From NCBI RefSeq assembly GCF_001685485.1, contig NZ_BDEL01000001.1:558001-622000 (forward strand): a DNA stretch of 64,000 bases, read 5' to 3'. The translations under genes and the position numbers were made by a program. The notes under the pieces are model-generated. The model was not told the origin of the DNA. It did not search any database and worked only from the letters and a program-made list of their open reading frames with translations. The DNA comes from Formosa haliotis (GTDB taxonomy: Bacteria > Bacteroidota > Bacteroidia > Flavobacteriales > Flavobacteriaceae). This document shows, piece after piece, positions 1 to 64,000 of the stretch. Within the stretch, counting starts at the first letter, position 1. Every line of letters begins with the position of its first letter.

Positions 1-1058
1 ATACGTTGTGCACGTTTTAAATCGAATTTATCTTTACTAAATTTCTCCCAGGGTAAATCTAGAAACAAATCTAAATAATTACGCTGAATAGAATATTCGG
101 CCACTTGCGGATTCATACGTTGCATTTTTGCAATTTCTTTTTCGAAATGCTTAGCAACATCTTTGCTCCATTTTTTCTTTTTTGCACGCGCTTTCATTTC
201 TTCTATCTCCTCTTCATAACTCACGCCACCCAATTCTTCTTGAATGGTTTTCATTTGTTGATGTAAAAAATATTCACGTTGTTGCTGATTCATATCACTC
301 TGAACTTTCAACTGGATGTCGTTTTTAAGTTCAAGTTTCTGAAATTCAACATTCATATAACGCAAGGTCTCCAAAGCACGTTCTTTAAGATCGTTAGTTT
401 CTAATAGACTTTGTTTTTCCTGAACCGTTAAATTCATATTAGAAGACACAAAATTGATTAGAAACGAATTGCTCTCAATATTTTTAATGGCAAACGAGGC
501 TTCAGAAGGAATACTTGGACTCTCTTTAATTATTTGAAGCGATAATTCTTTAATAGAGTCGATAATCGCTGCAAATTCTACATTCTTCCTTGCAGGTCTT
601 TCTTCAGGAACTTCTGCAATGGTAGCTGTTAAATAGGGTTCTTCGGTAATAACTTCGTTTACTTTAAAACGTTTTTTACCCTGAATTATAACTGTGGTAT
701 TACCATCGGGCATTTTTAAAACACGTAAAATGCGCGCAACTGTACCCGTTTTATAAATATCATTTGAAGAAGGATCTTCAATAGTTTCATCTTTTTGAGA
801 CACTACACCTATAACTTTTCCTCCTTTATTCGCGTCATTTATAAGTTTAATCGATTTGTCTCTACCTGCAGTAATAGGAATTACCACTCCTGGAAACAAC
901 ACGGTATTACGTAACGAAAGTATAGGTAATGTTTCAGGAAGTTCCTCTTTATTTATTTCTTCTTCGTCCTCTGGGGTCATTAAAGGAATTAACTCTGAAT
1001 TTTCATCAAATTCCTGCAATGACAAACTGTCAAGACTTAACAAATTAGATTTTTTCAT
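1..1058 (-). CDS. lon: ATP-dependent Lon protease, N-terminal part (runs off left edge)
   Basis: Lon is a cytoplasmic hexameric AAA+ serine protease that degrades misfolded and some regulatory proteins. The 352 codons visible start at ATG 1058 and cover an acidic N-terminal tail, the LON substrate-binding domain (about residues 40-240, with the typical LPILSLRNTVLFPG entry and RILRVLKMPDG stretch) and the following charged helical segment (QQREYFLHQQMKTIQEELGG). The Walker motifs and the Ser-Lys dyad would lie beyond the left edge. It is divergent from the ECF sigma gene. The 247-bp gap between them holds a -7-like element (CAAAATTA at 1147-1154 on the plus strand, TAATTTTG on the coding strand) and an 8-bp inverted repeat. 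Family assignment is very secure; only completeness is unknown. Confidence 0.96.
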   Translation of the reverse strand, partial: MKKSNLLSLDSLSLQEFDENSELIPLMTPEDEEEINKEELPETLPILSLRNTVLFPGVVIPITAGRDKSIKLINDANKGGKVIGVVSQKDETIEDPSSNDIYKTGTVARILRVLKMPDGNTTVIIQGKKRFKVNEVITEEPYLTATIAEVPEERPARKNVEFAAIIDSIKELSLQIIKESPSIPSEASFAIKNIESNSFLINFVSSNMNLTVQEKQSLLETNDLKERALETLRYMNVEFQKLELKNDIQLKVQSDMNQQQREYFLHQQMKTIQEELGGVSYEEEIEEMKARAKKKKWSKDVAKHFEKEIAKMQRMNPQVAEYSIQRNYLDLFLDLPWEKFSKDKFDLKRAQR

Positions 1059-1072
1059 ATATATATTTAAGT

Positions 1073-1106
1073 CAATCTGTCATTATTAATGGTAATTCAC
1101 AGATTG
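1073..1106 (-). promoter_or_regulatory. Inverted repeat in the lon 5' leader
   Basis: CAATCTGT (1073-1080) and ACAGATTG (1099-1106) are perfect 8-bp arms around an AT-rich 18-nt loop, 15 nt upstream of the lon ATG. It could be an operator or an mRNA hairpin covering the start region. No function is shown by the sequence alone. Confidence 0.4.
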
Positions 1107-1248
1107 TTTTGTTTTAATTATTTCTATTACAAGCTATTATTTAATTCAAAATTAGCTTATTACCACTACATTTTTAAACATAGGTAATATCTATTTTTCA
1201 ATTAATATGCCAAGCTAATAATATTATTAAAAACTTTGCTCTTAAAAC

Positions 1249-1276
1249 TGTAACAATAAAGTAATACCTTCATCTA
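1249..1276 (+). promoter_or_regulatory. Candidate ECF-type promoter of the sigma operon
   Basis: TGTAACA (1249-1255) is followed after 15 nt by CATCTA (1271-1276), 30 nt before the sigma gene start. This resembles an ECF -35/-10 pair (AAC-containing -35, CGTC-like -10) and differs from the TAnnTTTG housekeeping type used elsewhere in the window. It suggests that the sigma factor transcribes its own operon, which is an inference. Confidence 0.45.
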
Positions 1277-1305
1277 TATAATAAACCATTAGTCATTTTT
1301 TGTAA

Positions 1306-1860
1306 TTGTCAATAACAAATCAACATATCGATACGCTTATAGAGCATTGTAAAACAGGAAACCAATCGGCCCAATTGGAAGTTTACAATAGGTACTATAA
1401 AGCGATGTATAATACCTCTTTCAGAATTGTAAAAAACAGTTTTGAAGCCGAAGACATTATGCAAGATTCGTTTTTAACGGCATTTACAAAACTAGAAACG
1501 CTTAAAGATGTAAAAACCTTTGGAGCTTGGCTAAAACGTATAGTAATTAATAATAGTATTCAGCATTTTAACAAAAATAGTAAATATGAAGATGTCCCTT
1601 ACGACACAGTAATGTATAAAATTGAAGACACTTATGTTGACGATAATCAAGATGAAACTTCAAAACAACGAGCAAAATTTGTTTTAGATGGCATGAATAC
1701 TTTAAAAGATAATTACAGAATTGCGCTCACTTTACATTTAATTGAAGGCTACGATTACGAAGAAATTTCTAGCATTATGAATGTGAGTTATGCCAATTGT
1801 AGAACTACAATTTCTAGAGCCAAAGAAAGTTTAAGACAAAAATTACAAAAAGTCGTTTAA
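1306..1860 (+). CDS. ECF-type RNA polymerase sigma factor
   Basis: This 184-aa extracytoplasmic-function sigma-70 family protein has region 2 at about residues 20-90 (YYKAMYNTSFRIVKN, then FEAEDIMQDSFLTAF and TFGAWLKRIVINN) and region 4 at about 125-178 (LHLIEGYDYEEISSIM, then an SRAKESLRQKL recognition helix). It should direct core polymerase to a small set of envelope-related promoters. The start is TTG at 1306: a stop codon occupies 1303-1305 and there is no in-frame ATG before region 2. It is followed after 12 nt by the membrane anti-sigma-like gene and then two exported repeat proteins, probably one operon. A TGTAACA-N15-CATCTA motif upstream may be its own promoter. Confidence 0.92.
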   Translation: MSITNQHIDTLIEHCKTGNQSAQLEVYNRYYKAMYNTSFRIVKNSFEAEDIMQDSFLTAFTKLETLKDVKTFGAWLKRIVINNSIQHFNKNSKYEDVPYDTVMYKIEDTYVDDNQDETSKQRAKFVLDGMNTLKDNYRIALTLHLIEGYDYEEISSIMNVSYANCRTTISRAKESLRQKLQKVV

Positions 1861-1872
1861 AAATATAAGATT

Positions 1873-2352
1873 ATGAAACCAAACGATTCTATAGAAGATT
1901 TATTTAAAAGTTTACAACACGATTTTGATGTTGAAACGCCACATACCCATCACGAAAAGCGGTTTGCAGCAAAATTAAAGCTTCAAAATTCGGAGATACA
2001 ACCTCGTAAAAAAACATATCCATTTTTAAAACCTCTTTTAGCAGTGGCAGCTACAGTTGTGCTACTTTTAGGATTAACGTTTGCCTTTAATAACCATAAT
2101 AAGGAAGCAGGTTTAGCAAGCGTGTCGCCAGAAATGGCAAAAACTCAAAGTTTTTTTAATGCCACTATTGCTCAAGAATTAAAACAATTAGAAAAAGAAC
2201 AAGCCCCAGAAGTACAGCCCTTAATACAAGATGCCTTAAAACAATTAAATATTCTAGAAGCCGATTACGAAAAACTAAAATTAGATTTAACAAAAAGTGG
2301 CAACGATAAACGCGTAATCTATGCCATGATTGCAAACTTTCAAATCGCATAG
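1873..2352 (+). CDS. Membrane anti-sigma-like protein, probably frameshifted near the C-terminus
   Basis: The product is 159 aa with a soluble N-terminal part (about 1-50), one membrane helix (about 51-72) and a helical extracytoplasmic part. Its place directly after an ECF sigma gene suggests an anti-sigma or sigma-associated membrane sensor. The frame stops at TAG 2350-2352, but with one extra A in the CAAATCGC run at 2341 the reading continues as FQNRIDILQNV and on to TAA 2433-2435, ending ENQTTI and overlapping the next start by 23 nt. The continuation is helical and compositionally like the preceding part, so a one-base loss (sequencing error or mutation) is likely. Function is inferred from context; no zinc anti-sigma HxxxCxxC motif is present. 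Confidence 0.7.
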   Translation: MKPNDSIEDLFKSLQHDFDVETPHTHHEKRFAAKLKLQNSEIQPRKKTYPFLKPLLAVAATVVLLLGLTFAFNNHNKEAGLASVSPEMAKTQSFFNATIAQELKQLEKEQAPEVQPLIQDALKQLNILEADYEKLKLDLTKSGNDKRVIYAMIANFQIA

Positions 2353-2412
2353 ACATTCTACAAAATGTTATGGAAACTATAGACAATGTAAAACAATTAA
2401 AACATATTACTT

Positions 2413-3498
2413 ATGAAAACCAAACTACCATATAACATCGCTTTTTTATTCTTACTCATTCCTTTAGCGGTGTTGGCTAATAATCCTTTAAAAGGAAAAC
2501 ATACCAAAGAAAAGGTCATTAAAAAAGAGTTTAAAGTAAATAGTAATGCAACCTTAAGTGTTGATAATAGTTACGGAAACCTAGATATTATTACTTGGAA
2601 TGAAAACCGAATTGTGTTCGAAATTACGATCACTACCAATGGTAACGATTCAGATAAAGTACAGAATAAATTAGAAGATATTACAGTTGCATTTGATGCC
2701 TCTTCTAACCATGTGTCTGCGAAAACTATTTTTCATAAAACGAAATCGAAATGGTGGGACTGGAACGGTTCCGACAATGTAAACATGAAAGTCAATTATG
2801 TTATCAAAATGCCTATAACCAATAGTGTAGATTTAAGTAACGATTACGGTGCTATTAACCTAGATAAGCTAGAAGGAAAGGCTAAAATTAGCTGCGATTA
2901 TGGTAAAATTACCACCAAAGAATTAATGGCCGACAATAATGAAATAAATTTCGATTACACCTCTAAATCGTATTTCGAATATATTAAAAGCGGACGTATT
3001 AATGCAGATTATAGTGGGTTTACAGTTGCAAAAACTAAAGATTTATTTATCAATGCCGATTACACCCAAAGTAAAGTTGAGATTGGCGAAAATGTGAGCT
3101 ATAACTGCGACTACGGAAGTATTACAGTTGAAAAAGTTAATAATTTTAAAGGTGAAGGCGATTATTTAACCGTCGTGGTTGGCGATGTTTACAAATCTGT
3201 AAATATAAATGCCGATTATGGATCTATAAAGATTAAAAACATGACCGCTAATGCTAAAAATATAACTATCGATTCCGATTATGTCGGAATAAAAATCGGA
3301 TACGATGCGAATTATCATTTCAACTTCGAATTAGATTTAGAGTATGCCGATTTACGAGATCAAGACGGATTCGAATTTAGCACCAAACGCATAGAATCTT
3401 CAGACAAATATTACAAAGGATATTACGGCAGTTCTAACACATCGAATACCATTACAATTAACTCAGATTACGGTAGTGTATCTTTTATAAAAAACTAA
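2413..3498 (+). CDS. Exported DUF4097-like repeat protein
   Basis: This 361-aa protein has an N-terminal signal peptide (about residues 1-22, ending LAVLANN). The rest is a regular array of short beta repeats with recurring D-Y-G and NADY motifs (for example SNDYGAINLD, CDYGKITT, NADYGSIKI), as expected for a right-handed beta-solenoid of the DUF4097/adhesin-like type. It lies between the anti-sigma-like gene and a head-GIN lipoprotein, so it is probably under control of the ECF sigma factor and acts in the periplasm or at the outer membrane. There are no catalytic residues to point at. A structural or sensor role in envelope stress is inference. Confidence 0.75.
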   Translation: MKTKLPYNIAFLFLLIPLAVLANNPLKGKHTKEKVIKKEFKVNSNATLSVDNSYGNLDIITWNENRIVFEITITTNGNDSDKVQNKLEDITVAFDASSNHVSAKTIFHKTKSKWWDWNGSDNVNMKVNYVIKMPITNSVDLSNDYGAINLDKLEGKAKISCDYGKITTKELMADNNEINFDYTSKSYFEYIKSGRINADYSGFTVAKTKDLFINADYTQSKVEIGENVSYNCDYGSITVEKVNNFKGEGDYLTVVVGDVYKSVNINADYGSIKIKNMTANAKNITIDSDYVGIKIGYDANYHFNFELDLEYADLRDQDGFEFSTKRIESSDKYYKGYYGSSNTSNTITINSDYGSVSFIKN

Positions 3499-3537
3499 AA
3501 ACACTTATTATAAATAATCATCAAAATCAATCAAAAA

Positions 3538-4275
3538 ATGAACATTAATTATTTAAAAAAGGTCAGTCTAATTACCGTACTAGCCTTAGTATTAAACGCA
3601 TGTGCAAGTTACGAACACCATGGCATTCAAGGTAATGGCAATGTAATTTCTACAACCAGAGCAACCACAAGTTACGACGCTATTACCTGCTCTGGAGCTA
3701 TGGATTTTGTTTTAGTAAAAGGTACTGAAGGTGAAATTTCTATTACCGGAGAATCTAACCTTATTCCCTATATCCTAACCGAAGTGGAAGGAAACACATT
3801 AATTGTAAAAGTTAAAGAAGGTATAAATATAAGACCTAGTCATAACAAAGATGTCTTGATAAATATTCCTTTTGAAGATATTTTTGACGTTTCCCTCACG
3901 GGTTCAGGCGATTTAACGACTAAAAATACTATAAATTCTGAACAATTAATGGTTGGAATTACTGGATCTGGCGATATTATTTTAGATGTAAATACGACAA
4001 CTGTTGATGCTAAAGTAACAGGTTCTGGAGACTTATCACTAGAAGGCCAAACAGAAAACTTAAACGTAAACGTTACCGGTTCTGGCGATTTTAACGGATA
4101 TAATTTACAAACCAAAAATACCGACGTTTCAGTGAATGGTTCTGGAGATGCCCGAGTAAATACTCAAACCTATTTAAAAGCGCGTGTTTCTGGTTCTGGC
4201 GACATAGAATACAAAGGCAATCCTGAAAAAGAAGACTCTAAAGTATCGGGTTCTGGAAGTATTTCTAAAGCATAA
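3538..4275 (+). CDS. Head-GIN domain (DUF2807) lipoprotein
   Basis: The product is 245 aa. Residues 1-22 form a lipoprotein signal with the lipobox LNAC. The mature part is a DUF2807 'head GIN' domain, recognised by the IQGNGNV entry, the FVLVKGTEGEISITGE stretch and repeated T-G-S-G-D turns (at least seven SGD/SGS repeats), giving a beta-helix. It is probably anchored in the outer or inner membrane facing the periplasm. It is the last gene of the ECF sigma operon, 39 nt after the DUF4097-like gene, and is closed by a hairpin at 4313-4353. The molecular role of head-GIN proteins is not established. Confidence 0.88.
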   Translation: MNINYLKKVSLITVLALVLNACASYEHHGIQGNGNVISTTRATTSYDAITCSGAMDFVLVKGTEGEISITGESNLIPYILTEVEGNTLIVKVKEGINIRPSHNKDVLINIPFEDIFDVSLTGSGDLTTKNTINSEQLMVGITGSGDIILDVNTTTVDAKVTGSGDLSLEGQTENLNVNVTGSGDFNGYNLQTKNTDVSVNGSGDARVNTQTYLKARVSGSGDIEYKGNPEKEDSKVSGSGSISKA

Positions 4276-4312
4276 ACACTTTAAATATTTAAGGATTAGG
4301 CTATATCTAATT

Positions 4313-4353
4313 AAAAACGGTCATTTTGAAATAGATTCAGAATGACCGTTTTT
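4313..4353. terminator. Bidirectional terminator hairpin
   Basis: AAAAACGGTCATT and AATGACCGTTTTT are perfect 13-bp arms between two convergent genes (head-GIN lipoprotein and UMF1 transporter), with T runs on both strands. Its interior (GTCATTTTGAAATAGATTCAG) also resembles the core of the dispersed repeat family in this window. Confidence 0.8.
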
Positions 4354-4367
4354 AATATTTAACGTTA

Positions 4368-4396
4368 TGAGAACCTAAATCAAGTTCAGGCTTGAC
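4368..4396 (-). repeat. Partial copy of dispersed intergenic repeat
   Basis: On the minus strand this reads GTCAAGCCTGAACTTGATT followed by TAGGTTCTCA, matching the consensus GTCAnnCTGAAyTyrwTTyAGnnTCTCA shared with copies near 12.76, 31.36, 32.86, 38.8 and 52.9 kb. It has no ORF and no outer arms. Confidence 0.6.
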
Positions 4397-4409
4397 GAAA
4401 ACATGTTTT

Positions 4410-5732
4410 TTATTTTTTCACTTCCTCTTTAGGAATACGATATAATAGAATTATTCCTATTAAAAAGAAGACAAATAAAAACAGGATTGAATTTCGCATA
4501 CTCCCCGTTATTTGATCTATACTTCCGTAAATAAGCATCCCTATAACGATACCAATTTTTTCGGCTACATCGTAAAAACTAAAATACGATGTTGTTACTT
4601 CTGTGTCTGGCAAAAATTTAGAATATGTAGATCGTGACAGGGCTTGAATTCCGCCCATTACCAAACCAACAAACATCGCTGTAATATAAAATTGCATAGG
4701 AGTTTCTACAAAATATCCATATAAACACAGACACATCCATATAAAATTAATAACAATAAGTGTTTTTACATTTCCAAATTTTGCAGAAGCTTTAGAGGTT
4801 AATATAGCACCTAAAATAGCAACTATTTGAATAACTAAAATACTACCTATGAGTCCCATAGTTTTAGCTTGATCGCCTCCCCACTCTACTTCTTGTTCTC
4901 CAAAATAAGTCGCCACCAGCATTATGGTTTGTACCGCCATGCTGTACACGAAAAAAGCACTTAAATAACGCTTTAAGCGTAAGTTCTTTTTTATGTCTTC
5001 AAAAACATGTTTTAATTCTTTAAAACCGTTTAATAATACATCTTTAGTAACCTTGTCTCCCGTTTTTACACCTTTAGGTAATATATAATAGGTGTACTGA
5101 CTAAATAAAATCCACCAGATTCCCACACTTATAAAGGAATATCGCATGGCTTTCATAGCTGCTTCACCCTCGGTACCTGTAATACCGAAAAAGTCGGGTT
5201 TCATTACCATGGCTAAATTCAATATTAACAATAAAACACTTCCTAAATAGCCTAAAGAGAATCCTTTCGCACTAATTTTATCTTGTTGTTCGGGAAATGC
5301 TATATCTGGTAAATACGAATTGTAAAATACTAAACTTCCCCAATATCCTATCAACCCTAAAAAGTAGAATGCCAAACTCACATAAATATAATCTAAGCTA
5401 AACCAGTTTAATCCTATACATGCTAAAGCTCCAGTGTAACAAAACACTTTCATAAACACTTTTTTATTTCCTATATAATCGGCAACTCCCGATAGAATGG
5501 GCGAAATAAAAGCGATAACTAGAAAAGCAAATGCGGTAACAAAAGATATTAAGGCTGTATTTTTTACATCGGCTCCAAAAATATGAACACGCTTATCATC
5601 TGCTGTAAATAAAGCCCCGTAAAAAATGGGGAAAATGGTTGAAGCAATGGTTAAAGTATAAACAGAATTTGCCCAGTCGTAAAACGCCCAAGCATTTAAA
5701 AGTGTTTTACTTCCTTTAGGATATATTTTCAT
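4410..5732 (-). CDS. UMF1-family MFS transporter
   Basis: This 440-aa polytopic inner-membrane protein has about 12 membrane helices. The N-terminal NAWAFYDWANSVYTLTIAS motif is characteristic of the UMF1 (Atg22-like, 'vacuole effluxer') branch of the major facilitator superfamily. The substrate is unknown; Atg22 relatives export amino acids from vacuoles, but bacterial members are uncharacterised. It ends KEEVKK, a normal cytoplasmic tail. It is transcribed leftward as a single gene, 58 nt downstream of the M48 protease gene, and converges with the sigma operon over a shared terminator. Confidence 0.88.
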   Translation of the reverse strand: MKIYPKGSKTLLNAWAFYDWANSVYTLTIASTIFPIFYGALFTADDKRVHIFGADVKNTALISFVTAFAFLVIAFISPILSGVADYIGNKKVFMKVFCYTGALACIGLNWFSLDYIYVSLAFYFLGLIGYWGSLVFYNSYLPDIAFPEQQDKISAKGFSLGYLGSVLLLILNLAMVMKPDFFGITGTEGEAAMKAMRYSFISVGIWWILFSQYTYYILPKGVKTGDKVTKDVLLNGFKELKHVFEDIKKNLRLKRYLSAFFVYSMAVQTIMLVATYFGEQEVEWGGDQAKTMGLIGSILVIQIVAILGAILTSKASAKFGNVKTLIVINFIWMCLCLYGYFVETPMQFYITAMFVGLVMGGIQALSRSTYSKFLPDTEVTTSYFSFYDVAEKIGIVIGMLIYGSIDQITGSMRNSILFLFVFFLIGIILLYRIPKEEVKK

Positions 5733-5790
5733 TAAAAATTTGGATTAATACCTTAATAATTTAAATGTGTATTTTAAACGAATAGATTGA

Positions 5791-6597
5791 TTATTCGGTA
5801 AACGAAGTTACACCGAATTTTTTTGCTTCTGCTCTAGCATTCGGTACCAAAGCATTTAAACTTGAGATTCGCGATGCATTTGATGGATGCGTCGCTAAAA
5901 GTTCTGGAACATTAGAAGATTCCATACGTTTCCATAATTCGGGAGTAACCGCAGGGTCGTAACCTGCAATAGCCATTAAAACAATTCCTATTCTATCGGC
6001 TTCGGCTTCATGACTTCTACTAAACGGTAACATACCCGCTACATTCGATCCGATTCCGTAATACTGATTAAATAAATCGCGACTTTGATCGTCTGTAATG
6101 GCTACATTCCCGGCAATAGCGATACCTTGCTGAATATAAGCGGCACTCATACGTTGTTGACCATGGTTAGCTAAGGCATGAGCAACTTCATGTCCCATTA
6201 TGGCCGCAATCCCAGCATCTGAACCTGCAATTGGTAGTATTCCGGTATAAAACACAATTTTACCACCTGGCATACACCAAGCATTTTTTTCCTCGCTATC
6301 TACTAAATGATATTCCCATTGATAGCCTTTTAAATACCCTACATAACCGTTTGCATTTAAATACCGCTCGGCAGCTTTTGCAATACGCTCTCCTATTCTT
6401 GTTATTCTTCTGGCGTCTTCAGTTCCTTTTACTACTTTATGTTCTTTTAAAAAGGCATCGTACTGTTGGAAAGAAGCAGGAAATAATTGATCGTTGGAAA
6501 CCAAAGCCATGGTTTGCTTACCTGTAAACGGATTTGTCGCGCAAGATCCAAACATTAACATGCAAGCTAAAAAGCAAACACGGAAAGTTATATTCAT
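5791..6597 (-). CDS. M48-family zinc metalloprotease, lipoprotein
   Basis: The product is 268 aa. A lipoprotein signal (lipobox FGSC, Cys about 19) is followed by a peptidase M48 domain with the zinc motif HEVAH at residues 136-140 and the third ligand in SHEAEADRIG near residue 197. It resembles LoiP/YcaL-type periplasmic proteases, which degrade misassembled outer-membrane or periplasmic proteins. There is no TPR extension, so it is the short form. The neighbouring leftward gene is the UMF1 transporter. Role by family similarity; substrate unknown. Confidence 0.9.
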   Translation of the reverse strand: MNITFRVCFLACMLMFGSCATNPFTGKQTMALVSNDQLFPASFQQYDAFLKEHKVVKGTEDARRITRIGERIAKAAERYLNANGYVGYLKGYQWEYHLVDSEEKNAWCMPGGKIVFYTGILPIAGSDAGIAAIMGHEVAHALANHGQQRMSAAYIQQGIAIAGNVAITDDQSRDLFNQYYGIGSNVAGMLPFSRSHEAEADRIGIVLMAIAGYDPAVTPELWKRMESSNVPELLATHPSNASRISSLNALVPNARAEAKKFGVTSFTE

Positions 6598-6718
6598 AAC
6601 ATTTATTTTTTAATTAAAATTACAAAAACCTATCGGAATGTGATTTTTAAAACTTTTTCTTTTATTTTTTCGTAAGTATAATCATATAAAACGACAATTT
6701 AAATAAAACAATTATAAT

Positions 6719-7198
6719 ATGAAACCATTTTTTTTGATATGCATTGCCTTTAGTCTTTTTTCTTGCCAAGGGTTTTCACAACAAAAAGACTCTAAAACGA
6801 CCTCTTATAAAGTAACCAAAAGTAGTTCAGAATGGAAGGCTCAACTTACCGACATACAATACCGCGTGATGCGAGAAGAAGGTACCGAACCACCTTTTTC
6901 TAGTCCGTTAAATAAAATTTACGAACCTGGAACTTATCATTGTGCAGGTTGCGATACTCCATTATTTAATAGTGAAACTAAATTTGATTCGGGTACAGGC
7001 TGGCCAAGTTTTTACGATTATATAAAAGGAAATGTTAGCTTTTCGTCTGGAGGTGGCGGCATGTATGGTATAGAAGAACACTGCGCAACTTGTGGTAGTC
7101 ATTTAGGCCATGTATTTAACGATGGTCCAAGAAAAACTACAGGGAAACGCCATTGTATAAATGGTGTGGCTTTAAAATTTGTACCTAAAACGAATTAA
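6719..7198 (+). CDS. msrB: Exported peptide-methionine (R)-S-oxide reductase
   Basis: MsrB reduces methionine R-sulfoxide in proteins. The product is 159 aa with an N-terminal export signal containing a lipobox-like Cys (LFSCQG), so it probably works in the periplasm on oxidised envelope proteins. Both structural zinc CxxC pairs are present (YHCAGC and EHCATCGSHLGH), as is the catalytic Cys in RHCINGVALKF near the C-terminus. The Trp-Pro-Ser-Phe active-site stretch (GTGWPSFYDYI) is intact. The gene ends four bases inside the convergent NDH-2 gene, with no room for a separate terminator. Confidence 0.94.
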   Translation: MKPFFLICIAFSLFSCQGFSQQKDSKTTSYKVTKSSSEWKAQLTDIQYRVMREEGTEPPFSSPLNKIYEPGTYHCAGCDTPLFNSETKFDSGTGWPSFYDYIKGNVSFSSGGGGMYGIEEHCATCGSHLGHVFNDGPRKTTGKRHCINGVALKFVPKTN

Positions 7199-8484
7199 AT
7201 ATCAGACTTTAATTTTCTTTTAAACGGACGAATAATTAATCGGGCTTCTCTATCGAAACGAATATAATTATATACCCAGTTTACAAAAACAATCATCCGA
7301 TTTCTAAATCCGATTAAAAAGAATAGATGAACAAACATCCATACAAACCATGCAAAAACCCCTTGAAATTTAAATTTAGGCATATCGACAACGGCCTTAT
7401 TTCTACCTACTGTAGCCATAGCGCCTTTGTCTTGATATTTAAACGGAACCATAGGCTTACCAGCCAATAAACGTTCTATATTTGGCCCTAGTTGTTTTCC
7501 TTGCTGGATGGCAGGTTGTGCCATCATTGGGTATCCAAAAGGATGGGTTTCTGTTTCTATTTGTGCCACGTCGCCAATAGCGAATATATTTGGGTATGCC
7601 TCTAACTGATTATAAGCGTTAACTTTAATACGATTGCTTCTTAAATCTATATTTTCGGCATCTAGGCCTTTTATAGCAGCACCTTTAACCCCTGCTGCCC
7701 AAACCATAGTAGCAGTTTCGAAAGTCACATCACTATTCGTTGTAACCGTTTTACCATCGTAACCTTTAACACGTAAATTTTTCCAAACATTTACCCCTAA
7801 TTCTTCTAAAAATTCTTCCGCATTTTCTGAAGCCGTTTCACTCATTTCTTTTAAAATACGATCTCCAGATTGTATTAAATGAATTTGGGCCAAACGCGTA
7901 TCTAAATCTGGATAATCTTTTGGTAGAATCCCTTGTTTTATTTCTGCCAAAGCACCAGCAAGCTCTACCCCTGTGGGTCCCGCACCAACAATTACAAAGT
8001 TCATTAACGCGTTGCGCTCGTTTAAATCGTTAGTAAGTAAAGCATCTTCAAAGTTTTCTAAAATTAAACTTCGTAAGTTTAAAGACTGCGGAATGGTTTT
8101 CATGGCCATACTATGAGTCTCTATAGAGGTATTACCAAAATAATTGGTTTCAGAACCTGAAGCAATCACCAAATAATCAAATTTTAATTCCCCTATATCG
8201 GCTTTAATCCATTTTCCTATGGGATCAATTTCTAACACATTTGCCAAACGAAATTGAAAATTTTTGTAATCTTTAAGGATTTTTCGAATAGGATAAGCAA
8301 TAGAATCTGGTTCTAAACCTCCTGTAGATACCTGATATAGTAAGGGTTGAAAATTATGATAATTATGCTTGTCTAGAAGTACAACCTGGACTTCTAATTT
8401 AGATAATGTCTTGGCCAAAGATACGCCAGCAAAGCCTCCTCCTATAATAACAACACGAGGGTTACTCGTTCTGGGTATATTCAT
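7195..8484 (-). CDS. Type II NADH:quinone oxidoreductase (NDH-2)
   Basis: This 429-aa single-subunit flavoprotein should pass electrons from NADH to menaquinone without pumping protons. The FAD Rossmann motif GGGFAG is at residues 15-20 and the NAD motif GAGPTGVELAG lies about mid-protein. The NIFAIGDVA motif and C-terminal aromatic/hydrophobic segment (FAWFVWMFVHLFF) for membrane attachment are present. I place the start at ATG 8484 rather than an in-frame TTG at 8505, because the TTG lies within the -7 promoter element (8503-8510). It is convergent with msrB, overlapping by four bases. Confidence 0.9.
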   Translation of the reverse strand: MNIPRTSNPRVVIIGGGFAGVSLAKTLSKLEVQVVLLDKHNYHNFQPLLYQVSTGGLEPDSIAYPIRKILKDYKNFQFRLANVLEIDPIGKWIKADIGELKFDYLVIASGSETNYFGNTSIETHSMAMKTIPQSLNLRSLILENFEDALLTNDLNERNALMNFVIVGAGPTGVELAGALAEIKQGILPKDYPDLDTRLAQIHLIQSGDRILKEMSETASENAEEFLEELGVNVWKNLRVKGYDGKTVTTNSDVTFETATMVWAAGVKGAAIKGLDAENIDLRSNRIKVNAYNQLEAYPNIFAIGDVAQIETETHPFGYPMMAQPAIQQGKQLGPNIERLLAGKPMVPFKYQDKGAMATVGRNKAVVDMPKFKFQGVFAWFVWMFVHLFFLIGFRNRMIVFVNWVYNYIRFDREARLIIRPFKRKLKSDI

Positions 8485-8502
8485 ATTTAATAAGTTACAG
8501 AA

Positions 8503-8510
8503 CAAATATA
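8503..8510 (-). promoter_or_regulatory. Promoter -7 element for NDH-2
   Basis: The coding strand reads TATATTTG, a perfect TAnnTTTG, 18 nt upstream of the preferred ATG. It gives a very short leader and argues against the upstream TTG start. Confidence 0.5.
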
Positions 8511-8598
8511 ATAAAAGATCTATTTTTTAACTTCCAAAATTCATAATTCGAAATAGGTTTCGTAAATTCGTAGTCTTAAATGATTTAAAGAATTAGAC

Positions 8599-9974
8599 AT
8601 GAGTAAATACGATATTATTGTTCTTGGAAGTGGTCCTGGAGGCTACGTAACCGCTATTAGAGCGTCTCAATTAGGTTTTAAAACTGCCATTGTAGAAAAG
8701 GAAAACTTAGGTGGAGTTTGTCTTAATTGGGGATGTATTCCTACCAAAGCCCTTTTAAAATCGGCTCAAGTATTCGAATATTTAAAACATGCAGATGACT
8801 ATGGTTTATCTGTAAAAGAATTCGATAAAGATTTTGGCGCTGTTGTAAAACGTAGCCGAGGTGTAGCCGACGGAATGAGTAAGGGTATCCAATTTTTAAT
8901 GAAAAAAAATAAAATTGACGTTATTAATGGATACGGTACTTTAAAACCAGGAAAAAAATAGACGTTGATGGTACGGTATATAGTGCCGACCATATTATTG
9001 TGGCTACAGGTGCACGTTCTCGTGAATTACCAAGTTTACCACAAGATGGTAAAAAAGTAATTGGTTACCGTGAAGCTATGACTTTACCAGAGCAACCTAA
9101 GAAAATGATTGTTGTAGGTTCTGGAGCAATTGGTGTAGAGTTTGCATATTTCTATAACTCTATGGGTACAGAAGTAACCATAGTAGAATACTTACCTAAT
9201 GTAGTTCCTGTAGAAGACGAAGACGTTTCTAAACAATTAGAGCGTTCTTTCAAGAAAATTGGAATTAATATCATGACATCTTCAGAAGTTACTTCTATAG
9301 ACACGTCTGGAAAAGGTGTTAAAGCTACTGTAAAAACAAGTAAAGGTGAAGAAGTTCTTGAAGCAGACATCATCCTTTCGGCAGTAGGAATTAAAACAAA
9401 TATTGAAAACATCGGATTAGAAGATGTTGGTATTGCTGTAGATCGCGATAAAATCTTAGTTAACGATTATTACCAAACAAATATCCCTGGATACTATGCA
9501 ATTGGTGATGTTACTCCTGGTCAGGCTTTAGCACACGTTGCTTCTGCAGAAGGTATTTTATGTGTTGAAAAAATTGCAGGAATGCACGTTGAGCCAATCG
9601 ACTACGGAAACATTCCAGGTTGTACCTATGCATCTCCAGAGATTGCAAGTGTAGGTTTAACTGAAAAGCAAGCTAAAGAAAAAGGTTACGAATTAAAAAT
9701 TGGTAAATTCCCATTCTCTGCTTCTGGTAAAGCTAGTGCCGCTGGAAACAAAGATGGTTTCGTAAAAGTAATTTTCGATGCTAAATATGGCGAATGGTTA
9801 GGTTGCCATATGATTGGTGCTGGTGTTACAGATATGATTGCTGAAGCAGTTTTAGGACGTAAACTTGAAACTACTGGTCATGAAGTATTAAAAACCATTC
9901 ACCCTCACCCAACGATGAGTGAAGCTGTAATGGAAGCTGTAGCTGCTGCTTACGACGAAGTAATTCACATCTAA
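8599..9974 (+). pseudogene. lpdA: Dihydrolipoyl dehydrogenase, frameshifted at about 8958
   Basis: This is the E3 flavoprotein of 2-oxoacid dehydrogenase complexes and the glycine cleavage system, reoxidising dihydrolipoamide with NAD+. The 5' part (8599-8961) has the FAD motif GSGPGG and the redox disulfide GGVCLNWGCIPTK. The 3' part (from about 8961 to 9974) has the NAD motif GSGAIG and the C-terminal catalytic HPHPTMSEA. They are out of frame by one base. The run of seven A at 8952-8958 needs eight to read KPGKKIDVDG and join to HIIVATGARSREL. Restored length is about 459 aa, normal for the family. No other lesion is visible, so a sequencing or assembly homopolymer error is more likely than real loss of such a central enzyme. 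Confidence 0.9.
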
Positions 9975-10001
9975 TAAAACATCGTTTTATTTTATATATA
10001 G

Positions 10002-10033
10002 AAAAGGAGATTCAAATTGAATCTCCTTTTTTT
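10002..10033. terminator. Terminator hairpin after lpd
   Basis: GGAGATTCAA and TTGAATCTCC arms (10006-10026) are flanked by A4 and T7, between the convergent lpd and beta-barrel genes. It can work in both directions. Confidence 0.88.
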
Positions 10034-10056
10034 ATGTACTATAATTATATGTGGAC

Positions 10057-10695
10057 TTAGAACATATATCCTACCCCAAATTGCCATACACTATTCTTGC
10101 CATCTACGTCTCCCAAAATGGTGTCATCTTCAAAAATTTTGGTTAAACCTAAAGTGTAGCGCGCACTTAAAAATAAACCAGCATCAAACTTGTACGAAGT
10201 ACCAAAGGCTAAGCTAGTTTCAAAATCTTTCACATAAGAATCGTTACTATCAACTTCAAAATCACCACTATCAGCATTTGGCTCCCAATCAAATTCTTCA
10301 TGAATTTTAAATCCAAATTGTGGCCCTACTTCAACACTTAATCCTTCAATTAAATATGCTTTAATTAATAAGGGCACCTGAATATAATCTAATTGATACT
10401 CTAAATTCTCATCGGTATCAAATACATTATCCTGATCTATTTCTAAAATATCAAACCCTTGCCCAGAATAAAATACCTCAGGTTGGAAAGAAATTCTTTC
10501 AGAAATAGGAATTTCGGCCAATAGTCCCGCATTAAAACTTGTTCTTGAATCTACATCGTTAAAATCATCGCCTATTAGCTTAGAAAAATTAACTCCTGCC
10601 TTCGCTCCAAATTGAACGGCTTTAGAATCTGATTGCGCGTAAATCGATGTTATAGTAAATACTAATACTCCTGTAATTGCAATTAATTTTTTCAT
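10057..10695 (-). CDS. PorT-type outer-membrane beta-barrel protein
   Basis: The product is 212 aa. Residues 1-20 are a signal peptide (ITGVLVFTITSIYAQ). The mature protein starts FGAKAGVNFSKL, the usual opening of small flavobacterial 'outer membrane beta-barrel' (PorT-family) proteins, and ends in an aromatic strand WQFGVGYMF as barrels do. It has an acidic central loop region rich in Asp. The exact function is unknown. It has the best canonical promoter in the window, at 10728-10757. Confidence 0.82.
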   Translation of the reverse strand: MKKLIAITGVLVFTITSIYAQSDSKAVQFGAKAGVNFSKLIGDDFNDVDSRTSFNAGLLAEIPISERISFQPEVFYSGQGFDILEIDQDNVFDTDENLEYQLDYIQVPLLIKAYLIEGLSVEVGPQFGFKIHEEFDWEPNADSGDFEVDSNDSYVKDFETSLAFGTSYKFDAGLFLSARYTLGLTKIFEDDTILGDVDGKNSVWQFGVGYMF

Positions 10696-10727
10696 ATTTT
10701 TTTAATGTTTTAATTGAGTTATTAACC

Positions 10728-10757
10728 CAAATCTATAAGCCATAAATTAACTGACAA
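10728..10757 (-). promoter_or_regulatory. Canonical flavobacterial promoter of the beta-barrel gene
   Basis: On the minus strand TTG (10757-10755) is followed after exactly 19 nt by TAGATTTG (10735-10728), matching the Bacteroidota -33/-7 consensus TTG-N19-TAnnTTTG. The start codon is 33 nt further on. Confidence 0.7.
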
Positions 10758-11037
10758 TAAGACTTAACAGCATATTAACAAGATGTGTAATTCTTCAAAA
10801 AAACAATCGTAATTATTAAAATTTAGAGGCAACTCTATTGAAATAATTGTTAACTCCTTTGCTTCAATTTGCCACATTTAAAATGAGTTTAGAATACCTT
10901 GCAAAATCGTTAAAGACAGAAAAAAATTGAAATCTTTACTCTATATATTATCTATTCAAAACGTCTAGACTTCTAATTACACTATTACTTTTACACGATA
11001 TTTTATAAAAAAATGTAGATATAAGCTTCGCTATTCA

Positions 11038-11045
11038 TACTTTTG
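11038..11045 (+). promoter_or_regulatory. Promoter -7 element for the nitroreductase
   Basis: TACTTTTG matches TAnnTTTG and lies 15 nt before ATG 11061. This makes the in-frame TTG at 11043 unlikely as a start, since it is part of the promoter. Confidence 0.5.
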
Positions 11046-11060
11046 AAAAAAGTACATCAT

Positions 11061-11615
11061 ATGGAATTAAAAGACCTTATCGCTAAAAGGCGCTCTGTAA
11101 TGCCCGATCAATATAATTCAAAACCCATTTCTAAAGCCGTTATAGATCAACTTTTAGAAGCGGCAAATTGGGCTCCCACCCATAAGCGTACAGAACCATG
11201 GCGATTTAAAGTTTTACAAGGAGATTCTCAAGAGGCTCTAGGAGTCTTTCTTTCAGAAAAATTTAAAAGTACAACCGATAAATTTTCAGAATTTAAATTC
11301 AATAAACTGAGAGAAAATCCTAAAAAAGCAGGAGCTATTATTGCCATTTGTATGGCACGTGATCCGGAGGCTAGTATTCCCGAATGGGAAGAAATTGCTG
11401 CTACAGCTATGGCCGTACAAAATATGTGGCTTATGGCTACAGACCTACAATTAGGCTCGTATTGGAGTTCTCCTGGATTAATAGATTATATGGACGAATT
11501 TTTCAGTCTAGCACCTAACGAGCGCTGTTTAGGTTTTTTCTATTTAGGATACTACGATACGCCATCACCAGAACGGATACCAAAACCTCTATCTGATAAA
11601 GTAGAATGGCTATAA
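11061..11615 (+). CDS. Nitroreductase-family flavoprotein
   Basis: This 184-aa FMN-dependent oxidoreductase fold starts MELKDLIAKRRSV, with the family hallmark R-R-S in the first helix, AANWAPTHKRTEPWRF (FMN phosphate contact) and the later GSYWSSPGLI and CLGFFYLGYY segments. It belongs to the YdjA-like small nitroreductases that reduce nitro groups or quinones with NAD(P)H; the physiological substrate is unknown. ATG 11061 is preferred over TTG 11043, which falls inside a -7 promoter element. It is followed after 105 nt by the hemerythrin-like/PAS gene. Confidence 0.9.
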   Translation: MELKDLIAKRRSVMPDQYNSKPISKAVIDQLLEAANWAPTHKRTEPWRFKVLQGDSQEALGVFLSEKFKSTTDKFSEFKFNKLRENPKKAGAIIAICMARDPEASIPEWEEIAATAMAVQNMWLMATDLQLGSYWSSPGLIDYMDEFFSLAPNERCLGFFYLGYYDTPSPERIPKPLSDKVEWL

Positions 11616-11673
11616 TTTTAACAATTATTTAGTCCACTTTCTTCCTTAAAAACTACCAAAAGATAGTATATTT

Positions 11674-11707
11674 ACACAATAAAAGATAAAATTATCTTTT
11701 ATTGTGT
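11674..11707 (+). promoter_or_regulatory. Perfect palindrome upstream of the PAS/hemerythrin-like gene
   Basis: ACACAATAAAAGAT (11674-11687) and ATCTTTTATTGTGT (11694-11707) are perfect 14-bp arms around AAAATT, ending 13 nt before the start codon. It overlaps a TATATTTA element (11667-11674), so it would sit at the transcript start. It lacks a following T run, so an operator or 5'-end hairpin is more likely than a terminator. Confidence 0.55.
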
Positions 11708-11720
11708 AATTTATAGTATT

Positions 11721-12698
11721 ATGAACACATTTATGCCAGTAATAGATACCTTACCAGAAGGACATCCTGTACGTGTTTATTTTGAAGAGGCTAAACTCAT
11801 AGAAGGCTTATTAGATGAATTGCAAGGTGTAGATCCTGCAGAAGATTTTCAGAAATATTTTAATATTTTTAACCAACTTGCTACTATTGAAAAGCGGTTT
11901 AGAAGAAAGGAAAACCAATTGTTTCCATATTTAGAAAAATATGAATGGTACGGCCCTTCTAAACAAATGTGGTCTTTTCACGATACCTTAAGAGATCAAA
12001 TACGGTTATTAAATATACACAACGAGGTACGCGATATACCAAAAATAAAAAAGGATCTTCCCTATTTAATCAATGGCATAAATCGCCTGTTAGAAATTGA
12101 AGATATTCGTTTATTTCCAAATGCTATGGAATTATTAAGTGATGACGATTGGAAAGAGTTTTACGAAGGAGACGAAGAAATTGGTTGGATGTTAGCCAAT
12201 AAACCAATGCCCTACCCTGCTGTAACGGAACAGCCTTACGAACATCCTAGTCAAGCAATAAATACGCCTGAATTGACTTTTTCGCTAGAAAATACTTTTC
12301 ATTACGATGAAGGATATATGACGCCAGAACAGGTTAATTTATTATTGCGTTTTTTACCTTTTGATGTGACTTATGTTGATGAAAATGATAAAGTCATTTT
12401 TTATAACCGCGGAGACGATCGTGTATTTCCAAGAAGTAAAGGTATTATAGGTCGTGAGGTTAAATTTTGCCATCCTCCAAAAAGTGTCGATACCGTTTTA
12501 CGAATTTTAGAAGAGTTTAAAGCTGGCAGAAAAGATGTAGCCGATTTTTGGTTCGATATGAAAGGGCAGATAATCTATATTAGATATTTCGCTATTCGCG
12601 ATAAAAACAAAACATATAAAGGTGTGCTTGAAGTGTCTCAAGACATTACCACTATTAAAAAGCTAGAAGGTCAGAAACGACTTTTAGATTGGGATTAA
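11721..12698 (+). CDS. DUF438/hemerythrin-like protein with PAS domain
   Basis: The product is 325 aa. Residues about 20-160 form a helical hemerythrin-like/DUF438 region with spaced His and Glu residues (RRKENQLFPYLEKYEWYG, then MWSFHDTLRDQI). Residues about 200-315 form a PAS domain (FDVTYVDENDKVIFYNRG at the start, YKGVLEVSQDIT at the end). Such proteins are thought to sense redox state, oxygen or nitric oxide through bound metal or haem, but no output domain is attached. A perfect palindrome lies directly upstream, suggesting tight control. It follows the nitroreductase, and a nested-repeat element follows it. Confidence 0.85.
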   Translation: MNTFMPVIDTLPEGHPVRVYFEEAKLIEGLLDELQGVDPAEDFQKYFNIFNQLATIEKRFRRKENQLFPYLEKYEWYGPSKQMWSFHDTLRDQIRLLNIHNEVRDIPKIKKDLPYLINGINRLLEIEDIRLFPNAMELLSDDDWKEFYEGDEEIGWMLANKPMPYPAVTEQPYEHPSQAINTPELTFSLENTFHYDEGYMTPEQVNLLLRFLPFDVTYVDENDKVIFYNRGDDRVFPRSKGIIGREVKFCHPPKSVDTVLRILEEFKAGRKDVADFWFDMKGQIIYIRYFAIRDKNKTYKGVLEVSQDITTIKKLEGQKRLLDWD

Positions 12699-12724
12699 TT
12701 TTATATACAGTTAAAAACGAAAGT

Positions 12725-12847
12725 GGCTGTCTAAAAAAGTTAAGTTTTCGTCAACCTGAACTCGATTCAGATTCTCACATAATTGATTACTATTGTGATA
12801 TTCTAAAATAAATTTAGAATGACGAATTTCAATACTTTTCAGACGGC
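12725..12847. repeat. Full-length nested inverted-repeat element (copy 1)
   Basis: Outer arms GGCTGTCTAAAAAAGTT (12725-12741) and AATACTTTTCAGACGGCC (12830-12847) enclose a forward core (GTCAACCTGAACTCGATTC, then AGATTCTCA) and a reverse core (TTCTAAAATAAATTTAGAAT then GAC). It shares this architecture with elements at 32833-32980 and 38757-38905. It sits between the convergent PAS gene and aroQ, ends in a T run, and probably also terminates transcription. Confidence 0.75.
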
Positions 12848-12853
12848 CTCTTT

Positions 12854-13270
12854 TTATATAAAGCTTTTTATAGCCAACTCGTAACTTTGTAAGCCAAAAC
12901 CAAGAATAACACCTTTAGCATTAGGCGAAATATACGACTGATGTCTAAACTCTTCTCTAGCAAAAGTATTAGAAATATGAACTTCAACTACTGGAGTTTC
13001 TATGGCCTTCACAGCATCTCCTATGGCAACCGAAGTATGTGTATAAGCTGCTGCATTTAATACAATACCATCAAAACTAAACCCTACTTCATGCATTTTA
13101 TCTATGATTTCTCCTTCTACATTAGATTGAAAATACGATAAATCTACCTCTGTATATTTTGCTTTTACAGTCTCAAAAAACTCTGTAAAGGTTAAACTTC
13201 CGTAAATTGCTGGTTCGCGTTTTCCTAATAAATTTAAATTAGGTCCGTTTATTATTAAAATTTTCTTCAT
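12854..13270 (-). CDS. aroQ: Type II 3-dehydroquinate dehydratase
   Basis: This enzyme dehydrates 3-dehydroquinate to 3-dehydroshikimate in the shikimate pathway for aromatic amino acids. At 138 aa it is the usual length for the dodecameric type II enzyme. The INGPNLNLLGKREPAIYG opening carries the catalytic Tyr and Arg loop. The LNAAAYTHTSVAIGDA substrate stretch and the VEVHISNTFAREEFRHQS segment with the catalytic His are intact. It is divergent in orientation from xerD, with one beta-barrel gene between them. The nested repeat at 12725-12847 lies just past its stop. Confidence 0.96.
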   Translation of the reverse strand: MKKILIINGPNLNLLGKREPAIYGSLTFTEFFETVKAKYTEVDLSYFQSNVEGEIIDKMHEVGFSFDGIVLNAAAYTHTSVAIGDAVKAIETPVVEVHISNTFAREEFRHQSYISPNAKGVILGFGLQSYELAIKSFI

Positions 13271-13298
13271 AAAGTAAATGTAAAAAAGATTGAGACAT

Positions 13299-13326
13299 AA
13301 AAAAAGAGCGATTAAAAAAATCGCTC
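13299..13326 (-). terminator. Terminator of the beta-barrel gene
   Basis: GAGCGATT and AATCGCTC arms (13306-13313, 13319-13326) are followed by a T7 run on the minus strand, just after the gene ending at 13355. Confidence 0.85.
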
Positions 13327-13354
13327 TCCTATATAATTAATAGTAAGTTTGAAC

Positions 13355-13939
13355 TTAGTTTAGGTTCAACATAACTCCAAAATTAAGGGTAGACCATGTT
13401 ACCCAACTGTTGTTGTTACTAACACCTGTATAAGAAAAGTTTAACTGCACTAAATCTGATAAGTTAAAAGCAAATACTGGTCTGTAGTAGAAACCACCAT
13501 CAAAACTATCGCTAATTCCTATAGCGTACCCTAGGTCTGCACCAAACTCAATTTTAGGAGTTGGAACATAACGCGTTGCTACAGCAACTGGAATAAATTG
13601 AAAATCTTCACCTTCATACTCAACAAAAACACCTTCATAATCATCTCCAAATACAATTCCATATCCAGAGGCAATACCCATGCTTAATTGTGGAACAACA
13701 GGATATAAATAGTTTACATCAATAGATAAACCTGCAGAAGAGTAATCTGATAAATCTGCTATTGGTAGCATAAAACTTGCTCCAAAATTTAATCCGGTGT
13801 GTCCACTAGAAACAGGTCTGTAAACCGTTTGTTGTGGGTGAGTTGTCGTGGTAGTTGTTGTACTTCTAACTACGGTTTGTGCTTGCATACAAGCAAAAGA
13901 ACCAAGTGAAATTAAAGCAATTAAAACTAATTTTTTCAT
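13355..13939 (-). CDS. Outer-membrane beta-barrel-like protein
   Basis: Starting at ATG 13939 the protein is 194 aa; an in-frame start 30 nt upstream would place extra residues before the signal peptide and is less likely. The signal peptide spans about residues 1-20 (LVLIALISLGSFACMQAQ). A short Thr-rich linker (RSTTTTTTTHPQQ) and alternating aromatic beta strands follow (LNFGASFMLPIADLS, FIPVAVATRYVP), ending in FGVMLNLN. This fits a small eight-stranded outer-membrane barrel. No enzymatic motif is visible. It is a single-gene unit with its own terminator. Confidence 0.75.
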   Translation of the reverse strand: MKKLVLIALISLGSFACMQAQTVVRSTTTTTTTHPQQTVYRPVSSGHTGLNFGASFMLPIADLSDYSSAGLSIDVNYLYPVVPQLSMGIASGYGIVFGDDYEGVFVEYEGEDFQFIPVAVATRYVPTPKIEFGADLGYAIGISDSFDGGFYYRPVFAFNLSDLVQLNFSYTGVSNNNSWVTWSTLNFGVMLNLN

Positions 13940-14130
13940 AATAAATTTATGTTTGATTAACAATTCCAAATTACTAACTTTTTTGTTTAATATTAAAAAT
14001 AAAACTGAAAAATATTCATATTAAACAATTGAAGTCTGTCTAAACAGCTGTATTTTACTAGTATGGCAATCGAATAAATAATTAAACCGAGTTTGCTTTA
14101 AATATGATTAATATTTGATATTTTGCTAGC

Positions 14131-15027
14131 ATGAAATGGGAAAACGCTTTAAAAGATTATAGTTTATTTTTAAAAATAGAGCGCGGATTATCGGCTAATT
14201 CGGTAAGTAGTTATGCCTTAGACGTTAAAAAACTAATGGTGTTTCTAGAAACCAATACGATTAGCATCTCGCCTGTAGAAATTTCATCGGAACACATTCA
14301 ACAATTTATTTACGAAGCGGCTAAAACATTAAATGCACGGTCCCAAGCACGTTTAATTTCTGGTCTTCGTAGTTTTTTTGATTATTTAATTTTTGAAGAT
14401 TATCGGGCAGATAACCCTTTAGAGTTGATTGAATCTCCTAAAATTGGTAGAAAACTACCAGACACTTTGAGCGAAGAAGATATAGACCAATTAATTGAAG
14501 CCATCGATTTATCATCAAATGAAGGCGAACGAAATCGTGCTATTTTAGAAACACTTTACAGTTGTGGCTTACGGGTAAGCGAATTAACGAATTTAAAAAT
14601 ATCTGACTTATATTTCGACGAAGGTTTTATAAATGTAACCGGTAAAGGCGATAAACAACGCTTTGTGCCTATTGTGGCTTCAACAATAAAATATATTACT
14701 ATTTATTTAAGAGATATCCGCCCACATCTAAACATTCAACCAGGTCATGAAGACACCGTATTTTTAAATCGTCGTGGCAAGCAATTAACCCGCGCTATGA
14801 TTTTTACCATAATTAAACAATTGGCTGTAAAAATTGACCTTAAAAAGCGTATTTCTCCGCATACCTTCAGACATTCGTTTGCGACCCATTTGCTTCAAAA
14901 CCAAGCCGACTTACGATCCATCCAATTGTTATTAGGTCATGAAAGTATCACTACTACCGAGATTTATGTGCATCTCGACAAAAAACATCTTACCGAAGTT
15001 GTAGAGAAATTTCACCCTAGAAAGTAA
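14131..15027 (+). CDS. xerD: Tyrosine recombinase XerD
   Basis: XerD/XerC-type recombinases resolve chromosome dimers at dif. This 298-aa protein has the N-terminal SAM-like core-binding domain (about 1-95) and the C-terminal catalytic domain. The full catalytic set is visible: R148 (CGLRVSEL), K172 (GKGDKQR), H244-x-x-R247 (HTFRHSFATHLL), H270 (LLGHES) and Y279 (TEIYVHL). With no phage or integron genes nearby and a place near aroQ, it is the housekeeping enzyme, not an element integrase. XerC versus XerD naming is by general resemblance. Confidence 0.93.
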   Translation: MKWENALKDYSLFLKIERGLSANSVSSYALDVKKLMVFLETNTISISPVEISSEHIQQFIYEAAKTLNARSQARLISGLRSFFDYLIFEDYRADNPLELIESPKIGRKLPDTLSEEDIDQLIEAIDLSSNEGERNRAILETLYSCGLRVSELTNLKISDLYFDEGFINVTGKGDKQRFVPIVASTIKYITIYLRDIRPHLNIQPGHEDTVFLNRRGKQLTRAMIFTIIKQLAVKIDLKKRISPHTFRHSFATHLLQNQADLRSIQLLLGHESITTTEIYVHLDKKHLTEVVEKFHPRK

Positions 15028-15174
15028 GTGGTTATCATTTAGATTTAATCCTTTTCTGTTGTATTTGTATCGGTGTGTGTTTATGAATACAGTTCCGGCA
15101 ATTCTTAAAAAGAACTGTCCTACTTTGTATCATCTTTAATTTATAGTATCTTCAAATTAGGAAACCTTACTAAA

Positions 15175-15214
15175 AGTCTCTTTATTTATGTTATACCTGT
15201 ATAATAAAGAGACT
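15175..15214 (+). promoter_or_regulatory. Hairpin between xerD and the DUF2254 gene
   Basis: AGTCTCTTTATT (15175-15186) and AATAAAGAGACT (15203-15214) are perfect 12-bp arms with a 16-nt loop, 19 nt before the DUF2254 start. There is no T run after the right arm, so it looks more like a leader or operator structure than an intrinsic terminator. Confidence 0.5.
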
Positions 15215-15233
15215 AAACCATATTGGCCAGACT

Positions 15234-16538
15234 ATGAAAAAATTATTATTCTTATTTAAACGATTAAAATCTACCTTTTGGTTTATTCCTGTATTAATAA
15301 TAATATTATCTATTTTTCTTTCTATAGGTCTTGTGTCCTTAGACCAAGTTGTAACCTTACCGCACGAGGGTTTAGCTCGGTTCTTTTTTGTAAATAGTGC
15401 AGATTCTGCTCGTAGTATTTTATCTACCATCTCTGGCGCTATGATTGGTGTTGCCAGTACTGTATTTTCTATAACCTTAGTAGCTTTAACTTTAGCGTCT
15501 TCGCAATTTGGACCGCGCCTCATTCGGAATTTCATGTATGTAAGGCTGAATCAAATTGTATTGGGGTCTTATGTGTCAACCTATATTTATTGCCTTTTTG
15601 TGTTAAACGCTATTAAAGAAAGTGACGGTTATACGTTTATGCCATCTTTATCTATACTTGTGGCCATAATAGCTGCGTTTATAAACATTTTGCTGCTTAT
15701 TGTTTTTATTCACCAAATCGCAACAAGTATTCAAGCGGATAAGGTAATTTCTGATATTTCTGATATTATTTCCAACCAATTCCAGTCCTTATATCCTGAT
15801 AAAATGGGTGAAGAGTTAACACCAGAAACCCCTTTGAATGTAGAATTTATAAAATCGGAATATTTAATCCAAACTCCTATAACATCTAAAAAAAACGGAT
15901 ATATACAGTATATAGATAACGATGCCCTTTTGGAGGCTGTTAGCGATTTAAACGCCGTACTAGACTTAGACTTTAAACCTGGAAATTATATTGTGGATGG
16001 CCTTGAAATTGGACTATTATATTCCAACGAGACTTTGGATGAAAAGCAATTAGAATCCATCACAAATCAGTTTGTAATTGGTAAAACAAAAAATGCACAA
16101 CAAGATCTTGAGTTTTCTATTTTACAGATGGTTGAAATAGCATCTCGAGCATTATCTCCGGGTGTTAACGATCCGTTTACGGCCATTACTTGTATAGACA
16201 ATCTAACGTCTACGTTATGCCACTTAACTCAAGTAAAATTTCCTTCTAATTACAGAATGGACAACGATCGTCATTTAAGAATAATCACGGAGCATTTATC
16301 ATTTGAAGACTTTTTAGATTCGGCTTTCAATCAAATTCGTCAATATTCTGCTGGATGCACCTCTGTAATATTAAAATTGATGGATGCATTAATTACCATC
16401 AACAAATTCGCTAAAAAAGCAGTATATAAACAAGCACTTATAAAACATGCAGAAATGGTTGTAAATGTGGGCAAAGCGTCTTTAAAAGAAAAACGTGATC
16501 TTGATTTGTTATTAGTTCGGTCTAAAGCCATCTTATAA
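15234..16538 (+). CDS. DUF2254 membrane protein
   Basis: The product is 434 aa. The N-terminal third has four predicted membrane helices (about 14-34, 60-84, 107-125, 135-160), including the conserved stretch FSITLVALTLASSQFGPRLI. The C-terminal part is soluble, with the motif RALSPGVNDPFTAITCIDNL that is typical of DUF2254. It is probably an inner-membrane protein; its function is not known for this family. A hairpin precedes it and a T-run hairpin (16543-16574) follows. Confidence 0.88.
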   Translation: MKKLLFLFKRLKSTFWFIPVLIIILSIFLSIGLVSLDQVVTLPHEGLARFFFVNSADSARSILSTISGAMIGVASTVFSITLVALTLASSQFGPRLIRNFMYVRLNQIVLGSYVSTYIYCLFVLNAIKESDGYTFMPSLSILVAIIAAFINILLLIVFIHQIATSIQADKVISDISDIISNQFQSLYPDKMGEELTPETPLNVEFIKSEYLIQTPITSKKNGYIQYIDNDALLEAVSDLNAVLDLDFKPGNYIVDGLEIGLLYSNETLDEKQLESITNQFVIGKTKNAQQDLEFSILQMVEIASRALSPGVNDPFTAITCIDNLTSTLCHLTQVKFPSNYRMDNDRHLRIITEHLSFEDFLDSAFNQIRQYSAGCTSVILKLMDALITINKFAKKAVYKQALIKHAEMVVNVGKASLKEKRDLDLLLVRSKAIL

Positions 16539-16542
16539 CACA

Positions 16543-16574
16543 AAAAAGGTCCAGAATTACTTCCGAACCTTTTT
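16543..16574. terminator. Terminator hairpin between convergent genes
   Basis: AAAAAGGT and ACCTTTTT arms enclose a 16-nt loop between the DUF2254 gene and the convergent M61 protease gene. Confidence 0.65.
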
Positions 16575-16624
16575 AAGTAACACCTATTAAAATTCTACTG
16601 CTTAATAATTTTTATAAAATGAGA

Positions 16625-18520
16625 TTAACCTTTTAACCACGCCTTACGTAATTCTATTTGTTTTGCTGTAGCTTCTGGATTTGCTTTAAGTGCCTGCCCT
16701 GTAGTATAGGTTTTGGTTAATTTTGTTTTAATCACCACTTCTTTACCAAATCTTGTTAAACGTACATCGATATCTTGTCCAGGCTGCCACATGATCATTT
16801 TCTGTAACATATCATTCGCGTTTACAATGGTCATTTCCTCTCCATTTATACTCTTAATAATATCGTTTGGCAATACCCCTTGCTCATGCCAAAAACTATT
16901 GTCTCTTACCAAATCGCTAAAAAATATCGTTCTCGTAACAGGATCACCTCCTAAAATTAATTCACCATTATTCAGTAAATAATTGGTTTCAATTTTACTT
17001 TCAGTTTCTATTAAACCTACTTTATTAAAATAAATATTATAATCTATAGGTGTTGTTCCTACCACATGTGTATTTAAAAATTCTCCCACTTCAGGATAGG
17101 TCATGCTTGTAATTTCTGCAATTAAACTATCATCATCAAATGGTTTATTTTTACCATATTTTTTCGATAATTCTTTCATTAAAGATAAAATACCACGTTG
17201 TCCGTTGCTTTCTTCACGCATAATAATATCGATACACATACCAATTAAAGCACCTTTCTGGTACACATCGATATAGTTATCGGAATATGGTTTTTCTAAG
17301 ATATTTTCACTCATTTTAGTAAAACTCATGGTATCATCAAAACTCTTAGACATATGGATTTTTTCCATGAGTTTTGAATAAAACTGATCTTCAGAAACCA
17401 AATCTTCACTTACCTGAAACAAGGTTGCAAAATACTCTGTTACCCCCTCATACATCCATAAATGCTTAGAAAAAGTAGGATTGTTATAATCGAAATAATG
17501 TACATCTGCAGAATGCACACTTAAAGGCGTTACAATATGGAAAAATTCATGAGACACGACATCTATCATACTTTCATCTAAAGCTTCTTCAGGCATACTA
17601 TCTTGTAACACCACCACTGTAGATGTGTTGTGCTCTAGAGCTCCAAAACCTTTCGGGTTTCCTTCTCCTTCACCAGCCAAATACAAATAAATGTCGTATC
17701 GAGAAGTTGTATGAATATCGCCTAAAAATGCTTTTTGAGCTTGCATCATTTTTTCCATAGTCTGACGCAATTTTTTAGCGGTATGTGTTTTAGATGGCGA
17801 GTACACACTTAAAACCACTTTTATATCGCCAACTTGAAATGTTTCAACATCTAAATCTCCATACATCATCGGGTTATCGGTAATATCAAAATATCTTGGT
17901 GCAGCATAACTCGTGGTTACTGTAGTACCATCTTCACTAGTTACCTCTTTTACATTTTGTAACGCCGATGTGCGTTTAAAAGTAGCTGGAGCTGTAACAT
18001 CTAAGGTATATTGATTGTTTTTTAAAGAATCGAAATACCCAATAAATCCGTGCAGATTTAATACATAGTTGTTAGGTTCTATATTCGTCCCAGAAGGTGA
18101 AAATGGGGTATCCCCTCCTATTCCTCCTTCTACTTCTATATCGAAAGTGTCGTTAACATAATAGGTAACATAATCTAGGTTTACGGCATTAGGGATCGTC
18201 CAAGAATTAACGTCTAATTTAGTTGTCGGAATTTCTTCGCCTTTATAATTGTAAGCTTTAAAATCGTCTATATATTTACCAAAATCGCTTACAGAGTAAG
18301 TACCCTGTACTACGCGCGGCAATCTATAAACAACGGTGTCTTGTGCAAATCGACCAGGGTTAATAGTAACAGGTGCTTTATCGTCTACCACTTTAGTTAA
18401 ATTGATAGAAGTTACAATAGGTGTATTTAAAGCCGAATCGTCTTTTGATACTTTTTTAGTAGAGCCACAGCCTACAAGTACTAAACCTGCAAGTGCTAAA
18501 GCAAAGAATTGATTTTTCAT
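16625..18520 (-). CDS. M61-family metallopeptidase with PDZ domain, lipoprotein
   Basis: The product is 631 aa. A lipoprotein signal (lipobox LVGC) is followed by an M61 (glycyl aminopeptidase-like) N-terminal beta domain. The gluzincin catalytic domain has HEFFH at residues 324-328 and the downstream Glu in WMYEGVTEYFA. A PDZ domain lies near the C-terminus (about 520-600, with GVLPNDIIKSINGEEM). It is exported and lipid-anchored, probably processing peptides in the periplasm. It stands alone and is divergent from the BatA-like operon. Substrate is unknown. Confidence 0.9.
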   Translation of the reverse strand: MKNQFFALALAGLVLVGCGSTKKVSKDDSALNTPIVTSINLTKVVDDKAPVTINPGRFAQDTVVYRLPRVVQGTYSVSDFGKYIDDFKAYNYKGEEIPTTKLDVNSWTIPNAVNLDYVTYYVNDTFDIEVEGGIGGDTPFSPSGTNIEPNNYVLNLHGFIGYFDSLKNNQYTLDVTAPATFKRTSALQNVKEVTSEDGTTVTTSYAAPRYFDITDNPMMYGDLDVETFQVGDIKVVLSVYSPSKTHTAKKLRQTMEKMMQAQKAFLGDIHTTSRYDIYLYLAGEGEGNPKGFGALEHNTSTVVVLQDSMPEEALDESMIDVVSHEFFHIVTPLSVHSADVHYFDYNNPTFSKHLWMYEGVTEYFATLFQVSEDLVSEDQFYSKLMEKIHMSKSFDDTMSFTKMSENILEKPYSDNYIDVYQKGALIGMCIDIIMREESNGQRGILSLMKELSKKYGKNKPFDDDSLIAEITSMTYPEVGEFLNTHVVGTTPIDYNIYFNKVGLIETESKIETNYLLNNGELILGGDPVTRTIFFSDLVRDNSFWHEQGVLPNDIIKSINGEEMTIVNANDMLQKMIMWQPGQDIDVRLTRFGKEVVIKTKLTKTYTTGQALKANPEATAKQIELRKAWLKG

Positions 18521-18676
18521 GTATTAGTTTGTTTAATCTAAATTAGTCTGCCAAATTAATAATCTGAAACAAAAAAGGATGACAACATTTTGTTAAAAGA
18601 AATTTGAATCACAGCTTACAAATGTAACTTTTTATCTGAAATTAAAATTTTTCTTATTAATTCGACATGCAATTCT

Positions 18677-18684
18677 TATCTTTG
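18677..18684 (+). promoter_or_regulatory. Promoter -7 element of the BatA-like operon
   Basis: TATCTTTG matches TAnnTTTG and lies 17 nt before the start codon at 18702. Confidence 0.5.
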
Positions 18685-18701
18685 ACAAACATATTTTAGG
18701 A

Positions 18702-20624
18702 ATGCAGTTTAAACACCCAGAACTTCTTTACGCTCTTTTTTTATTACTTATTCCTATTATTATTCACTTATTTCAGCTCAGAAGATTTAAAAATGAAGCC
18801 TTTACCAATGTCGCTATACTTAAATCTGTAACGCAACAAACTCGTAAAAGTTCTCAGCTAAAAAAATGGTTAACTTTACTTACCCGTTTACTTCTCTTAG
18901 CGTGTATAATATTGGCCTTTGCACAACCCTTTACTACCTTAAAAAATACGGTTGAAACCCCTAAAGAAACGGTTGTATTTCTAGACAATTCGTACAGTTT
19001 ACAGCAAAAAGGAGCGCAAGGAGAATTACTTAAACGTGCCGTACAAGATTTAATTTCTGAAACCGATTACGATAAACCTATCACTTTAGTTACCCACGAT
19101 GCGGTTTATAAAAACACCACTTTAAAAGCAATTAAAAACGATTTATTACAACTAAATTATACCGCAAGTCCACTATCTTATAAAGCCGCCTTGCTAAAGT
19201 GTAAATCCCTTTTTAAAACACCTTCACAGCGTAAACAGCTTATTTTTATTTCCGATTTTCAGGAACTAAAAGATCCCTTTTCTGTGGATACAGACTCGTT
19301 AACTCAGGTGGAATTAGTACAACTAAAGCCAATAAATACCAATAATATTGCGATAGATAGTGTTTACATTTCGAAATCAAATCCGACACAAACAGAATTA
19401 ACTTTAATCTTAAAAAATTATGGCGATGCGGTAGATAACCTGTCCGTGGCCTTGCACAACAACGATAAGTTAATTGCAAAATCGGCAGTTACTATAAGTG
19501 ATAAGGCTGAAACACAATTTACTATTCCTAGCAATGAAGTGCTAAATGGCACTTTTAGTATTGAAGATTCCGGATTACAATTTGATAATACCCTATATTT
19601 TAATTTAAATGCTCCTGCTAAAATTCATGTTTTAAGTATAACAGATGGAGATGACAGTTTTTTAAGAAAAATCTATACTAAAGATGAATTTGAATTTTCT
19701 TCTATCGCAGCAAATCAATTAGATTATAACACTTTAGAAACGCAGAATACCATCATTTTAAATGAATTAAAAGACATACCAACTTCCCTAATTAATATTT
19801 TAAAATCGTTTACAGATCAAGGAGGAAATGTGATTGTAATACCGTCTCAGCATTTAAATTTAAACGCTTATAATAAGTTGCTGTTAAATTATAACACCTC
19901 GTTTCAGTCGCATATAGATTCAGAAAAACGGGTAACAACTATAAATTATTCGCATCCTATTTATAAGGATGATGTTTTTGAAAAACAGGTAAGTAATTTC
20001 CAATACCCCAAAGTTAATCAATATTATAATTTAAGTGGAAATTTAGGGAGTTCAGCCTTAAGTTTTGAAGATGGAAAACCATTTCTAACTCAATTTTCAA
20101 ATGTTTTTGTGTTTACCGCTCCCATAAATTCTGAAGTTTCTAATTTTAAAAATTGGGCTTTAATAGTCCCTTCTTTTTATAAAATGGCAGTAAGTAGTTT
20201 ACAGCATCCTAAATTGTATTACACTATTGGAACTCAAAATAATTTTGATGTTGAAGTCGCTTTAAATCAAGACGATATTATTTCAATAAAAAATGAGCAA
20301 GGAGATTTTATTCCGCAGCAACAATACTTCAATAATAAAGTAAGTGTAATTACTACCAATCGTCCAGAACATTCTGGAATTTATCATATTACAAGCAAAG
20401 AAAAAACACTTAAAAATATTAGTTATAATTATAATCGTGCCGAAAGCAGATTGGTGTATCAAGACCTTTCAACACTTAAAAATGTAACTATCAATAATTC
20501 AATACCAAGTCTTTTCAACACTCTAAAAAGTAATACAAAAGTTAATGAGCTATGGAAATGGTTTACTATTTTTGCATTAGCCTTTTTGATTATTGAAATG
20601 CTCATCTTAAAATTTTTTAAATGA
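18702..20624 (+). CDS. BatA-domain membrane protein
   Basis: This 640-aa protein has the BatA/aerotolerance N-terminal domain: a first membrane helix (about 8-23), the basic LRRFKNEAFTNVAILK loop, and a second helix (about 58-78, ending LAFAQPF). A von Willebrand-like region follows (VVFLDNSYSLQQ with a degenerate MIDAS site), then long beta domains, with one C-terminal helix at about 617-637. The large middle part should lie in the periplasm. It starts a tightly packed operon: its stop overlaps the start of the dihydroorotase paralogue by four bases. Function is unknown beyond a presumed envelope role. Confidence 0.85.
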   Translation: MQFKHPELLYALFLLLIPIIIHLFQLRRFKNEAFTNVAILKSVTQQTRKSSQLKKWLTLLTRLLLLACIILAFAQPFTTLKNTVETPKETVVFLDNSYSLQQKGAQGELLKRAVQDLISETDYDKPITLVTHDAVYKNTTLKAIKNDLLQLNYTASPLSYKAALLKCKSLFKTPSQRKQLIFISDFQELKDPFSVDTDSLTQVELVQLKPINTNNIAIDSVYISKSNPTQTELTLILKNYGDAVDNLSVALHNNDKLIAKSAVTISDKAETQFTIPSNEVLNGTFSIEDSGLQFDNTLYFNLNAPAKIHVLSITDGDDSFLRKIYTKDEFEFSSIAANQLDYNTLETQNTIILNELKDIPTSLINILKSFTDQGGNVIVIPSQHLNLNAYNKLLLNYNTSFQSHIDSEKRVTTINYSHPIYKDDVFEKQVSNFQYPKVNQYYNLSGNLGSSALSFEDGKPFLTQFSNVFVFTAPINSEVSNFKNWALIVPSFYKMAVSSLQHPKLYYTIGTQNNFDVEVALNQDDIISIKNEQGDFIPQQQYFNNKVSVITTNRPEHSGIYHITSKEKTLKNISYNYNRAESRLVYQDLSTLKNVTINNSIPSLFNTLKSNTKVNELWKWFTIFALAFLIIEMLILKFFK

Positions 20625-21874
20625 ACGTACTTATAAAATCTGCAACCATTATTGATACTAAAAGTGAGTTTCACAACCAAACTCTTGATATTTTAGTAGA
20701 AAAAGGCAGTATTTCCAACATTGGAAAATCGTTAAAAAATCCGAATAACTACGACGAAATTTCTCTTGAAAACCTTCATATTTCTCAAGGTTGGTTTGAT
20801 AGTAGTGTGAGCTTTGGAGAACCAGGTTTCGAAGATCGTGAAACTATAGAAAACGGACTAAAAACAGCCGCTTTTTCTGGGTTTACCACAGTGGCGATGA
20901 ATGCAAATAGTCACCCAGCTATCGATACTAATAGTGCCATTACATTTGTAAAAAGTAAGTCTAGAGATCATGCCGTAACCCTATTACCTATTGGAGCACT
21001 TACCAAAAATAGCGACGGTGTAGATTTAGCCGAGTTATACGATATGAAATCTGCTGGTGCTGTAGCCTACTACGACTATAAAAAACCGATTAGCAATGCA
21101 AATCTTATGAAAATTGCCTTGCAATATGCTAGTAATTTCGACGGTTTGGTTTATTCTTTTCCGCAGGACAATAAAATAGCTGGAAAAGGTGTCATGAACG
21201 AACATATAACAAGCACCACTTTAGGGTTAAAAGGCCTGCCTTCTGTCGCCGAAGAATTACAAATAGCACGCGATTTATTTTTATTAGAATATACCGGTGG
21301 TAAATTACATATCCCAACCATTTCTACAGCTAAATCTGTAGCCTTAATTCGCGAAGCAAAAGCTAAAAAATTAGACGTAAGTTGTAGTGTTGCCATTCAT
21401 AATTTATACTTTGATGACAGCGTACTAAACGATTTTAATACCCATTACAAAGTATTGCCTCCATTGCGAACAAAGACCGACATCGACGCTTTAATAGAAG
21501 GTGTAAAAGACGGCACTATAGATATGGTAACCAGCGATCATACCCCTTATAATATTGAGGAAAAGAAAGTTGAATTCGATTATGCCGCTTACGGAACCAT
21601 AGGTTTAGAAAGTGCTTTTGGTGCTTTACAAACTATATTTTCTTTAAAGAAAACTATCGATATTTTAACCAAAGGAAAACAACGTTTGGGAACAGTAAAC
21701 ACCCCGATTGCTGTCGGAAATTTAGCGAACTTCACATTATTTAATCCAGAGAAGAAATATACGTTTACTACAAACGACATAGTGTCTAAATCTAAAAATG
21801 CCATTTTTGAAGGCGCTTCTTTAAAAGGCCAAGCTTACGGCATTATAAATAACAAGCAACTCATTTTAAAATAA
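20621..21874 (+). CDS. Dihydroorotase paralogue lacking metal ligands
   Basis: This 417-aa cyclic amidohydrolase fold resembles class I dihydroorotase (pyrimidine synthesis). The N-terminal beta domain, TIM barrel and the C-terminal TSDHTPY motif are recognisable. The canonical D-x-H-x-H-L-R-E-P-G signature reads D60-S-S-V-S-F-G-E-P-G, so both zinc-binding His and the substrate Arg are replaced. The LHVCHVST-type motif reads LHIPTIST, losing another metal His. It therefore cannot use the normal metal chemistry and is probably non-catalytic, perhaps structural like the pseudo-DHOases that scaffold aspartate transcarbamoylase. It overlaps the BatA-like gene by four bases and precedes the small membrane-protein gene by six. 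Confidence 0.85.
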   Translation: MNVLIKSATIIDTKSEFHNQTLDILVEKGSISNIGKSLKNPNNYDEISLENLHISQGWFDSSVSFGEPGFEDRETIENGLKTAAFSGFTTVAMNANSHPAIDTNSAITFVKSKSRDHAVTLLPIGALTKNSDGVDLAELYDMKSAGAVAYYDYKKPISNANLMKIALQYASNFDGLVYSFPQDNKIAGKGVMNEHITSTTLGLKGLPSVAEELQIARDLFLLEYTGGKLHIPTISTAKSVALIREAKAKKLDVSCSVAIHNLYFDDSVLNDFNTHYKVLPPLRTKTDIDALIEGVKDGTIDMVTSDHTPYNIEEKKVEFDYAAYGTIGLESAFGALQTIFSLKKTIDILTKGKQRLGTVNTPIAVGNLANFTLFNPEKKYTFTTNDIVSKSKNAIFEGASLKGQAYGIINNKQLILK

Positions 21875-21880
21875 AAACCC

Positions 21881-22207
21881 ATGATAAATCAAACCGTTCA
21901 AGAAGGTAAAACAATGGCAATTATTTGCTATTTAACGTTTATTGGTTTAATAATTGCAATAATTATGAACCTAGAAAAACGTAATCCGTTTACCTCCTTT
22001 CATATAAGACAAATGCTTGGATTACTTATTATGCTACTTGTTTCTAACATGATAGAAAAGTATTTAAATAGTTGGCTAGGTACCATTTGTTGGTTTTTCA
22101 CCGCAGGTTGTTGGCTGTATGCCTTTTTTCATGTAATAAAAGGAGAAATGAAACTGATACCCTATGTTGGCGATAAATTTCAAGAATGGTTTAGAAATAT
22201 AAGATAA
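21881..22207 (+). CDS. Small DUF4870-like membrane protein
   Basis: This 108-aa protein has three predicted membrane helices (about 12-30, 45-60, 67-87) and a conserved FHIRQMLGL segment between the first two, as in DUF4870/'import component' proteins. The C-terminal tail (GDKFQEWFRNIR) is amphipathic. Its stop codon shares its last base with the ATG of the esterase gene, so the two are translationally coupled. No function is known. Confidence 0.8.
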   Translation: MINQTVQEGKTMAIICYLTFIGLIIAIIMNLEKRNPFTSFHIRQMLGLLIMLLVSNMIEKYLNSWLGTICWFFTAGCWLYAFFHVIKGEMKLIPYVGDKFQEWFRNIR

Positions 22208-22857
22208 TGAAAGACCTTAGTTTATATCACATTACAAGACCTTCAACTCTGAAGGAAAATGCACCACTTTTAATTATGTTTCATGGTTATGGTAGCGACG
22301 AAAATGATTTGTTTTCTTTTGCATCAGAATTACCTGAAGACCTATTTATAATTTCGGTTAGAGCACCATTTGCTATGCAACCTTACGGAAATGCTTGGTA
22401 TGCCATTAATTTTGATGAAGACAATGGAAAGTGGAGCGATGACGAACAAGCAAAAACATCTCGAGATTTAATATCTAAATTTATAGATGAAGCAACCGAG
22501 CAATATCCAGTAGATAAAGAAAATGTTAGCCTTTTAGGCTTTAGCCAAGGAAGTATTTTAAGTTATGCTGTTGCACTAACCTATCCGGAAAAAGTAAATA
22601 ATATCATAGCTTTAAGCGGATATATTAATCAGGAACTGATTCCTAAAAACCATAATACCGAAGATTATAAACACCTTAATTTCTTCTGTTCTCACGGTAG
22701 TGTAGATCAAGTCATTCCAGTAGATTGGGCAAGGAAAACACCAGGTATACTTGATGGTTTAAGTATAAAACATGAATATCATGAATATCCCGTGGGTCAT
22801 GGGGTAGCACCACAAAACTTTTACGATTTTAAAAACTGGTTATCAAAATTGGTTTAA
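22207..22857 (+). CDS. Alpha/beta-hydrolase, carboxylesterase/phospholipase type
   Basis: This 216-aa serine hydrolase has the FHGYGSDENDLF oxyanion segment, nucleophile elbow GFSQG (about residues 115-119), an Asp in GSVDQVIPV and the catalytic His in PVGHGVAP. It belongs to the YpfH/acyl-protein-thioesterase-like group of small cytoplasmic esterases. It is the last gene of the BatA-like operon, overlapping the preceding gene by one base, and is followed by a strong terminator at 22879-22930. Natural substrate unknown. Confidence 0.9.
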   Translation: MKDLSLYHITRPSTLKENAPLLIMFHGYGSDENDLFSFASELPEDLFIISVRAPFAMQPYGNAWYAINFDEDNGKWSDDEQAKTSRDLISKFIDEATEQYPVDKENVSLLGFSQGSILSYAVALTYPEKVNNIIALSGYINQELIPKNHNTEDYKHLNFFCSHGSVDQVIPVDWARKTPGILDGLSIKHEYHEYPVGHGVAPQNFYDFKNWLSKLV

Positions 22858-22878
22858 ATTCCATCCCATTATAAATAG

Positions 22879-22930
22879 AAAAGTGTATAAAAAACCAGAA
22901 TTAAACATGGTATTTTATACACTTTTTTTT
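22879..22930. terminator. Terminator hairpin between convergent operons
   Basis: AAAAGTGTATAAAA and TTTTATACACTTTT are perfect 14-bp arms followed by more T, after the esterase gene and facing the leftward gene that ends at 22970. Confidence 0.85.
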
Positions 22931-22969
22931 ATTCGATTAAAATTCAGATAATCGTTTTCTAATAAAGAT

Positions 22970-23470
22970 TTACTGAAGTGGGTATAACAACGAGTCTATA
23001 ACATCGAAAGTCACTTCGTTCTGATTTATTACTTCGTATTTAATTAGAAGTTCTCCCCAGAAAATACCATCAGAGAAATCGGTAATCAACCATTTATGGT
23101 TTAATATTTTAATGGAGTTTATAAGCATCGATTTTCCTTCGTTTGCAGCATACGGAATTAAGGGGTTCCCTCCTTTTACTGTATTTTGCTTATAAATTTC
23201 ATCTTTAATAAACGGAATTAAAGTAGGTACATCAAACCCTTTATTTTCTAAATACGTAATGGCATCTTCATTGTGCTCGATATTAAAATACGACAATTCA
23301 AAAATCTTATCGTTTAACACCGCAACAGAATCTTTTAAGGTTTCTACTCTAGCGTTACACTTTTCTATGGTTCTTATATCGTCTTCAAAAACATTTTTGG
23401 AATTCACATATTGAAATAAGATAAGGAGTAACGAAAAAATAAATAGGTACATGAAAATTTTCTGCTTCAT
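22970..23470 (-). CDS. Uncharacterised membrane-anchored protein
   Basis: This 166-aa protein has one N-terminal membrane helix (about 5-22), a heptad-like segment (about 32-60) and a compact C-terminal domain with a conserved-looking GGNPLIPYAANEGKSMLINSIKILNHKWLI region (written here in outline only). Similar proteins occur after MBL-fold hydrolases in Flavobacteriaceae and are sometimes labelled hydrolase, but I see no catalytic motif. Its start shares one base with the stop of the MBL-fold gene, so it is co-translated with it. Function unknown. Confidence 0.65.
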   Translation of the reverse strand: MKQKIFMYLFIFSLLLILFQYVNSKNVFEDDIRTIEKCNARVETLKDSVAVLNDKIFELSYFNIEHNEDAITYLENKGFDVPTLIPFIKDEIYKQNTVKGGNPLIPYAANEGKSMLINSIKILNHKWLITDFSDGIFWGELLIKYEVINQNEVTFDVIDSLLYPLQ

Positions 23471-24231
23471 TATATAGTAATTTGGAGGTTATCGTATGCT
23501 AAAAATACGTTTTTTGGTAATTGATTTTGAACCACGTCATGGAAACCTAACAAATGACTAATATGAGTTAAGTAGGCCTGTTCGGGTTGTACTTTTTTAA
23601 TAAATGCTAAGGCTTCATCTAAACTAAAATGCGATATATGTGGCTGAATACGCAGGGCGTTTACCACTAAAACTTTAACGCCTTTTAATTTGTCTATTTC
23701 TTCATTTTCTAAAGTTTTCATATCGGTTAAATATGCAAAATCCTTAAAGCGAAACCCAAAAACTTGCAATTTAAAATGCATACCATTAATAGGTATAACT
23801 TCTAAATTTTCAATTTTAAATGGTGTATTAGTAATAATATGTGGTTGCACACTTGGCGCACCTGGATACTTATTTTCGGTTTCAAAAATATAATCGAATC
23901 TACGCTCTAAAGAGGTTAACACCCGTTCGTGAGCATAAATATCGATATCGCCTTGACGAAAGAAAAACGGACGAATATCATCTAAACCAGCTGTATGGTC
24001 GGCATGTTCGTGTGTAAATAAAATACCATCTAAGCTTTCAACTTTATTGCTTAACATTTGCTGTCTAAAATCTGGACCGCAATCTATAACATAAGAAAAG
24101 TTGTCCCATTCTATTAAAACAGAAACACGAAGGCGTTTATCTTTTGGGTTTTCACTTAAGCATACCGGATGATCGCTACCAATTATGGGTATGCCTTGTG
24201 ATGTTCCTGTACCTAAAAAAGTGATTTTCAA
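23470..24231 (-). CDS. MBL-fold (PhnP-like) metallohydrolase
   Basis: This 253-aa metallo-beta-lactamase-fold phosphodiesterase-like enzyme starts MKITFLGTGTSQGIP. It has the dinuclear metal motif HEHADH (in LFTHEHADHTAGLDDIRP), the DCGPDFRQQML segment and the LTHISHLLGFHD C-terminal ligands typical of the PhnP/cyclic-phosphodiesterase branch. The extra PxCxSxNPKDKRLR insertion is common in this branch. It is cytoplasmic. It is co-transcribed with the membrane-anchored protein downstream (one-base overlap). Substrate unknown. Confidence 0.88.
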   Translation of the reverse strand: MKITFLGTGTSQGIPIIGSDHPVCLSENPKDKRLRVSVLIEWDNFSYVIDCGPDFRQQMLSNKVESLDGILFTHEHADHTAGLDDIRPFFFRQGDIDIYAHERVLTSLERRFDYIFETENKYPGAPSVQPHIITNTPFKIENLEVIPINGMHFKLQVFGFRFKDFAYLTDMKTLENEEIDKLKGVKVLVVNALRIQPHISHFSLDEALAFIKKVQPEQAYLTHISHLLGFHDVVQNQLPKNVFLAYDNLQITI

Positions 24232-24267
24232 AAGTGTAAAGTTTTAATACAAAAATAGACTTATTTT

Positions 24268-24297
24268 TTTGTTAAGTAGGCTAATTTAATACCTTTG
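24268..24297 (+). promoter_or_regulatory. Canonical promoter of the 482-aa conserved gene
   Basis: TTTG (24268-24271), an 18-nt gap and TACCTTTG (24290-24297) match the -33/-7 consensus. The start codon is 29 nt downstream. Confidence 0.65.
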
Positions 24298-24325
24298 TAA
24301 CACACATACAAATCTACATTTAAAG

Positions 24326-25774
24326 ATGGAAATCACCCTGAAAGGAGACAAAAAGATTGAAGATATTCCTTCGTTAAAAACGAAAGCACTTCGAATCAAT
24401 TTAAATGAAAACATTTATGGAACGTTTGCCGAAATTGGTGCAGGACAGGAAACTGTTCGACATTTCTTTAGAGCTGGTGGTGCCTCAGGAACAATAGCAA
24501 AAGCCATGTCGGCTTACGATAAAGCCTTTAGTGACGCTGTTTATGGTGTTGAAGATGATGGTAGATATGTTACTGAAGCTCGTTTATTAAAAATGCTTAA
24601 TCACGAAATTGGACTGATAGAAGAGCGTATTACAAGAGACAAACACCCTAATAAAATGTTTTTCTCTTTTGCCAATACCGTTACAACTATCGATTTTGCA
24701 AAGCAATTTAAAGGTCATGGTTGGGTTGGAATTAGATATCAAGTAGAGCCAAATCAAGATTATAACGAAATTACTCTTCACCTTAGATTTAAAGAAACAG
24801 ACGCCAGATTACAACAAGAAACACTAGGTGTGCTAGGAACCAATTTAATTTATGGTGCGTTTTATAAGTATAATGAGCCTAAAAAATTATTGCGCTATTT
24901 ATACGATCACCTACACAAAGATCAATTAGAAATTGATACTATAAATTTTTCGGGACCAATTTTTGAAAATGTAGACAACCGATTAATGAGTTTACAATTG
25001 GTGAAAAATGGCATGACAGATGCCGTAATGTTCGATCCTGATGGAAACAACGTTTTACCAGCTCGTGTACTTTATAAGAAAAATATTTTAGCCTTACGCG
25101 GAAGTTATAGACCTGTAACGAAAGTGAACATGGATATGTTTCATAAATCGTACGACATGTTTATTAAGGAAAATAAAGTCGATGAAGCTAATACTAAAGT
25201 TATTTTCGAGATTACCTTATCTAACTTACGTGCCGAAGGAGAAATCGATGAGCAAGATTTCATGGATCGCGCCCAATTACTGTGTTCTTTAGGTCAAAGT
25301 GTACTTATTTCTAATTTTCAAGAGTATTACAAATTAGTTGAATATTTCTCGCAATACACTAAAAACCGCATGGGATTAGCCATGGGTGTAAATAATTTAG
25401 TTGATGTATTCGATGAAAAATATTACCGCCATTTAAGTGGAGGTATTCTAGAAGCTTTTGGTAAATTATTCTTTAAAGATCTTCGCGTATACTTATACCC
25501 TATGTTAGACGAAAATGGGGTATTAATGAATAGCGAAAACTTAAAAGTACACCCACGTATGAAAGAATTATATAAATTCTTTAAATACAATGGTAAAGTT
25601 GTAGATGTTACAGATTACGATCCTAATATCCTTTCGGTATTTTCTAGAGAAGTACTAAAGAAGATTGCTAATAACGAAGAAGGTTGGGAAAATATGCTTC
25701 CAGAAGGTATTGCTAAATTAATTAAACAAAAATGTTTATTTAGCTGCGAATCGGAAGAAACATTAAATCGCTAA
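24326..25774 (+). CDS. Conserved 482-aa protein of unknown function
   Basis: A large soluble protein opening MEITLKGDKKIEDIPSL, with motifs EIGAGQETVRHFFRAGGASG near the N-terminus and LSGGILEAFGKLF near the C-terminus. I recall strongly conserved relatives in Bacteroidota, often carried in databases under the name nicotinate-nucleotide adenylyltransferase. I see no nucleotidyltransferase HxGH or SxTxxR motif here, so I do not use that name. There is no signal peptide or membrane helix. It has its own canonical promoter and is followed by a terminator, so it is a single-gene unit. Function unknown. Confidence 0.8.
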   Translation: MEITLKGDKKIEDIPSLKTKALRINLNENIYGTFAEIGAGQETVRHFFRAGGASGTIAKAMSAYDKAFSDAVYGVEDDGRYVTEARLLKMLNHEIGLIEERITRDKHPNKMFFSFANTVTTIDFAKQFKGHGWVGIRYQVEPNQDYNEITLHLRFKETDARLQQETLGVLGTNLIYGAFYKYNEPKKLLRYLYDHLHKDQLEIDTINFSGPIFENVDNRLMSLQLVKNGMTDAVMFDPDGNNVLPARVLYKKNILALRGSYRPVTKVNMDMFHKSYDMFIKENKVDEANTKVIFEITLSNLRAEGEIDEQDFMDRAQLLCSLGQSVLISNFQEYYKLVEYFSQYTKNRMGLAMGVNNLVDVFDEKYYRHLSGGILEAFGKLFFKDLRVYLYPMLDENGVLMNSENLKVHPRMKELYKFFKYNGKVVDVTDYDPNILSVFSREVLKKIANNEEGWENMLPEGIAKLIKQKCLFSCESEETLNR

Positions 25775-25909
25775 ACTCGAAATAGTTCGACAATATTCAA
25801 GAGCCTTTAATGTGGTCTTATTGGATTAGAAGTTATGTTTTTTAAATTTTGATACAGTGTTTCTATAACATTCTTACCAAACTATAAATAGTAAATTATT
25901 ATAAATATT

Positions 25910-25943
25910 AAACGCCCTTTGAATTCATCTTCAAAGGGCGTTT
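25910..25943. terminator. Bidirectional terminator hairpin
   Basis: AAACGCCCTTTGAA and TTCAAAGGGCGTTT are perfect 14-bp arms around a six-base loop, between the 482-aa gene and the convergent NAD(P)HX repair gene. Confidence 0.9.
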
Positions 25944-25962
25944 AATTTTTACTTTATTTAGT

Positions 25963-27525
25963 TTAGGCCTTTGGACTCTGTTTTTGTTCTTCTGCCGGCG
26001 GAGCAGCTAATTCGGGTTGCTCGAACAAATCTAAGTAAGCATAACCTATGTGCGAAATCACATCAGAAGCAATTAAGCTTTGGTAACTTTTAGATTCAAT
26101 GGCAATATCGGCGGCTTTACCATGTAAATAGGTTCCAAAACAAGCAGCTTCAAACGGTGTATAACCTTGAGAAACCAACCCTGTAATAATTCCCGTTAAT
26201 ACATCTCCTGTTCCAGCAGTAGCTAAACCTGGATTTCCGGTGGAATTTATATAGTATTTGTTTTGGTATACCGTTATAGAATTGGCCCCTTTAATTATTA
26301 CAATAAGCTTATATTTCTTAGTAAATGCTTTTACTTTATTCAGCTTATTAAAATCGTCTTTCCATGGTCCGATTAAGCGTTCTAACTCTTTCGGGTGCGG
26401 AGTTAAAATGGTGTCTGGTTTTAATAATTTCAATAAACTTTTCTTTTTAGACAGTAAATTCAATCCGTCGGCATCAATAATTAAAGGGAGTGTATTTTTT
26501 TCTAAAAAGGCTTCAAAAGCATTTAAGGTTTTTGTGTCGGTACCCAAACCTACACCTAGCCCAATCACGGTTGGTTTGACGTCGAAAGTCATGTTAGAAA
26601 TAAGCTGTTCTTCTGCATCTGTAATTACCATAGCTTCAGGTACAGCGGTCTGAAGCGGGATATATCCACATTTCGGAACATAAGCTGTTACTAAACCTGC
26701 TCCTGCAGCCAAAACAGCCCGACAAGCCAATTGAACCGCTCCAATTTTACCATAACTTCCACCAATAATAAGTGTATGCCCAAAATCGCCTTTATGCGAA
26801 AACTTATCTCGTTGTTTGTACATAGGCAAAACATCCAACTTCCCTAAAATATGTGCTTCGGTTTCTGTGGTTTGTAAATATTCAGGGTCTATACCAATAT
26901 TTAATGCTTCCCATTGATCGATATATTTCGATGTTTCGGGTAAGAAAAACACCAATTTAGGAGTTTGAAAACTTAAAATTAAATTAGATTTAACCACTTC
27001 ATCTTCATGACTCGGAATGCGATCTGTATATAATCCTGAAGGAATATCTACGGAAATCGTTAACGCTTCGGATGCCTTTAAATGTTTAAATAAAGCCACT
27101 ACCCAATCGTTAATTGGTCGATTTAGTCCGACACCAAAAATCGCATCGATTACAATATTTTGTTTCGAAATTTCAGGAAAATCATCTTCCTTATGTATAG
27201 AAACCGGCCAATCTTTGGTTGTTTCTTTTAAACGCTCATAATTGGTTAAAAAATCTTGCGACCGTTTATCGCTAAAATCAACGATATAGGTTTTTACATT
27301 ATAACCATGAGTAATTAAATGCCTTGCCAACACCAAACCATCGCCCCCATTATTACCTATACCACAAAAAATTTGGATAAGTACCGGTGCGCCTTGTAAT
27401 CGGGTGTCTAACCAATTAAACAAACTAATTCCGGCGCGTTCCATTAAATCAGCCGAGCTAATATTCTGTTTTTTTATAGTTAATCTATCGCCTTCATAGA
27501 TTTGTTCTTTAGAAAATATTTTCAT
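25963..27525 (-). CDS. nnr: Bifunctional NAD(P)H-hydrate epimerase / ADP-dependent dehydratase
   Basis: This fusion enzyme repairs damaged NADHX/NADPHX. Residues 1-215 form the YjeF_N epimerase domain (LMERAGISLFNW, GIGNNGGDGLVLARHL, DAIFGVGLNRPI). Residues about 225-505 form the ribokinase-like dehydratase domain (KGDFGHTLIIGGSYGKIGA, LTPHPKELERLIG, and GTGDVLTGIITGLV with the catalytic Asp). At 520 aa it has the normal length for the fused form, with a short Pro/Glu/Gln-rich tail. It is transcribed leftward, divergent from the threonine operon. Confidence 0.95.
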   Translation of the reverse strand: MKIFSKEQIYEGDRLTIKKQNISSADLMERAGISLFNWLDTRLQGAPVLIQIFCGIGNNGGDGLVLARHLITHGYNVKTYIVDFSDKRSQDFLTNYERLKETTKDWPVSIHKEDDFPEISKQNIVIDAIFGVGLNRPINDWVVALFKHLKASEALTISVDIPSGLYTDRIPSHEDEVVKSNLILSFQTPKLVFFLPETSKYIDQWEALNIGIDPEYLQTTETEAHILGKLDVLPMYKQRDKFSHKGDFGHTLIIGGSYGKIGAVQLACRAVLAAGAGLVTAYVPKCGYIPLQTAVPEAMVITDAEEQLISNMTFDVKPTVIGLGVGLGTDTKTLNAFEAFLEKNTLPLIIDADGLNLLSKKKSLLKLLKPDTILTPHPKELERLIGPWKDDFNKLNKVKAFTKKYKLIVIIKGANSITVYQNKYYINSTGNPGLATAGTGDVLTGIITGLVSQGYTPFEAACFGTYLHGKAADIAIESKSYQSLIASDVISHIGYAYLDLFEQPELAAPPAEEQKQSPKA

Positions 27526-27662
27526 TCGTATTTATTTTGAAAAAATTCATTAGAGATTATTCATTTTTATAGATATAAATTGTATTTAAATAAACAATTT
27601 ATGCTTAACAGTAAATAATCTGTAAAAAATTATGATCCGTTTTTTTATAACAGTAAAAGTAA

Positions 27663-27670
27663 TACATTTG
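27663..27670 (+). promoter_or_regulatory. Promoter -7 element before the threonine leader peptide
   Basis: TACATTTG matches TAnnTTTG exactly. Transcription from about 27676 would include the 36-codon leader ORF starting at 27690, which supports the leader being expressed. Confidence 0.55.
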
Positions 27671-27689
27671 AGAAGTTTAGTAGTAAAAA

Positions 27690-27800
27690 ATGCAAAATAC
27701 AGAATTTACATCTCAATTTATTTCAATTCCAACACACGTTGGTTATACTGCTATTATTCGTACTTCTATATTAAACATTATTACCCCTTGGGGTAATTAA
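27690..27800 (+). CDS. Threonine/isoleucine-rich leader peptide of the thr operon
   Basis: This 36-codon ORF starts at ATG 27690, 20 nt after a TAnnTTTG element, and stops at TAA 27798-27800, 86 nt before thrA. Six codons are Thr and seven are Ile, over a third of the peptide, and it ends IITPWGN. The last six codons (ATT ACC CCT TGG GGT AAT) also form a perfect hairpin. The layout is that of an amino-acid attenuator: scarce charged tRNA-Thr or tRNA-Ile would stall ribosomes and change folding of the downstream RNA. The Thr/Ile choice fits the operon, since threonine is also the isoleucine precursor. Too short to be found by length-based gene calling. Translation is not proven. Confidence 0.7.
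   Translation: MQNTEFTSQFISIPTHVGYTAIIRTSILNIITPWGN
27780..27797 (+). promoter_or_regulatory. Hairpin at the end of the thr leader ORF
   Basis: ATTACCCC and GGGGTAAT are perfect 8-bp arms around TT, coinciding with the last six leader codons. A second small hairpin, CCAAC-acac-GTTGG, lies at 27729-27742 inside the same ORF. The main hairpin is followed by an AT-rich stretch rather than a clean T run, so termination versus a translation-coupled switch cannot be decided. Confidence 0.6.
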
Positions 27801-27886
27801 TTATATATCTTCCGTCCACTCAATTTGTAATATTATGTTACAATATCAAAATATTAAGTTATTAAATTTATACAATCTAATCTAAA

Positions 27887-30331
27887 ATGAAAGTATTAAA
27901 ATTCGGAGGAACTTCTGTAGGATCCTCAAAAAACATAAACAACGTCGTTTCTATTCTAACAAAATATGCACAAACATCTCAGGTAATTTGTGTGGTTTCA
28001 GCCGTTGGTGGTATTACCGATAAATTATTAGAAGCAGGCCAATTAGCACAATCTAAAAACAGTGCATATCAAGAGGCTTTTTCAAATATTAAATCTATTC
28101 ACCTAAACATTATTAAGGAATTAATTCCCGTAAATAATGAAACCGTTTTAAGCACTGTTGAAAGTAAATTAGACGATTTAAAAAACCTTTTAGATGGTAT
28201 TTTTTTAATTAACGAATTATCGCCAAAAACATCTGATAAATTAGTGAGTTTCGGAGAATTATTATCTTCTTATATTATTGCAGAAACGCTTAAAGATCGT
28301 GGTGCAAATGCCGAACGTAAAAACAGTCAGGAATTAATTACTACCAATTCTAACTTTACTAAAGCAGAAGTAAATTATACCATTACTAACGACAATATTA
28401 AAAGCTATTTTAAAGATAGTAATTACGATATTACCATTTTACCAGGCTTTGTATCTAAGTCTATTACTGGAGAAATTACTACTTTAGGCCGTGGTGGATC
28501 TGATTTTACAGCAGCCATTGTTGCAGCAGCGTTACAAGTAGAGCAGTTAGAAATCTGGACCGATGTAAGTGGTATGTATACCGCCAATCCTAGAATGGTT
28601 AAACAAGCCTTGCCTATCGATAAATTATCGTATCAAGAAGCGATGGAACTGTCACACTTCGGAGCAAAAGTACTTTATCCACCAACAGTGCAACCGGTAT
28701 TAAGTTTACAAATTCCTATTCATATAAAAAACACGTTAGAACCAGATGCGGTTGGTACCATTATTTCTAAAGACAGTAATAATGTAACCAATACAGCAAA
28801 AGGAATTACAAACATTAGTAATGTAGCCTTGTTAACACTTCAAGGAAACGGTATGGTTGGAATTCCAGGATTTTCTAGACGTTTATTCCAAACTTTAGCG
28901 CAGGAGAAAATCAATGTCATTTTAATTACTCAGGCATCTTCAGAGCATTCTATCTGTTTCGGGATAGATGAAAAAGATGCTGCATCTGCAAAAGTTGCTA
29001 TCGATACGGAGTTTGAAAATGAAATTTCGCTTAAAAAAATCGATCCTATTTTAGTGGAGTCTGATTTATCTATCATTGCTTTAATTGGTGATAGCATGAA
29101 GAGTCACCAAGGTGTTAGCGGGAAAATGTTTAGTGCTTTAGGTAAAAACAACATTAATATTAGAGCGATTGCTCAAGGTGCTTCAGAACGTAATATTTCG
29201 GCAATTATCGCTCAAAACGATGTTAAAAAAGCCTTGAATATATTACATGAAGTCTTTTTTGAAGGTAATATAAAACAACTTAACGTATTTATTACAGGTG
29301 TTGGAAATGTTGGTGAGCGTTTGGTTGAACAAATAAAACAACAACGTAAATATTTAAAAGAAAACCTTAAAATTAATTTACGTGTTGCTGGACTTTCAAA
29401 TTCAAGAAAAATGATTTTTGACGGTGAAGGTTTATCCCTAAAAAACTGGAAAGAACAATTAGAAACCGGTGAAGATGCAAGTTTAGAAGGCTTTTACGAA
29501 GGGGTTAAAAACTTAAACCTACGTAATAGTGTGTTTGTAGATGTTACTGCCAATAAGGATGTAGCCGATTTATATGCCAAATATTTAAAACAAAGTATAG
29601 CGGTGGTAGCATGTAATAAAATAGCGTGTTCTAGCAAGCTTGAAAAATATAAAGAATTAAAACAATTATCGTACAAATACAACGCACCTTATTTATTTGA
29701 AACCAATGTAGGTGCAGGTTTACCTGTAATTGACACGTTGAACAATTTAATCGCTTCTGGTGATAAAGTAACCTCTATTCAAGCTGTATTATCGGGAAGT
29801 TTAAACTTTGTGTTTAATAATTTTAACGATACGACTAAATTCTACGATGTTGTAAAACAAGCGGCAAAAGAAGGATACACAGAACCAGATCCAAGAATCG
29901 ATTTAAGTGGTGTAGATGTAGCCCGTAAAATATTGATTTTAGCCCGTGAAAGCGGTACTGAAATGAATTTAGAAGATATTGAAAATACACCGTTCCTGTC
30001 TGAAGCAGGAGTAAAAAGCGATACGGTAGACGATTTCTACCAAACTTTAATTGACGATGAAGCGCATTACCAAAGTTTATATGCTTCGGCAAAGGCCAAT
30101 AACAGTCAGTTAAAATATGTTGCAGAATTTAACAACGGACAAGCTAAAGTTGGCTTGAAAGAAATTCCAGAAGGACATCCATTCTATAACTTAGAAGGAA
30201 AAGATAATATTGTAATGTTTTACACACAGCGTTACCCAGAACAACCTATGATTATTAAAGGAGCTGGTGCCGGTGCAGAAGTTACAGCTTCAGGATTATT
30301 TGCAGATATAATAAGAATAGGAAACAACTAA
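27887..30331 (+). CDS. thrA: Bifunctional aspartokinase / homoserine dehydrogenase
   Basis: ThrA phosphorylates aspartate and later reduces aspartate semialdehyde to homoserine. The 814-aa protein has the kinase domain (KFGGTSVGSS at the N-terminus, TLGRGGSDFTAAIVAAAL about 200), paired ACT regulatory domains (about 310-460, LLTLQGNGMVGIPGF and IALIGDSMKSHQGVSG) and the C-terminal homoserine dehydrogenase (NVFITGVGNVGERLVEQI dinucleotide motif, FETNVGAGLPVIDTLNNL). Length is normal for the fused enzyme. It is first in the thrA-thrB-thrC order, behind the Thr/Ile-rich leader, so attenuation is the likely control together with threonine feedback through the ACT domains. Confidence 0.97.
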   Translation: MKVLKFGGTSVGSSKNINNVVSILTKYAQTSQVICVVSAVGGITDKLLEAGQLAQSKNSAYQEAFSNIKSIHLNIIKELIPVNNETVLSTVESKLDDLKNLLDGIFLINELSPKTSDKLVSFGELLSSYIIAETLKDRGANAERKNSQELITTNSNFTKAEVNYTITNDNIKSYFKDSNYDITILPGFVSKSITGEITTLGRGGSDFTAAIVAAALQVEQLEIWTDVSGMYTANPRMVKQALPIDKLSYQEAMELSHFGAKVLYPPTVQPVLSLQIPIHIKNTLEPDAVGTIISKDSNNVTNTAKGITNISNVALLTLQGNGMVGIPGFSRRLFQTLAQEKINVILITQASSEHSICFGIDEKDAASAKVAIDTEFENEISLKKIDPILVESDLSIIALIGDSMKSHQGVSGKMFSALGKNNINIRAIAQGASERNISAIIAQNDVKKALNILHEVFFEGNIKQLNVFITGVGNVGERLVEQIKQQRKYLKENLKINLRVAGLSNSRKMIFDGEGLSLKNWKEQLETGEDASLEGFYEGVKNLNLRNSVFVDVTANKDVADLYAKYLKQSIAVVACNKIACSSKLEKYKELKQLSYKYNAPYLFETNVGAGLPVIDTLNNLIASGDKVTSIQAVLSGSLNFVFNNFNDTTKFYDVVKQAAKEGYTEPDPRIDLSGVDVARKILILARESGTEMNLEDIENTPFLSEAGVKSDTVDDFYQTLIDDEAHYQSLYASAKANNSQLKYVAEFNNGQAKVGLKEIPEGHPFYNLEGKDNIVMFYTQRYPEQPMIIKGAGAGAEVTASGLFADIIRIGNN

Positions 30332-30388
30332 TTTAAATTTTAAGACAATTTTTATCTGAAAATTTAATAAAGTTGTCGCTTTAAAAAC

Positions 30389-31321
30389 ATGAACGAATTA
30401 AGAATATTTTCGCCTGCTACTGTTGCTAACGTTTCCTGCGGATTCGATGTTTTAGGTTTTTGCTTAGACAGTATTGGCGATGAAATGGTGATACGTAAAA
30501 CCGATAAAAAAGGCATTCATATTACTAAAATTGAAGGCTATAATTTACCCTTCGAGGCCGAAAAAAATGTAGCTGGGGTGTCGGCTCTTGCGTTATTAGA
30601 AGATTACAAATCCGATTTTGGTTTCGAAATAGAAATCTATAAAAAAATTAAACCAGGCAGTGGTGTTGGTAGTAGTTCTGCAAGTGCCGCTGGTAGTGTA
30701 TTTGGCATGAACGAACTCTTAGGTCGTCCATACAACAACACACAGCTTTCTTATTTTGCCATGAAAGGTGAAGCTTTAGCGAGCCAAAGTGAACATGCCG
30801 ATAATATTGCTCCTGCCCTTTTTGGTGGCTTTACACTGGTTAAAAGTGTGAGTCCTTTAGAGATTTTAGAGATTCCAACACCAGACAATTTATATGCTAC
30901 TATTATACATCCGCAGATAGAAATTAAGACTTCTGAAGCGCGTGCTATATTACCAAAGCAAGTCGATTTAACAGATGCCATTTCGCAATGGGCCAATGTA
31001 GGAAGTTTAATTCATGCTTTACACACAAGTAATTACGGATTAATTGAACGTTCACTACACGATGCCATTGTAGAACCGCATAGAAGCAAATTAATACCCT
31101 TATATCAGGACGTTAAATTAGCAGCCAAATCGGCTGGTGCTTTAGGAAGTGGTATTTCGGGTTCTGGACCATCAATTTTCAACCTATCGGAAGGTTTGGA
31201 AACAGCTAAAAAAGTAGAAGAAGCCATTCGTAAAGTTTATGCTAAAAGTGATATTGCATTCGATACTTATGTATCTAAAATCAATGCTGAAGGCATGAAA
31301 ATACTAAGTCAACACAACTAA
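30389..31321 (+). CDS. thrB: Homoserine kinase
   Basis: ThrB phosphorylates homoserine to O-phosphohomoserine. This 310-aa GHMP kinase has the N-terminal FSPATVANVSCGFDVLG motif, the ATP loop PGSGVGSSSASAAG (about residues 89-102) and the C-terminal GISGSGPSIF motif. It lies 57 nt after thrA. A small intercistronic inverted repeat (GACAATTT at 30344 and AAGTTGTC at 30370) sits in that gap, possibly stabilising or attenuating the message. The thrC gene follows after 174 nt that contain a repeat copy. Confidence 0.96.
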   Translation: MNELRIFSPATVANVSCGFDVLGFCLDSIGDEMVIRKTDKKGIHITKIEGYNLPFEAEKNVAGVSALALLEDYKSDFGFEIEIYKKIKPGSGVGSSSASAAGSVFGMNELLGRPYNNTQLSYFAMKGEALASQSEHADNIAPALFGGFTLVKSVSPLEILEIPTPDNLYATIIHPQIEIKTSEARAILPKQVDLTDAISQWANVGSLIHALHTSNYGLIERSLHDAIVEPHRSKLIPLYQDVKLAAKSAGALGSGISGSGPSIFNLSEGLETAKKVEEAIRKVYAKSDIAFDTYVSKINAEGMKILSQHN

Positions 31322-31357
31322 AAATATGAAAATCCGTAGTCATTCACAAAATCACTC

Positions 31358-31385
31358 GTCACTCTGAATTTATTTTAGGGTCTCA
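31358..31385 (+). repeat. Partial copy of dispersed intergenic repeat (thrB-thrC gap)
   Basis: GTCACTCTGAATTTATTTTAG followed by GGTCTCA matches the consensus core; a decayed reverse half (TTCGGTATGACG) ends near 31422. It lies inside the thr operon, so it should be transcribed into the message between thrB and thrC. Confidence 0.6.
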
Positions 31386-31495
31386 ACTAAAAGTTTTGAT
31401 TTATAAGCTTCGGTATGACGAAAACAAATAATTACAATAGAAAACGGATTATTAGACCAAAAAAAGAAAACTAAGAAAAAACCAAAACAAACGCT

Positions 31496-32791
31496 ATGAA
31501 TTATTTTAGTTTAAACAAAAAAGCTCCAAATACAACATTTAAAGATGCTGTAATTAGAGGCCTAGCTCCAGACCGTGGGTTATATTTCCCAGAAAGTATC
31601 ACACCTTTATCTGAAGACTTTTTTAAGAATATCGATGCCTTATCGCATTCAGAAATTGCATTCGAAGCCATAAAACAATTTGTCTCTCCAGAGATTCCTG
31701 AAGCCGATTTAAAAACGATAGTAGAAGAGACATTAGCTTTCGATTTTCCGATAGTAGAACTAGATAAAAATATTTCTTTTTTAGAATTATTTCACGGACC
31801 AACCATGGCTTTTAAAGATGTTGGCGCACGATTTATGGCACGTTGTTTAGGACATTTTTCTAAAGAAGATGCCAAACAAGATGTTACCGTTTTAGTAGCC
31901 ACTTCTGGCGATACTGGAGGTGCTGTTGCTAACGGATTTTTAGGTGTAGAAGGCGTAAACGTAGTTATTCTTTACCCTAGCGGAAAAGTGAGTGATATTC
32001 AAGAAAAGCAATTAACCACCTTAAAAAAGAATATTACAGCTTTAGAAGTTAATGGTACGTTTGACGATTGCCAGGATATGGTTAAGCAAGCGTTTTTAGA
32101 CGACGACTTAATTTCTAAAATGAAATTAACATCGGCAAACTCTATAAACGTGGCCCGTTGGTTACCGCAACTGTTTTATTTTATGTTTGCCTATAAAGAA
32201 CTTCATAAAAAGTACGACGAGCTTGTATTTTCTGTACCTAGCGGAAACTTTGGAAATGTTTGTGCTGGTATGATGGCACAACGCTTAGGTTTACCAGTCT
32301 CTCATTTTGTAGCGTCTAACAACGAAAATAATGTGGTAACACGATTTTTACAAACCGAAGAATACAGCCCTAAACCTTCTGTACAAACCATCTCTAATGC
32401 CATGGATGTTGGTAACCCGAGTAACTTTGTAAGAATTCAAGAAATCTATAACAACGATTTTAAAACGTTGAAAGAAAACCTGTCATCTTACAGCTTTACA
32501 GATGAAGAAACTAAAGAAGCTATGACAGAAATTTATAACGAGTATAGTTATGTTGCAGATCCGCATGGTGCTGTGGGATATTTAGGAGCAAAAAAATATA
32601 TAGAAACGCATCCTAACGCACATTGTGTGTGTTTAGAAACTGCACACCCAACTAAATTTTTAGATGTTGTGGGCGAAGTTATTAAAGAAAACATCGCTTT
32701 ACCTCCACAAATTTTATCGGTAATGGATAAAAAGAAAAAGTCTATTAAAATTGATACCTATTCAGATTTGAAAAACTATTTATTAAAATAG
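31496..32791 (+). CDS. thrC: Threonine synthase
   Basis: ThrC converts O-phosphohomoserine to threonine with pyridoxal phosphate. The 431-aa protein has the N-terminal domain typical of the long form (APDRGLYFPESI), the PLP-lysine motif HGPTMAFKDVGARFM (Lys about residue 107), the phosphate-binding SGDTGGAV loop and SVPSGNFGN. It ends the pathway encoded by this operon. A nested inverted-repeat element with a T8 tail lies 41 nt after the stop and probably terminates the operon. Confidence 0.96.
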   Translation: MNYFSLNKKAPNTTFKDAVIRGLAPDRGLYFPESITPLSEDFFKNIDALSHSEIAFEAIKQFVSPEIPEADLKTIVEETLAFDFPIVELDKNISFLELFHGPTMAFKDVGARFMARCLGHFSKEDAKQDVTVLVATSGDTGGAVANGFLGVEGVNVVILYPSGKVSDIQEKQLTTLKKNITALEVNGTFDDCQDMVKQAFLDDDLISKMKLTSANSINVARWLPQLFYFMFAYKELHKKYDELVFSVPSGNFGNVCAGMMAQRLGLPVSHFVASNNENNVVTRFLQTEEYSPKPSVQTISNAMDVGNPSNFVRIQEIYNNDFKTLKENLSSYSFTDEETKEAMTEIYNEYSYVADPHGAVGYLGAKKYIETHPNAHCVCLETAHPTKFLDVVGEVIKENIALPPQILSVMDKKKKSIKIDTYSDLKNYLLK

Positions 32792-32832
32792 AATTTCATT
32801 TTTTAAGAAGGAATCAAATTTTTCACATAAAA

Positions 32833-32988
32833 GGCTGCCAAAAAAGTTTTAAAAGCCGTCATTCTGAATTTATTTCAGAATCTCATCATATTGATAACCA
32901 ATCATTATGAGAACATGAATTACCTTGCCTACCGGCAGATGGGAGTTCAAGTTGACGAAAATCTAACTTGTTTGACAGCCTTTTTTTT
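32833..32988. repeat. Full-length nested inverted-repeat element (copy 2)
   Basis: Outer arms GGCTGCCAAAAAAGTTTT (from 32833) and AACTTGTTTGACAGCC (32965-32980) are followed by T8. Inside are a forward core (GTCATTCTGAATTTATTTC then AGAATCTCA, 32858-32886) and a reverse core interrupted by a CTACCGGCAG segment (TGAGAACATGAA ... AGTTCAAGTTGAC). The architecture is the same as at 12725 and 38757. It probably doubles as the thrC terminator. Confidence 0.8.
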
Positions 32989-33065
32989 ATTTTGATCATG
33001 AACACGCTTAGCTAAAAAGGATTTAAATATAATCCTACTACTCCGCTATCCAGAAAAGTTTTTAT

Positions 33066-33656
33066 TTAACTATTAACTACACTATGTTCTACCATTTCTA
33101 TATTTTGGCTAAGTTTTCTATTCGTATTAATAAAACGAATAATTAGGTAGCCATAAAATACCAACACGGGTAATTTCATAAAATCCCAATACGGATTATT
33201 CGTATCACTACCTAGATGCCATAAAACTAAAATTGCAATAAAAAATACATAAATTCTTATACCTCTAAAACGGTTAAAAGCAGCATTTAAATGGTCAATG
33301 ATTGTTTGTAATTCATTATTCAACGTATCTATACCTACAAAATCAGATTTTGAATCTATAAATTTCAAATGCTTTAATAGCTTAAGTTCATACCATCCAT
33401 TTGGAAGGTATATAGCAGAACTCAGCGCTAATAGAATTAATAATCCACTATCTATCCATTTAAAAACATTTAAGTCTAAATGCTCAAAAATTTTAGATAA
33501 CACAACAATCCCTGCTAAAATAATGGTTAAAACGAGTTCTATTACCGTTGATTTTTTTAGAAATTTAATTCGTTTTTCATTCTCTATTTTATTATCTGCT
33601 AGATTAGATTTTAGCGAAAAAATAATTTGTATCCGCTCCTTAATTTTTTGATTCAT
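33066..33656 (-). CDS. Uncharacterised membrane protein
   Basis: This 196-aa protein has a basic N-terminal cytoplasmic segment (about 1-33), two membrane helices (about 36-54 and 70-85), an amphipathic segment, then two more helices (about 135-150 and 160-175). It ends in a polar tail. It follows the 54-aa membrane protein by 10 nt and is probably co-transcribed with it. I do not recognise a family. Confidence 0.65.
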   Translation of the reverse strand: MNQKIKERIQIIFSLKSNLADNKIENEKRIKFLKKSTVIELVLTIILAGIVVLSKIFEHLDLNVFKWIDSGLLILLALSSAIYLPNGWYELKLLKHLKFIDSKSDFVGIDTLNNELQTIIDHLNAAFNRFRGIRIYVFFIAILVLWHLGSDTNNPYWDFMKLPVLVFYGYLIIRFINTNRKLSQNIEMVEHSVVNS

Positions 33657-33666
33657 ACCCCATTAA

Positions 33667-33831
33667 TTAGTTTTGTTTCATTTTTGGAGTAAACAATTTA
33701 AGTACCAAAGCTAATCCTATAGCACTTAAACCTCCTCCTATGGTAGACCATATATCATTATCTTTAAAAAAATAACCCAAGCAAATTCCTAAAATAATAA
33801 TTGCAATTCCGATACCTTGTTGTCTATTCAT
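33667..33831 (-). CDS. Small membrane protein, 54 aa
   Basis: This short ORF starts at ATG 33831. It begins MNRQQGIGIAIIILGICLGY (one membrane helix), then a KDNDIWS turn and a second helix (TIGGGLSAIGLALVLKLF), ending in a basic tail. It stops 10 nt before the start of the 196-aa membrane protein gene in the same direction. The two-helix hairpin pattern, clean spacing and lack of a competing ORF make it a likely real gene. Function unknown. Confidence 0.65.
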   Translation of the reverse strand: MNRQQGIGIAIIILGICLGYFFKDNDIWSTIGGGLSAIGLALVLKLFTPKMKQN

Positions 33832-33864
33832 AATATTTTAAAATGTTTTTGTTATTTAAGTGCA

Positions 33865-35325
33865 TCAATTCCAAAGCCACCATTCGGCTTTAAATCCTAA
33901 GTAATAGCCCCAACGTTCTGCACCAGTAAACTGTAAATAGGGTGAATACAGATTTTCCATAGCAAAATCGTTATACCTGGCTACAGAAGCAACGAATCGC
34001 AAATGTGGTCTGGCCCAAATATTTCGGGCACCTGTGGGGACATAAACCGGAGCTATACTTAATTTAGTCATACTGGCCATAGGGTTTTCGCCATCCTTAC
34101 GCTGCGAATAATGTAGTTCGGCAATAAGGTGAAAATAATCGCTAATGTAAAATTCGTTTCGAGTACCTACCGAAAAATCATGTTTTCTATTATAAACCTC
34201 CTTTTCAAAATAAGTAGGCGCCATATCATTAGATGCTGCACCACCTTTACTCTGAGTTAAAATAACATAACCATTTAAAGAATAAAATTCAGAAAAATTA
34301 AGCACCATATTATTTACAATCGCCAAAGAATAAGCGCCTTTATAACTTAAAGATAGCGAGTCTGGAGCACCATATGTTAACCAGGTTTTCGATAAGCCCC
34401 CATCGCCCCCATTAGCAATTCCTGTACCGTACCGTATGGTAAAATCGTTAAACGAATCGGGTTTCATTTTAAGAAATTTTTTATGATGCCTTAACCCTAC
34501 CACAAAACCCTTATCGGAAGGAAAATTAACCGCTACTTCAACATCGCCTTCTTCGGTTAAGTCATTCTCGTTATCGCCGTCTCCCATATAATGAAATTCA
34601 CCCATAGCTGTAATAGCATTCGATTCATTAATATTAAAATCGTGCTCGCCAATAAACACAGTACGTTGTCTTAAAGCGGCACTTGGTGTTCCTGTTTTTA
34701 TATTTAAATAAAAGTAAGGCGGCAATGTAGACGTGGTATCTACAGAGGCAACAAAAATAGCTGCAAACCTCGATTTTTTATATTCTACGCCCACCCCTTG
34801 ACCAGAATGATCGTTAAAATAAAAATGATCGGCTATATGTGCATCTTGTCCGCGATAAAATCGAGAACCAATCCAAATATTTAAATCTTTTCCTCTAATA
34901 TTTCTAGCTTCAACATACAATTCTGGCATAGCTATGGTTAATCCGCCCAAACTTGATGTCGAAGAGTTTCCTATAGATGTTAAACTCGTAGAATAGGCAG
35001 ACAAACGCATTTGCATATGTATTTCTGTGCTATCGCCTTTTTTCGGTGTGAATGTTAAATTAGGTACCAGTTCTACATAGTCTTGTTCTTCTAACCGTCC
35101 ACCAATACTTCCCATATTATTTAGGTTAAGTCGGCGACCAATAGATTCGCCATTTTCAAAAGACCAATCTACCCCTACACGACCATAAGACCCAATATAA
35201 AACTTTTTGTTTTTGGCATATTCGTAATTGACTTGCGAAAATCCGTGAAAAGAAATAGACAAAAATGCCAATAAAATAATAGCGTTTTTAATAGATGTAA
35301 AATCAATAAAGTTCTTGATTTTCAT
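33865..35325 (-). CDS. LamB-like carbohydrate porin
   Basis: The product is 486 aa with a signal peptide (about 1-30, ending FHGFSQ). The mature part looks like an outer-membrane barrel with many aromatic beta strands and a final strand ending WWLWN. The segment GSRFYRGQDAHIADHFYFND, followed by SGQGVGVE, closely recalls the maltoporin (LamB) motif around its RHDVH / D-x-S-G-x-G-A-G residues. That suggests a trimeric sugar-specific channel. No susCD or sugar-utilisation genes adjoin it, so the ligand is unknown. It has its own promoter. The family call is by motif memory, not a search. Confidence 0.65.
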   Translation of the reverse strand: MKIKNFIDFTSIKNAIILLAFLSISFHGFSQVNYEYAKNKKFYIGSYGRVGVDWSFENGESIGRRLNLNNMGSIGGRLEEQDYVELVPNLTFTPKKGDSTEIHMQMRLSAYSTSLTSIGNSSTSSLGGLTIAMPELYVEARNIRGKDLNIWIGSRFYRGQDAHIADHFYFNDHSGQGVGVEYKKSRFAAIFVASVDTTSTLPPYFYLNIKTGTPSAALRQRTVFIGEHDFNINESNAITAMGEFHYMGDGDNENDLTEEGDVEVAVNFPSDKGFVVGLRHHKKFLKMKPDSFNDFTIRYGTGIANGGDGGLSKTWLTYGAPDSLSLSYKGAYSLAIVNNMVLNFSEFYSLNGYVILTQSKGGAASNDMAPTYFEKEVYNRKHDFSVGTRNEFYISDYFHLIAELHYSQRKDGENPMASMTKLSIAPVYVPTGARNIWARPHLRFVASVARYNDFAMENLYSPYLQFTGAERWGYYLGFKAEWWLWN

Positions 35326-35347
35326 ATAATTTAGTTAGTTGGTTACT

Positions 35348-35379
35348 CAAATATAATAAGTTATGCTGAATAAATACAA
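35348..35379 (-). promoter_or_regulatory. Promoter of the LamB-like porin
   Basis: On the minus strand TTG (35379-35377), a 21-nt gap and TATATTTG (35355-35348) resemble the -33/-7 pair. The start codon is 23 nt downstream. Confidence 0.5.
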
Positions 35380-35489
35380 TCTTGATTTACATTAAATTAT
35401 TAATAAACCATCTTCTTATTCAAGATTAAAGCGTGCTATAATTAAGTTGATTTTATACACTTCTCCCGCTAAAAACAGATAAATTTCAA

Positions 35490-35497
35490 TACTTTTG
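35490..35497 (+). promoter_or_regulatory. Promoter -7 element of gcvT
   Basis: TACTTTTG matches TAnnTTTG, 23 nt before the gcvT start. No glycine-riboswitch-like fold is evident in the short leader. Confidence 0.5.
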
Positions 35498-35519
35498 CAG
35501 CATATTCAATTCTATCTAA

Positions 35520-36590
35520 ATGAAAAAAACAGCTTTAACTACAACTCACGAAGCTCTAGGTGCTAAAATGGTACCTTTTGCAGGATTTTATATGCCCGTT
35601 CAATACGAAGGTGTAAACATAGAACATGAAACAGTTAGAAAATCTGTAGGTGTTTTTGATGTAAGTCACATGGGAGAATTTTTAATTGAAGGTCCTAATG
35701 CCTTAGACTTAATTCAAAAAATAAGTAGCAACGACGCTTCTAAATTAACAGTAGGTAAAGCACAATACAGCTGTTTACCAAATGAAGATGGTGGTATTGT
35801 TGACGATTTAATTATTTACAAACTAAAAGAAGAAACTTATTTACTTGTTGTAAACGCTGGTAATATTGAAAAAGATTGGAATTGGATTACCTCGCAAAAC
35901 GATGTTAGTGCAAATATGCGCAACTTAAGCGAAGATTATTCTTTATTAGCGATTCAAGGCCCAGAAGCTATAGAGTCTATGCAACCATTAACAAGCAAAA
36001 ATTTAGCTGGGATTGCGTTTTATAGTTTCGAAATTGGTGATTTTGCAGGAATAGAAAATGTTATTATTTCGGCTACAGGATATACTGGTAGTGGTGGCTT
36101 CGAGATTTATTGTAAAAACAATGAAGTAAAACAAATTTGGGATAAAGTTGTAGATGCTGGTGCCAAACCTATAGGACTTGCTGCTCGTGATACCTTACGT
36201 TTAGAAATGGGGTATTGTTTATATGGAAATGATATAGACGACACCACATCGCCAATAGAAGCAGGTTTAGGGTGGGTAACAAAATTCACTAAAACCTTCA
36301 CTAATTCTGAAGCCTTAAAAGCAGAAAAATTAGCTGGACCAGACAGAAAATTAGTCGCATTTAAAATAGATGGTCGCGGAATTCCTCGTCATGGTTACGA
36401 CATTGTAGATAACGATGGTAACAAAATAGGAACCGTAACTTCGGGTACCATGTCGCCTTCTTTAGGTATTGGTATTGGTTTAGGTTATGTGTCTTCGGCT
36501 TATACTGCTATAGACAGTAAAATTAATATACAAATTAGAAAAAATGCTATTCCTGCAACGGTTGTAAAGCTTCCGTTTTATAAAGGCTAA
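35520..36590 (+). CDS. gcvT: Aminomethyltransferase (glycine cleavage T protein)
   Basis: GcvT moves the methylene group from aminomethyl-H-protein to tetrahydrofolate, releasing ammonia. At 356 aa it is the normal bacterial length. Diagnostic stretches are MVPFAGFYMPVQYEG at the N-terminus, VGVFDVSHMGEF (catalytic Asp region), GYTGSGGFEIYC and GLAARDTLRLEMGYCLYG. The E3 partner is the frameshifted lpd at 8.6 kb; gcvP and gcvH are not in the window. It begins a probable transcript with the RmlD-like reductase (30-nt gap) and pterin dehydratase. Confidence 0.96.
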   Translation: MKKTALTTTHEALGAKMVPFAGFYMPVQYEGVNIEHETVRKSVGVFDVSHMGEFLIEGPNALDLIQKISSNDASKLTVGKAQYSCLPNEDGGIVDDLIIYKLKEETYLLVVNAGNIEKDWNWITSQNDVSANMRNLSEDYSLLAIQGPEAIESMQPLTSKNLAGIAFYSFEIGDFAGIENVIISATGYTGSGGFEIYCKNNEVKQIWDKVVDAGAKPIGLAARDTLRLEMGYCLYGNDIDDTTSPIEAGLGWVTKFTKTFTNSEALKAEKLAGPDRKLVAFKIDGRGIPRHGYDIVDNDGNKIGTVTSGTMSPSLGIGIGLGYVSSAYTAIDSKINIQIRKNAIPATVVKLPFYKG

Positions 36591-36620
36591 TAGTAGCTAG
36601 GCTTCTCAAGAAGTAGGTTT

Positions 36621-37451
36621 ATGAAGGAGAGCAGAAGCAAACATAAAATCTTAATTTTAGGAGCAAGTGGCTTTATAGGTAATGCGATCTATAAAGAGCT
36701 TTGCTCCTATTTTAATACCTATGGAACTTATCATATTTCTAGAAAAGAGTTTGATAACAATCAGCATTTTTTTCAGTATAAAGTTGAAGAAGATGATATT
36801 TTCGAAATTCTAGACGCCGTTCGACCTACTATCATCGTATCGGCATTACGCGGAGATTTTTCAGCACAAATTATAGCTCATAATCACCTATCCGAATATC
36901 TCTTGGCAACCAATACACGACTCTTTTTTATGTCATCGGCCAATGTTTTTGATGCCTATAGCCAATATCCTAGCTACGAATACGACAAAACATTGAGTCA
37001 TAGCATATATGGGCATTTCAAAATTAAAATTGAAAACATGCTCATGCGATTGCCTAAAAGACAAATTGTTATTTTAAGGGTACCCATGGTATTTGGAGCG
37101 CAGTCGCCAAGAATACAAGAGATTAAACAGCATTTACACGAAAAGACTGCTATAGAAGTATTTCCTAATTTAATTATGAATGTAACGTCCGATTCTAAAC
37201 TTACGCAGCAAATTCATTATTTAATTAATAGGAATAAATATGGGATTTATCATTTAGGGAGTACCGATTTAGTACATCACGATGAATTTATAAAGGAAAT
37301 CATTTCAACTATTGGGCTTTATAACCCGGTTTTAAAACAAGTATTTACTACAAACGACGATAGATATTTAGCAGTTTTACCTAAAGATAACTTATTACCA
37401 AAACACCTAAGAGTGATTAGCAAACAAATATTAACCGAATTAGAAGTGTAA
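36621..37451 (+). CDS. RmlD-like NAD(P)-dependent sugar-nucleotide reductase
   Basis: This 276-aa short-chain dehydrogenase/reductase of the extended (epimerase/RmlD) type has the Rossmann motif ILGASGFIGNAIY at about residues 13-25, the SSANVFD catalytic-Ser stretch and a Tyr-x3-Lys-like pair in IYGHFKIKIE, then LRVPMVFG. RmlD reduces dTDP-4-dehydrorhamnose; this member is divergent and not in a rhamnose cluster, so the substrate is uncertain. It follows gcvT by 30 nt. Confidence 0.78.
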   Translation: MKESRSKHKILILGASGFIGNAIYKELCSYFNTYGTYHISRKEFDNNQHFFQYKVEEDDIFEILDAVRPTIIVSALRGDFSAQIIAHNHLSEYLLATNTRLFFMSSANVFDAYSQYPSYEYDKTLSHSIYGHFKIKIENMLMRLPKRQIVILRVPMVFGAQSPRIQEIKQHLHEKTAIEVFPNLIMNVTSDSKLTQQIHYLINRNKYGIYHLGSTDLVHHDEFIKEIISTIGLYNPVLKQVFTTNDDRYLAVLPKDNLLPKHLRVISKQILTELEV

Positions 37452-37505
37452 TTGATTTTACCAGTAATAATCACTATTTTTAGTACCAATTAAAACACAA
37501 AAAAA

Positions 37506-37799
37506 ATGAGCAAATTATCAGAAGAAGATATAGAAAAGCGTTTATTAAACTTACCAGAATGGGAGTATTACGAAGACGCCATACACGCCGAATTTGAATT
37601 CGAAAACTTTAAAGATTGCTTTAGTGCTATGAGCAGAATTGCATTCGAGTGCGAAGCCTTAAACCATCATCCAGATTGGTCTAATGCCTATAATGTACTC
37701 TCTATTTCGCTAACTACACACAGCGAAAATGGTGTTACAGAAAAAGATTTCAAATTAGCAAAAGCGATAGAAGATATCCTAGAACCAGACGAAGATTAA
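37506..37799 (+). CDS. 4a-hydroxytetrahydrobiopterin dehydratase
   Basis: This 97-aa pterin-4a-carbinolamine dehydratase (PCD/DCoH fold) recycles the pterin cofactor of aromatic amino-acid hydroxylases. The hallmark EALNHHPDWSNAYN carries the conserved HHP...W catalytic set, preceded by the WEYYEDAIHAEFEFENF beta hairpin. No hydroxylase gene lies in the window, so the partner is elsewhere; folE at 48.2 kb belongs to the same pterin chemistry. Confidence 0.94.
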   Translation: MSKLSEEDIEKRLLNLPEWEYYEDAIHAEFEFENFKDCFSAMSRIAFECEALNHHPDWSNAYNVLSISLTTHSENGVTEKDFKLAKAIEDILEPDED

Positions 37800-37824
37800 A
37801 CTTAAATTTGTTGACATATTTTTT

Positions 37825-37832
37825 TAAATTTG
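37825..37832 (+). promoter_or_regulatory. Promoter -7 element before the structured leader of yebC
   Basis: TAAATTTG matches TAnnTTTG. Transcription from about 37838 would give a leader of about 165 nt containing the multibranched RNA candidate. Confidence 0.5.
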
Positions 37833-37867
37833 CAATCAACTAAAAACATATACATATCCAATATATT

Positions 37868-37971
37868 TCCGTAAGCAGTTCTTGTAATAAAGATGCTGGC
37901 TTGTCTAGCAGATTTGAGATTAGCCCATTTAAGGTCGGGCTCAAAAAACACTACTTTTGGATGTAGACGGA
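37868..37971 (+). ncRNA. Candidate structured RNA (three hairpins in a closing stem)
   Basis: In the 203-nt gap before yebC, TCCGT (37868-37872) can pair with ACGGA (37967-37971) to close a junction holding three hairpins. They are TGCTGG/CTAGCA (37894-37910, loop CTTGT), AGCCC/GGGCT (37922-37941) and CTAC/GTAG (37951-37966). The segment is visibly less AT-rich than the surrounding spacer. No protein frame is convincing. It may be a riboswitch-like leader of yebC or a free small RNA, perhaps related to the Flavo-1 motif known in this phylum, but I cannot confirm that without a covariance search. Confidence 0.5.
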
Positions 37972-38002
37972 TACCTAATAAAAATATTAAAATACATAAG
38001 AA

Positions 38003-38728
38003 ATGGGAAGAGCTTTTGAATTTCGTAAAGCACGTAAAATGAAACGTTGGTCTGCCATGAGTAAAGCATTTACTCGTATTGGTAAAGACATTGTAATGGC
38101 AGTTAAAGAAGGTGGTCCAGATCCAGATAGTAATGCACGATTACGTGCCGTTATCCAGAATGCTAAGGCCGTTAACATGCCTAAAGACAATGTAGAACGT
38201 GCCATAAAACGAGCTAGCGACAAGAGTTTAGGCGATTTTAAAGAAGTCCTTTTTGAAGGCTATGCACCTCATGGAATTGCTATTTTAGTAGAAACGGCTA
38301 CAGATAATAATACGCGTACCGTTGCCAATATACGTAGCTATTTTAATAAATGTGATGGGAGTTTAGGAACATCTGGATCTGTTGTTTTTATGTTTGACCA
38401 TACGTGTAATTTTAGAATTAATGCCGAAGGTATAGATCCAGAAGAATTGGAATTAGAATTAATTGATTTTGGAGCCGAAGAGGTTTTTGCAGACGACGAT
38501 GGTATTTTAATCTACGCTCCTTTCGAGAGTTTTGGTGCCATTCAAGCCGAATTAGAGTCTAGAGAAATAGAAATTTTATCTTCAGGTTTCGAACGTATTC
38601 CGCAAATTACAAAGGAATTAACAGCAGAACAGGTTGCCGATGTAGATAAACTTTTAGAAAAAATTGAAGAAGATGACGATGTACAAAACGTATATCACAC
38701 CATGAAAGAATCTTCAGACGAAGAGTAA
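38003..38728 (+). CDS. YebC/PmpR-family regulatory protein
   Basis: The product is 241 aa. It opens MGRAFEFRKARKMKRWSAMSK (broken here only by length), with GKDIVMAVKEGGPDPDSNARLR and NMPKDNVERAIKRA, then GYAPHGIAILVETATDNNTRTVANIRSYF, all typical of YebC. Relatives act as transcription regulators (PmpR) or, as shown recently for some members, as ribosome-associated factors that relieve stalling. The acidic C-terminus ends KESSDEE. The unusual feature is the structured leader upstream. A nested repeat follows its stop by 28 nt. Confidence 0.95.
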   Translation: MGRAFEFRKARKMKRWSAMSKAFTRIGKDIVMAVKEGGPDPDSNARLRAVIQNAKAVNMPKDNVERAIKRASDKSLGDFKEVLFEGYAPHGIAILVETATDNNTRTVANIRSYFNKCDGSLGTSGSVVFMFDHTCNFRINAEGIDPEELELELIDFGAEEVFADDDGILIYAPFESFGAIQAELESREIEILSSGFERIPQITKELTAEQVADVDKLLEKIEEDDDVQNVYHTMKESSDEE

Positions 38729-38756
38729 ATTCAAACTTCAAAAATCATATTAAAAA

Positions 38757-38905
38757 GAAGCCGTCCGAAAAGTATTAAAGTCCAACCTTCTGAATGTATT
38801 TTCAGATGTTCATCCATGGAAAGTCAAGGGTGTAAAAATTGAATTTCCTTGCCTATTTGTAGTCAAGAATTCAGATTGGAAAAATTCAACTTTTTAGACA
38901 GTTTC
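38757..38905. repeat. Full-length nested inverted-repeat element (copy 3)
   Basis: Outer arms GAAGCCGTCCGAAAAGTA (38757-38774) and AACTTTTTAGACAGTTTC (38888-38905) enclose a forward core (CTTCTGAATGTATTTTCAG) and a decayed reverse half with TTGCCTATTTGTAGTCAAG and ATTCAGATTGG. A T6 run follows the right arm. The family matches the elements at 12725 and 32833. It lies between yebC and the DUF3050 gene. Confidence 0.75.
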
Positions 38906-38982
38906 TTTTTTATTCCAAATAAAATTATCTCCTAAAGGTGAATAAATCTATAAAACCTAGAAAATATATGATTAGGGTTTTG

Positions 38983-38990
38983 TAAATTTG
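38983..38990 (+). promoter_or_regulatory. Promoter -7 element of the DUF3050 gene
   Basis: TAAATTTG matches TAnnTTTG, 36 nt before the start codon. Confidence 0.5.
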
Positions 38991-39026
38991 ACTTCCAAAA
39001 ATACATTCATTTAGCTCTCATAAAAT

Positions 39027-39809
39027 ATGCCTCACATTAAGCGTATAGAATCAGAAATATCAGATTTACAACATAAATTACGTCACCATAAATTATACGA
39101 TGTGCTTACCACCGCAGAAGATGTTAAGCTATTTATGGAACATCATGTGTACACCACATGGGATTTTATGTCTTTGTTAAAAACCCTGCAATTGCAATTT
39201 TCTACATTTAAATTACCTTGGGTACCGAATGATAATCCCGACATTTTTAAATTTATAAATGAAATCGTAGCTGCAGAAGAAAGCGATGTTAATGAATTGG
39301 GTGAAACCAAAAGTCATTTTGAGATGTATGTAGATAGTATGCATCAAATTGGAGCGAATACGACCTTAATTACAACTTTTACAGAACTTATACATAATAA
39401 AATATCGGTTTCTAAAGCGGCTAAATTGGTGTATATTCCAGAGTTTATAAAAGATTTTATCGAATTTACGTTTAATATTATTGAAACCAAGAAGCCACAT
39501 GTTATGGCCGCCGTTTTTATTTTTGGACGAGAAGATATTATTACAGATAAAGTTTTAAAAGTGATTAACTCTATCGAATCTGAAGATATTTCATGTTCTA
39601 AAATAAAGTTTTTATTAAACCGCTATCTCTTCTTAAAACAAGAAGATCATCGTGCCTTATCGTATAGGATGTTATCTAAATTATGTGGTTCAGATCTAGT
39701 AAAATGGGAAGAAGTATTAACCGCTTCCCGCGAAGCTTTAGAACACCGTATTATTCTATGGGATAATATTTATACTATTATAAAAACCAATAAAGAAGAA
39801 TTGGATTAG
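39027..39809 (+). CDS. DUF3050 haem-oxygenase-like protein
   Basis: This 260-aa soluble, mostly helical protein has conserved stretches FMEHHVYTTWDFMSLLKTLQ, SHFEMYVDSMHQIGA and VFIFGREDII that match DUF3050. The spaced His and Glu residues (EHH near 38, SHFEMY near 102) are in positions used by haem-oxygenase-like di-metal oxidases of this superfamily, so a metal-dependent oxidase activity is possible but not shown. It is preceded by its own -7 element; the SMR exporter follows after 59 nt. Confidence 0.82.
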   Translation: MPHIKRIESEISDLQHKLRHHKLYDVLTTAEDVKLFMEHHVYTTWDFMSLLKTLQLQFSTFKLPWVPNDNPDIFKFINEIVAAEESDVNELGETKSHFEMYVDSMHQIGANTTLITTFTELIHNKISVSKAAKLVYIPEFIKDFIEFTFNIIETKKPHVMAAVFIFGREDIITDKVLKVINSIESEDISCSKIKFLLNRYLFLKQEDHRALSYRMLSKLCGSDLVKWEEVLTASREALEHRIILWDNIYTIIKTNKEELD

Positions 39810-39868
39810 TCTCGTATTACCTTATTGTTTTATCATAATCCAATTTTTATGCATTTAACCTTTAAATT

Positions 39869-40195
39869 ATGAATTGGATTTTACTTGTAATAGCCGGCTT
39901 ATTCGAAGTAGGTTTTGCTTCTTGTTTAGGTAAAGCAAAATATACCCAAGGCATAGAAGCCACATATTGGTATATTGGCTTTTTTGTGTGTTTAACCATA
40001 AGCATGGTGCTCTTGGTAAAAGCAACCGAAACATTACCTATAGGCACTGCCTATGCCGTGTGGACAGGAATTGGGGCTGTTGGTACCGTGTTAGTTGGTA
40101 TATTTATTTTTAAAGAACCTGTAGATTTTTGGAGAGTATTTTTCTTATCTACTTTAATACTTTCTATTGTTGGATTAAAATTTGTATCGCATTAA
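39869..40195 (+). CDS. Small multidrug resistance (SugE/Gdx-type) exporter
   Basis: This 108-aa protein has four membrane helices. The first (WILLVIAGLFEVGFA) carries the essential membrane Glu of the SMR family, and its sequence is closer to SugE/Gdx than to EmrE. Gdx members exchange guanidinium for protons; quaternary ammonium compounds are also transported by some. No guanidine riboswitch is seen upstream. SMR proteins work as dual-topology dimers, and a single gene is enough. The stop overlaps the convergent acyltransferase gene by four bases. Confidence 0.9.
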   Translation: MNWILLVIAGLFEVGFASCLGKAKYTQGIEATYWYIGFFVCLTISMVLLVKATETLPIGTAYAVWTGIGAVGTVLVGIFIFKEPVDFWRVFFLSTLILSIVGLKFVSH

Positions 40196-40740
40196 CCGAA
40201 ACTTTTTTCCGGCACTTTACCTACAACACCTTTAAAAAAGGCCTCCATAAATTTAAAATCGGCTTCCATATCGTCTGTAGGATAGAATGGTTTCGAAATC
40301 ACATTTTGCTTTTTACCAAAATCGAAAGTTATCATTACAATAGGTACGTTAGCTTCTTTAGCTATGTAATAAAACCCCGTTTTCCAGGCTTCAACTTTCT
40401 CACGCGTTCCCTCGGGAGCAATATTTAAACGAAATTCTTCTCTGTTTTTAAACAACTCGGCAATAGCTTGTACTTTATTTTGTCCAGAAGTTCTATCTAA
40501 GGCCACACCTCCTACTTTCCTGAAATACCAACCCATAGGCCATTTAAAAAGCTCTTTTTTGGCTACAAAATTTATAGGAGTGTCTTTAATTTTACGAATT
40601 AAGATACCGATATAAAAATCGTGCCAACTGGTATGAGGAACAGCAATTACGATATACTTTTTTAAGTCGCGTGGAAAATCACCTATTAATTTCCATTTTA
40701 ATACCTTAAAATATATAAACTCATAAAGTGATTTAATCAT
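40192..40740 (-). CDS. Lysophospholipid-type acyltransferase
   Basis: This 182-aa PlsC/LPLAT-family enzyme has the catalytic H-x4-D motif in PHTSWHDFYIGI (about residues 35-46) and the acceptor-binding APEGTR motif, then YYIAKEANVPIVMITFDFGK. It probably acylates a lysophospholipid or another lipid at the inner membrane. It is the last gene of the leftward kdsB-HAD-KdnB-acyltransferase run (27-nt gap), so a role in lipid A or lipopolysaccharide acylation is a reasonable inference. Confidence 0.85.
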   Translation of the reverse strand: MIKSLYEFIYFKVLKWKLIGDFPRDLKKYIVIAVPHTSWHDFYIGILIRKIKDTPINFVAKKELFKWPMGWYFRKVGGVALDRTSGQNKVQAIAELFKNREEFRLNIAPEGTREKVEAWKTGFYYIAKEANVPIVMITFDFGKKQNVISKPFYPTDDMEADFKFMEAFFKGVVGKVPEKSFG

Positions 40741-40767
40741 AATAAAAAAATTTACAGGCAGTTGCTG

Positions 40768-41850
40768 TTACATAACACTGTACATGCTTTTTAATTTATC
40801 TCTAGTAATTGTTTTTTTCCAATTTGGTCCTAAAGCATTTTCCCAAAGCGGTACAAGACTTAAAGCGACATCGATCATCGTATTATACTCTGCATCAGTT
40901 AAATCTTTACACAGCCCTTGAGGTAATTGGATGTTATGTTTTAGTTTCATGGCTTTAAAAAGCTTAACGCCTTCCGGATAAAACTCTTCCAATTGATCGA
41001 ACACGATGCAATTTCCTAGTCCGTGTTTTGTTCCTAATAAATAAGACAAACCATAACTCATGGCATGCGCAATACCTACCTGCGAATAAGCAATACTCAT
41101 GCCACCATGCCAAGAGGCCATCATTAATTTATCTTGCGCTTCCTTTTTGTCTAATGTATTATCTAGAAAAACCTCCTTACACAAAGCCATAGCTTTTTCG
41201 CCATAACTTTGGCTAAATGCATTTAAATAAGTACCTGTTAAAGATTCTACACAATGAATATAACAATCCATGCCGGTATAAAACCATTGGTTTTTAGGAA
41301 CATCATTTATTAATTCTGGGTCTAACACCACCTGATCGAAAGGTGTATAATCTGAATTTATTCCTAATTTTTTTTCAGGCCCTGTTAACACGGTGGTTCT
41401 AGACACTTCAGAACCGGTTCCGGAGATCGTTGGAATTCCAACGTGATAAATTGCTGGATTTTTAACTAAATCCCATCCCTGATAATCACTGGCTTCTCCT
41501 TCGTTTGTCAACATAATAGATACCGCTTTAGCAATATCTAATAAAGTACCGCCTCCAATACCAATTATACCAGATGGGCGGTCTTTAAATTTTAAAATAA
41601 TATGTTCTACAAGGGCATCAATTTGTGAAGTTTTTGGTTCATCGGCCGCAGAAACAAAAATTATTTCATCTTCATACCCTAACGGAATACGAGAAGTGAT
41701 TTTGTCGTTGCCTTGAAAAACGTCATCAACAAAATATATAAATGGTGCTTTTACGTTTAAACGTTTAGGTGCTAAAATGTCTTCTAACTGATTAAAACTA
41801 CCACGTCCAAATATGACTTTGGACACCATCGGAAAATTTTTAAAATTCAT
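40768..41850 (-). CDS. kdnB: Iron-containing alcohol dehydrogenase, KdnB-like (Kdo 8-oxidase)
   Basis: This 360-aa group III iron-dependent dehydrogenase has the NAD motif GIGGGTLLDIAKAVS (about residues 97-111), TISGTGSEVSRTTVL and the metal ligands in DCYIHCVES and GIAHAMSYGLSYLLGTKHGLGN. Its start MNFKNFPMVSKVIFGRGSF and the place beside kdsB fit KdnB, which oxidises C8 of Kdo before KdnA transaminates it to 8-amino-Kdo, a lipopolysaccharide sugar known in Shewanella. kdnA is not in the window, so the Kdo8N assignment is inference. Confidence 0.68.
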   Translation of the reverse strand: MNFKNFPMVSKVIFGRGSFNQLEDILAPKRLNVKAPFIYFVDDVFQGNDKITSRIPLGYEDEIIFVSAADEPKTSQIDALVEHIILKFKDRPSGIIGIGGGTLLDIAKAVSIMLTNEGEASDYQGWDLVKNPAIYHVGIPTISGTGSEVSRTTVLTGPEKKLGINSDYTPFDQVVLDPELINDVPKNQWFYTGMDCYIHCVESLTGTYLNAFSQSYGEKAMALCKEVFLDNTLDKKEAQDKLMMASWHGGMSIAYSQVGIAHAMSYGLSYLLGTKHGLGNCIVFDQLEEFYPEGVKLFKAMKLKHNIQLPQGLCKDLTDAEYNTMIDVALSLVPLWENALGPNWKKTITRDKLKSMYSVM

Positions 41851-41883
41851 ACTAATTATATAATAACACGTGTATTATTCAGT

Positions 41884-42585
41884 TTATAAAAGCTGTAATA
41901 AGTCTTTTAAACCATTAAGAGTCTTATACGCTTTATTTTGTATCTCGTTTTCTGTAACTTGTTCGTGTACCCAAGTGGTGTGAAACGGAATATGAATGGC
42001 TTGGGCATTTATGTTTACAAGGGGCAGTACATCAGATTTTAAAGAGTTCCCAACCATTAAAAATTCGGAAGGATCAATCTTTAAATGATTTAATAAATTA
42101 GAATAGTTTTCTTCTTTTTTATCGCTAACCACTTCTATATGATGAAAATATTGCAATAAACCCGATTGTTTTAATTTGCGTTCCTGATCTAATAAATCGC
42201 CTTTAGTGATTACTATTAATCTGTAGTTTTCTGCTAATGATTTTAAAACCAGTTCTACATCTGCTAATAAATCTACAGGTTTGTTAATCATCTCTTTTCC
42301 TATATCTAGAATAGCTTTTATAGTACTATTAGAGACTGTATTATTAGATATTTCTAGAGCCATTTCAACCATAGACAACACAAAACCTTTTATACCGTAA
42401 CCGTATAAAGGCAGGTTTTTTAACTCCATTTTAAAAAGTTCCTGATCGATTTGGTTTATGGTTTCGTACTGAGATAATAAGGTTGCAAATTTTGCCTCCG
42501 CATCTCTAAAATAGGTTTCGTTCACCCATAAAGTATCATCGGCATCAAACCCAACTACTTTTATTTTACTATAATCTACTTCCAT
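41884..42585 (-). CDS. HAD-superfamily phosphatase
   Basis: This 233-aa haloacid-dehalogenase-like hydrolase has motif I DADDTLW (about residues 14-20), motif II in IVITKGD, the cap-domain helices between about 25 and 100, and motifs III/IV ([21 protein letters not shown]). It overlaps kdsB by 10 nt and precedes the KdnB-like gene, so it may act on a sugar phosphate of the same pathway, for instance replacing a Kdo-8-phosphate phosphatase; that is inference. Many HAD enzymes are promiscuous. Confidence 0.85.
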
Positions 42586-43304
42586 AATTTCTTGGCGCGT
42601 TCTAAATCTTCAGGCGTGTCAATTTCTACTCCTTGTACATCGGTTTCTACCATTTTTATACGCTTACCATATTCTAAATAACGAATACATTCAATTTTTT
42701 CTGAAGCTTCTAGAGGCTTCATTGGTAATTTATAAAAATCTAAAATCGCCTCTTTTCTAAAAGCGTAAACCCCTTTATGTTTAAAATATTTTACGTTTAC
42801 ATTGGGATCTCTCGGATACGGAATCGGGCTTCTAGAAAAGTATAAAGCAAAATTAAAATTATCGACAATCACTTTTACTGTATTCGAATTAGCTATTTCC
42901 TCCTGATCTGTAATATGAACCATTAAAGAAGCCAAATCGATTTGTTTGTCGGTATCGTCCTTAAATACTTCTATTAACTTTCTTAAAGATTCTACATCTG
43001 TAAATGGTTCATCACCTTGTACATTTACCACAATGTCTATATCTAAAAACTCGACTGCTTCGGCAATTCTATCGCTACCACATTCGTGTTCTTTAATGCT
43101 CATAATCGCTTTACCTCCATTATTTACAACTTCATTATAAATAATATCGCTATCTGTTACAACAATAACATCGTCGAATAATTGGGTGGCAACTGTAGCT
43201 TCGTAAGTCCGTAGAATAACACTTTTCCCTCCTAAATCTTGCATTAATTTCCCCGGAAAACGAGAGGCGCTATACCGCGCAGGAATCATTGAAATTATTT
43301 TCAT
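42576..43304 (-). CDS. kdsB: CMP-Kdo synthetase (3-deoxy-manno-octulosonate cytidylyltransferase)
   Basis: KdsB activates Kdo as CMP-Kdo for lipid A core assembly. At 242 aa it has the normal length. The motifs [16 protein letters not shown] (nucleotide binding), [27 protein letters not shown] (metal-binding Asp) and [12 protein letters not shown] are present. It heads a leftward run with the HAD phosphatase, the KdnB-like dehydrogenase and an acyltransferase, which may together modify Kdo and lipid A. A CAAAAATA sequence (43326-43333) upstream gives TATTTTTG on the coding strand, a possible -7 element. Confidence 0.96.
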
Positions 43305-43487
43305 AGTATAAAACTAAATCAACTTCAAAAATACAATTTTCTAATACATTTTAGGTGTCGCAAATCGTAAAGTTTTTATAAGTGTTACAACTCAAAAAGA
43401 TTATTCTTAAATAAAAGACAATTTTTAACAGAGCAACTTCATTAATTCGTAACTTTAACTAACATTAATTTTAAAAACCATAAAAAA

Positions 43488-44129
43488 ATGTCTGGTATAT
43501 TAGATTTATTAAATAGTGATTCAGGTAAAAGCCTAGTAAACGAATTAGCAGGACAAACAGGTCAAGACGAAAGTAAAACAGGACAATTACTCTCTATGGC
43601 ATTACCGGTACTCATGCAAGCTATGAATAGGAATGCAAGTGCTTCTCCTGAAAGTGCCGATAGCCTTTTAAACGCTCTAAACTCAAAACATGACGGAAGT
43701 ATTTTAAATGATTTAGAAGGGTACTTTAAAGGTGGAGTTGATGAATCTGCTATAAACGACGGAAGTAAAATTTTAAATCATGTTTTAGGGGATAAACAAC
43801 AACACGTAGAACATGCTTTAAGTCAGAAGTCTGGAATTAACGCTGGTACCGTTGCACAAATTTTAAAAATGGCGACACCTTTAATAATGGGCTATTTAGG
43901 CAAAAAGAAAGCCGAACACAATGTCAATAATTCTGGCGATTTAGGAGGATTATTAGGAGGATTATTAGGAGGAAGCGATCCTAAACATGAACGTAGTTTC
44001 TTAGAATCTATTTTAGATGCAGATGGAGACGGAAGCATTGTAGACGATGTTGCAGGTATGTTTTTAGATGGCAATAAAAAAGGAAACTCTGGTGGATTAT
44101 CTGGAATGATTGGTGATTTACTAAAATAA
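43488..44129 (+). CDS. DUF937 protein
   Basis: This 213-aa protein matches the DUF937 pattern: GILDLLNSDSGKSLVNELA at the start, repeated helical pairs with ILNDLEGYF and ILNHVLG, a Gly/Leu-rich hinge (GGLLGGLLGG, about 150-160), and a second acidic stretch DADGDGSIVDDVAG. The family is related to YidB; function is unknown. There is no signal peptide. Strong terminator at 44152-44183. Confidence 0.85.
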   Translation: MSGILDLLNSDSGKSLVNELAGQTGQDESKTGQLLSMALPVLMQAMNRNASASPESADSLLNALNSKHDGSILNDLEGYFKGGVDESAINDGSKILNHVLGDKQQHVEHALSQKSGINAGTVAQILKMATPLIMGYLGKKKAEHNVNNSGDLGGLLGGLLGGSDPKHERSFLESILDADGDGSIVDDVAGMFLDGNKKGNSGGLSGMIGDLLK

Positions 44130-44151
44130 TCTTTTACATACTTTACAATAT

Positions 44152-44183
44152 AAAAAAGCCAAGCCACGTTGCTTGGCTTTTTT
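44152..44183. terminator. Terminator hairpin after the DUF937 gene
   Basis: AAAAAAGCCAAGC and GCTTGGCTTTTTT are perfect 13-bp arms with a six-base loop. Confidence 0.9.
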
Positions 44184-44246
44184 GTGTCCCTACTTTACTT
44201 TTAAAACTTAATTAATAATTGTATATTTAATAAAATTCGTTTTAAA

Positions 44247-44681
44247 ATGAAAGCACTAGTCTACATCTTTATAATTGCCATTTGTTTTGTTGGATGCCAT
44301 TCCACCAAGCCAAAAGTAGCTAGTGGCACCTCTGAAGTGAATCTTACAGAAAACGATACCGTTCGCATAGAAAATGATAGTTTAGAGTATGAAATTATTA
44401 TTATAGAACCTGGTTTTAATTATTGGTTGGCTAGTACAGCCCGGCCGGAAGGATACTACACCCAACAATTCTTAGAATCTAGAAACTACGTGATGGTTGT
44501 AGAGTGGAATAATCGTGTAATTAACCCAGGTCGCTACGATCCTAATTTATATGAACTCACCATAGATTATAGGCCCAATATAGATTATGGATATGAAGTG
44601 AATTATAAGCTTTATAATTATTTTATATACTTTCAGATAAAATACAATCAGAAATTGTCTGGTTTTGTTCCTAGAATTTAA
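44247..44681 (+). CDS. DUF6146-like lipoprotein
   Basis: The product is 144 aa. The lipoprotein signal has Cys at about residue 17 (CFVGCHSTK). The mature domain has the conserved-looking IIIEPGFNYWLAS, YVMVVEWNNRV and NYKLYNYFIYFQIKYNQ segments that I associate with the flavobacterial DUF6146 family. It is followed by the DUF6787-like gene after 26 nt, with a -7 element over the junction. Function unknown. Confidence 0.75.
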   Translation: MKALVYIFIIAICFVGCHSTKPKVASGTSEVNLTENDTVRIENDSLEYEIIIIEPGFNYWLASTARPEGYYTQQFLESRNYVMVVEWNNRVINPGRYDPNLYELTIDYRPNIDYGYEVNYKLYNYFIYFQIKYNQKLSGFVPRI

Positions 44682-44683
44682 CA

Positions 44684-44691
44684 TATATTTG
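44684..44691 (+). promoter_or_regulatory. Internal promoter -7 element
   Basis: TATATTTG matches TAnnTTTG, 16 nt before the DUF6787-like gene start. A TTTG lies 16 nt further upstream, somewhat close for the -33 element. Confidence 0.45.
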
Positions 44692-44706
44692 CAGTCGTAA
44701 ATATTT

Positions 44707-45201
44707 ATGGAAAAATTTAAAAAACATTGGGAAATCACTAAAAATTGGCAACTCATCTTTCCAATTGTAGGGTTATTGACCCTTATATATAGTGGTTTTA
44801 AGATTTCTCGCTCCATTCTCGGAAATTACAGTCCTTATATTATTGCCCTATCGACTGTAGTAATTTCATTTTTACTATTAAAATTCTTTCTTTTTCTGTT
44901 TAAAAAAGTAGAAAAAAAATGGGTCTTAAACTACCGTTGGGAAATGATTCGTGTGTTTATGGTATTTGCCGTAACAGGGTCTTCCTCTCTATTTGTTGGT
45001 AGACCTATTATGCAATGGATTGGAATTACTAAAGAGAATTTAAGCCCGTTTTTATACTGGACCTTATACATTATTGTAGGTATTATATTTTACCAGATTC
45101 TATTGGTCTTTTTTGGATGGTTATTCGGGCAGTTTGAATTTTTCTGGACATTTGAAAAGAAAATGCTACGTCGTTTTGGTTTAAAACGATTTGTAGATTA
45201 G
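44707..45201 (+). CDS. DUF6787-like membrane protein
   Basis: This 164-aa protein has four predicted membrane helices (about 14-31, 40-66, 78-95, 112-135) and a C-terminal amphipathic tail with EKKMLRRFGL. The segment LNYRWEMIRVFMVFAVTGSSS is the best-conserved-looking part and matches what I recall of DUF6787. It lies two bases before the His-rich small protein gene, so the two are co-translated or nearly so. Function unknown. Confidence 0.72.
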   Translation: MEKFKKHWEITKNWQLIFPIVGLLTLIYSGFKISRSILGNYSPYIIALSTVVISFLLLKFFLFLFKKVEKKWVLNYRWEMIRVFMVFAVTGSSSLFVGRPIMQWIGITKENLSPFLYWTLYIIVGIIFYQILLVFFGWLFGQFEFFWTFEKKMLRRFGLKRFVD

Positions 45202-45202
45202 T

Positions 45203-45535
45203 ATGCAAAAACTAAAAAAACATATTGCTTTTAAATCCTTTACCTTGGTATTGGTTTTTACCCTCCTAACTCCAACATTGGTGAAGTTTCATCACATTTT
45301 TGAAACCCACCATCACGAGGTTTGTCACGGCGAAAAAAACACGCATCTACACACAGCAAATGTAGATTGTGAGTTCTATAAATTTCAATTAAATCATCTT
45401 TTTACGATACCAATTTTTATTGCCGAAATTCCCTTGGTTAAAGAAAATCACCAATTAATTTCATCGCAATATCACTTTATAAGCGATTACCAACATCTCC
45501 CTTTTGCATTAAGAGGACCTCCTGTTTTAATTTAA
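45203..45535 (+). CDS. Small exported histidine-rich protein
   Basis: This 110-aa protein has an N-terminal membrane/signal helix (about 12-27) followed at once by a His cluster (KFHHIFETHHHEVCHGEKNT, then HLH) with eight His and two Cys within about 40 residues, typical of metal binding. It lies 61 nt before a TonB-dependent receptor that also has a His/Asp-rich loop, so it is probably a periplasmic zinc or copper handling protein for that receptor. I know no named family. No other motif is visible. Confidence 0.7.
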   Translation: MQKLKKHIAFKSFTLVLVFTLLTPTLVKFHHIFETHHHEVCHGEKNTHLHTANVDCEFYKFQLNHLFTIPIFIAEIPLVKENHQLISSQYHFISDYQHLPFALRGPPVLI

Positions 45536-45596
45536 ACCAACTCACTTAATTTGATTAAAATCAGTACTTTACATTGTTTAAATTAAACACATACAA

Positions 45597-47846
45597 ATGA
45601 AATCATTCATAATAATATTATTATGTTTTGTAGCAATGCCCAGTATGGCACAAAACATACTACAAGGTCGTGTAGTAGAAGACGACACACAACAAAGCCT
45701 AGCATTCATAGAGGTATATTTTCCACAACTTGAAAAAGGAGCTATTACCGATGGGGATGGAAATTTCGCTATAGAAAACCTACCTACAGGAACTTACAAA
45801 TTGGTTAGTTCTTCTATGGGTTACGAGACAACAACGCAAAACGTTACTTTACCTTATACAGGAAACCTTTTAATTTCTATTAAAACGTCTGCTATAGAAA
45901 TGGAAGAAGTTATAATATCGACTCCCTTTCATAAATTACAACGCGAAAACGTTATGAAAGTGGAACGTGCAAAAGTTGGAGATTTAAAAGCAAGTGGAGC
46001 AGTAACTTTAGCTCAAGGGATTACAGATATTCCAGGTGTTGAAAGTATTACTACTGGAATGAGTATTGGTAAACCGGTAATTAGAGGTTTAAGCTCCAAT
46101 CGAGTATTAGTTTATACTCAAGGTGTCCGTTTAGAAAACCAGCAATTTGGAGACGAACACGGGTTAGGTATAAATGATGCTGGTATAGAAAGTGTGGAGG
46201 TTATAAAAGGTCCGGCATCCTTGCTTTATGGTAGCGATGCTTTAGGAGGGGTTTTGTATTTAAACCCAGAACATTTTGCGGCACAAGATGAATCTCACGG
46301 AGATTTTGGAGTAATGTATTATGGAAACACCCAAGGTATCAGTACCAATTTAGGATATAAAACATCTGCTAATAAATTTAAATTTTTAATCCGAGGAAGT
46401 TTATCTGAACAATCCGATTACAACACAGAAGATTACCGCGTTACCAATACACGTTTTAAGGAAAAAGATTTAAAAGCAGGATTCGGATTTCAAGATACTC
46501 ATTTTAAAACCGAAGTTCGTTATAATTTAAACGATTCTAGACTAGGTATCCCTGAAGAAATTGGCGAACAGTCTACTAATAAATCTCCACTGTTGCCCTA
46601 TCAGCAAATTACCAACCATATTTTTAGTTCCAAGTCTAGTATCTTTTTTAAAGACTCGAGTTTAGATGTAAATCTTGGTTTTTTATATAATGACAGAAAA
46701 GAGTTTGAAGAAGAGCACGACCATGATCATGACGATGACCACGACCATGACCATGCCATAGCTTTTGATGAACATGATGAGCATGACGATCACGAGGAAT
46801 TACACCCGGCACTTCATATGAAGTTAAAAACATTTAATTACGATATTAAATACAACATGGCAACCTATGGTAAAGTAGAAACTATAATTGGTGTGCAAGG
46901 TATGCATCAAGTGAATACCAATTATGGAGAAGAAACTTTAATTCCAAATGCAACGACAAACGATATTGGTATTTTGGCAACATCACATATCCATTTTAAT
47001 ACAATAGATGTGCAATTAGGAGCCCGGTTTGATACACGAAGCATTTCTACAGAAACAGAATTAAATAAAACATATAATAGTTTTAATGGTGCGGCGGGTT
47101 TAAAAACCAATATTGCAAAAAACACCTCCTTACGATTAAATTTAGCTACTGGATTTAGAGCTCCTAACTTGGCAGAATTAACATCTTACGGAGCACATGA
47201 AGGCACAAATCGTTTTGAAATTGGGAATCCGGATTTAGAAAACGAGCAAAATTTTCAAACAGATTTAGCCATAGAATATAAAAACAAGCATATTGAAGTA
47301 TTTGCAAATGGTTTCTATAATATAGTTAACAATTACATCTACCTTTCTCCTAACGGGGAATATATAAATAACGACCCCGTGTATTTATACCTACAGGACG
47401 ATGCTGCTTTATATGGAGGTGAATTTGGTGTTCACATTCACCCACATCCAATCCATTGGTTACATATTGAAAGTAGTTTTGAAACAGTAACCGGGAAACA
47501 AGATAGTGGCGAGTACTTACCTTTAATTCCTGCAAATAGTTTTAACAATACCGTTCGTGTAGAGTTTGAAAAAACCTGGATGCAAAAAGGATATGCGTTT
47601 GTAAAATTAAGCACCACTCTAGACCAAGATAACGTCAGTGAATTTGAAACCGACACAGATGGTTACAACTTGTTTAGTGCTGGTATTGGAGGAAACTTTA
47701 AAGTATTTAAAAATATTTTAAATGTAAGTATTACAGGAACTAACCTTACCAATAAAAAATATATAAATCACTTATCGCGATTAAAAGCAGATGGTATTTA
47801 CAATATGGGTAGAAATATAAGTGTAGGTTTAACCTACAAGTTATAA
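45597..47846 (+). CDS. TonB-dependent receptor with histidine-rich loop (probable zinc/metal uptake)
   Basis: This 749-aa outer-membrane receptor has a signal peptide (about 1-18), a CarboxypepD-regulatory-like domain (about 20-100), a plug (about 110-215, with GLSSNRVLVYTQGVRLENQQ and SVEVIKGPASLLYGSDALGG) and a 22-stranded barrel ending in VGLTYKL. About residues 374-412 form an extracellular-type loop made almost only of His, Asp and Glu (11 His), as in ZnuD-like zinc receptors. Together with the His-rich small protein upstream this indicates metal capture. The ion (zinc versus copper) cannot be read from sequence. Terminator at 47871-47900. Confidence 0.88.
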   Translation: MKSFIIILLCFVAMPSMAQNILQGRVVEDDTQQSLAFIEVYFPQLEKGAITDGDGNFAIENLPTGTYKLVSSSMGYETTTQNVTLPYTGNLLISIKTSAIEMEEVIISTPFHKLQRENVMKVERAKVGDLKASGAVTLAQGITDIPGVESITTGMSIGKPVIRGLSSNRVLVYTQGVRLENQQFGDEHGLGINDAGIESVEVIKGPASLLYGSDALGGVLYLNPEHFAAQDESHGDFGVMYYGNTQGISTNLGYKTSANKFKFLIRGSLSEQSDYNTEDYRVTNTRFKEKDLKAGFGFQDTHFKTEVRYNLNDSRLGIPEEIGEQSTNKSPLLPYQQITNHIFSSKSSIFFKDSSLDVNLGFLYNDRKEFEEEHDHDHDDDHDHDHAIAFDEHDEHDDHEELHPALHMKLKTFNYDIKYNMATYGKVETIIGVQGMHQVNTNYGEETLIPNATTNDIGILATSHIHFNTIDVQLGARFDTRSISTETELNKTYNSFNGAAGLKTNIAKNTSLRLNLATGFRAPNLAELTSYGAHEGTNRFEIGNPDLENEQNFQTDLAIEYKNKHIEVFANGFYNIVNNYIYLSPNGEYINNDPVYLYLQDDAALYGGEFGVHIHPHPIHWLHIESSFETVTGKQDSGEYLPLIPANSFNNTVRVEFEKTWMQKGYAFVKLSTTLDQDNVSEFETDTDGYNLFSAGIGGNFKVFKNILNVSITGTNLTNKKYINHLSRLKADGIYNMGRNISVGLTYKL

Positions 47847-47870
47847 GGATAACATATTAGGATCTCAAAC

Positions 47871-47900
47871 AAAAAAGTCTCTTATATAAGAGACTTTTTT
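47871..47900. terminator. Terminator hairpin, perfect palindrome
   Basis: AAAAAAGTCTCTTAT and ATAAGAGACTTTTTT form a continuous 30-nt palindrome. It follows the TonB receptor and overlaps the 3' end of the convergent small gene at 47882. Confidence 0.88.
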
Positions 47901-48193
47901 GTTTTTAATTGTTGTTGTTTAACTTTCTTAGCGCTGTACACATAGGTGTAAAACCACATTAAGGTAAACGTTGGTATGATATCTAAACCAGGCATAGCTT
48001 CTTCTAAAAACGAAATTCCTGCTGCAATTTTTCCTTGTTGTCCTTTATACATTTTGGTCATGATCCAAGCCGACATTGGCGCCCAAATAATATCGAAAAA
48101 CTCTCCTATTCCAGGGATAATAAAACTAACATATCCTATAGCATCTAAAAAGATGCTTAAGACTAGCTTTTTATAATTTTTGTTATTTGACAT
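47882..48193 (-). CDS. Small membrane protein of unknown function
   Basis: From ATG 48193 the protein is 103 aa, starting MSNNKNYKKLVLSIFLDAIG; an in-frame start 9 nt upstream adds only MYY. Two hydrophobic stretches (about 11-30 and 72-90) and a GIGEFFDIIWAPMSAWIM segment between them suggest a membrane protein. The 3' end overlaps a terminator palindrome, so its last codons are part of the hairpin. I have no family name with certainty. Confidence 0.65.
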   Translation of the reverse strand: MSNNKNYKKLVLSIFLDAIGYVSFIIPGIGEFFDIIWAPMSAWIMTKMYKGQQGKIAAGISFLEEAMPGLDIIPTFTLMWFYTYVYSAKKVKQQQLKTKKSLI

Positions 48194-48249
48194 ATAGTAC
48201 ACTTAGTATTGTTTAACTCCTTAAGTGCAAGAAACATACCAGATTATAA

Positions 48250-48846
48250 CTATGACAAATTTTCACTAATAAGCTTTAAAAACTCATTACGTGTTTCTAT
48301 TTTCTCAAACTGCCCACGAAAGCCCGAAGTTGTTGTTACCGAATTCTGTTTCTGAACCCCTCGCATCATCATACACATATGGCTCGCTTCAATAACCACA
48401 GCAACTCCTTGAGGTTTTAAGGTTTCGTTTATACAGTCTAAAATTTGCTGAGTTAATCGTTCCTGTACCTGTAATCGTCTTGCAAAAACATCTACTATTC
48501 GTGGTAATTTACTCAACCCGACAATGTGACCGTTTGGAATATACGCAATATGTGCTTTTCCGAAAAAAGGTAACATATGATGCTCGCAAAGCGAATATAA
48601 TTCTATATTTTTCACTATTACCATTTCGTTATAAGACTCTTCGAACATGGCACTTTTTAAAATTTCGGCTGCATCTAAATCGTAACCTTGAGTTAAAAAT
48701 TGGATGGCTTTAGAAGCCCGTTCAGGAGTTTTAATTAAGCCATCGCGAGAGACATCTTCACCAATATTTTCAATAATACTTTGGTACTTTAATTTTATAT
48801 CGTCTGTAAGGTCTAAGTTATATTCTTCGTAATGTTTATAAGGCAT
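48250..48846 (-). CDS. folE: GTP cyclohydrolase I
   Basis: FolE converts GTP to dihydroneopterin triphosphate, the first step to folate and biopterin. The 198-aa protein has the zinc and catalytic motifs [21 protein letters not shown] (shown in part), [24 protein letters not shown] and [12 protein letters not shown], all intact. FolE1 needs zinc, which fits the metal-uptake genes next to it, though this may be coincidence. A -7 element TATCTTTG lies on the coding strand at 48874-48867. Confidence 0.97.
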
Positions 48847-48866
48847 AAATTGGTGTTTAAATGAAA

Positions 48867-48874
48867 CAAAGATA
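48867..48874 (-). promoter_or_regulatory. Promoter -7 element of folE
   Basis: The coding strand reads TATCTTTG, 20 nt before the start codon. Confidence 0.5.
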
Positions 48875-49105
48875 GTAGTATTGATTGTATTAAAGATAAA
48901 GAATATAAATTAGACCTAAATAAGAAGAGTTTCAAATACGATTAGTCAATGAAATATGTACAAAATGTTGTAAAATGATAATATGATTAAAAACGTACAA
49001 TCTAGAAAACATTATATGATTCTAAACAGCGGTAACACTTTGTTGTAATGTATGTGTTTTCCTAGTTCTATATTTTTTTTAATTCAGAAGAAATCAAAAT
49101 CTATT

Positions 49106-49113
49106 TAATTTTG
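49106..49113 (+). promoter_or_regulatory. Promoter -7 element of the LolD-like operon
   Basis: TAATTTTG matches TAnnTTTG, 45 nt before the ABC ATPase start. Confidence 0.45.
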
Positions 49114-49158
49114 TAGGATAATATATAAGTATTACTTTAATCATCTTAATTACATTGC

Positions 49159-49821
49159 ATGATTCAAGCGAAAAACATTCATAAATATTACGACGATTTC
49201 CATGTTTTAAAAGGTGTAAACCTGCATATAAAAAAAGGTGAAATTGTATCGATTGTAGGTGCTTCTGGCGCTGGAAAAACTACCTTATTACAAATCTTAG
49301 GCACCTTAGACACGCCATCAAAAAGAGAACCTTGCGAACTTATAATCAACGGTGTAAATATCCAAAATTTAAAAGAAAAGAGCTTAGCAAAATTTAGAAA
49401 CGAACACATAGGATTCATTTTTCAATTTCATCAATTATTACCGGAGTTTAGTGCTTTAGAAAACGTATGTATTCCTGCTTATATAAAAGGAACGACTACC
49501 AGTGCGGCCGAACCTAGAGCAAAAGAATTACTAGATTTTTTAGGTTTATCGCACCGTTATCACCATAAACCTAGCGAGCTGTCCGGCGGAGAACAACAAC
49601 GTGTCGCCGTAGCACGAGCCTTGATAAATAATCCAGGATTAATTTTTGCCGATGAACCTTCGGGAAATTTAGATAGTGAATCTGCCGAACAATTACACAA
49701 TCTCTTTTTTAAACTAAGAGAAGAATTTGGTCAAACCTTCGTAATTGTAACACATAACGAGGATTTAGCGAATTTGGCAGACCGAAAATTAGTCATGGTA
49801 GACGGTAATATTAAAGCCTAA
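49159..49821 (+). CDS. ABC transporter ATP-binding protein, LolD-like
   Basis: This 220-aa ATPase has Walker [12 protein letters not shown] (about residues 35-45), Q-loop [12 protein letters not shown], signature [15 protein letters not shown] (about 140) and Walker [13 protein letters not shown]. The sequence type is the MacB/LolD branch, which drives lipoprotein release from the inner membrane or mechanotransmission. The usual LolC/E permease is not adjacent; instead a CPBP protease gene follows after one base and a TIGR02757 gene overlaps that. It is probably cytoplasmic-face membrane-associated. Confidence 0.9.
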
Positions 49822-49822
49822 T

Positions 49823-50386
49823 ATGGAGACATACAAAATTATTTTACACCGCTTTATCACGTTTCTTAAAGCCCCTTACGTAGGTAACAAAACCTTGTTT
49901 CATGATTTTAATAAGGTTCAGGTTTTCATCACCGCTTTGGTAACCACATTTGTTTTAAACTTTGGTTTCACCATACTTTTTACCATTATAGAAACTATGG
50001 GGCTTGTTAATTTTGAAGATCATGCCTCTACAAAACTCTTCGAAGATTATCCACCTTATGCTATAGCTATTATTGGTGTAATCCTAGCTCCGTTATTAGA
50101 AGAACTCTTTTTTAGAGGTCCATTAACACTTTTTCATAACAACAAATGGTTTATTTATGTGTTTTATGTCTTTGCTATAGGTTTTGGTTTAATTCATATT
50201 AGCAATTTCGAAATAACACGAAATGTCATCATTTTGGCCCCTATTCTCGTAGCTCCTCAAATTGTTGTGGGATTATTTTTAGGAGTCATCCGATTACAAT
50301 ACGGTTTAGTGTACTCGATATTATTTCATGCCTTGTATAACGCTGTTTTAATTATTCCTGCCTTACTTTTTATGAATGAGCCATGA
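49823..50386 (+). CDS. CPBP-family intramembrane metalloprotease
   Basis: This 187-aa membrane protein has about five helices. It contains the CPBP (Abi/CAAX protease) motif EELFFRG (about residues 91-97), the second motif FGLIHISNF and the third HALYNAV, so the catalytic Glu-Glu-Arg and His residues are all present. Eukaryotic relatives cut prenylated CAAX proteins; bacterial ones are mostly uncharacterised and some give bacteriocin immunity. It starts one base after the ABC ATPase stop and overlaps the TIGR02757 gene by four bases. Confidence 0.88.
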   Translation: METYKIILHRFITFLKAPYVGNKTLFHDFNKVQVFITALVTTFVLNFGFTILFTIIETMGLVNFEDHASTKLFEDYPPYAIAIIGVILAPLLEELFFRGPLTLFHNNKWFIYVFYVFAIGFGLIHISNFEITRNVIILAPILVAPQIVVGLFLGVIRLQYGLVYSILFHALYNAVLIIPALLFMNEP

Positions 50387-51147
50387 CAGACAAAGACCTA
50401 AAAGAATTTCTAGATTCTAAAGTAGACCTTTATAATAATCCGAAATTTATTGAAAGCGACCCGATACAAATTCCACACCTATTTAGTGCCAAAGAGGATA
50501 TTGAAATTGCTGGGTTTTTAACGGCGACTATCTCTTGGGGAAACAGGAAAAGTATTATTAAAAATGCAAAGTCTATGATGGCTTTATTAGACCATGCCCC
50601 TTACGATTTTGTGATGAATCATACGGAATCCGATTTAGAAACATTACACTCGTTTGTGCATCGTACTTTTAATGGAGACGATTTAAAACAGTTTATATTA
50701 AGTTTAAAGCACATTTATACAAATTACCACGGATTAGAATCTCTTTTTGCTCAACATGCAGAACCCGATACTCTCCAACCCGCAATACATAATTTTAAAA
50801 ACGTGTTTTTTGAAAACGAACATTTACTGCGCACTCAAAAACATATTAGCGATCCGTTTAAAAATTCGGCCGCAAAACGCATCAACATGTTTTTACGTTG
50901 GATGATAAGAAAGGATAATGCCGGAGTAGATTTTGGCATTTGGAAGAGCCTTGCTCCTGCCCAACTTTCTTGTCCGTTAGATGTACATTCTGGAAATGTA
51001 GCCCGAAAACTAGCTCTTTTAAATAGGAAACAAAATGATGGAAAAGCTTTAGCAGAACTAGATTTAGCCTTACGTAACCTTGACAAATCAGATCCGGTAA
51101 AATATGACTTTGCTCTTTTTGGATTAGGTGTTTTTGAAGGTTTTTAA
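50383..51147 (+). CDS. TIGR02757-family protein
   Basis: This 254-aa protein opens MTDKDLKEFLDSKVDLYNNP, then FLTATISWGNRKSIIKNAK and LRWMIRKDNAGVDFGIWKSL. The last motif and the CPLDVHSGNVARKLALLNRKQND stretch (shown only in name) are hallmarks of TIGR02757, which has a DNA-glycosylase-like helix-hairpin-helix appearance, though no activity is shown. Its start overlaps the CPBP gene (ATGA). It ends FGLGVFEGF. Function unknown. Confidence 0.85.
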   Translation: MTDKDLKEFLDSKVDLYNNPKFIESDPIQIPHLFSAKEDIEIAGFLTATISWGNRKSIIKNAKSMMALLDHAPYDFVMNHTESDLETLHSFVHRTFNGDDLKQFILSLKHIYTNYHGLESLFAQHAEPDTLQPAIHNFKNVFFENEHLLRTQKHISDPFKNSAAKRINMFLRWMIRKDNAGVDFGIWKSLAPAQLSCPLDVHSGNVARKLALLNRKQNDGKALAELDLALRNLDKSDPVKYDFALFGLGVFEGF

Positions 51148-51186
51148 TCCTATTTTAGTATATTTAAAATTCTAAACGACCACGCC

Positions 51187-52683
51187 ATGAAACATTATTA
51201 CGCCATTCTATTTTTATTATTTGCCATGTGTTTAAATGCACAATCCATAAAAATACCAGCAGATACCATGGTTGTTACCACACTTACAACCACTATAAAA
51301 AATAAAAGTATTTCATACACGGCAACAACTGGGACTCAACCTGTTTGGAATGAAAAGGGAGCTCCTATTGCAGCATTACATTACACCTATTACGAACGTA
51401 GTAACGTTAAAGACATGGCTAACCGACCTTTAGTGATATCGTTTAATGGCGGCCCGGGTTCTGCGTCTGTTTGGATGCATATTGCATATACCGGACCTAA
51501 AGTATTGAATATTGATGACGAAGGGTATCCAGTTCAGCCTTATGGAGTGAAAGACAACCCTAATTCTATTTTAGATATTGCCGATATTGTTTACGTGAAT
51601 CCTGTTAACACAGGATACTCTAGAATGATTCCCGATAAAGAAGGTAAACTACCTGAGCGTGATATCTTTTTTGGGATAAACGCAGATATAAAATATTTAG
51701 CAGCATGGATTAATACCTTTGTAACAAGAAAAAACCGTTGGGAATCGCCTAAATATATTATTGGCGAAAGTTATGGAGGAACACGTGTTATGGGCTTGGC
51801 TAACGAGTTACAATCTCAACAATGGATGTATTTAAATGGGGTAATTATGGTGTCTCCTGCAGACTACCAATTATACGGCACGGGGCAACCTATTTATTCT
51901 GCACTTAATTTGCCTTATTTCGCAGCTACGGCCTGGTATCACAAGCTATTACCAGCCGAATTACAGCAAAAAGATTTATTAGAGGTGCTTCCAGAAGTAG
52001 AAACCTATACCATTAATACCCTTATGCCAGCCATAGCAAAAGGCGGATTTATCTCGGAAACAGAAAAACAGCAAGTTGCAAAACAGGTGGCATACTATTC
52101 GGGATTAACAGAAAAAGAAGTCCTACAAAATAATCTAGTGGTTCCAAGCAATTATTTCTGGAAAGCTTTATTACGCGATAAATCAGGTCAGACTATTGGT
52201 AGGTTAGACTCAAGATATTTAGGAATAGATAAAACAGAAATGGGTGTTTCGCCAGATTATAATGCAGAGATTAGTTCTTGGTCACACTCCTTTACTCCAG
52301 CCATAAATTATTATTTACGTGAACATTTAAATTTTAAAACCGATTTAAAATATTATATGTTTGGCGACGTTCACCCTTGGGATCGCAGAAATAATACAGT
52401 AAGAGAAGATTTAAGACAAGCCATGGCAGCAAACCCTTATTTAAAAATTTTGGTACAATCTGGATATTATGATGGTGCCACCACTTACTTTGCTGCAAAA
52501 TATACCGCGGCTCAAATAGATCCTAGCGGAAAATTAAAAGATCGGTTTACAATTAAAGGCTACAGAAGCGGACATATGATGTACCTAAGAAAAGATGATT
52601 TAATCTCAGCAAACGAAGATATTCGAGAGTTTATTACAAAAGCATCTAGTAACGGTAAAGCTGCAAAATACACCAGAGAGTAA
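51187..52683 (+). CDS. S10-family serine carboxypeptidase-like protein
   Basis: The product is 498 aa with a signal peptide (about 1-19, ending CLNAQ), so it is exported. The S10 catalytic set is visible: FNGGPGSASVWMH oxyanion motif, the nucleophile in IGESYGGTRVMG, the Asp region VQSGYYDGATTYF and the His in GYRSGHMMYL. It removes C-terminal amino acids from peptides, probably in the periplasm or outside the cell. It is 39 nt after the TIGR02757 gene and is followed by a terminator. Confidence 0.9.
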   Translation: MKHYYAILFLLFAMCLNAQSIKIPADTMVVTTLTTTIKNKSISYTATTGTQPVWNEKGAPIAALHYTYYERSNVKDMANRPLVISFNGGPGSASVWMHIAYTGPKVLNIDDEGYPVQPYGVKDNPNSILDIADIVYVNPVNTGYSRMIPDKEGKLPERDIFFGINADIKYLAAWINTFVTRKNRWESPKYIIGESYGGTRVMGLANELQSQQWMYLNGVIMVSPADYQLYGTGQPIYSALNLPYFAATAWYHKLLPAELQQKDLLEVLPEVETYTINTLMPAIAKGGFISETEKQQVAKQVAYYSGLTEKEVLQNNLVVPSNYFWKALLRDKSGQTIGRLDSRYLGIDKTEMGVSPDYNAEISSWSHSFTPAINYYLREHLNFKTDLKYYMFGDVHPWDRRNNTVREDLRQAMAANPYLKILVQSGYYDGATTYFAAKYTAAQIDPSGKLKDRFTIKGYRSGHMMYLRKDDLISANEDIREFITKASSNGKAAKYTRE

Positions 52684-52711
52684 CTTATTGAGTTTTCTAT
52701 TTAAAAAGTTT

Positions 52712-52750
52712 AAGCCGATAGTTTGACATCTAGTCTAAGCTATCGGCTTT
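52712..52750 (+). terminator. Terminator after the S10 peptidase gene
   Basis: AAGCCGATAG (52712-52721) and CTATCGGCTT (52740-52749) are perfect 10-bp arms followed by T-rich sequence. Confidence 0.82.
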
Positions 52751-52900
52751 ATTTTAGTACGAAAGTAAAGTCGATTGCTTACCGCTCATTTTCCTTTTTA
52801 AGAATGGAATACAAGCTTTAAATAATGTCTGAGCTTCTCATTAGTTTTGAAAATTAGTAATCTCTTATTATTAGGTATATCTGTTTAACTAAATTCGCAT

Positions 52901-52985
52901 GCTATGTGATACTGAAACAAGTTCTGTTTGACGCTCTACTAGGGAGTTTTAATCTAAATTTACTTCAGAATATCTCAATATAAAT
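52901..52985. repeat. Decayed copy of dispersed intergenic repeat
   Basis: In the 382-bp gap between the S10 gene and rny, TGATACTGAAACAAG-TTCTGTTTGAC (reverse core) and CTAAATTTACTTCAG-AATATCTCA (forward core) face each other around ACGCTCTACTAGG. The outer arms seen in full copies are missing. The rest of the gap holds only two terminators and featureless AT-rich sequence. Confidence 0.55.
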
Positions 52986-53005
52986 TATAAATGAATGATT
53001 AGCAT

Positions 53006-53043
53006 AAACAAAAAATCCAGCAACTTGCTGGATTTTTTGTTTG
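53006..53043. terminator. Terminator of rny
   Basis: AATCCAGCAA and TTGCTGGATT arms around one C, flanked by A and T runs, 23 nt past the rny stop on the minus strand. Confidence 0.88.
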
Positions 53044-53065
53044 TATAAATAGGTAACTCTAAATA

Positions 53066-54640
53066 TTACTTAGCAATATTAACAGCTCTAGTTTCTCTAA
53101 TTACAGTCACTTTTACCTGACCAGGATAGGTCATATCTGTTTGGATTTTCTGAGAAATGCTGAATGATAAATCAGCTGCGTTTTGATCGTTAACTTTTTC
53201 ACTTTCAACAATTACACGTAATTCTCTTCCGGCTTGTATAGCATAGGCTTTTTTAACACCTGTAAAACCAAATGCAATATCTTCAAGATCTTTTAAACGT
53301 TGTATATAACTGTCTAATACCTGACGTCTAGCACCTGGTCTAGCTCCAGAAATAGCATCACAAACTTGAACTATTGGTGCTAAAAGGGACTTCATTTCTA
53401 TTTCGTCGTGGTGCGCTCCAATAGCATTGCACACGTCGTCTTTTTCACCAAATTTCTCAGCCCATTGCATTCCTAAAATAGCGTGAGGCGTCTCCATATC
53501 GGCTTCTGCATCTGGCACCTTTCCTATATCGTGTAATAAACCGGCACGCTTGGCTAATTTCGGGTTTAACCCTAATTCTGCAGCCATAATACCACAAAGC
53601 TTAGCAACTTCACGTGAGTGTTGCAATAAGTTTTGTCCGTAAGACGAACGATATTTCATTCGTCCAACCATTTTAATAAGCTCCGGATTTAAATTGTGAA
53701 TACCTAAATCGATTACCGTACGTTTACCAACTTCTATAATCTCTTGCTCGATTTGTTTTCTTGTCTTTTTAACAATCTCTTCAATACGAGCAGGGTGAAT
53801 TCTACCATCTGTAACTAATTTATGTAACGATAAACGTGCAACTTCACGTCGTACAGAATCGAAACAAGATAAAATAATAGCTTCAGGCGTATCATCTACA
53901 ATAATTTCTACACCAGTTGCAGCTTCAATAGCACGAATGTTTCTTCCTTCACGACCAATAATACGACCTTTTACATCGTCTGATTCGATATTAAATACAG
54001 ATACACAGTTGTCTACTGCTTCTTCTGTACCAATACGCTGAATGGTGTTTATAATAATTTTTCTTGCTTCTTGCTGTGCGGTAAGTTTAGCTTCTTCTAC
54101 CGTATCTTGAATATAAGATAAGGCGTCATTTTTAGCTTCGCCTTTTAAAGATTCAATTAATTGCGATTTGGCTTCTTCTGCAGATAAACTAGATATAACT
54201 TCTAATTGATCAATCTGGCTTTTATGAAGACGCTCTATTTCTTCTTGTTTCTTGTCTAAAAAGTCTAAACGCTGATTGTAGTCTTTTAATTTAGCTTCGT
54301 ATTCTTGATTTAATTTTTTGTTTTTAGATAACTCATTCGACACCTGAGATTCTTTGTCTCTCGTGCGTTTTTCTGCATCTCCTATTTTTTTATCGCGACT
54401 TAAAATTACTTTTTCATGCTCAGATTTAAGTTCAATAAACTTTTCTTTAGCTTGTAATATTTTGTCTTTTTTAATGGATTCACCATCATTTTTGGCATCT
54501 TTTATAATTTTTTCGGCTTCACTTCTAGCATCAGAAAGGACTTTCGATGCATTATTTTTTTCTAAAGTCTTAGCTATTATAAAGCCAATTATGACGCCGA
54601 GTAACGCGCCTCCTGCAATTAATATAATTGAGTTCTCCAT
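53066..54640 (-). CDS. rny: Ribonuclease Y
   Basis: RNase Y is a membrane-anchored endoribonuclease that starts mRNA decay. The 524-aa protein has an N-terminal membrane helix (about 5-22), a long charged coiled coil (about 30-165), a KH RNA-binding domain ([21 protein letters not shown], about 225-285) and an HD metal-dependent phosphodiesterase domain ([16 protein letters not shown] and HHDEIE). It ends VNIAK as usual. It lies downstream of the 6S RNA and zapA, an arrangement I recall as common in Flavobacteriaceae. Its own terminator is at 53006-53043. Confidence 0.97.
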
Positions 54641-54663
54641 GGGTTCAGTTAGTATTATTAATA

Positions 54664-54842
54664 TATAAAAAAAGCCTGCACCGGTTTTATTGTTTTGTAT
54701 AAACTCCTTAAAAACAAGTTTAGGGCTAACAAGTTGATCAAGGATCTGCTCTAAGACAGCTTGCTTTTACAACTTAAACTCACCCTTTTTAAAGAATTAA
54801 CGTTGAGTTTATCAAAAATAAATAACCAATACAGGCAGTAAC
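54664..54842 (-). ncRNA. ssrS: 6S RNA (probable)
   Basis: 6S RNA binds the housekeeping RNA polymerase holoenzyme by imitating an open promoter. In the 222-nt gap between zapA and rny, the minus-strand RNA can close a long stem: GCCTGTATTGGTTATT (54836-54821) pairs with AATAAAACCGGTGCAGGC (54691-54674). A second helix is ATAAACTC/GAGTTTAT (about 54813 and 54700), with a wide internal loop between the arms, the typical 6S shape. A T7 tail follows. About 175-180 nt fits the usual size. Ends are approximate. The zapA neighbourhood is also where proteobacterial ssrS sits. Confidence 0.75.
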
Positions 54843-54862
54843 TTTGTCTATTTTAAAGATCG

Positions 54863-55156
54863 TTAAGAATTCAATTGTTCATGTAATAATCGATTTAAAG
54901 CGTTAAGCTTGTCCTCTACATGTTCACTTACAGATTCCTTATCTATTTGTTTTTGTTCTACTTGAGTTGCAAATTGTAACGCACACATGGCCAACACATC
55001 TTGCTTATCTCTAACAGAATAACTTTGCTCAAATTGCGTAATCATAGCCTCAATATTCTTAGCTGCTTTTCGTAAACCTTCTTCCTGCTCTGGAGCAATA
55101 GTTAAAGGATATACTCGATTAGCAATAGAAAGTTTAATTTTTAGCATCTCTGACAT
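54863..55156 (-). CDS. zapA: Cell-division protein ZapA
   Basis: ZapA binds FtsZ and bundles its filaments at the division site. The 97-aa protein shows the ZapA N-terminal beta-alpha segment (LKIKLSIANRVYPLTIAPEQEEGLRKAA, in part) and the C-terminal coiled coil with the LAMCALQFATQVEQKQ helix. It lies 20 nt after the small coiled-coil gene, suggesting a division-related pair, and the 6S RNA follows. Confidence 0.9.
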   Translation of the reverse strand: MSEMLKIKLSIANRVYPLTIAPEQEEGLRKAAKNIEAMITQFEQSYSVRDKQDVLAMCALQFATQVEQKQIDKESVSEHVEDKLNALNRLLHEQLNS

Positions 55157-55176
55157 TACATCATTTTATGATTACA

Positions 55177-55467
55177 TTATTCAGAGAGTTGTGCAATACA
55201 ATAATCAATCTCCCTTACTAACGAATTTATTTTAAGCTTTGTTTCTCTTTTATTATCATCACTGCCAAGCATGCTTTTTGCTATTTTGAGAGCTTCATAT
55301 TTTTCTGCCCAAGCTTCAATTTCTTGTTGCTGTGATTGAAGGTTAAGCCGAGATTGTTTTAAATCCTCTTCTAATTTAGCATTCGATTGCTTTAACGCGT
55401 CTACCCGTTGTAGCATCTTGCTAATTTTATCTTCTAGAGCATCTACAATTTCTTCAATATTACTCAT
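55177..55467 (-). CDS. Small coiled-coil protein (ZapB-like)
   Basis: From ATG 55467 the protein is 96 aa; a TTG two codons earlier is less likely. It is almost entirely a heptad-patterned coiled coil (about 5-70, LEDKISKMLQRVDALKQSN, then KLEEDLKQSRLNLQSQQQEIEAW), ending in a short helical tail. Position right before zapA and the shape suggest a ZapB-like partner in Z-ring assembly. Its own promoter, TTG-N20-TAACTTTG on the minus strand, lies at 55521-55491. Function inferred from context. Confidence 0.78.
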   Translation of the reverse strand: MSNIEEIVDALEDKISKMLQRVDALKQSNAKLEEDLKQSRLNLQSQQQEIEAWAEKYEALKIAKSMLGSDDNKRETKLKINSLVREIDYCIAQLSE

Positions 55468-55490
55468 TTGCAATTACCATACTTATCTCA

Positions 55491-55521
55491 CAAAGTTAAC
55501 ATACCTAGGTAAAAATAACAA
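55491..55521 (-). promoter_or_regulatory. Promoter of the zapB-like/zapA unit
   Basis: On the minus strand TTG (55521-55519), a 20-nt gap and TAACTTTG (55498-55491) match the -33/-7 consensus, 23 nt before the start codon. It may also feed the 6S RNA and rny. Confidence 0.6.
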
Positions 55522-55646
55522 TTGTTTTGCTCATAAAATTTAAAATACTTTATTCGCTCTCATTTTCAATATGATGTGAACCTAATATCAGATTATACTT
55601 TGGTTATTGGTAGCAAATAATTACTTTAGTGCCTCAATTTTTATTT

Positions 55647-57335
55647 ATGCGAATCCCTTTTTTATTACTTTTTTTTATTCCTTTTGTACTTTTTTCACAA
55701 AACCCATATCCTCAAGATTATTTTAATAATCCGTTAGACGTTCCTATTGTACTAGCCGGTACTTTTGCCGAGTTACGCTCAAATCATTTCCATTCGGGTA
55801 TGGATATTAAAACACAACATCGGGAAGGATTAAAAGTATTAGCTTCAGCCGAAGGCTTTGTAAGTCGGATTAAAATTTCTCCTTTTGGTTATGGTAAAGC
55901 GTTATACATTACGCACCCAAACGGGTATACTACGGTATACGCCCATTTATCAAAATTAGCACCCAAAATTGAGGCTTACCTTAAGGAACAACAATACGAA
56001 AAGGAATCGTATAGCATCGAGCTCTTCCCTCCTATTAAAGCGCTTTTAGTACAACAAGGCGAACTTGTTGCTTATAGCGGAAATACGGGAAGTTCTGCTG
56101 GCCCTCATTTACATTTCGAAATTAGAGATAAAAATGAACACCCTATAAACCCCATGTTGTTTGGCATTAATACTAAAGATACCACCAAACCAATTATTAG
56201 TAATTTATATGCCTATCCTATTGGCGAAAATTCTCAAGTCAACAAATCGGATAGTAAACAAAAAATACGATTAATTAAACAAGCAGACGGGAATTTTATT
56301 ACCGAACCTATTGAAGCCGTTGGGAAAATTGGCTTCGGAATAGAAACCGTAGACCGTCAAGATTTAGCTAGAAATAACAATGGTGTGTACAACATCCAGA
56401 CAAAAGTTAATGGCCAACCAAATTTTGAAATTGACTTTAGTACCTTTTCTTTTGATGAAACAAACGACATAAACAGGCTTATAGATTACCAAATTTATAA
56501 AGCCGATAAAGACCGCATTCAAAAACTATTTATAGACACTAATAATAGTCTAAGCCTATATAAAAACACTACCGACAATGGGTATTTAAGTGTTACAGAC
56601 AGCACCTCTTTAGTTTACAAAATAAAGGTGAGCGATTTTGAAGCCAACGAAACTTGGGTTACCGTATCTATAGATGGAAAACATAGTCCAGATGTTTTAA
56701 AACAATCACCAAAAGTGACTCCTCATTATATATACGAAAATAAAGCTTCAACATTAACTGAAGGCAATGTCACTGTAAACTTCTATAAACATACTTTTTA
56801 CGATGATTTCTTTTTAGATTTTCAAGTCTCTAACGATACCTTAACCCTAGGACCAGAAGGTCATGCTGCTCGAAAAAATTTCAATATCGCTTTTGATATT
56901 TCAAAATATAACGAAGCCGACAAATCAAAATTGTTTATTGCAGAACTTGTAGGCTACAGAAAAACACCCAGTTATTCTAAAACCACACGTCACGACAATA
57001 CCTTGTCTACCTATACAAAAGATTTAGGAATATATACTTTAGTCTCAGATACTATGGCTCCAAAAATTACACCTCTAAATTTTAAAAACGAGCAATGGAT
57101 TAGTACCTTAAATACATTGAAAGTAAAAATTACCGATGATCTTTCAGGCATTTCAGATTATAGAGCAACCATTAATGGAAAATGGATTTTGATGGAATAC
57201 GAATATAAAAATAACACCCTGACTTACGATTTTAGCGATAATATAAGTACAGATACCACCAACGATTTTAAAATAATAGTAACCGATAATGTAGGAAATA
57301 GTTCTACATTTGAAGCTAGGTTTCACAGAAAATAA
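55647..57335 (+). CDS. M23-family metallopeptidase (LytM-type)
   Basis: I take ATG 55647 (562 aa) over an in-frame GTG at 55629, since the hydrophobic signal peptide (IPFLLLFFIPFVLFSQ) starts there. The LytM/M23 domain has zinc ligands in NHFHSGMDIK and the HLHFEIRD motif (GPHLHFEI), with SPFGYGKALYITHPNGY between. M23 enzymes cut peptidoglycan cross-links or act as envelope regulators. The C-terminal half (about 200-560) is beta-rich with Ig-like stretches, one with VTDNVGNSSTFEA. It is directly adjacent to the next TonB receptor gene, whose ATG follows its stop at once. Confidence 0.88.
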   Translation: MRIPFLLLFFIPFVLFSQNPYPQDYFNNPLDVPIVLAGTFAELRSNHFHSGMDIKTQHREGLKVLASAEGFVSRIKISPFGYGKALYITHPNGYTTVYAHLSKLAPKIEAYLKEQQYEKESYSIELFPPIKALLVQQGELVAYSGNTGSSAGPHLHFEIRDKNEHPINPMLFGINTKDTTKPIISNLYAYPIGENSQVNKSDSKQKIRLIKQADGNFITEPIEAVGKIGFGIETVDRQDLARNNNGVYNIQTKVNGQPNFEIDFSTFSFDETNDINRLIDYQIYKADKDRIQKLFIDTNNSLSLYKNTTDNGYLSVTDSTSLVYKIKVSDFEANETWVTVSIDGKHSPDVLKQSPKVTPHYIYENKASTLTEGNVTVNFYKHTFYDDFFLDFQVSNDTLTLGPEGHAARKNFNIAFDISKYNEADKSKLFIAELVGYRKTPSYSKTTRHDNTLSTYTKDLGIYTLVSDTMAPKITPLNFKNEQWISTLNTLKVKITDDLSGISDYRATINGKWILMEYEYKNNTLTYDFSDNISTDTTNDFKIIVTDNVGNSSTFEARFHRK

Positions 57336-59810
57336 ATGAAAACATTTTTTACTCACAAGCGTTTTTTACTGCAAATCGTATATGTCCTTATACCGTTTTT
57401 AGGACTCTCTCAAAATGGAACTTTGCAAGGGGTTATTCTAGATGAATTAAAACAACCTATACCTAACGTAAATATTAAAGCCGGAACAACAGGAACGCTA
57501 TCTAATGAGAATGGTTTTTACACCATTAAAATTCCTGACAACAAAGATGTTACAGTTGTTTATTCACATTTATCATTTAAGTCTGTAACTGCTAGTTTTC
57601 ATTTAAAAGATGGTGAAGTTTTTGAATTTAACCCCATTTTAAACACCAATGTAGAGCAAATTGAAACCGTTGTTTTATCTGGTAGAAAACGTAAAGATGT
57701 ACAAGGTATTGTGAATTTAAATCCTGCCGAAATACGTAAAATTCCAGGCGCAAATCCAGGGGTTGAAAATCTATTAAAAACACTTCCGGGTGTAAGCAGC
57801 AATAATGAATTAAGTACTCAATATTCTGTTCGTGGTGGAAATTACGACGAGAATTTAGTTTACGTAAATGGCATAGAAGTGTATCGCCCATTTTTGGTGC
57901 GTTCTGGGCAACAAGAAGGTTTAAGTTTTGTAAACAGCGATATGGTACAAAATGTAGACTTTTCGGCGGGAGGATTTCAAGCTAAATACGGCGATAAGCT
58001 ATCTTCTGTTTTAGATATTACCTACCGTAAACCTGTAAATTTTAGAGTTAATGCCGACTTGAGCCTGCTTGGTGGAAGTCTTTCTGTAGAAGGTGTTAGT
58101 AAAGATTCAAAATTCACTTCGCTTGTTGGTATGCGTTACAGAGATAATAGTTTATTGGTAGACGCCAAGGAAACTGAAACCAATTACGATCCTAAATTTG
58201 CAGATATTCAAGCGTATTTCACATACCAGTTTACAGATAAATTCAGTTTGAATTTCTTAGGGAATGCAACCATTAATAAGTACAATTACGAGCCAGAAAC
58301 GCGCCAGACAAATTTCGGAACTCTAGATAATCCCTTAGCCTTACTTGTTTTTTACGAAGGCCAAGAAAAAGATGCTTACCAAACGCTTTTTGGCGCATTA
58401 CAGGCTACTTACGAAGTAAGCGATAAATTAAAATTACATTTAGTGGGGTCTACATATCACACTACCGAAGAAGAATATTTTGATATTTTAGCACAATACA
58501 GACTCGGAGAAGTCAACAATAATATAGGTGATGAAAATTTAGGTGATGTTGAATTTAGCCATGGTATTGGCGGACAGTTAAATCATGGAAGAAACGATTT
58601 AGATGCCTTAATTTCTACAATCGAGCATAAAGGAAGCTATACCTCTAACGGAAATGATTTTGATTGGTCTGTTAAATTTACAAATGAAGATATTAGAGAC
58701 CGTCTTGTAGAATGGGAAGTTATAGATTCTGCTGGGTTTTCTATTAACCCTCCAAAATTCAGAAATCCAAACAATCAACCTTACGAACCTTATGAAGGCC
58801 CATTGGTAGCCTTTCAAAATGTTCGTGCTACAAATCATACTAGTATTGATAGAATTCAGGCCTATTTACAATGGAGTCGCCGATTTGAACTTGGCGATGC
58901 CGAAGTCTGGGCAAATGCCGGTGTGCGATCACATACTTGGACTGTTAGTGGTGAGGATATCGAAAAAAACACACAAACGGTAATTAGTCCGAGAGCTCAA
59001 TTCGCTATTAAACCAAACTGGAAACACGATATGCTTTTTAGAGTTTCTGGAGGAGTCTATTACCAGCCTCCTTTTTACAGAGAATTAAGAGATTCTAGCG
59101 GTACGGTTATTCCAGATGTGAAAGCTCAGAAATCGATTCATTTTGTAGCGGGTAACGATTATAGTTTCCAAATATGGGAACGCCCTTTTAAGTTAACCAC
59201 CGAAGCTTATTATAAAAAACTTACCGATGTTAATCCGTATACGGTAGAAAATGTTCGTATACGTTATCGTGCAGATAATAATGCCGAAGCTTATGCCTAT
59301 GGTTTAGACCTTAGAATAAACGGTGAATTTGTTCCTGGTACAGAGTCTTGGTTTAGTTTTGGATATTTAAAAACCGAAGAAAACATAGACGATCGTGGTT
59401 ATATTGCTAGACCAACAGATCAGCGTTTAAAATTTGCCGCCTTATTTCAGGATTATGTACCTAAATTACCGGCTATGAAAATGTATTTAAATTTGGTATA
59501 CAATACAGGACTACCAGGAGGCTCTCCAAGTTATGCGGACCCTTACGATTATCAAAACCGCTTACCAGATTATAAACGTGCCGATTTAGGTTTACAATAT
59601 GTTATTGTTGATGTAAATGAAAACTTTGAAAACGGATGGAAAAAACCCTTTAAGTATTTATCTGTAGGGTTTGAAATTTTTAATGTTTTCGATGTTCAAA
59701 ACTCGATTACAAACACTTGGGTTCGCGATGTGTATAGTAAACGACAATACGCGATACCTAATTATTTAACACCTCGCGTATTTAACGTAAGAACAACCAT
59801 GCAATTCTAA
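57336..59810 (+). CDS. TonB-dependent outer-membrane receptor
   Basis: The product is 824 aa. It has a signal peptide (about 1-24, ending LGLSQN), a CarboxypepD-regulatory-like beta sandwich (about 26-105), a TonB plug (about 125-225, VENLLKTLPGVSSNNELS, QYSVRGGNYDENLVYVNG) and a large beta-barrel ending in RTTMQF. The ligand is unknown; no SusD partner or nearby transport genes exist. It begins directly after the M23 peptidase stop codon, so it should be co-transcribed with it. In this phylum such plug sequences (PGVSSNNELSTQYSVRGG) occur in a widely conserved receptor. Confidence 0.9.
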   Translation: MKTFFTHKRFLLQIVYVLIPFLGLSQNGTLQGVILDELKQPIPNVNIKAGTTGTLSNENGFYTIKIPDNKDVTVVYSHLSFKSVTASFHLKDGEVFEFNPILNTNVEQIETVVLSGRKRKDVQGIVNLNPAEIRKIPGANPGVENLLKTLPGVSSNNELSTQYSVRGGNYDENLVYVNGIEVYRPFLVRSGQQEGLSFVNSDMVQNVDFSAGGFQAKYGDKLSSVLDITYRKPVNFRVNADLSLLGGSLSVEGVSKDSKFTSLVGMRYRDNSLLVDAKETETNYDPKFADIQAYFTYQFTDKFSLNFLGNATINKYNYEPETRQTNFGTLDNPLALLVFYEGQEKDAYQTLFGALQATYEVSDKLKLHLVGSTYHTTEEEYFDILAQYRLGEVNNNIGDENLGDVEFSHGIGGQLNHGRNDLDALISTIEHKGSYTSNGNDFDWSVKFTNEDIRDRLVEWEVIDSAGFSINPPKFRNPNNQPYEPYEGPLVAFQNVRATNHTSIDRIQAYLQWSRRFELGDAEVWANAGVRSHTWTVSGEDIEKNTQTVISPRAQFAIKPNWKHDMLFRVSGGVYYQPPFYRELRDSSGTVIPDVKAQKSIHFVAGNDYSFQIWERPFKLTTEAYYKKLTDVNPYTVENVRIRYRADNNAEAYAYGLDLRINGEFVPGTESWFSFGYLKTEENIDDRGYIARPTDQRLKFAALFQDYVPKLPAMKMYLNLVYNTGLPGGSPSYADPYDYQNRLPDYKRADLGLQYVIVDVNENFENGWKKPFKYLSVGFEIFNVFDVQNSITNTWVRDVYSKRQYAIPNYLTPRVFNVRTTMQF

Positions 59811-59831
59811 ATTTTCAATATAAAGTAAACT

Positions 59832-61298
59832 TTGTGCGACGTGAAAAAGGTAGACGATAAAGATACATGTTGGACAGTTTGCTCTGATTGTCACGGTCAA
59901 GGAAGAAAAAGACAGCGGCTACGCAAGAAGGATCGCCGTCATTACCAAAATGCGTTAAAACAATTTGAAAATTCTAAAGAGAAAGGCCCTGCTCCTGTTC
60001 GCCCTAAAGGCCCGTTAATTCCATGTATAAATTGTTCAGGCTCGGGAATAATCCCTGCTTCAAGCTATCCGAAACCGGACCATAACACCTATCCTCATGT
60101 TGCTATTATAGGAAGTGGTATTGGTGGTGCAGCTTTGGCTGTAGCTTGTTTACATCGGGGTATTCCATTTACCCTTTACGAACGCGATACGAGTTTCGAT
60201 GATCGGGCTCAAGGATATGGTTTAACCTTACAACAAGCAAGTAAAGCTATTGCTGGCTTAGGAATACCTAATTTGAACGAAGGGGTCATTTCATCTCGAC
60301 ATGTGGTTCATACAACCCAGGGAGAAATTATTGGAGAATGGGGTAACAGAAAATGGGTAAAAACTCAAAACAAGGCTGCTTCAAAACGCACCAATATACA
60401 TGTCCCTAGACAAGCCTTACGGAATGCTTTATTAAAGCAACTCGATAGACATAGTGCCATACAATGGGGCCATCAATTAATCGATATTAAAAGTCAGAAA
60501 GATAATAGTATTACATTAGGTTTTAAAGTGAATGGCGACATTAAAACTGAAAAAGCAACATTGGTTGTTGGTGCAGATGGTATTAGAAGTACGGTAAGAA
60601 CTATACTTCTTAGCCCTCAAATTAGCCCACTACGTTATTTGGGTTGTATAGTAATTTTAGGAATTTGTCCGCTCGATAGCATCGCAAATACAGATTCTAA
60701 TTTACTTGATTCTGCCACCGTATTTCAAACAGCAAACGGTAATGAACGTATTTATATCATGCCATTTACAGCAAACTCCGTGATGTGGCAGCTAAGTTTT
60801 CCCATTTCGGAACAGGAAGCTAAGGCTTTGAGCAAAGCGGGTTCGAAATCCCTAAAAAAAGAAGCACAAAAAAGAACGCAGTGGCATACCCCAATACCTC
60901 AAATTATAAATGCCACCCAAGAATCACAGATTTCTGGTTACCCAGTTTACGATCGCGAATTACTTAAACCGGAAGTATTAAATCATGCAGGCCCGGTTAC
61001 ACTTATTGGTGATGCTGCTCACCCCATGAGTCCGTTTAAAGGACAAGGAGCCAACCAAGCTTTATTAGATGCTCTTTTATTAGCAAGAGACCTTACAAAA
61101 GGATGCGGACCTCACTCTGATTGGAATACTAATGGCATTCGAAAAACAATTTTGGAAGATTTTGAAATTGAAATGTTAAAGCGTAGTGCATCTAAAGTAA
61201 AAGATTCTGCTGCAGCTGCAAAGTTCTTGCATTCAGAAATTGTACTTCATAAAGCTAACGAACCAAGAGGACGATGTTTAAAAAAGAAAAAGAATTAG
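59832..61298 (+). CDS. FAD-dependent monooxygenase with N-terminal zinc-binding CxxCxGxG motifs
   Basis: This 488-aa protein has two DnaJ-like zinc motifs, C17-x-x-C20-H-G-Q-G and C65-x-x-C68-S-G-S-G, ahead of a class A flavin monooxygenase (UbiH/PHBH fold). That fold shows FAD motif GSGIGG at residues 94-99, the GADGIRSTVR motif and the GDAAHPMSPFKGQGANQALLDA FAD-binding stretch (in part). It may hydroxylate an aromatic substrate, and TetX-like enzymes share the fold. No in-frame ATG precedes the motifs: TTG 59832 follows a stop codon at 59826-59828, and GTG 59841 is an alternative start. Substrate unknown. Confidence 0.83.
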   Translation: MCDVKKVDDKDTCWTVCSDCHGQGRKRQRLRKKDRRHYQNALKQFENSKEKGPAPVRPKGPLIPCINCSGSGIIPASSYPKPDHNTYPHVAIIGSGIGGAALAVACLHRGIPFTLYERDTSFDDRAQGYGLTLQQASKAIAGLGIPNLNEGVISSRHVVHTTQGEIIGEWGNRKWVKTQNKAASKRTNIHVPRQALRNALLKQLDRHSAIQWGHQLIDIKSQKDNSITLGFKVNGDIKTEKATLVVGADGIRSTVRTILLSPQISPLRYLGCIVILGICPLDSIANTDSNLLDSATVFQTANGNERIYIMPFTANSVMWQLSFPISEQEAKALSKAGSKSLKKEAQKRTQWHTPIPQIINATQESQISGYPVYDRELLKPEVLNHAGPVTLIGDAAHPMSPFKGQGANQALLDALLLARDLTKGCGPHSDWNTNGIRKTILEDFEIEMLKRSASKVKDSAAAAKFLHSEIVLHKANEPRGRCLKKKKN

Positions 61299-61310
61299 GT
61301 TAAATCAAAC

Positions 61311-62039
61311 TTATTTTGCTTGGCGTAAAGCATCGGCAAAAACGGCATCGAAATTGCTATTCTCAATGGCTTTCGCAGCTTTTTCTACATCATAACGAAC
61401 CCTTTTAAAAGTCACCAAAATGGCTTCAGGATTACTAGGATCAAAATTTTCTTGGTCCCATTCTAAAATAACATAACATAATCTTGGATCGCCATCTTTA
61501 GGCTTTCCTACCGAACCAATATTAATTACGTGATTTGCTACCCCTCTATTCATTATCGTTCTATGAAATGGTTTATGTGTATGCCCGCAAAGCATAATAT
61601 GTGCATTTCTACCGGTAAGCATATCTAGAACTTCATTTTCCGGATAATCTTTAACCATATAATCGTTTATCGCTTTTACACTTCCATGCACTAATAAAAC
61701 ATTAAATGGACTCTCATTCATAACAAAAGACAAGTGCATTTCCCTTGGTAAATTTTTTAAAAACTGACTGTGATTGTCATCCAACATCCCTCGTGTTAAA
61801 GCTTTATTAGAATGCGGATTTTTATCTTCTGCTTTCAACAAAAATTCTTCATGATTACCCATTATAGTAGGAATTGCTCGTTTTCTAATTTCATGGGTCA
61901 CTTCATTAGGCCAAACATTGTAACCCACCAAATCTCCTAAACAATATATAGCATCGGGAGCCTCCTGCTCTACGTCTTCAAAAAAAGCCTCTAATGCTGG
62001 CAAATTAGCATGTATATCGGAAAAAAAAACAAATTTCAT
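61311..62039 (-). CDS. Metallophosphoesterase (YfcE/MJ0936-like)
   Basis: This 242-aa calcineurin-like phosphoesterase has all five metal motifs: FSDIHANLPALEAF, GDLVGYN, MGNHEEF, VHGS and CGHTHKPF. It is closest in type to the YfcE/MJ0936 group of small Mn2+ phosphodiesterases. It ends 12 nt from the convergent FAD monooxygenase stop. It is downstream of the leftward mgsA/nagK pair but probably separated from it by a terminator (62099-62121). Substrate unknown. Confidence 0.9.
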   Translation of the reverse strand: MKFVFFSDIHANLPALEAFFEDVEQEAPDAIYCLGDLVGYNVWPNEVTHEIRKRAIPTIMGNHEEFLLKAEDKNPHSNKALTRGMLDDNHSQFLKNLPREMHLSFVMNESPFNVLLVHGSVKAINDYMVKDYPENEVLDMLTGRNAHIMLCGHTHKPFHRTIMNRGVANHVINIGSVGKPKDGDPRLCYVILEWDQENFDPSNPEAILVTFKRVRYDVEKAAKAIENSNFDAVFADALRQAK

Positions 62040-62098
62040 AATTAAAAAAATATGGGATTAATAAGTAAACAATGATAGAAAATTAGTTTATAAACAAA

Positions 62099-62121
62099 AA
62101 AAATCTCGTTAAGAGATTTTT
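62099..62121 (-). terminator. Terminator after mgsA
   Basis: AAAAATCTC and GAGATTTTT arms around GTTAA, followed on the minus strand by more T, five nt after the mgsA stop. Confidence 0.82.
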
Positions 62122-62125
62122 AGTT

Positions 62126-62488
62126 TTATAATGCTTTAATAAGTAATTCTGCCGTTGCTGGGTTTGTAGCTAATGGCACGTCGTGCACATCGCAAATTCG
62201 CATTAACATAAATATATCTGGTTCGTGCGGATGTTTTTCTAGAGGATCTCTAAAAAATAACACCATATGGCATAAACCTTCGGCTACACGTGCTGCTATT
62301 TGCGCATCGCCTCCTAAAGGGCCAGATAAATAAGGAACCACTTGAAAACCTGCTTTCTCAACTTTCTGCCCCGTGGTTCCGGTAGAAATTAATGAAATTT
62401 TCTTTTGGTCTAAAATGTCTCGATGTTCGTTAAGAAACTGAACCATTTCAGCTTTCTTACCATCGTGAGCAATAATTGCGATCTCCAT
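62126..62488 (-). CDS. mgsA: Methylglyoxal synthase
   Basis: MgsA turns dihydroxyacetone phosphate into methylglyoxal and phosphate, a bypass that relieves sugar-phosphate build-up. The 120-aa protein has IAHDGKK, STGTTGQKVEKAG, YLSGPLGGDAQIAARVAEG (catalytic Asp region) and FFRDPLEKHPHEPDI, all intact. It is shorter than the E. coli enzyme but contains the whole catalytic core. It shares its first base with the end of the N-acetylglucosamine-kinase-like gene, a coupling that may link amino-sugar entry into glycolysis with this safety valve; gap lies upstream. Confidence 0.95.
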   Translation of the reverse strand: MEIAIIAHDGKKAEMVQFLNEHRDILDQKKISLISTGTTGQKVEKAGFQVVPYLSGPLGGDAQIAARVAEGLCHMVLFFRDPLEKHPHEPDIFMLMRICDVHDVPLATNPATAELLIKAL

Positions 62489-63351
62489 TAGTCTAAATCA
62501 TTAGTGTGAAATTTCGCTAAACCTTCTATAGGACGTCTTGTAAAATTACCTACGGTAAAATTCATTTCTTTTGCCACGGCTAAAATCTCGTCTTTAGCAA
62601 AAAATGCAATCGATCCGGCAAAATGAACAGGAACAGTTTTCAATTCCTCTTTATATTGCATAATCATATTGTTAGCAAACAATCTTATCCCGTTTTTAAT
62701 AAGATTCTGAATATACTCAGAGTCTTTATTTAAAAACATAAATTCGGCGAAAGAAGCCAAAAATGCATTTGGGTTTGGTTGCTTATAAATATTGTATTTA
62801 ATATAATCGGCTTCTAAATTATATTTATCGGCCATCGCTACGCGGATAGCTTCGGGCATTTTATTAAAGTAATAATCGCGAATTAATTGCTTTCCGTAGT
62901 AATTACCACTAGCATCGTCCATTAAACTCCATCCTAAAGATTTTACGCGTTGGTGTAAATTAGTACCATCGAAATAACTACAGTTAGACCCTGTACCTAG
63001 AATACAAACTACTGCAGCTTCTGTAGGTGTATTAATTGTAGAATACACGGCAGCCATAGTATCTTCGTCTACTGTTATTTCAGCATTTACGAAGAAATCT
63101 TCTAAAATCCCTTTTAATAATTGTTTAGGTTTTTCTGTTCCACAACCTGCACCATAAAAGAAAACATGAGATACGTCCTTTTTGTGTTCACTTAAGGCTT
63201 CACTCTTTTTTAAAATTTTTCTTAATTTTTTTTCAGAAAGAATTGCGGGATTAATACCGCTTGTTCTGATTTTTTCGAGAAGTTGTTTCCCATTTTTATC
63301 TACAGCAATCCAATCTGATTTTGTAGAACCACTATCAACTATTAAAATCAT
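62488..63351 (-). CDS. N-acetylglucosamine kinase-like (BadF/BadG/BcrA) ATPase
   Basis: This 287-aa ASKHA-fold sugar kinase has the ATP-binding motif VDSGSTKSDWIAV at the N-terminus, the adenine/phosphate loop VVCILGTGSNCSYFDG (about 110) and a LGWSLMDDASGNYYGKQLIRDYY stretch typical of GlcNAc kinases in Bacteroidota. It should phosphorylate N-acetylglucosamine recycled from peptidoglycan. It overlaps mgsA by one base and follows gap in the same direction after 83 nt with a terminator. Confidence 0.85.
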   Translation of the reverse strand: MILIVDSGSTKSDWIAVDKNGKQLLEKIRTSGINPAILSEKKLRKILKKSEALSEHKKDVSHVFFYGAGCGTEKPKQLLKGILEDFFVNAEITVDEDTMAAVYSTINTPTEAAVVCILGTGSNCSYFDGTNLHQRVKSLGWSLMDDASGNYYGKQLIRDYYFNKMPEAIRVAMADKYNLEADYIKYNIYKQPNPNAFLASFAEFMFLNKDSEYIQNLIKNGIRLFANNMIMQYKEELKTVPVHFAGSIAFFAKDEILAVAKEMNFTVGNFTRRPIEGLAKFHTNDLD

Positions 63352-63371
63352 ATTATATTAAATAAAAAAAA

Positions 63372-63418
63372 TCCGTAATTCTATACCTCTATGGTAATAG
63401 AAGATATAAAATTACGGA
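63372..63418 (-). terminator. Terminator of gap
   Basis: TCCGTAATT and AATTACGGA arms are followed on the minus strand by an eight-T tract, 16 nt past the gap stop. Confidence 0.85.
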
Positions 63419-63433
63419 AATTATAAGTGAAAA

Positions 63434-64000
<567 letters not shown>

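Follow-up and report, generated by a model that had tools for sequence, protein, structure and literature searches.

The thrL, hisL and trpL leaders of Escherichia coli are ribosome-mediated attenuators, and tnaC is an example of Rho-dependent leader control, in which the position of the ribosome on a small ORF decides and an intrinsic terminator is not needed. Work of Lopatovskaya et al. from 2010 may, reportedly, list thr leaders of Bacteroidetes. Experiments on the E. coli leader pause hairpins used a 10-nt spacer (PMC9291695), the tnaC leader is described as sensing free Trp (PMC8429421), and in the E. coli toiL-topAI system toiL is reported to sense antibiotics and to work via the ribosome-binding site (PMC12121999). 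Leader-peptide attenuation was proposed in 2021 for amino-acid operons of Flavobacterium psychrophilum, a proposal that shares the phylum and the general idea with the present case and whose main text is without threonine or thrA (PMC9723704), and short ORFs were noted in the long 5' regions of Bacteroides thetaiotaomicron (PMC7366714). None of the matches listed describes, for Bacteroidota, a thr leader that lacks a terminator, which is weak evidence of absence; leader-peptide attenuation in flavobacteria has already been suggested in print, and the terminator-less thr variant would, judged from its sequence, be the new part.

Here, we analyzed the thr locus within a 64,000-nucleotide stretch of Formosa haliotis DNA (the window). 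As in E. coli thrL, hisL and trpL, a short leader ORF rich in end-product codons lies between the promoter and the operon, and, as in hisL and trpL, a hairpin at the leader end is separated by about 10 nt from the presumed pause site. In contrast to these E. coli leaders, no U-tract terminator and no conserved antiterminator was found in the thr leader. The his, trp and, in part, ilv leaders present in the same genomes of the same family follow the same leader-peptide logic, but carry GC-rich hairpins and T tracts which the thr leader lacks. In tnaC and toiL the position of the ribosome on the small ORF is decisive, whereas a role of Rho in the thr leader is one that we infer. Comparison of the upstream regions establishes a leader ORF with a Thr/Ile run, a hairpin at the leader stop (H1), a motif at a near-fixed distance from it (M), two additional hairpins (H0 and H2) and a missing U-tract terminator.

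The thr leader and its occurrence in close relatives

The features of the locus are collected in Table 1. The leader peptide translates as MQNTEFTSQFISIPTHVGYTAIIRTSILNIITPWGN, and the gap between the end of its ORF and the thrA start codon amounts to 86 nt; for the terminal dyad, RNAfold predicts 7 bp closing a CUUG tetraloop. A sequence-only reading of this DNA had described the 36-codon ORF with its Thr and Ile codons at this distance from thrA, a TAnnTTTG element ahead of it and two hairpins, all of which are borne out. Its remark that the terminal hairpin is not followed by a clean T run is right at the home locus and holds throughout the close relatives.

Table 1. Features of the thr locus (positions within the window)
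Feature	Position	Strand	Remark
Promoter box TAnnTTTG (TACATTTG)	27663-27670	+	19 nt from box to leader ATG
Leader ORF, 36 codons	27690-27800	+	6 Thr, 7 Ile; intact in 73/81 loci
Leader stop codon TAA	27798-27800	+	
H0, CCAAC-acac-GTTGG hairpin within leader ORF	27729-27742	+	synonymous resampling test
H1, ATTACCCC-TT-GGGGTAAT hairpin at leader stop	27780-27797	+	5' arm starts with last Thr codon
M, [CT]ATAT..YC element (TATATATCTTCC)	27802-27813	+	first TATAT 7 nt past H1
H2, AT-rich covarying hairpin (TTGTAATATTATGTTACAA)	27825-27843	+	covariation and fold
thrA, aspartate kinase/homoserine dehydrogenase I	27887-30331	+	NF006959 above cut-off
thrB, homoserine kinase	30389-31321	+	NF002288 and TIGR00191 above cut-off
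thrC, threonine synthase	31496-32791	+	TIGR00260 above cut-off

Divergently from the thr promoter lies a gene for a NAD(P)H-hydrate dehydratase/epimerase-like protein (25963-27525, minus strand; both yjeF domain models above cut-off). Elsewhere in the home genome, a second thrA-like stretch (G000:C1:3291591-3293306) covers residues 239-811 at 35% identity and contains one in-frame TAA.

The close set consisted of the window and the best 80 of 436 thrA loci (81 loci), a selection that biases it towards near relatives; the closest genomes among these 80 are Formosa, with a thrA identity of 91-92%. A Thr/Ile-rich leader with a terminal hairpin was present in 73 of the 81 loci (the start codon is ATG in 70 of these and GTG in L004 and L012, and in L011 the ORF lies further upstream, at -378 to -273 relative to thrA), and a TAAtAnTTTTG-like box precedes the leader throughout the close relatives. 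A Thr-rich leader without hairpin was found in none of the 81 loci. Comparison of the thrA upstream regions, which the sequence-only reading had proposed, revealed a conserved short Thr/Ile ORF before thrABC with constraint at synonymous sites, and the claimed layout of ribosome-mediated attenuation is supported. When the leader peptide was used as query, 29 of 199 genomes of the family matched at E <= 1, convincing matches being restricted to the home genome (2.8e-20) and one congener (2.7e-8), with the next best at 0.028.

In the other eight loci of the close set (L062, L063, L068, L069, L072, L078, L080 and L081), no leader was found by the filters used, and four of these (L063, L068, L069 and L078) have a promoter box 40-46 nt ahead of thrA. 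The whole leader is absent in L068, L069, L078 and others, as if leader and hairpins had been lost together as one unit. In L007, L011 and L016, extra sequence is present between the conserved trailer and thrA, and a conserved ATTAAAA-ATG context precedes the extra stretch.

Hairpins and the motif around the leader stop

Within the 5' arm of H1, Thr is encoded by ACC in 70/70 leaders, compared to 42 of 436 Thr codons elsewhere in the leaders, the former count being partly built in because the leader filter demanded an ACC core near the leader end. As a safeguard, the 11 loci missed by the ACC filter were inspected without it, and no Thr-rich leader lacking H1 was seen. The Gly codon of the 3' arm is GGT in 67/67 cases (31/91 elsewhere in the leaders). 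The encoded residues at or after H1 are variable (L/P/R, W/R/L and then C/Y/N/F), and the conserved TPWGN or PWGN ending anticipated by the sequence-only reading did not hold up, as LWGC, LWGY, LRGF, LLGY, ITP-stop and TTTG-stop endings were also found. A conserved PWGN peptide or nascent-chain arrest was discarded, since the residues vary while the paired bases stay; judged from these alignments, the PWGN ending is translated H1, that is, a by-product of the RNA hairpin, rather than a conserved peptide.

In an alignment of 45 sequences, the four core pairs of H1 are invariant and, because they never vary, give no evidence either way. The next two pairs show two-sided changes in 5 and 4 cells, and the outer pairs are unpaired in 10, 11 and, outermost, 31 of 44 sequences. 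Considered jointly, H1 and H2 comprise 28 cells with a two-sided change, compared to at most 12 when the partners were slid. The strongest argument for an RNA hairpin is provided by the distant family f16, which swaps the arms of H1 (ACCCC..GGGGT to ACGGG..CCCGT) with the pairing intact. Counted from the last Thr codon (position 0), with which H1 opens, the Thr codons cluster at positions -6 to 0. The ACCC/GGGT arms may resemble an anticodon stem of tRNA-Thr.

H0-type stems of at least 6 bp occur in 34 of 70 leaders, whereas 200 synonymous resamplings gave 10.3 on average and 19 at most; their register differs from clade to clade, and in some members the 3' arm of H0 is, by eye, complementary to the 5' arm of H1, a candidate antiterminator pairing. 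H2 is paired in 95.2% of cells, with two-sided changes at 5 of its 8 pairs (45 sequences), and other lineages often carry a different hairpin in its place, as judged by eye and fold. An internal promoter at H2 was rejected, the TAnnTTTG-like sequences coming after the stem and, by eye, not being conserved.

The definition of M followed inspection of the close and distant loci, f16 being the one set added afterwards. The strict motif is present in 50 of 72 close trailers (shuffles: mean 6.6, maximum 12) and in 18 of 34 distant ones (mean 2.1, maximum 5). A spacing of 8-11 nt between H1 and [CT]ATAT was observed in 25/34 distant loci (shuffles: mean 1.1, maximum 5) and in 11/14 f16 loci (mean 0.6, maximum 4). 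The close set showed no excess of this spacing over shuffles (6/72; mean 3.8, maximum 10), because the first TATAT sits there at 6-9 nt past H1 (52/72), a range picked post hoc and without shuffles. A [CT]ATAT-type motif after H1 is absent in 15 of the 72 close trailers.

Searched with a covariance model of H1, M and H2, the home genome showed a single match at E <= 1, which lies at thrA, and 59 relatives together showed 13 at E <= 0.01, 13/13 of them before thrA with a Thr leader. Up to E 10, none of the Rfam 15 covariance models matched within 27600-27950, and at gathering score none matched seven related loci. The sole Rfam match of the window at gathering score is a 6S-Flavo RNA (RF01685) at 54701-54808 on the minus strand, with 113.4 bits.

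Terminators, trailer composition and leader types across the class

The thr, his and trp leaders were scored by one rule, which counts as a terminator a hairpin with a T tract at or below -5 kcal/mol. According to this rule, a terminator is found in 2 of 72 thr trailers, the same as after shuffling (3/72), whereas in the home family 28/29 his leaders (shuffled 0) and 26/29 trp leaders (shuffled 2) carry one; the scarcity of U-tract terminators in the thr trailers supports the earlier suspicion of a departure from the enteric mechanism. A leader peptide was present in 29/30 his loci (HHHH..) and 29/30 trp loci (WWW) of this family, and an I/V-rich leader with hairpin and T tract was noted by eye in at least 12 of 30 ilv loci; no such leader was seen by eye at the ilv locus of the home genome (L176). 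Three tested his/ilv/trp loci (range L122-L211) and L175 had no Rfam match at gathering score. Scored in the same way but without shuffle control, terminators occur in 7/34 loci of the distant H1-type set (3/34 at -8 kcal/mol), in 0/14 H1-type loci of f16 and in 8/8 terminator-type thr leaders (f41, g320 and L316). No alternative (antiterminator) pairing with covariation was found in 45 sequences; about 96% of cells would permit a TTGGGG:CTTCAG pairing, which shows no covariation. Surveys based on U tracts miss H1-type leaders, because a terminator search is their starting point, and one survey states its own blindness to Rho-dependent cases (PMC2965389).

The close trailers have a C/G ratio of 2.59, compared to 1.21 in 283 control regions, mainly because G is scarce (5.6% versus 11.1%) and not because they are rich in C (14.5% versus 13.5%); 42 of the 283 control regions attain the mean C-minus-G excess of the trailers. 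The corresponding ratio in f16 is 1.99 (15 trailers) versus 1.12 (27 controls), and for comparison those of the his and trp trailers are 0.96 and 1.38. By composition, the G-poor trailer is compatible with Rho loading, to which such a bias is unspecific.

H1-type leaders were encountered in families f1, f2, f13, f14, f16, f33, f36, f57 and f59, and reach eight further families of the class besides the home family. Among 24 other class-level thrA loci, taken at E <= 1e-200 from 119 genomes, 10 are H1-type, 3 (family f41) have a classical terminator leader and 11 are without recognised Thr leader. At the order level, 17/21 loci are H1-type, two of the 21 being already included in the class-level count, and 20 further stretches comprise 9 H1-type, 4 terminator-type (genus g320) and 7 loci without recognised Thr leader. 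L242 and L257 have the H1 hairpin but no ORF that passes the leader filter; L260-L266, L268 and eight places of family f72 were left out of the counts. In f16, the H1 pattern is present in 14/28 usable new loci, of which 11 have the swapped ACGGG..CCCGT hairpin at the stop codon, 2 a version of it with a single mismatch (CCCAT) and 1 ACCCC..GGGGT, one of the 14 (L294) being without an ORF through the leader filter; the remainder consists of L316, which is terminator-type, and 13 loci of neither type. Two more swapped hairpins are found in L223 and L224.

The leaders of f41, g320 and L316 are Thr-rich and located before thrA like the H1-type, but end in a classical T-tract terminator. Since terminator-type thr leaders stand at the same gene in sister lineages, both types probably share the same job. 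Within family f2, the genus of L284-L287 is terminator-type and that of L269-L276 is H1-type, a mechanism switch at one gene.

Proposed mechanism and alternative explanations

We interpret the leader as a cis-acting, ribosome-mediated attenuator of thrABC with a factor-dependent off step, a reading to which we assign a probability of roughly 0.5. It would sense the charging of tRNA-Thr and probably also of tRNA-Ile. Under Thr or Ile scarcity, the ribosome would wait on codons in or just before H1, and since the last Thr codon opens H1 and the Thr codons lie at -6 to 0, the waiting ribosome would keep the hairpin open. When both amino acids are plentiful, the ribosome would finish and depart, allowing H1 to close. 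Akin to the 1:2 pause hairpin of hisL and trpL, H1 would hold RNA polymerase near M and thereby keep it synchronised with the ribosome; once the ribosome has left and H1 has formed, transcription would stop ahead of thrA in a factor-dependent manner, most likely by Rho acting on the G-poor trailer, rather than at an ordinary intrinsic terminator. This factor-dependent (Rho) ending is the least certain step of the proposed mechanism. A starved ribosome would often stall short of H1, so that the hairpin, if it alone turned the operon off, could have the opposite effect to the one required; H1 may be a mere synchronising hairpin, the decision falling later.

Tentatively, at about one chance in three, the same design may extend to an attenuator found across the class Bacteroidia, in which a ribosome-gated hairpin at the stop codon and a polymerase set at M would be combined with Rho or another factor instead of a terminator, and which would have been repeatedly exchanged with the classical type. 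If the off step is factor-dependent, many Bacteroidia thr operons would link the supply of amino acids, the position of the ribosome and Rho or pausing without an intrinsic terminator, and sister lineages with the classical type at the same gene would allow a direct comparison of the two designs.

An alternative reading of the hairpin, in which H1 itself is an intrinsic terminator without a clean U tract and is blocked by a ribosome waiting on the Thr codons, appears unlikely to us. The hairpin is stable, and in most Flavobacteriales members only A and U come after it, with T runs directly behind it in a few loci (L276, L257 and L045), but clean T tracts mark the his and trp terminators of the same family as well as all eight terminator-type thr leaders, -8 kcal/mol is attained by none of the 14 f16 loci and only three of the 34 distant ones, and a coupled ribosome would cover H1 at the moment when the polymerase has just passed it. 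A slimmer prospect is an ordinary attenuator with a terminator so AT-rich that the scoring used overlooks it: L251, L253 and L256 do have ATATAAT-type stems ahead of T runs, i.e. an AT hairpin and T run, but such an arrangement is not general, as -5 kcal/mol is reached in only 2 of 72 close trailers and in none of the 14 f16 loci, and no conserved antiterminator accompanies it.

We regard as similarly improbable, if not slightly more so, translational control, in which the leader RNA would mask or expose the thrA start according to ribosome position. It would make a terminator unnecessary, and for L269 and L270 (g199-type) folding predicts a pairing between the thrA start and the segment after H1; however, with a single segment length of 30 nt, duplexes between trailer and thrA start were no better than shuffles (mean z 0.01 in 72 close and 0.58 in 14 distant loci, 0.83 in 10 g127-like, -0.51 in 10 g199-like and 0.38 in 14 f16 loci). 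Sequestration of the thrA start was discarded on account of these z values of about 0 overall, as was pairing of the YC stretch after H1 with the thrA GGNGG, GGT and GGC variants being uncompensated and without covariation. Finally, it is highly improbable that H1 is a DNA operator for a repressor which the ORF merely overlaps. As a dispersed operator H1 was rejected, the other nine of its 10 near-matches in the home genome being, by eye, without a Thr-rich leader. H1 is a near-perfect dyad, which speaks for an operator, but the Thr/Ile frame is open in 73/73 loci with H1, the hairpin is linked to both the last Thr codon and the stop, and its sequence changes between lineages while the pairing is kept.
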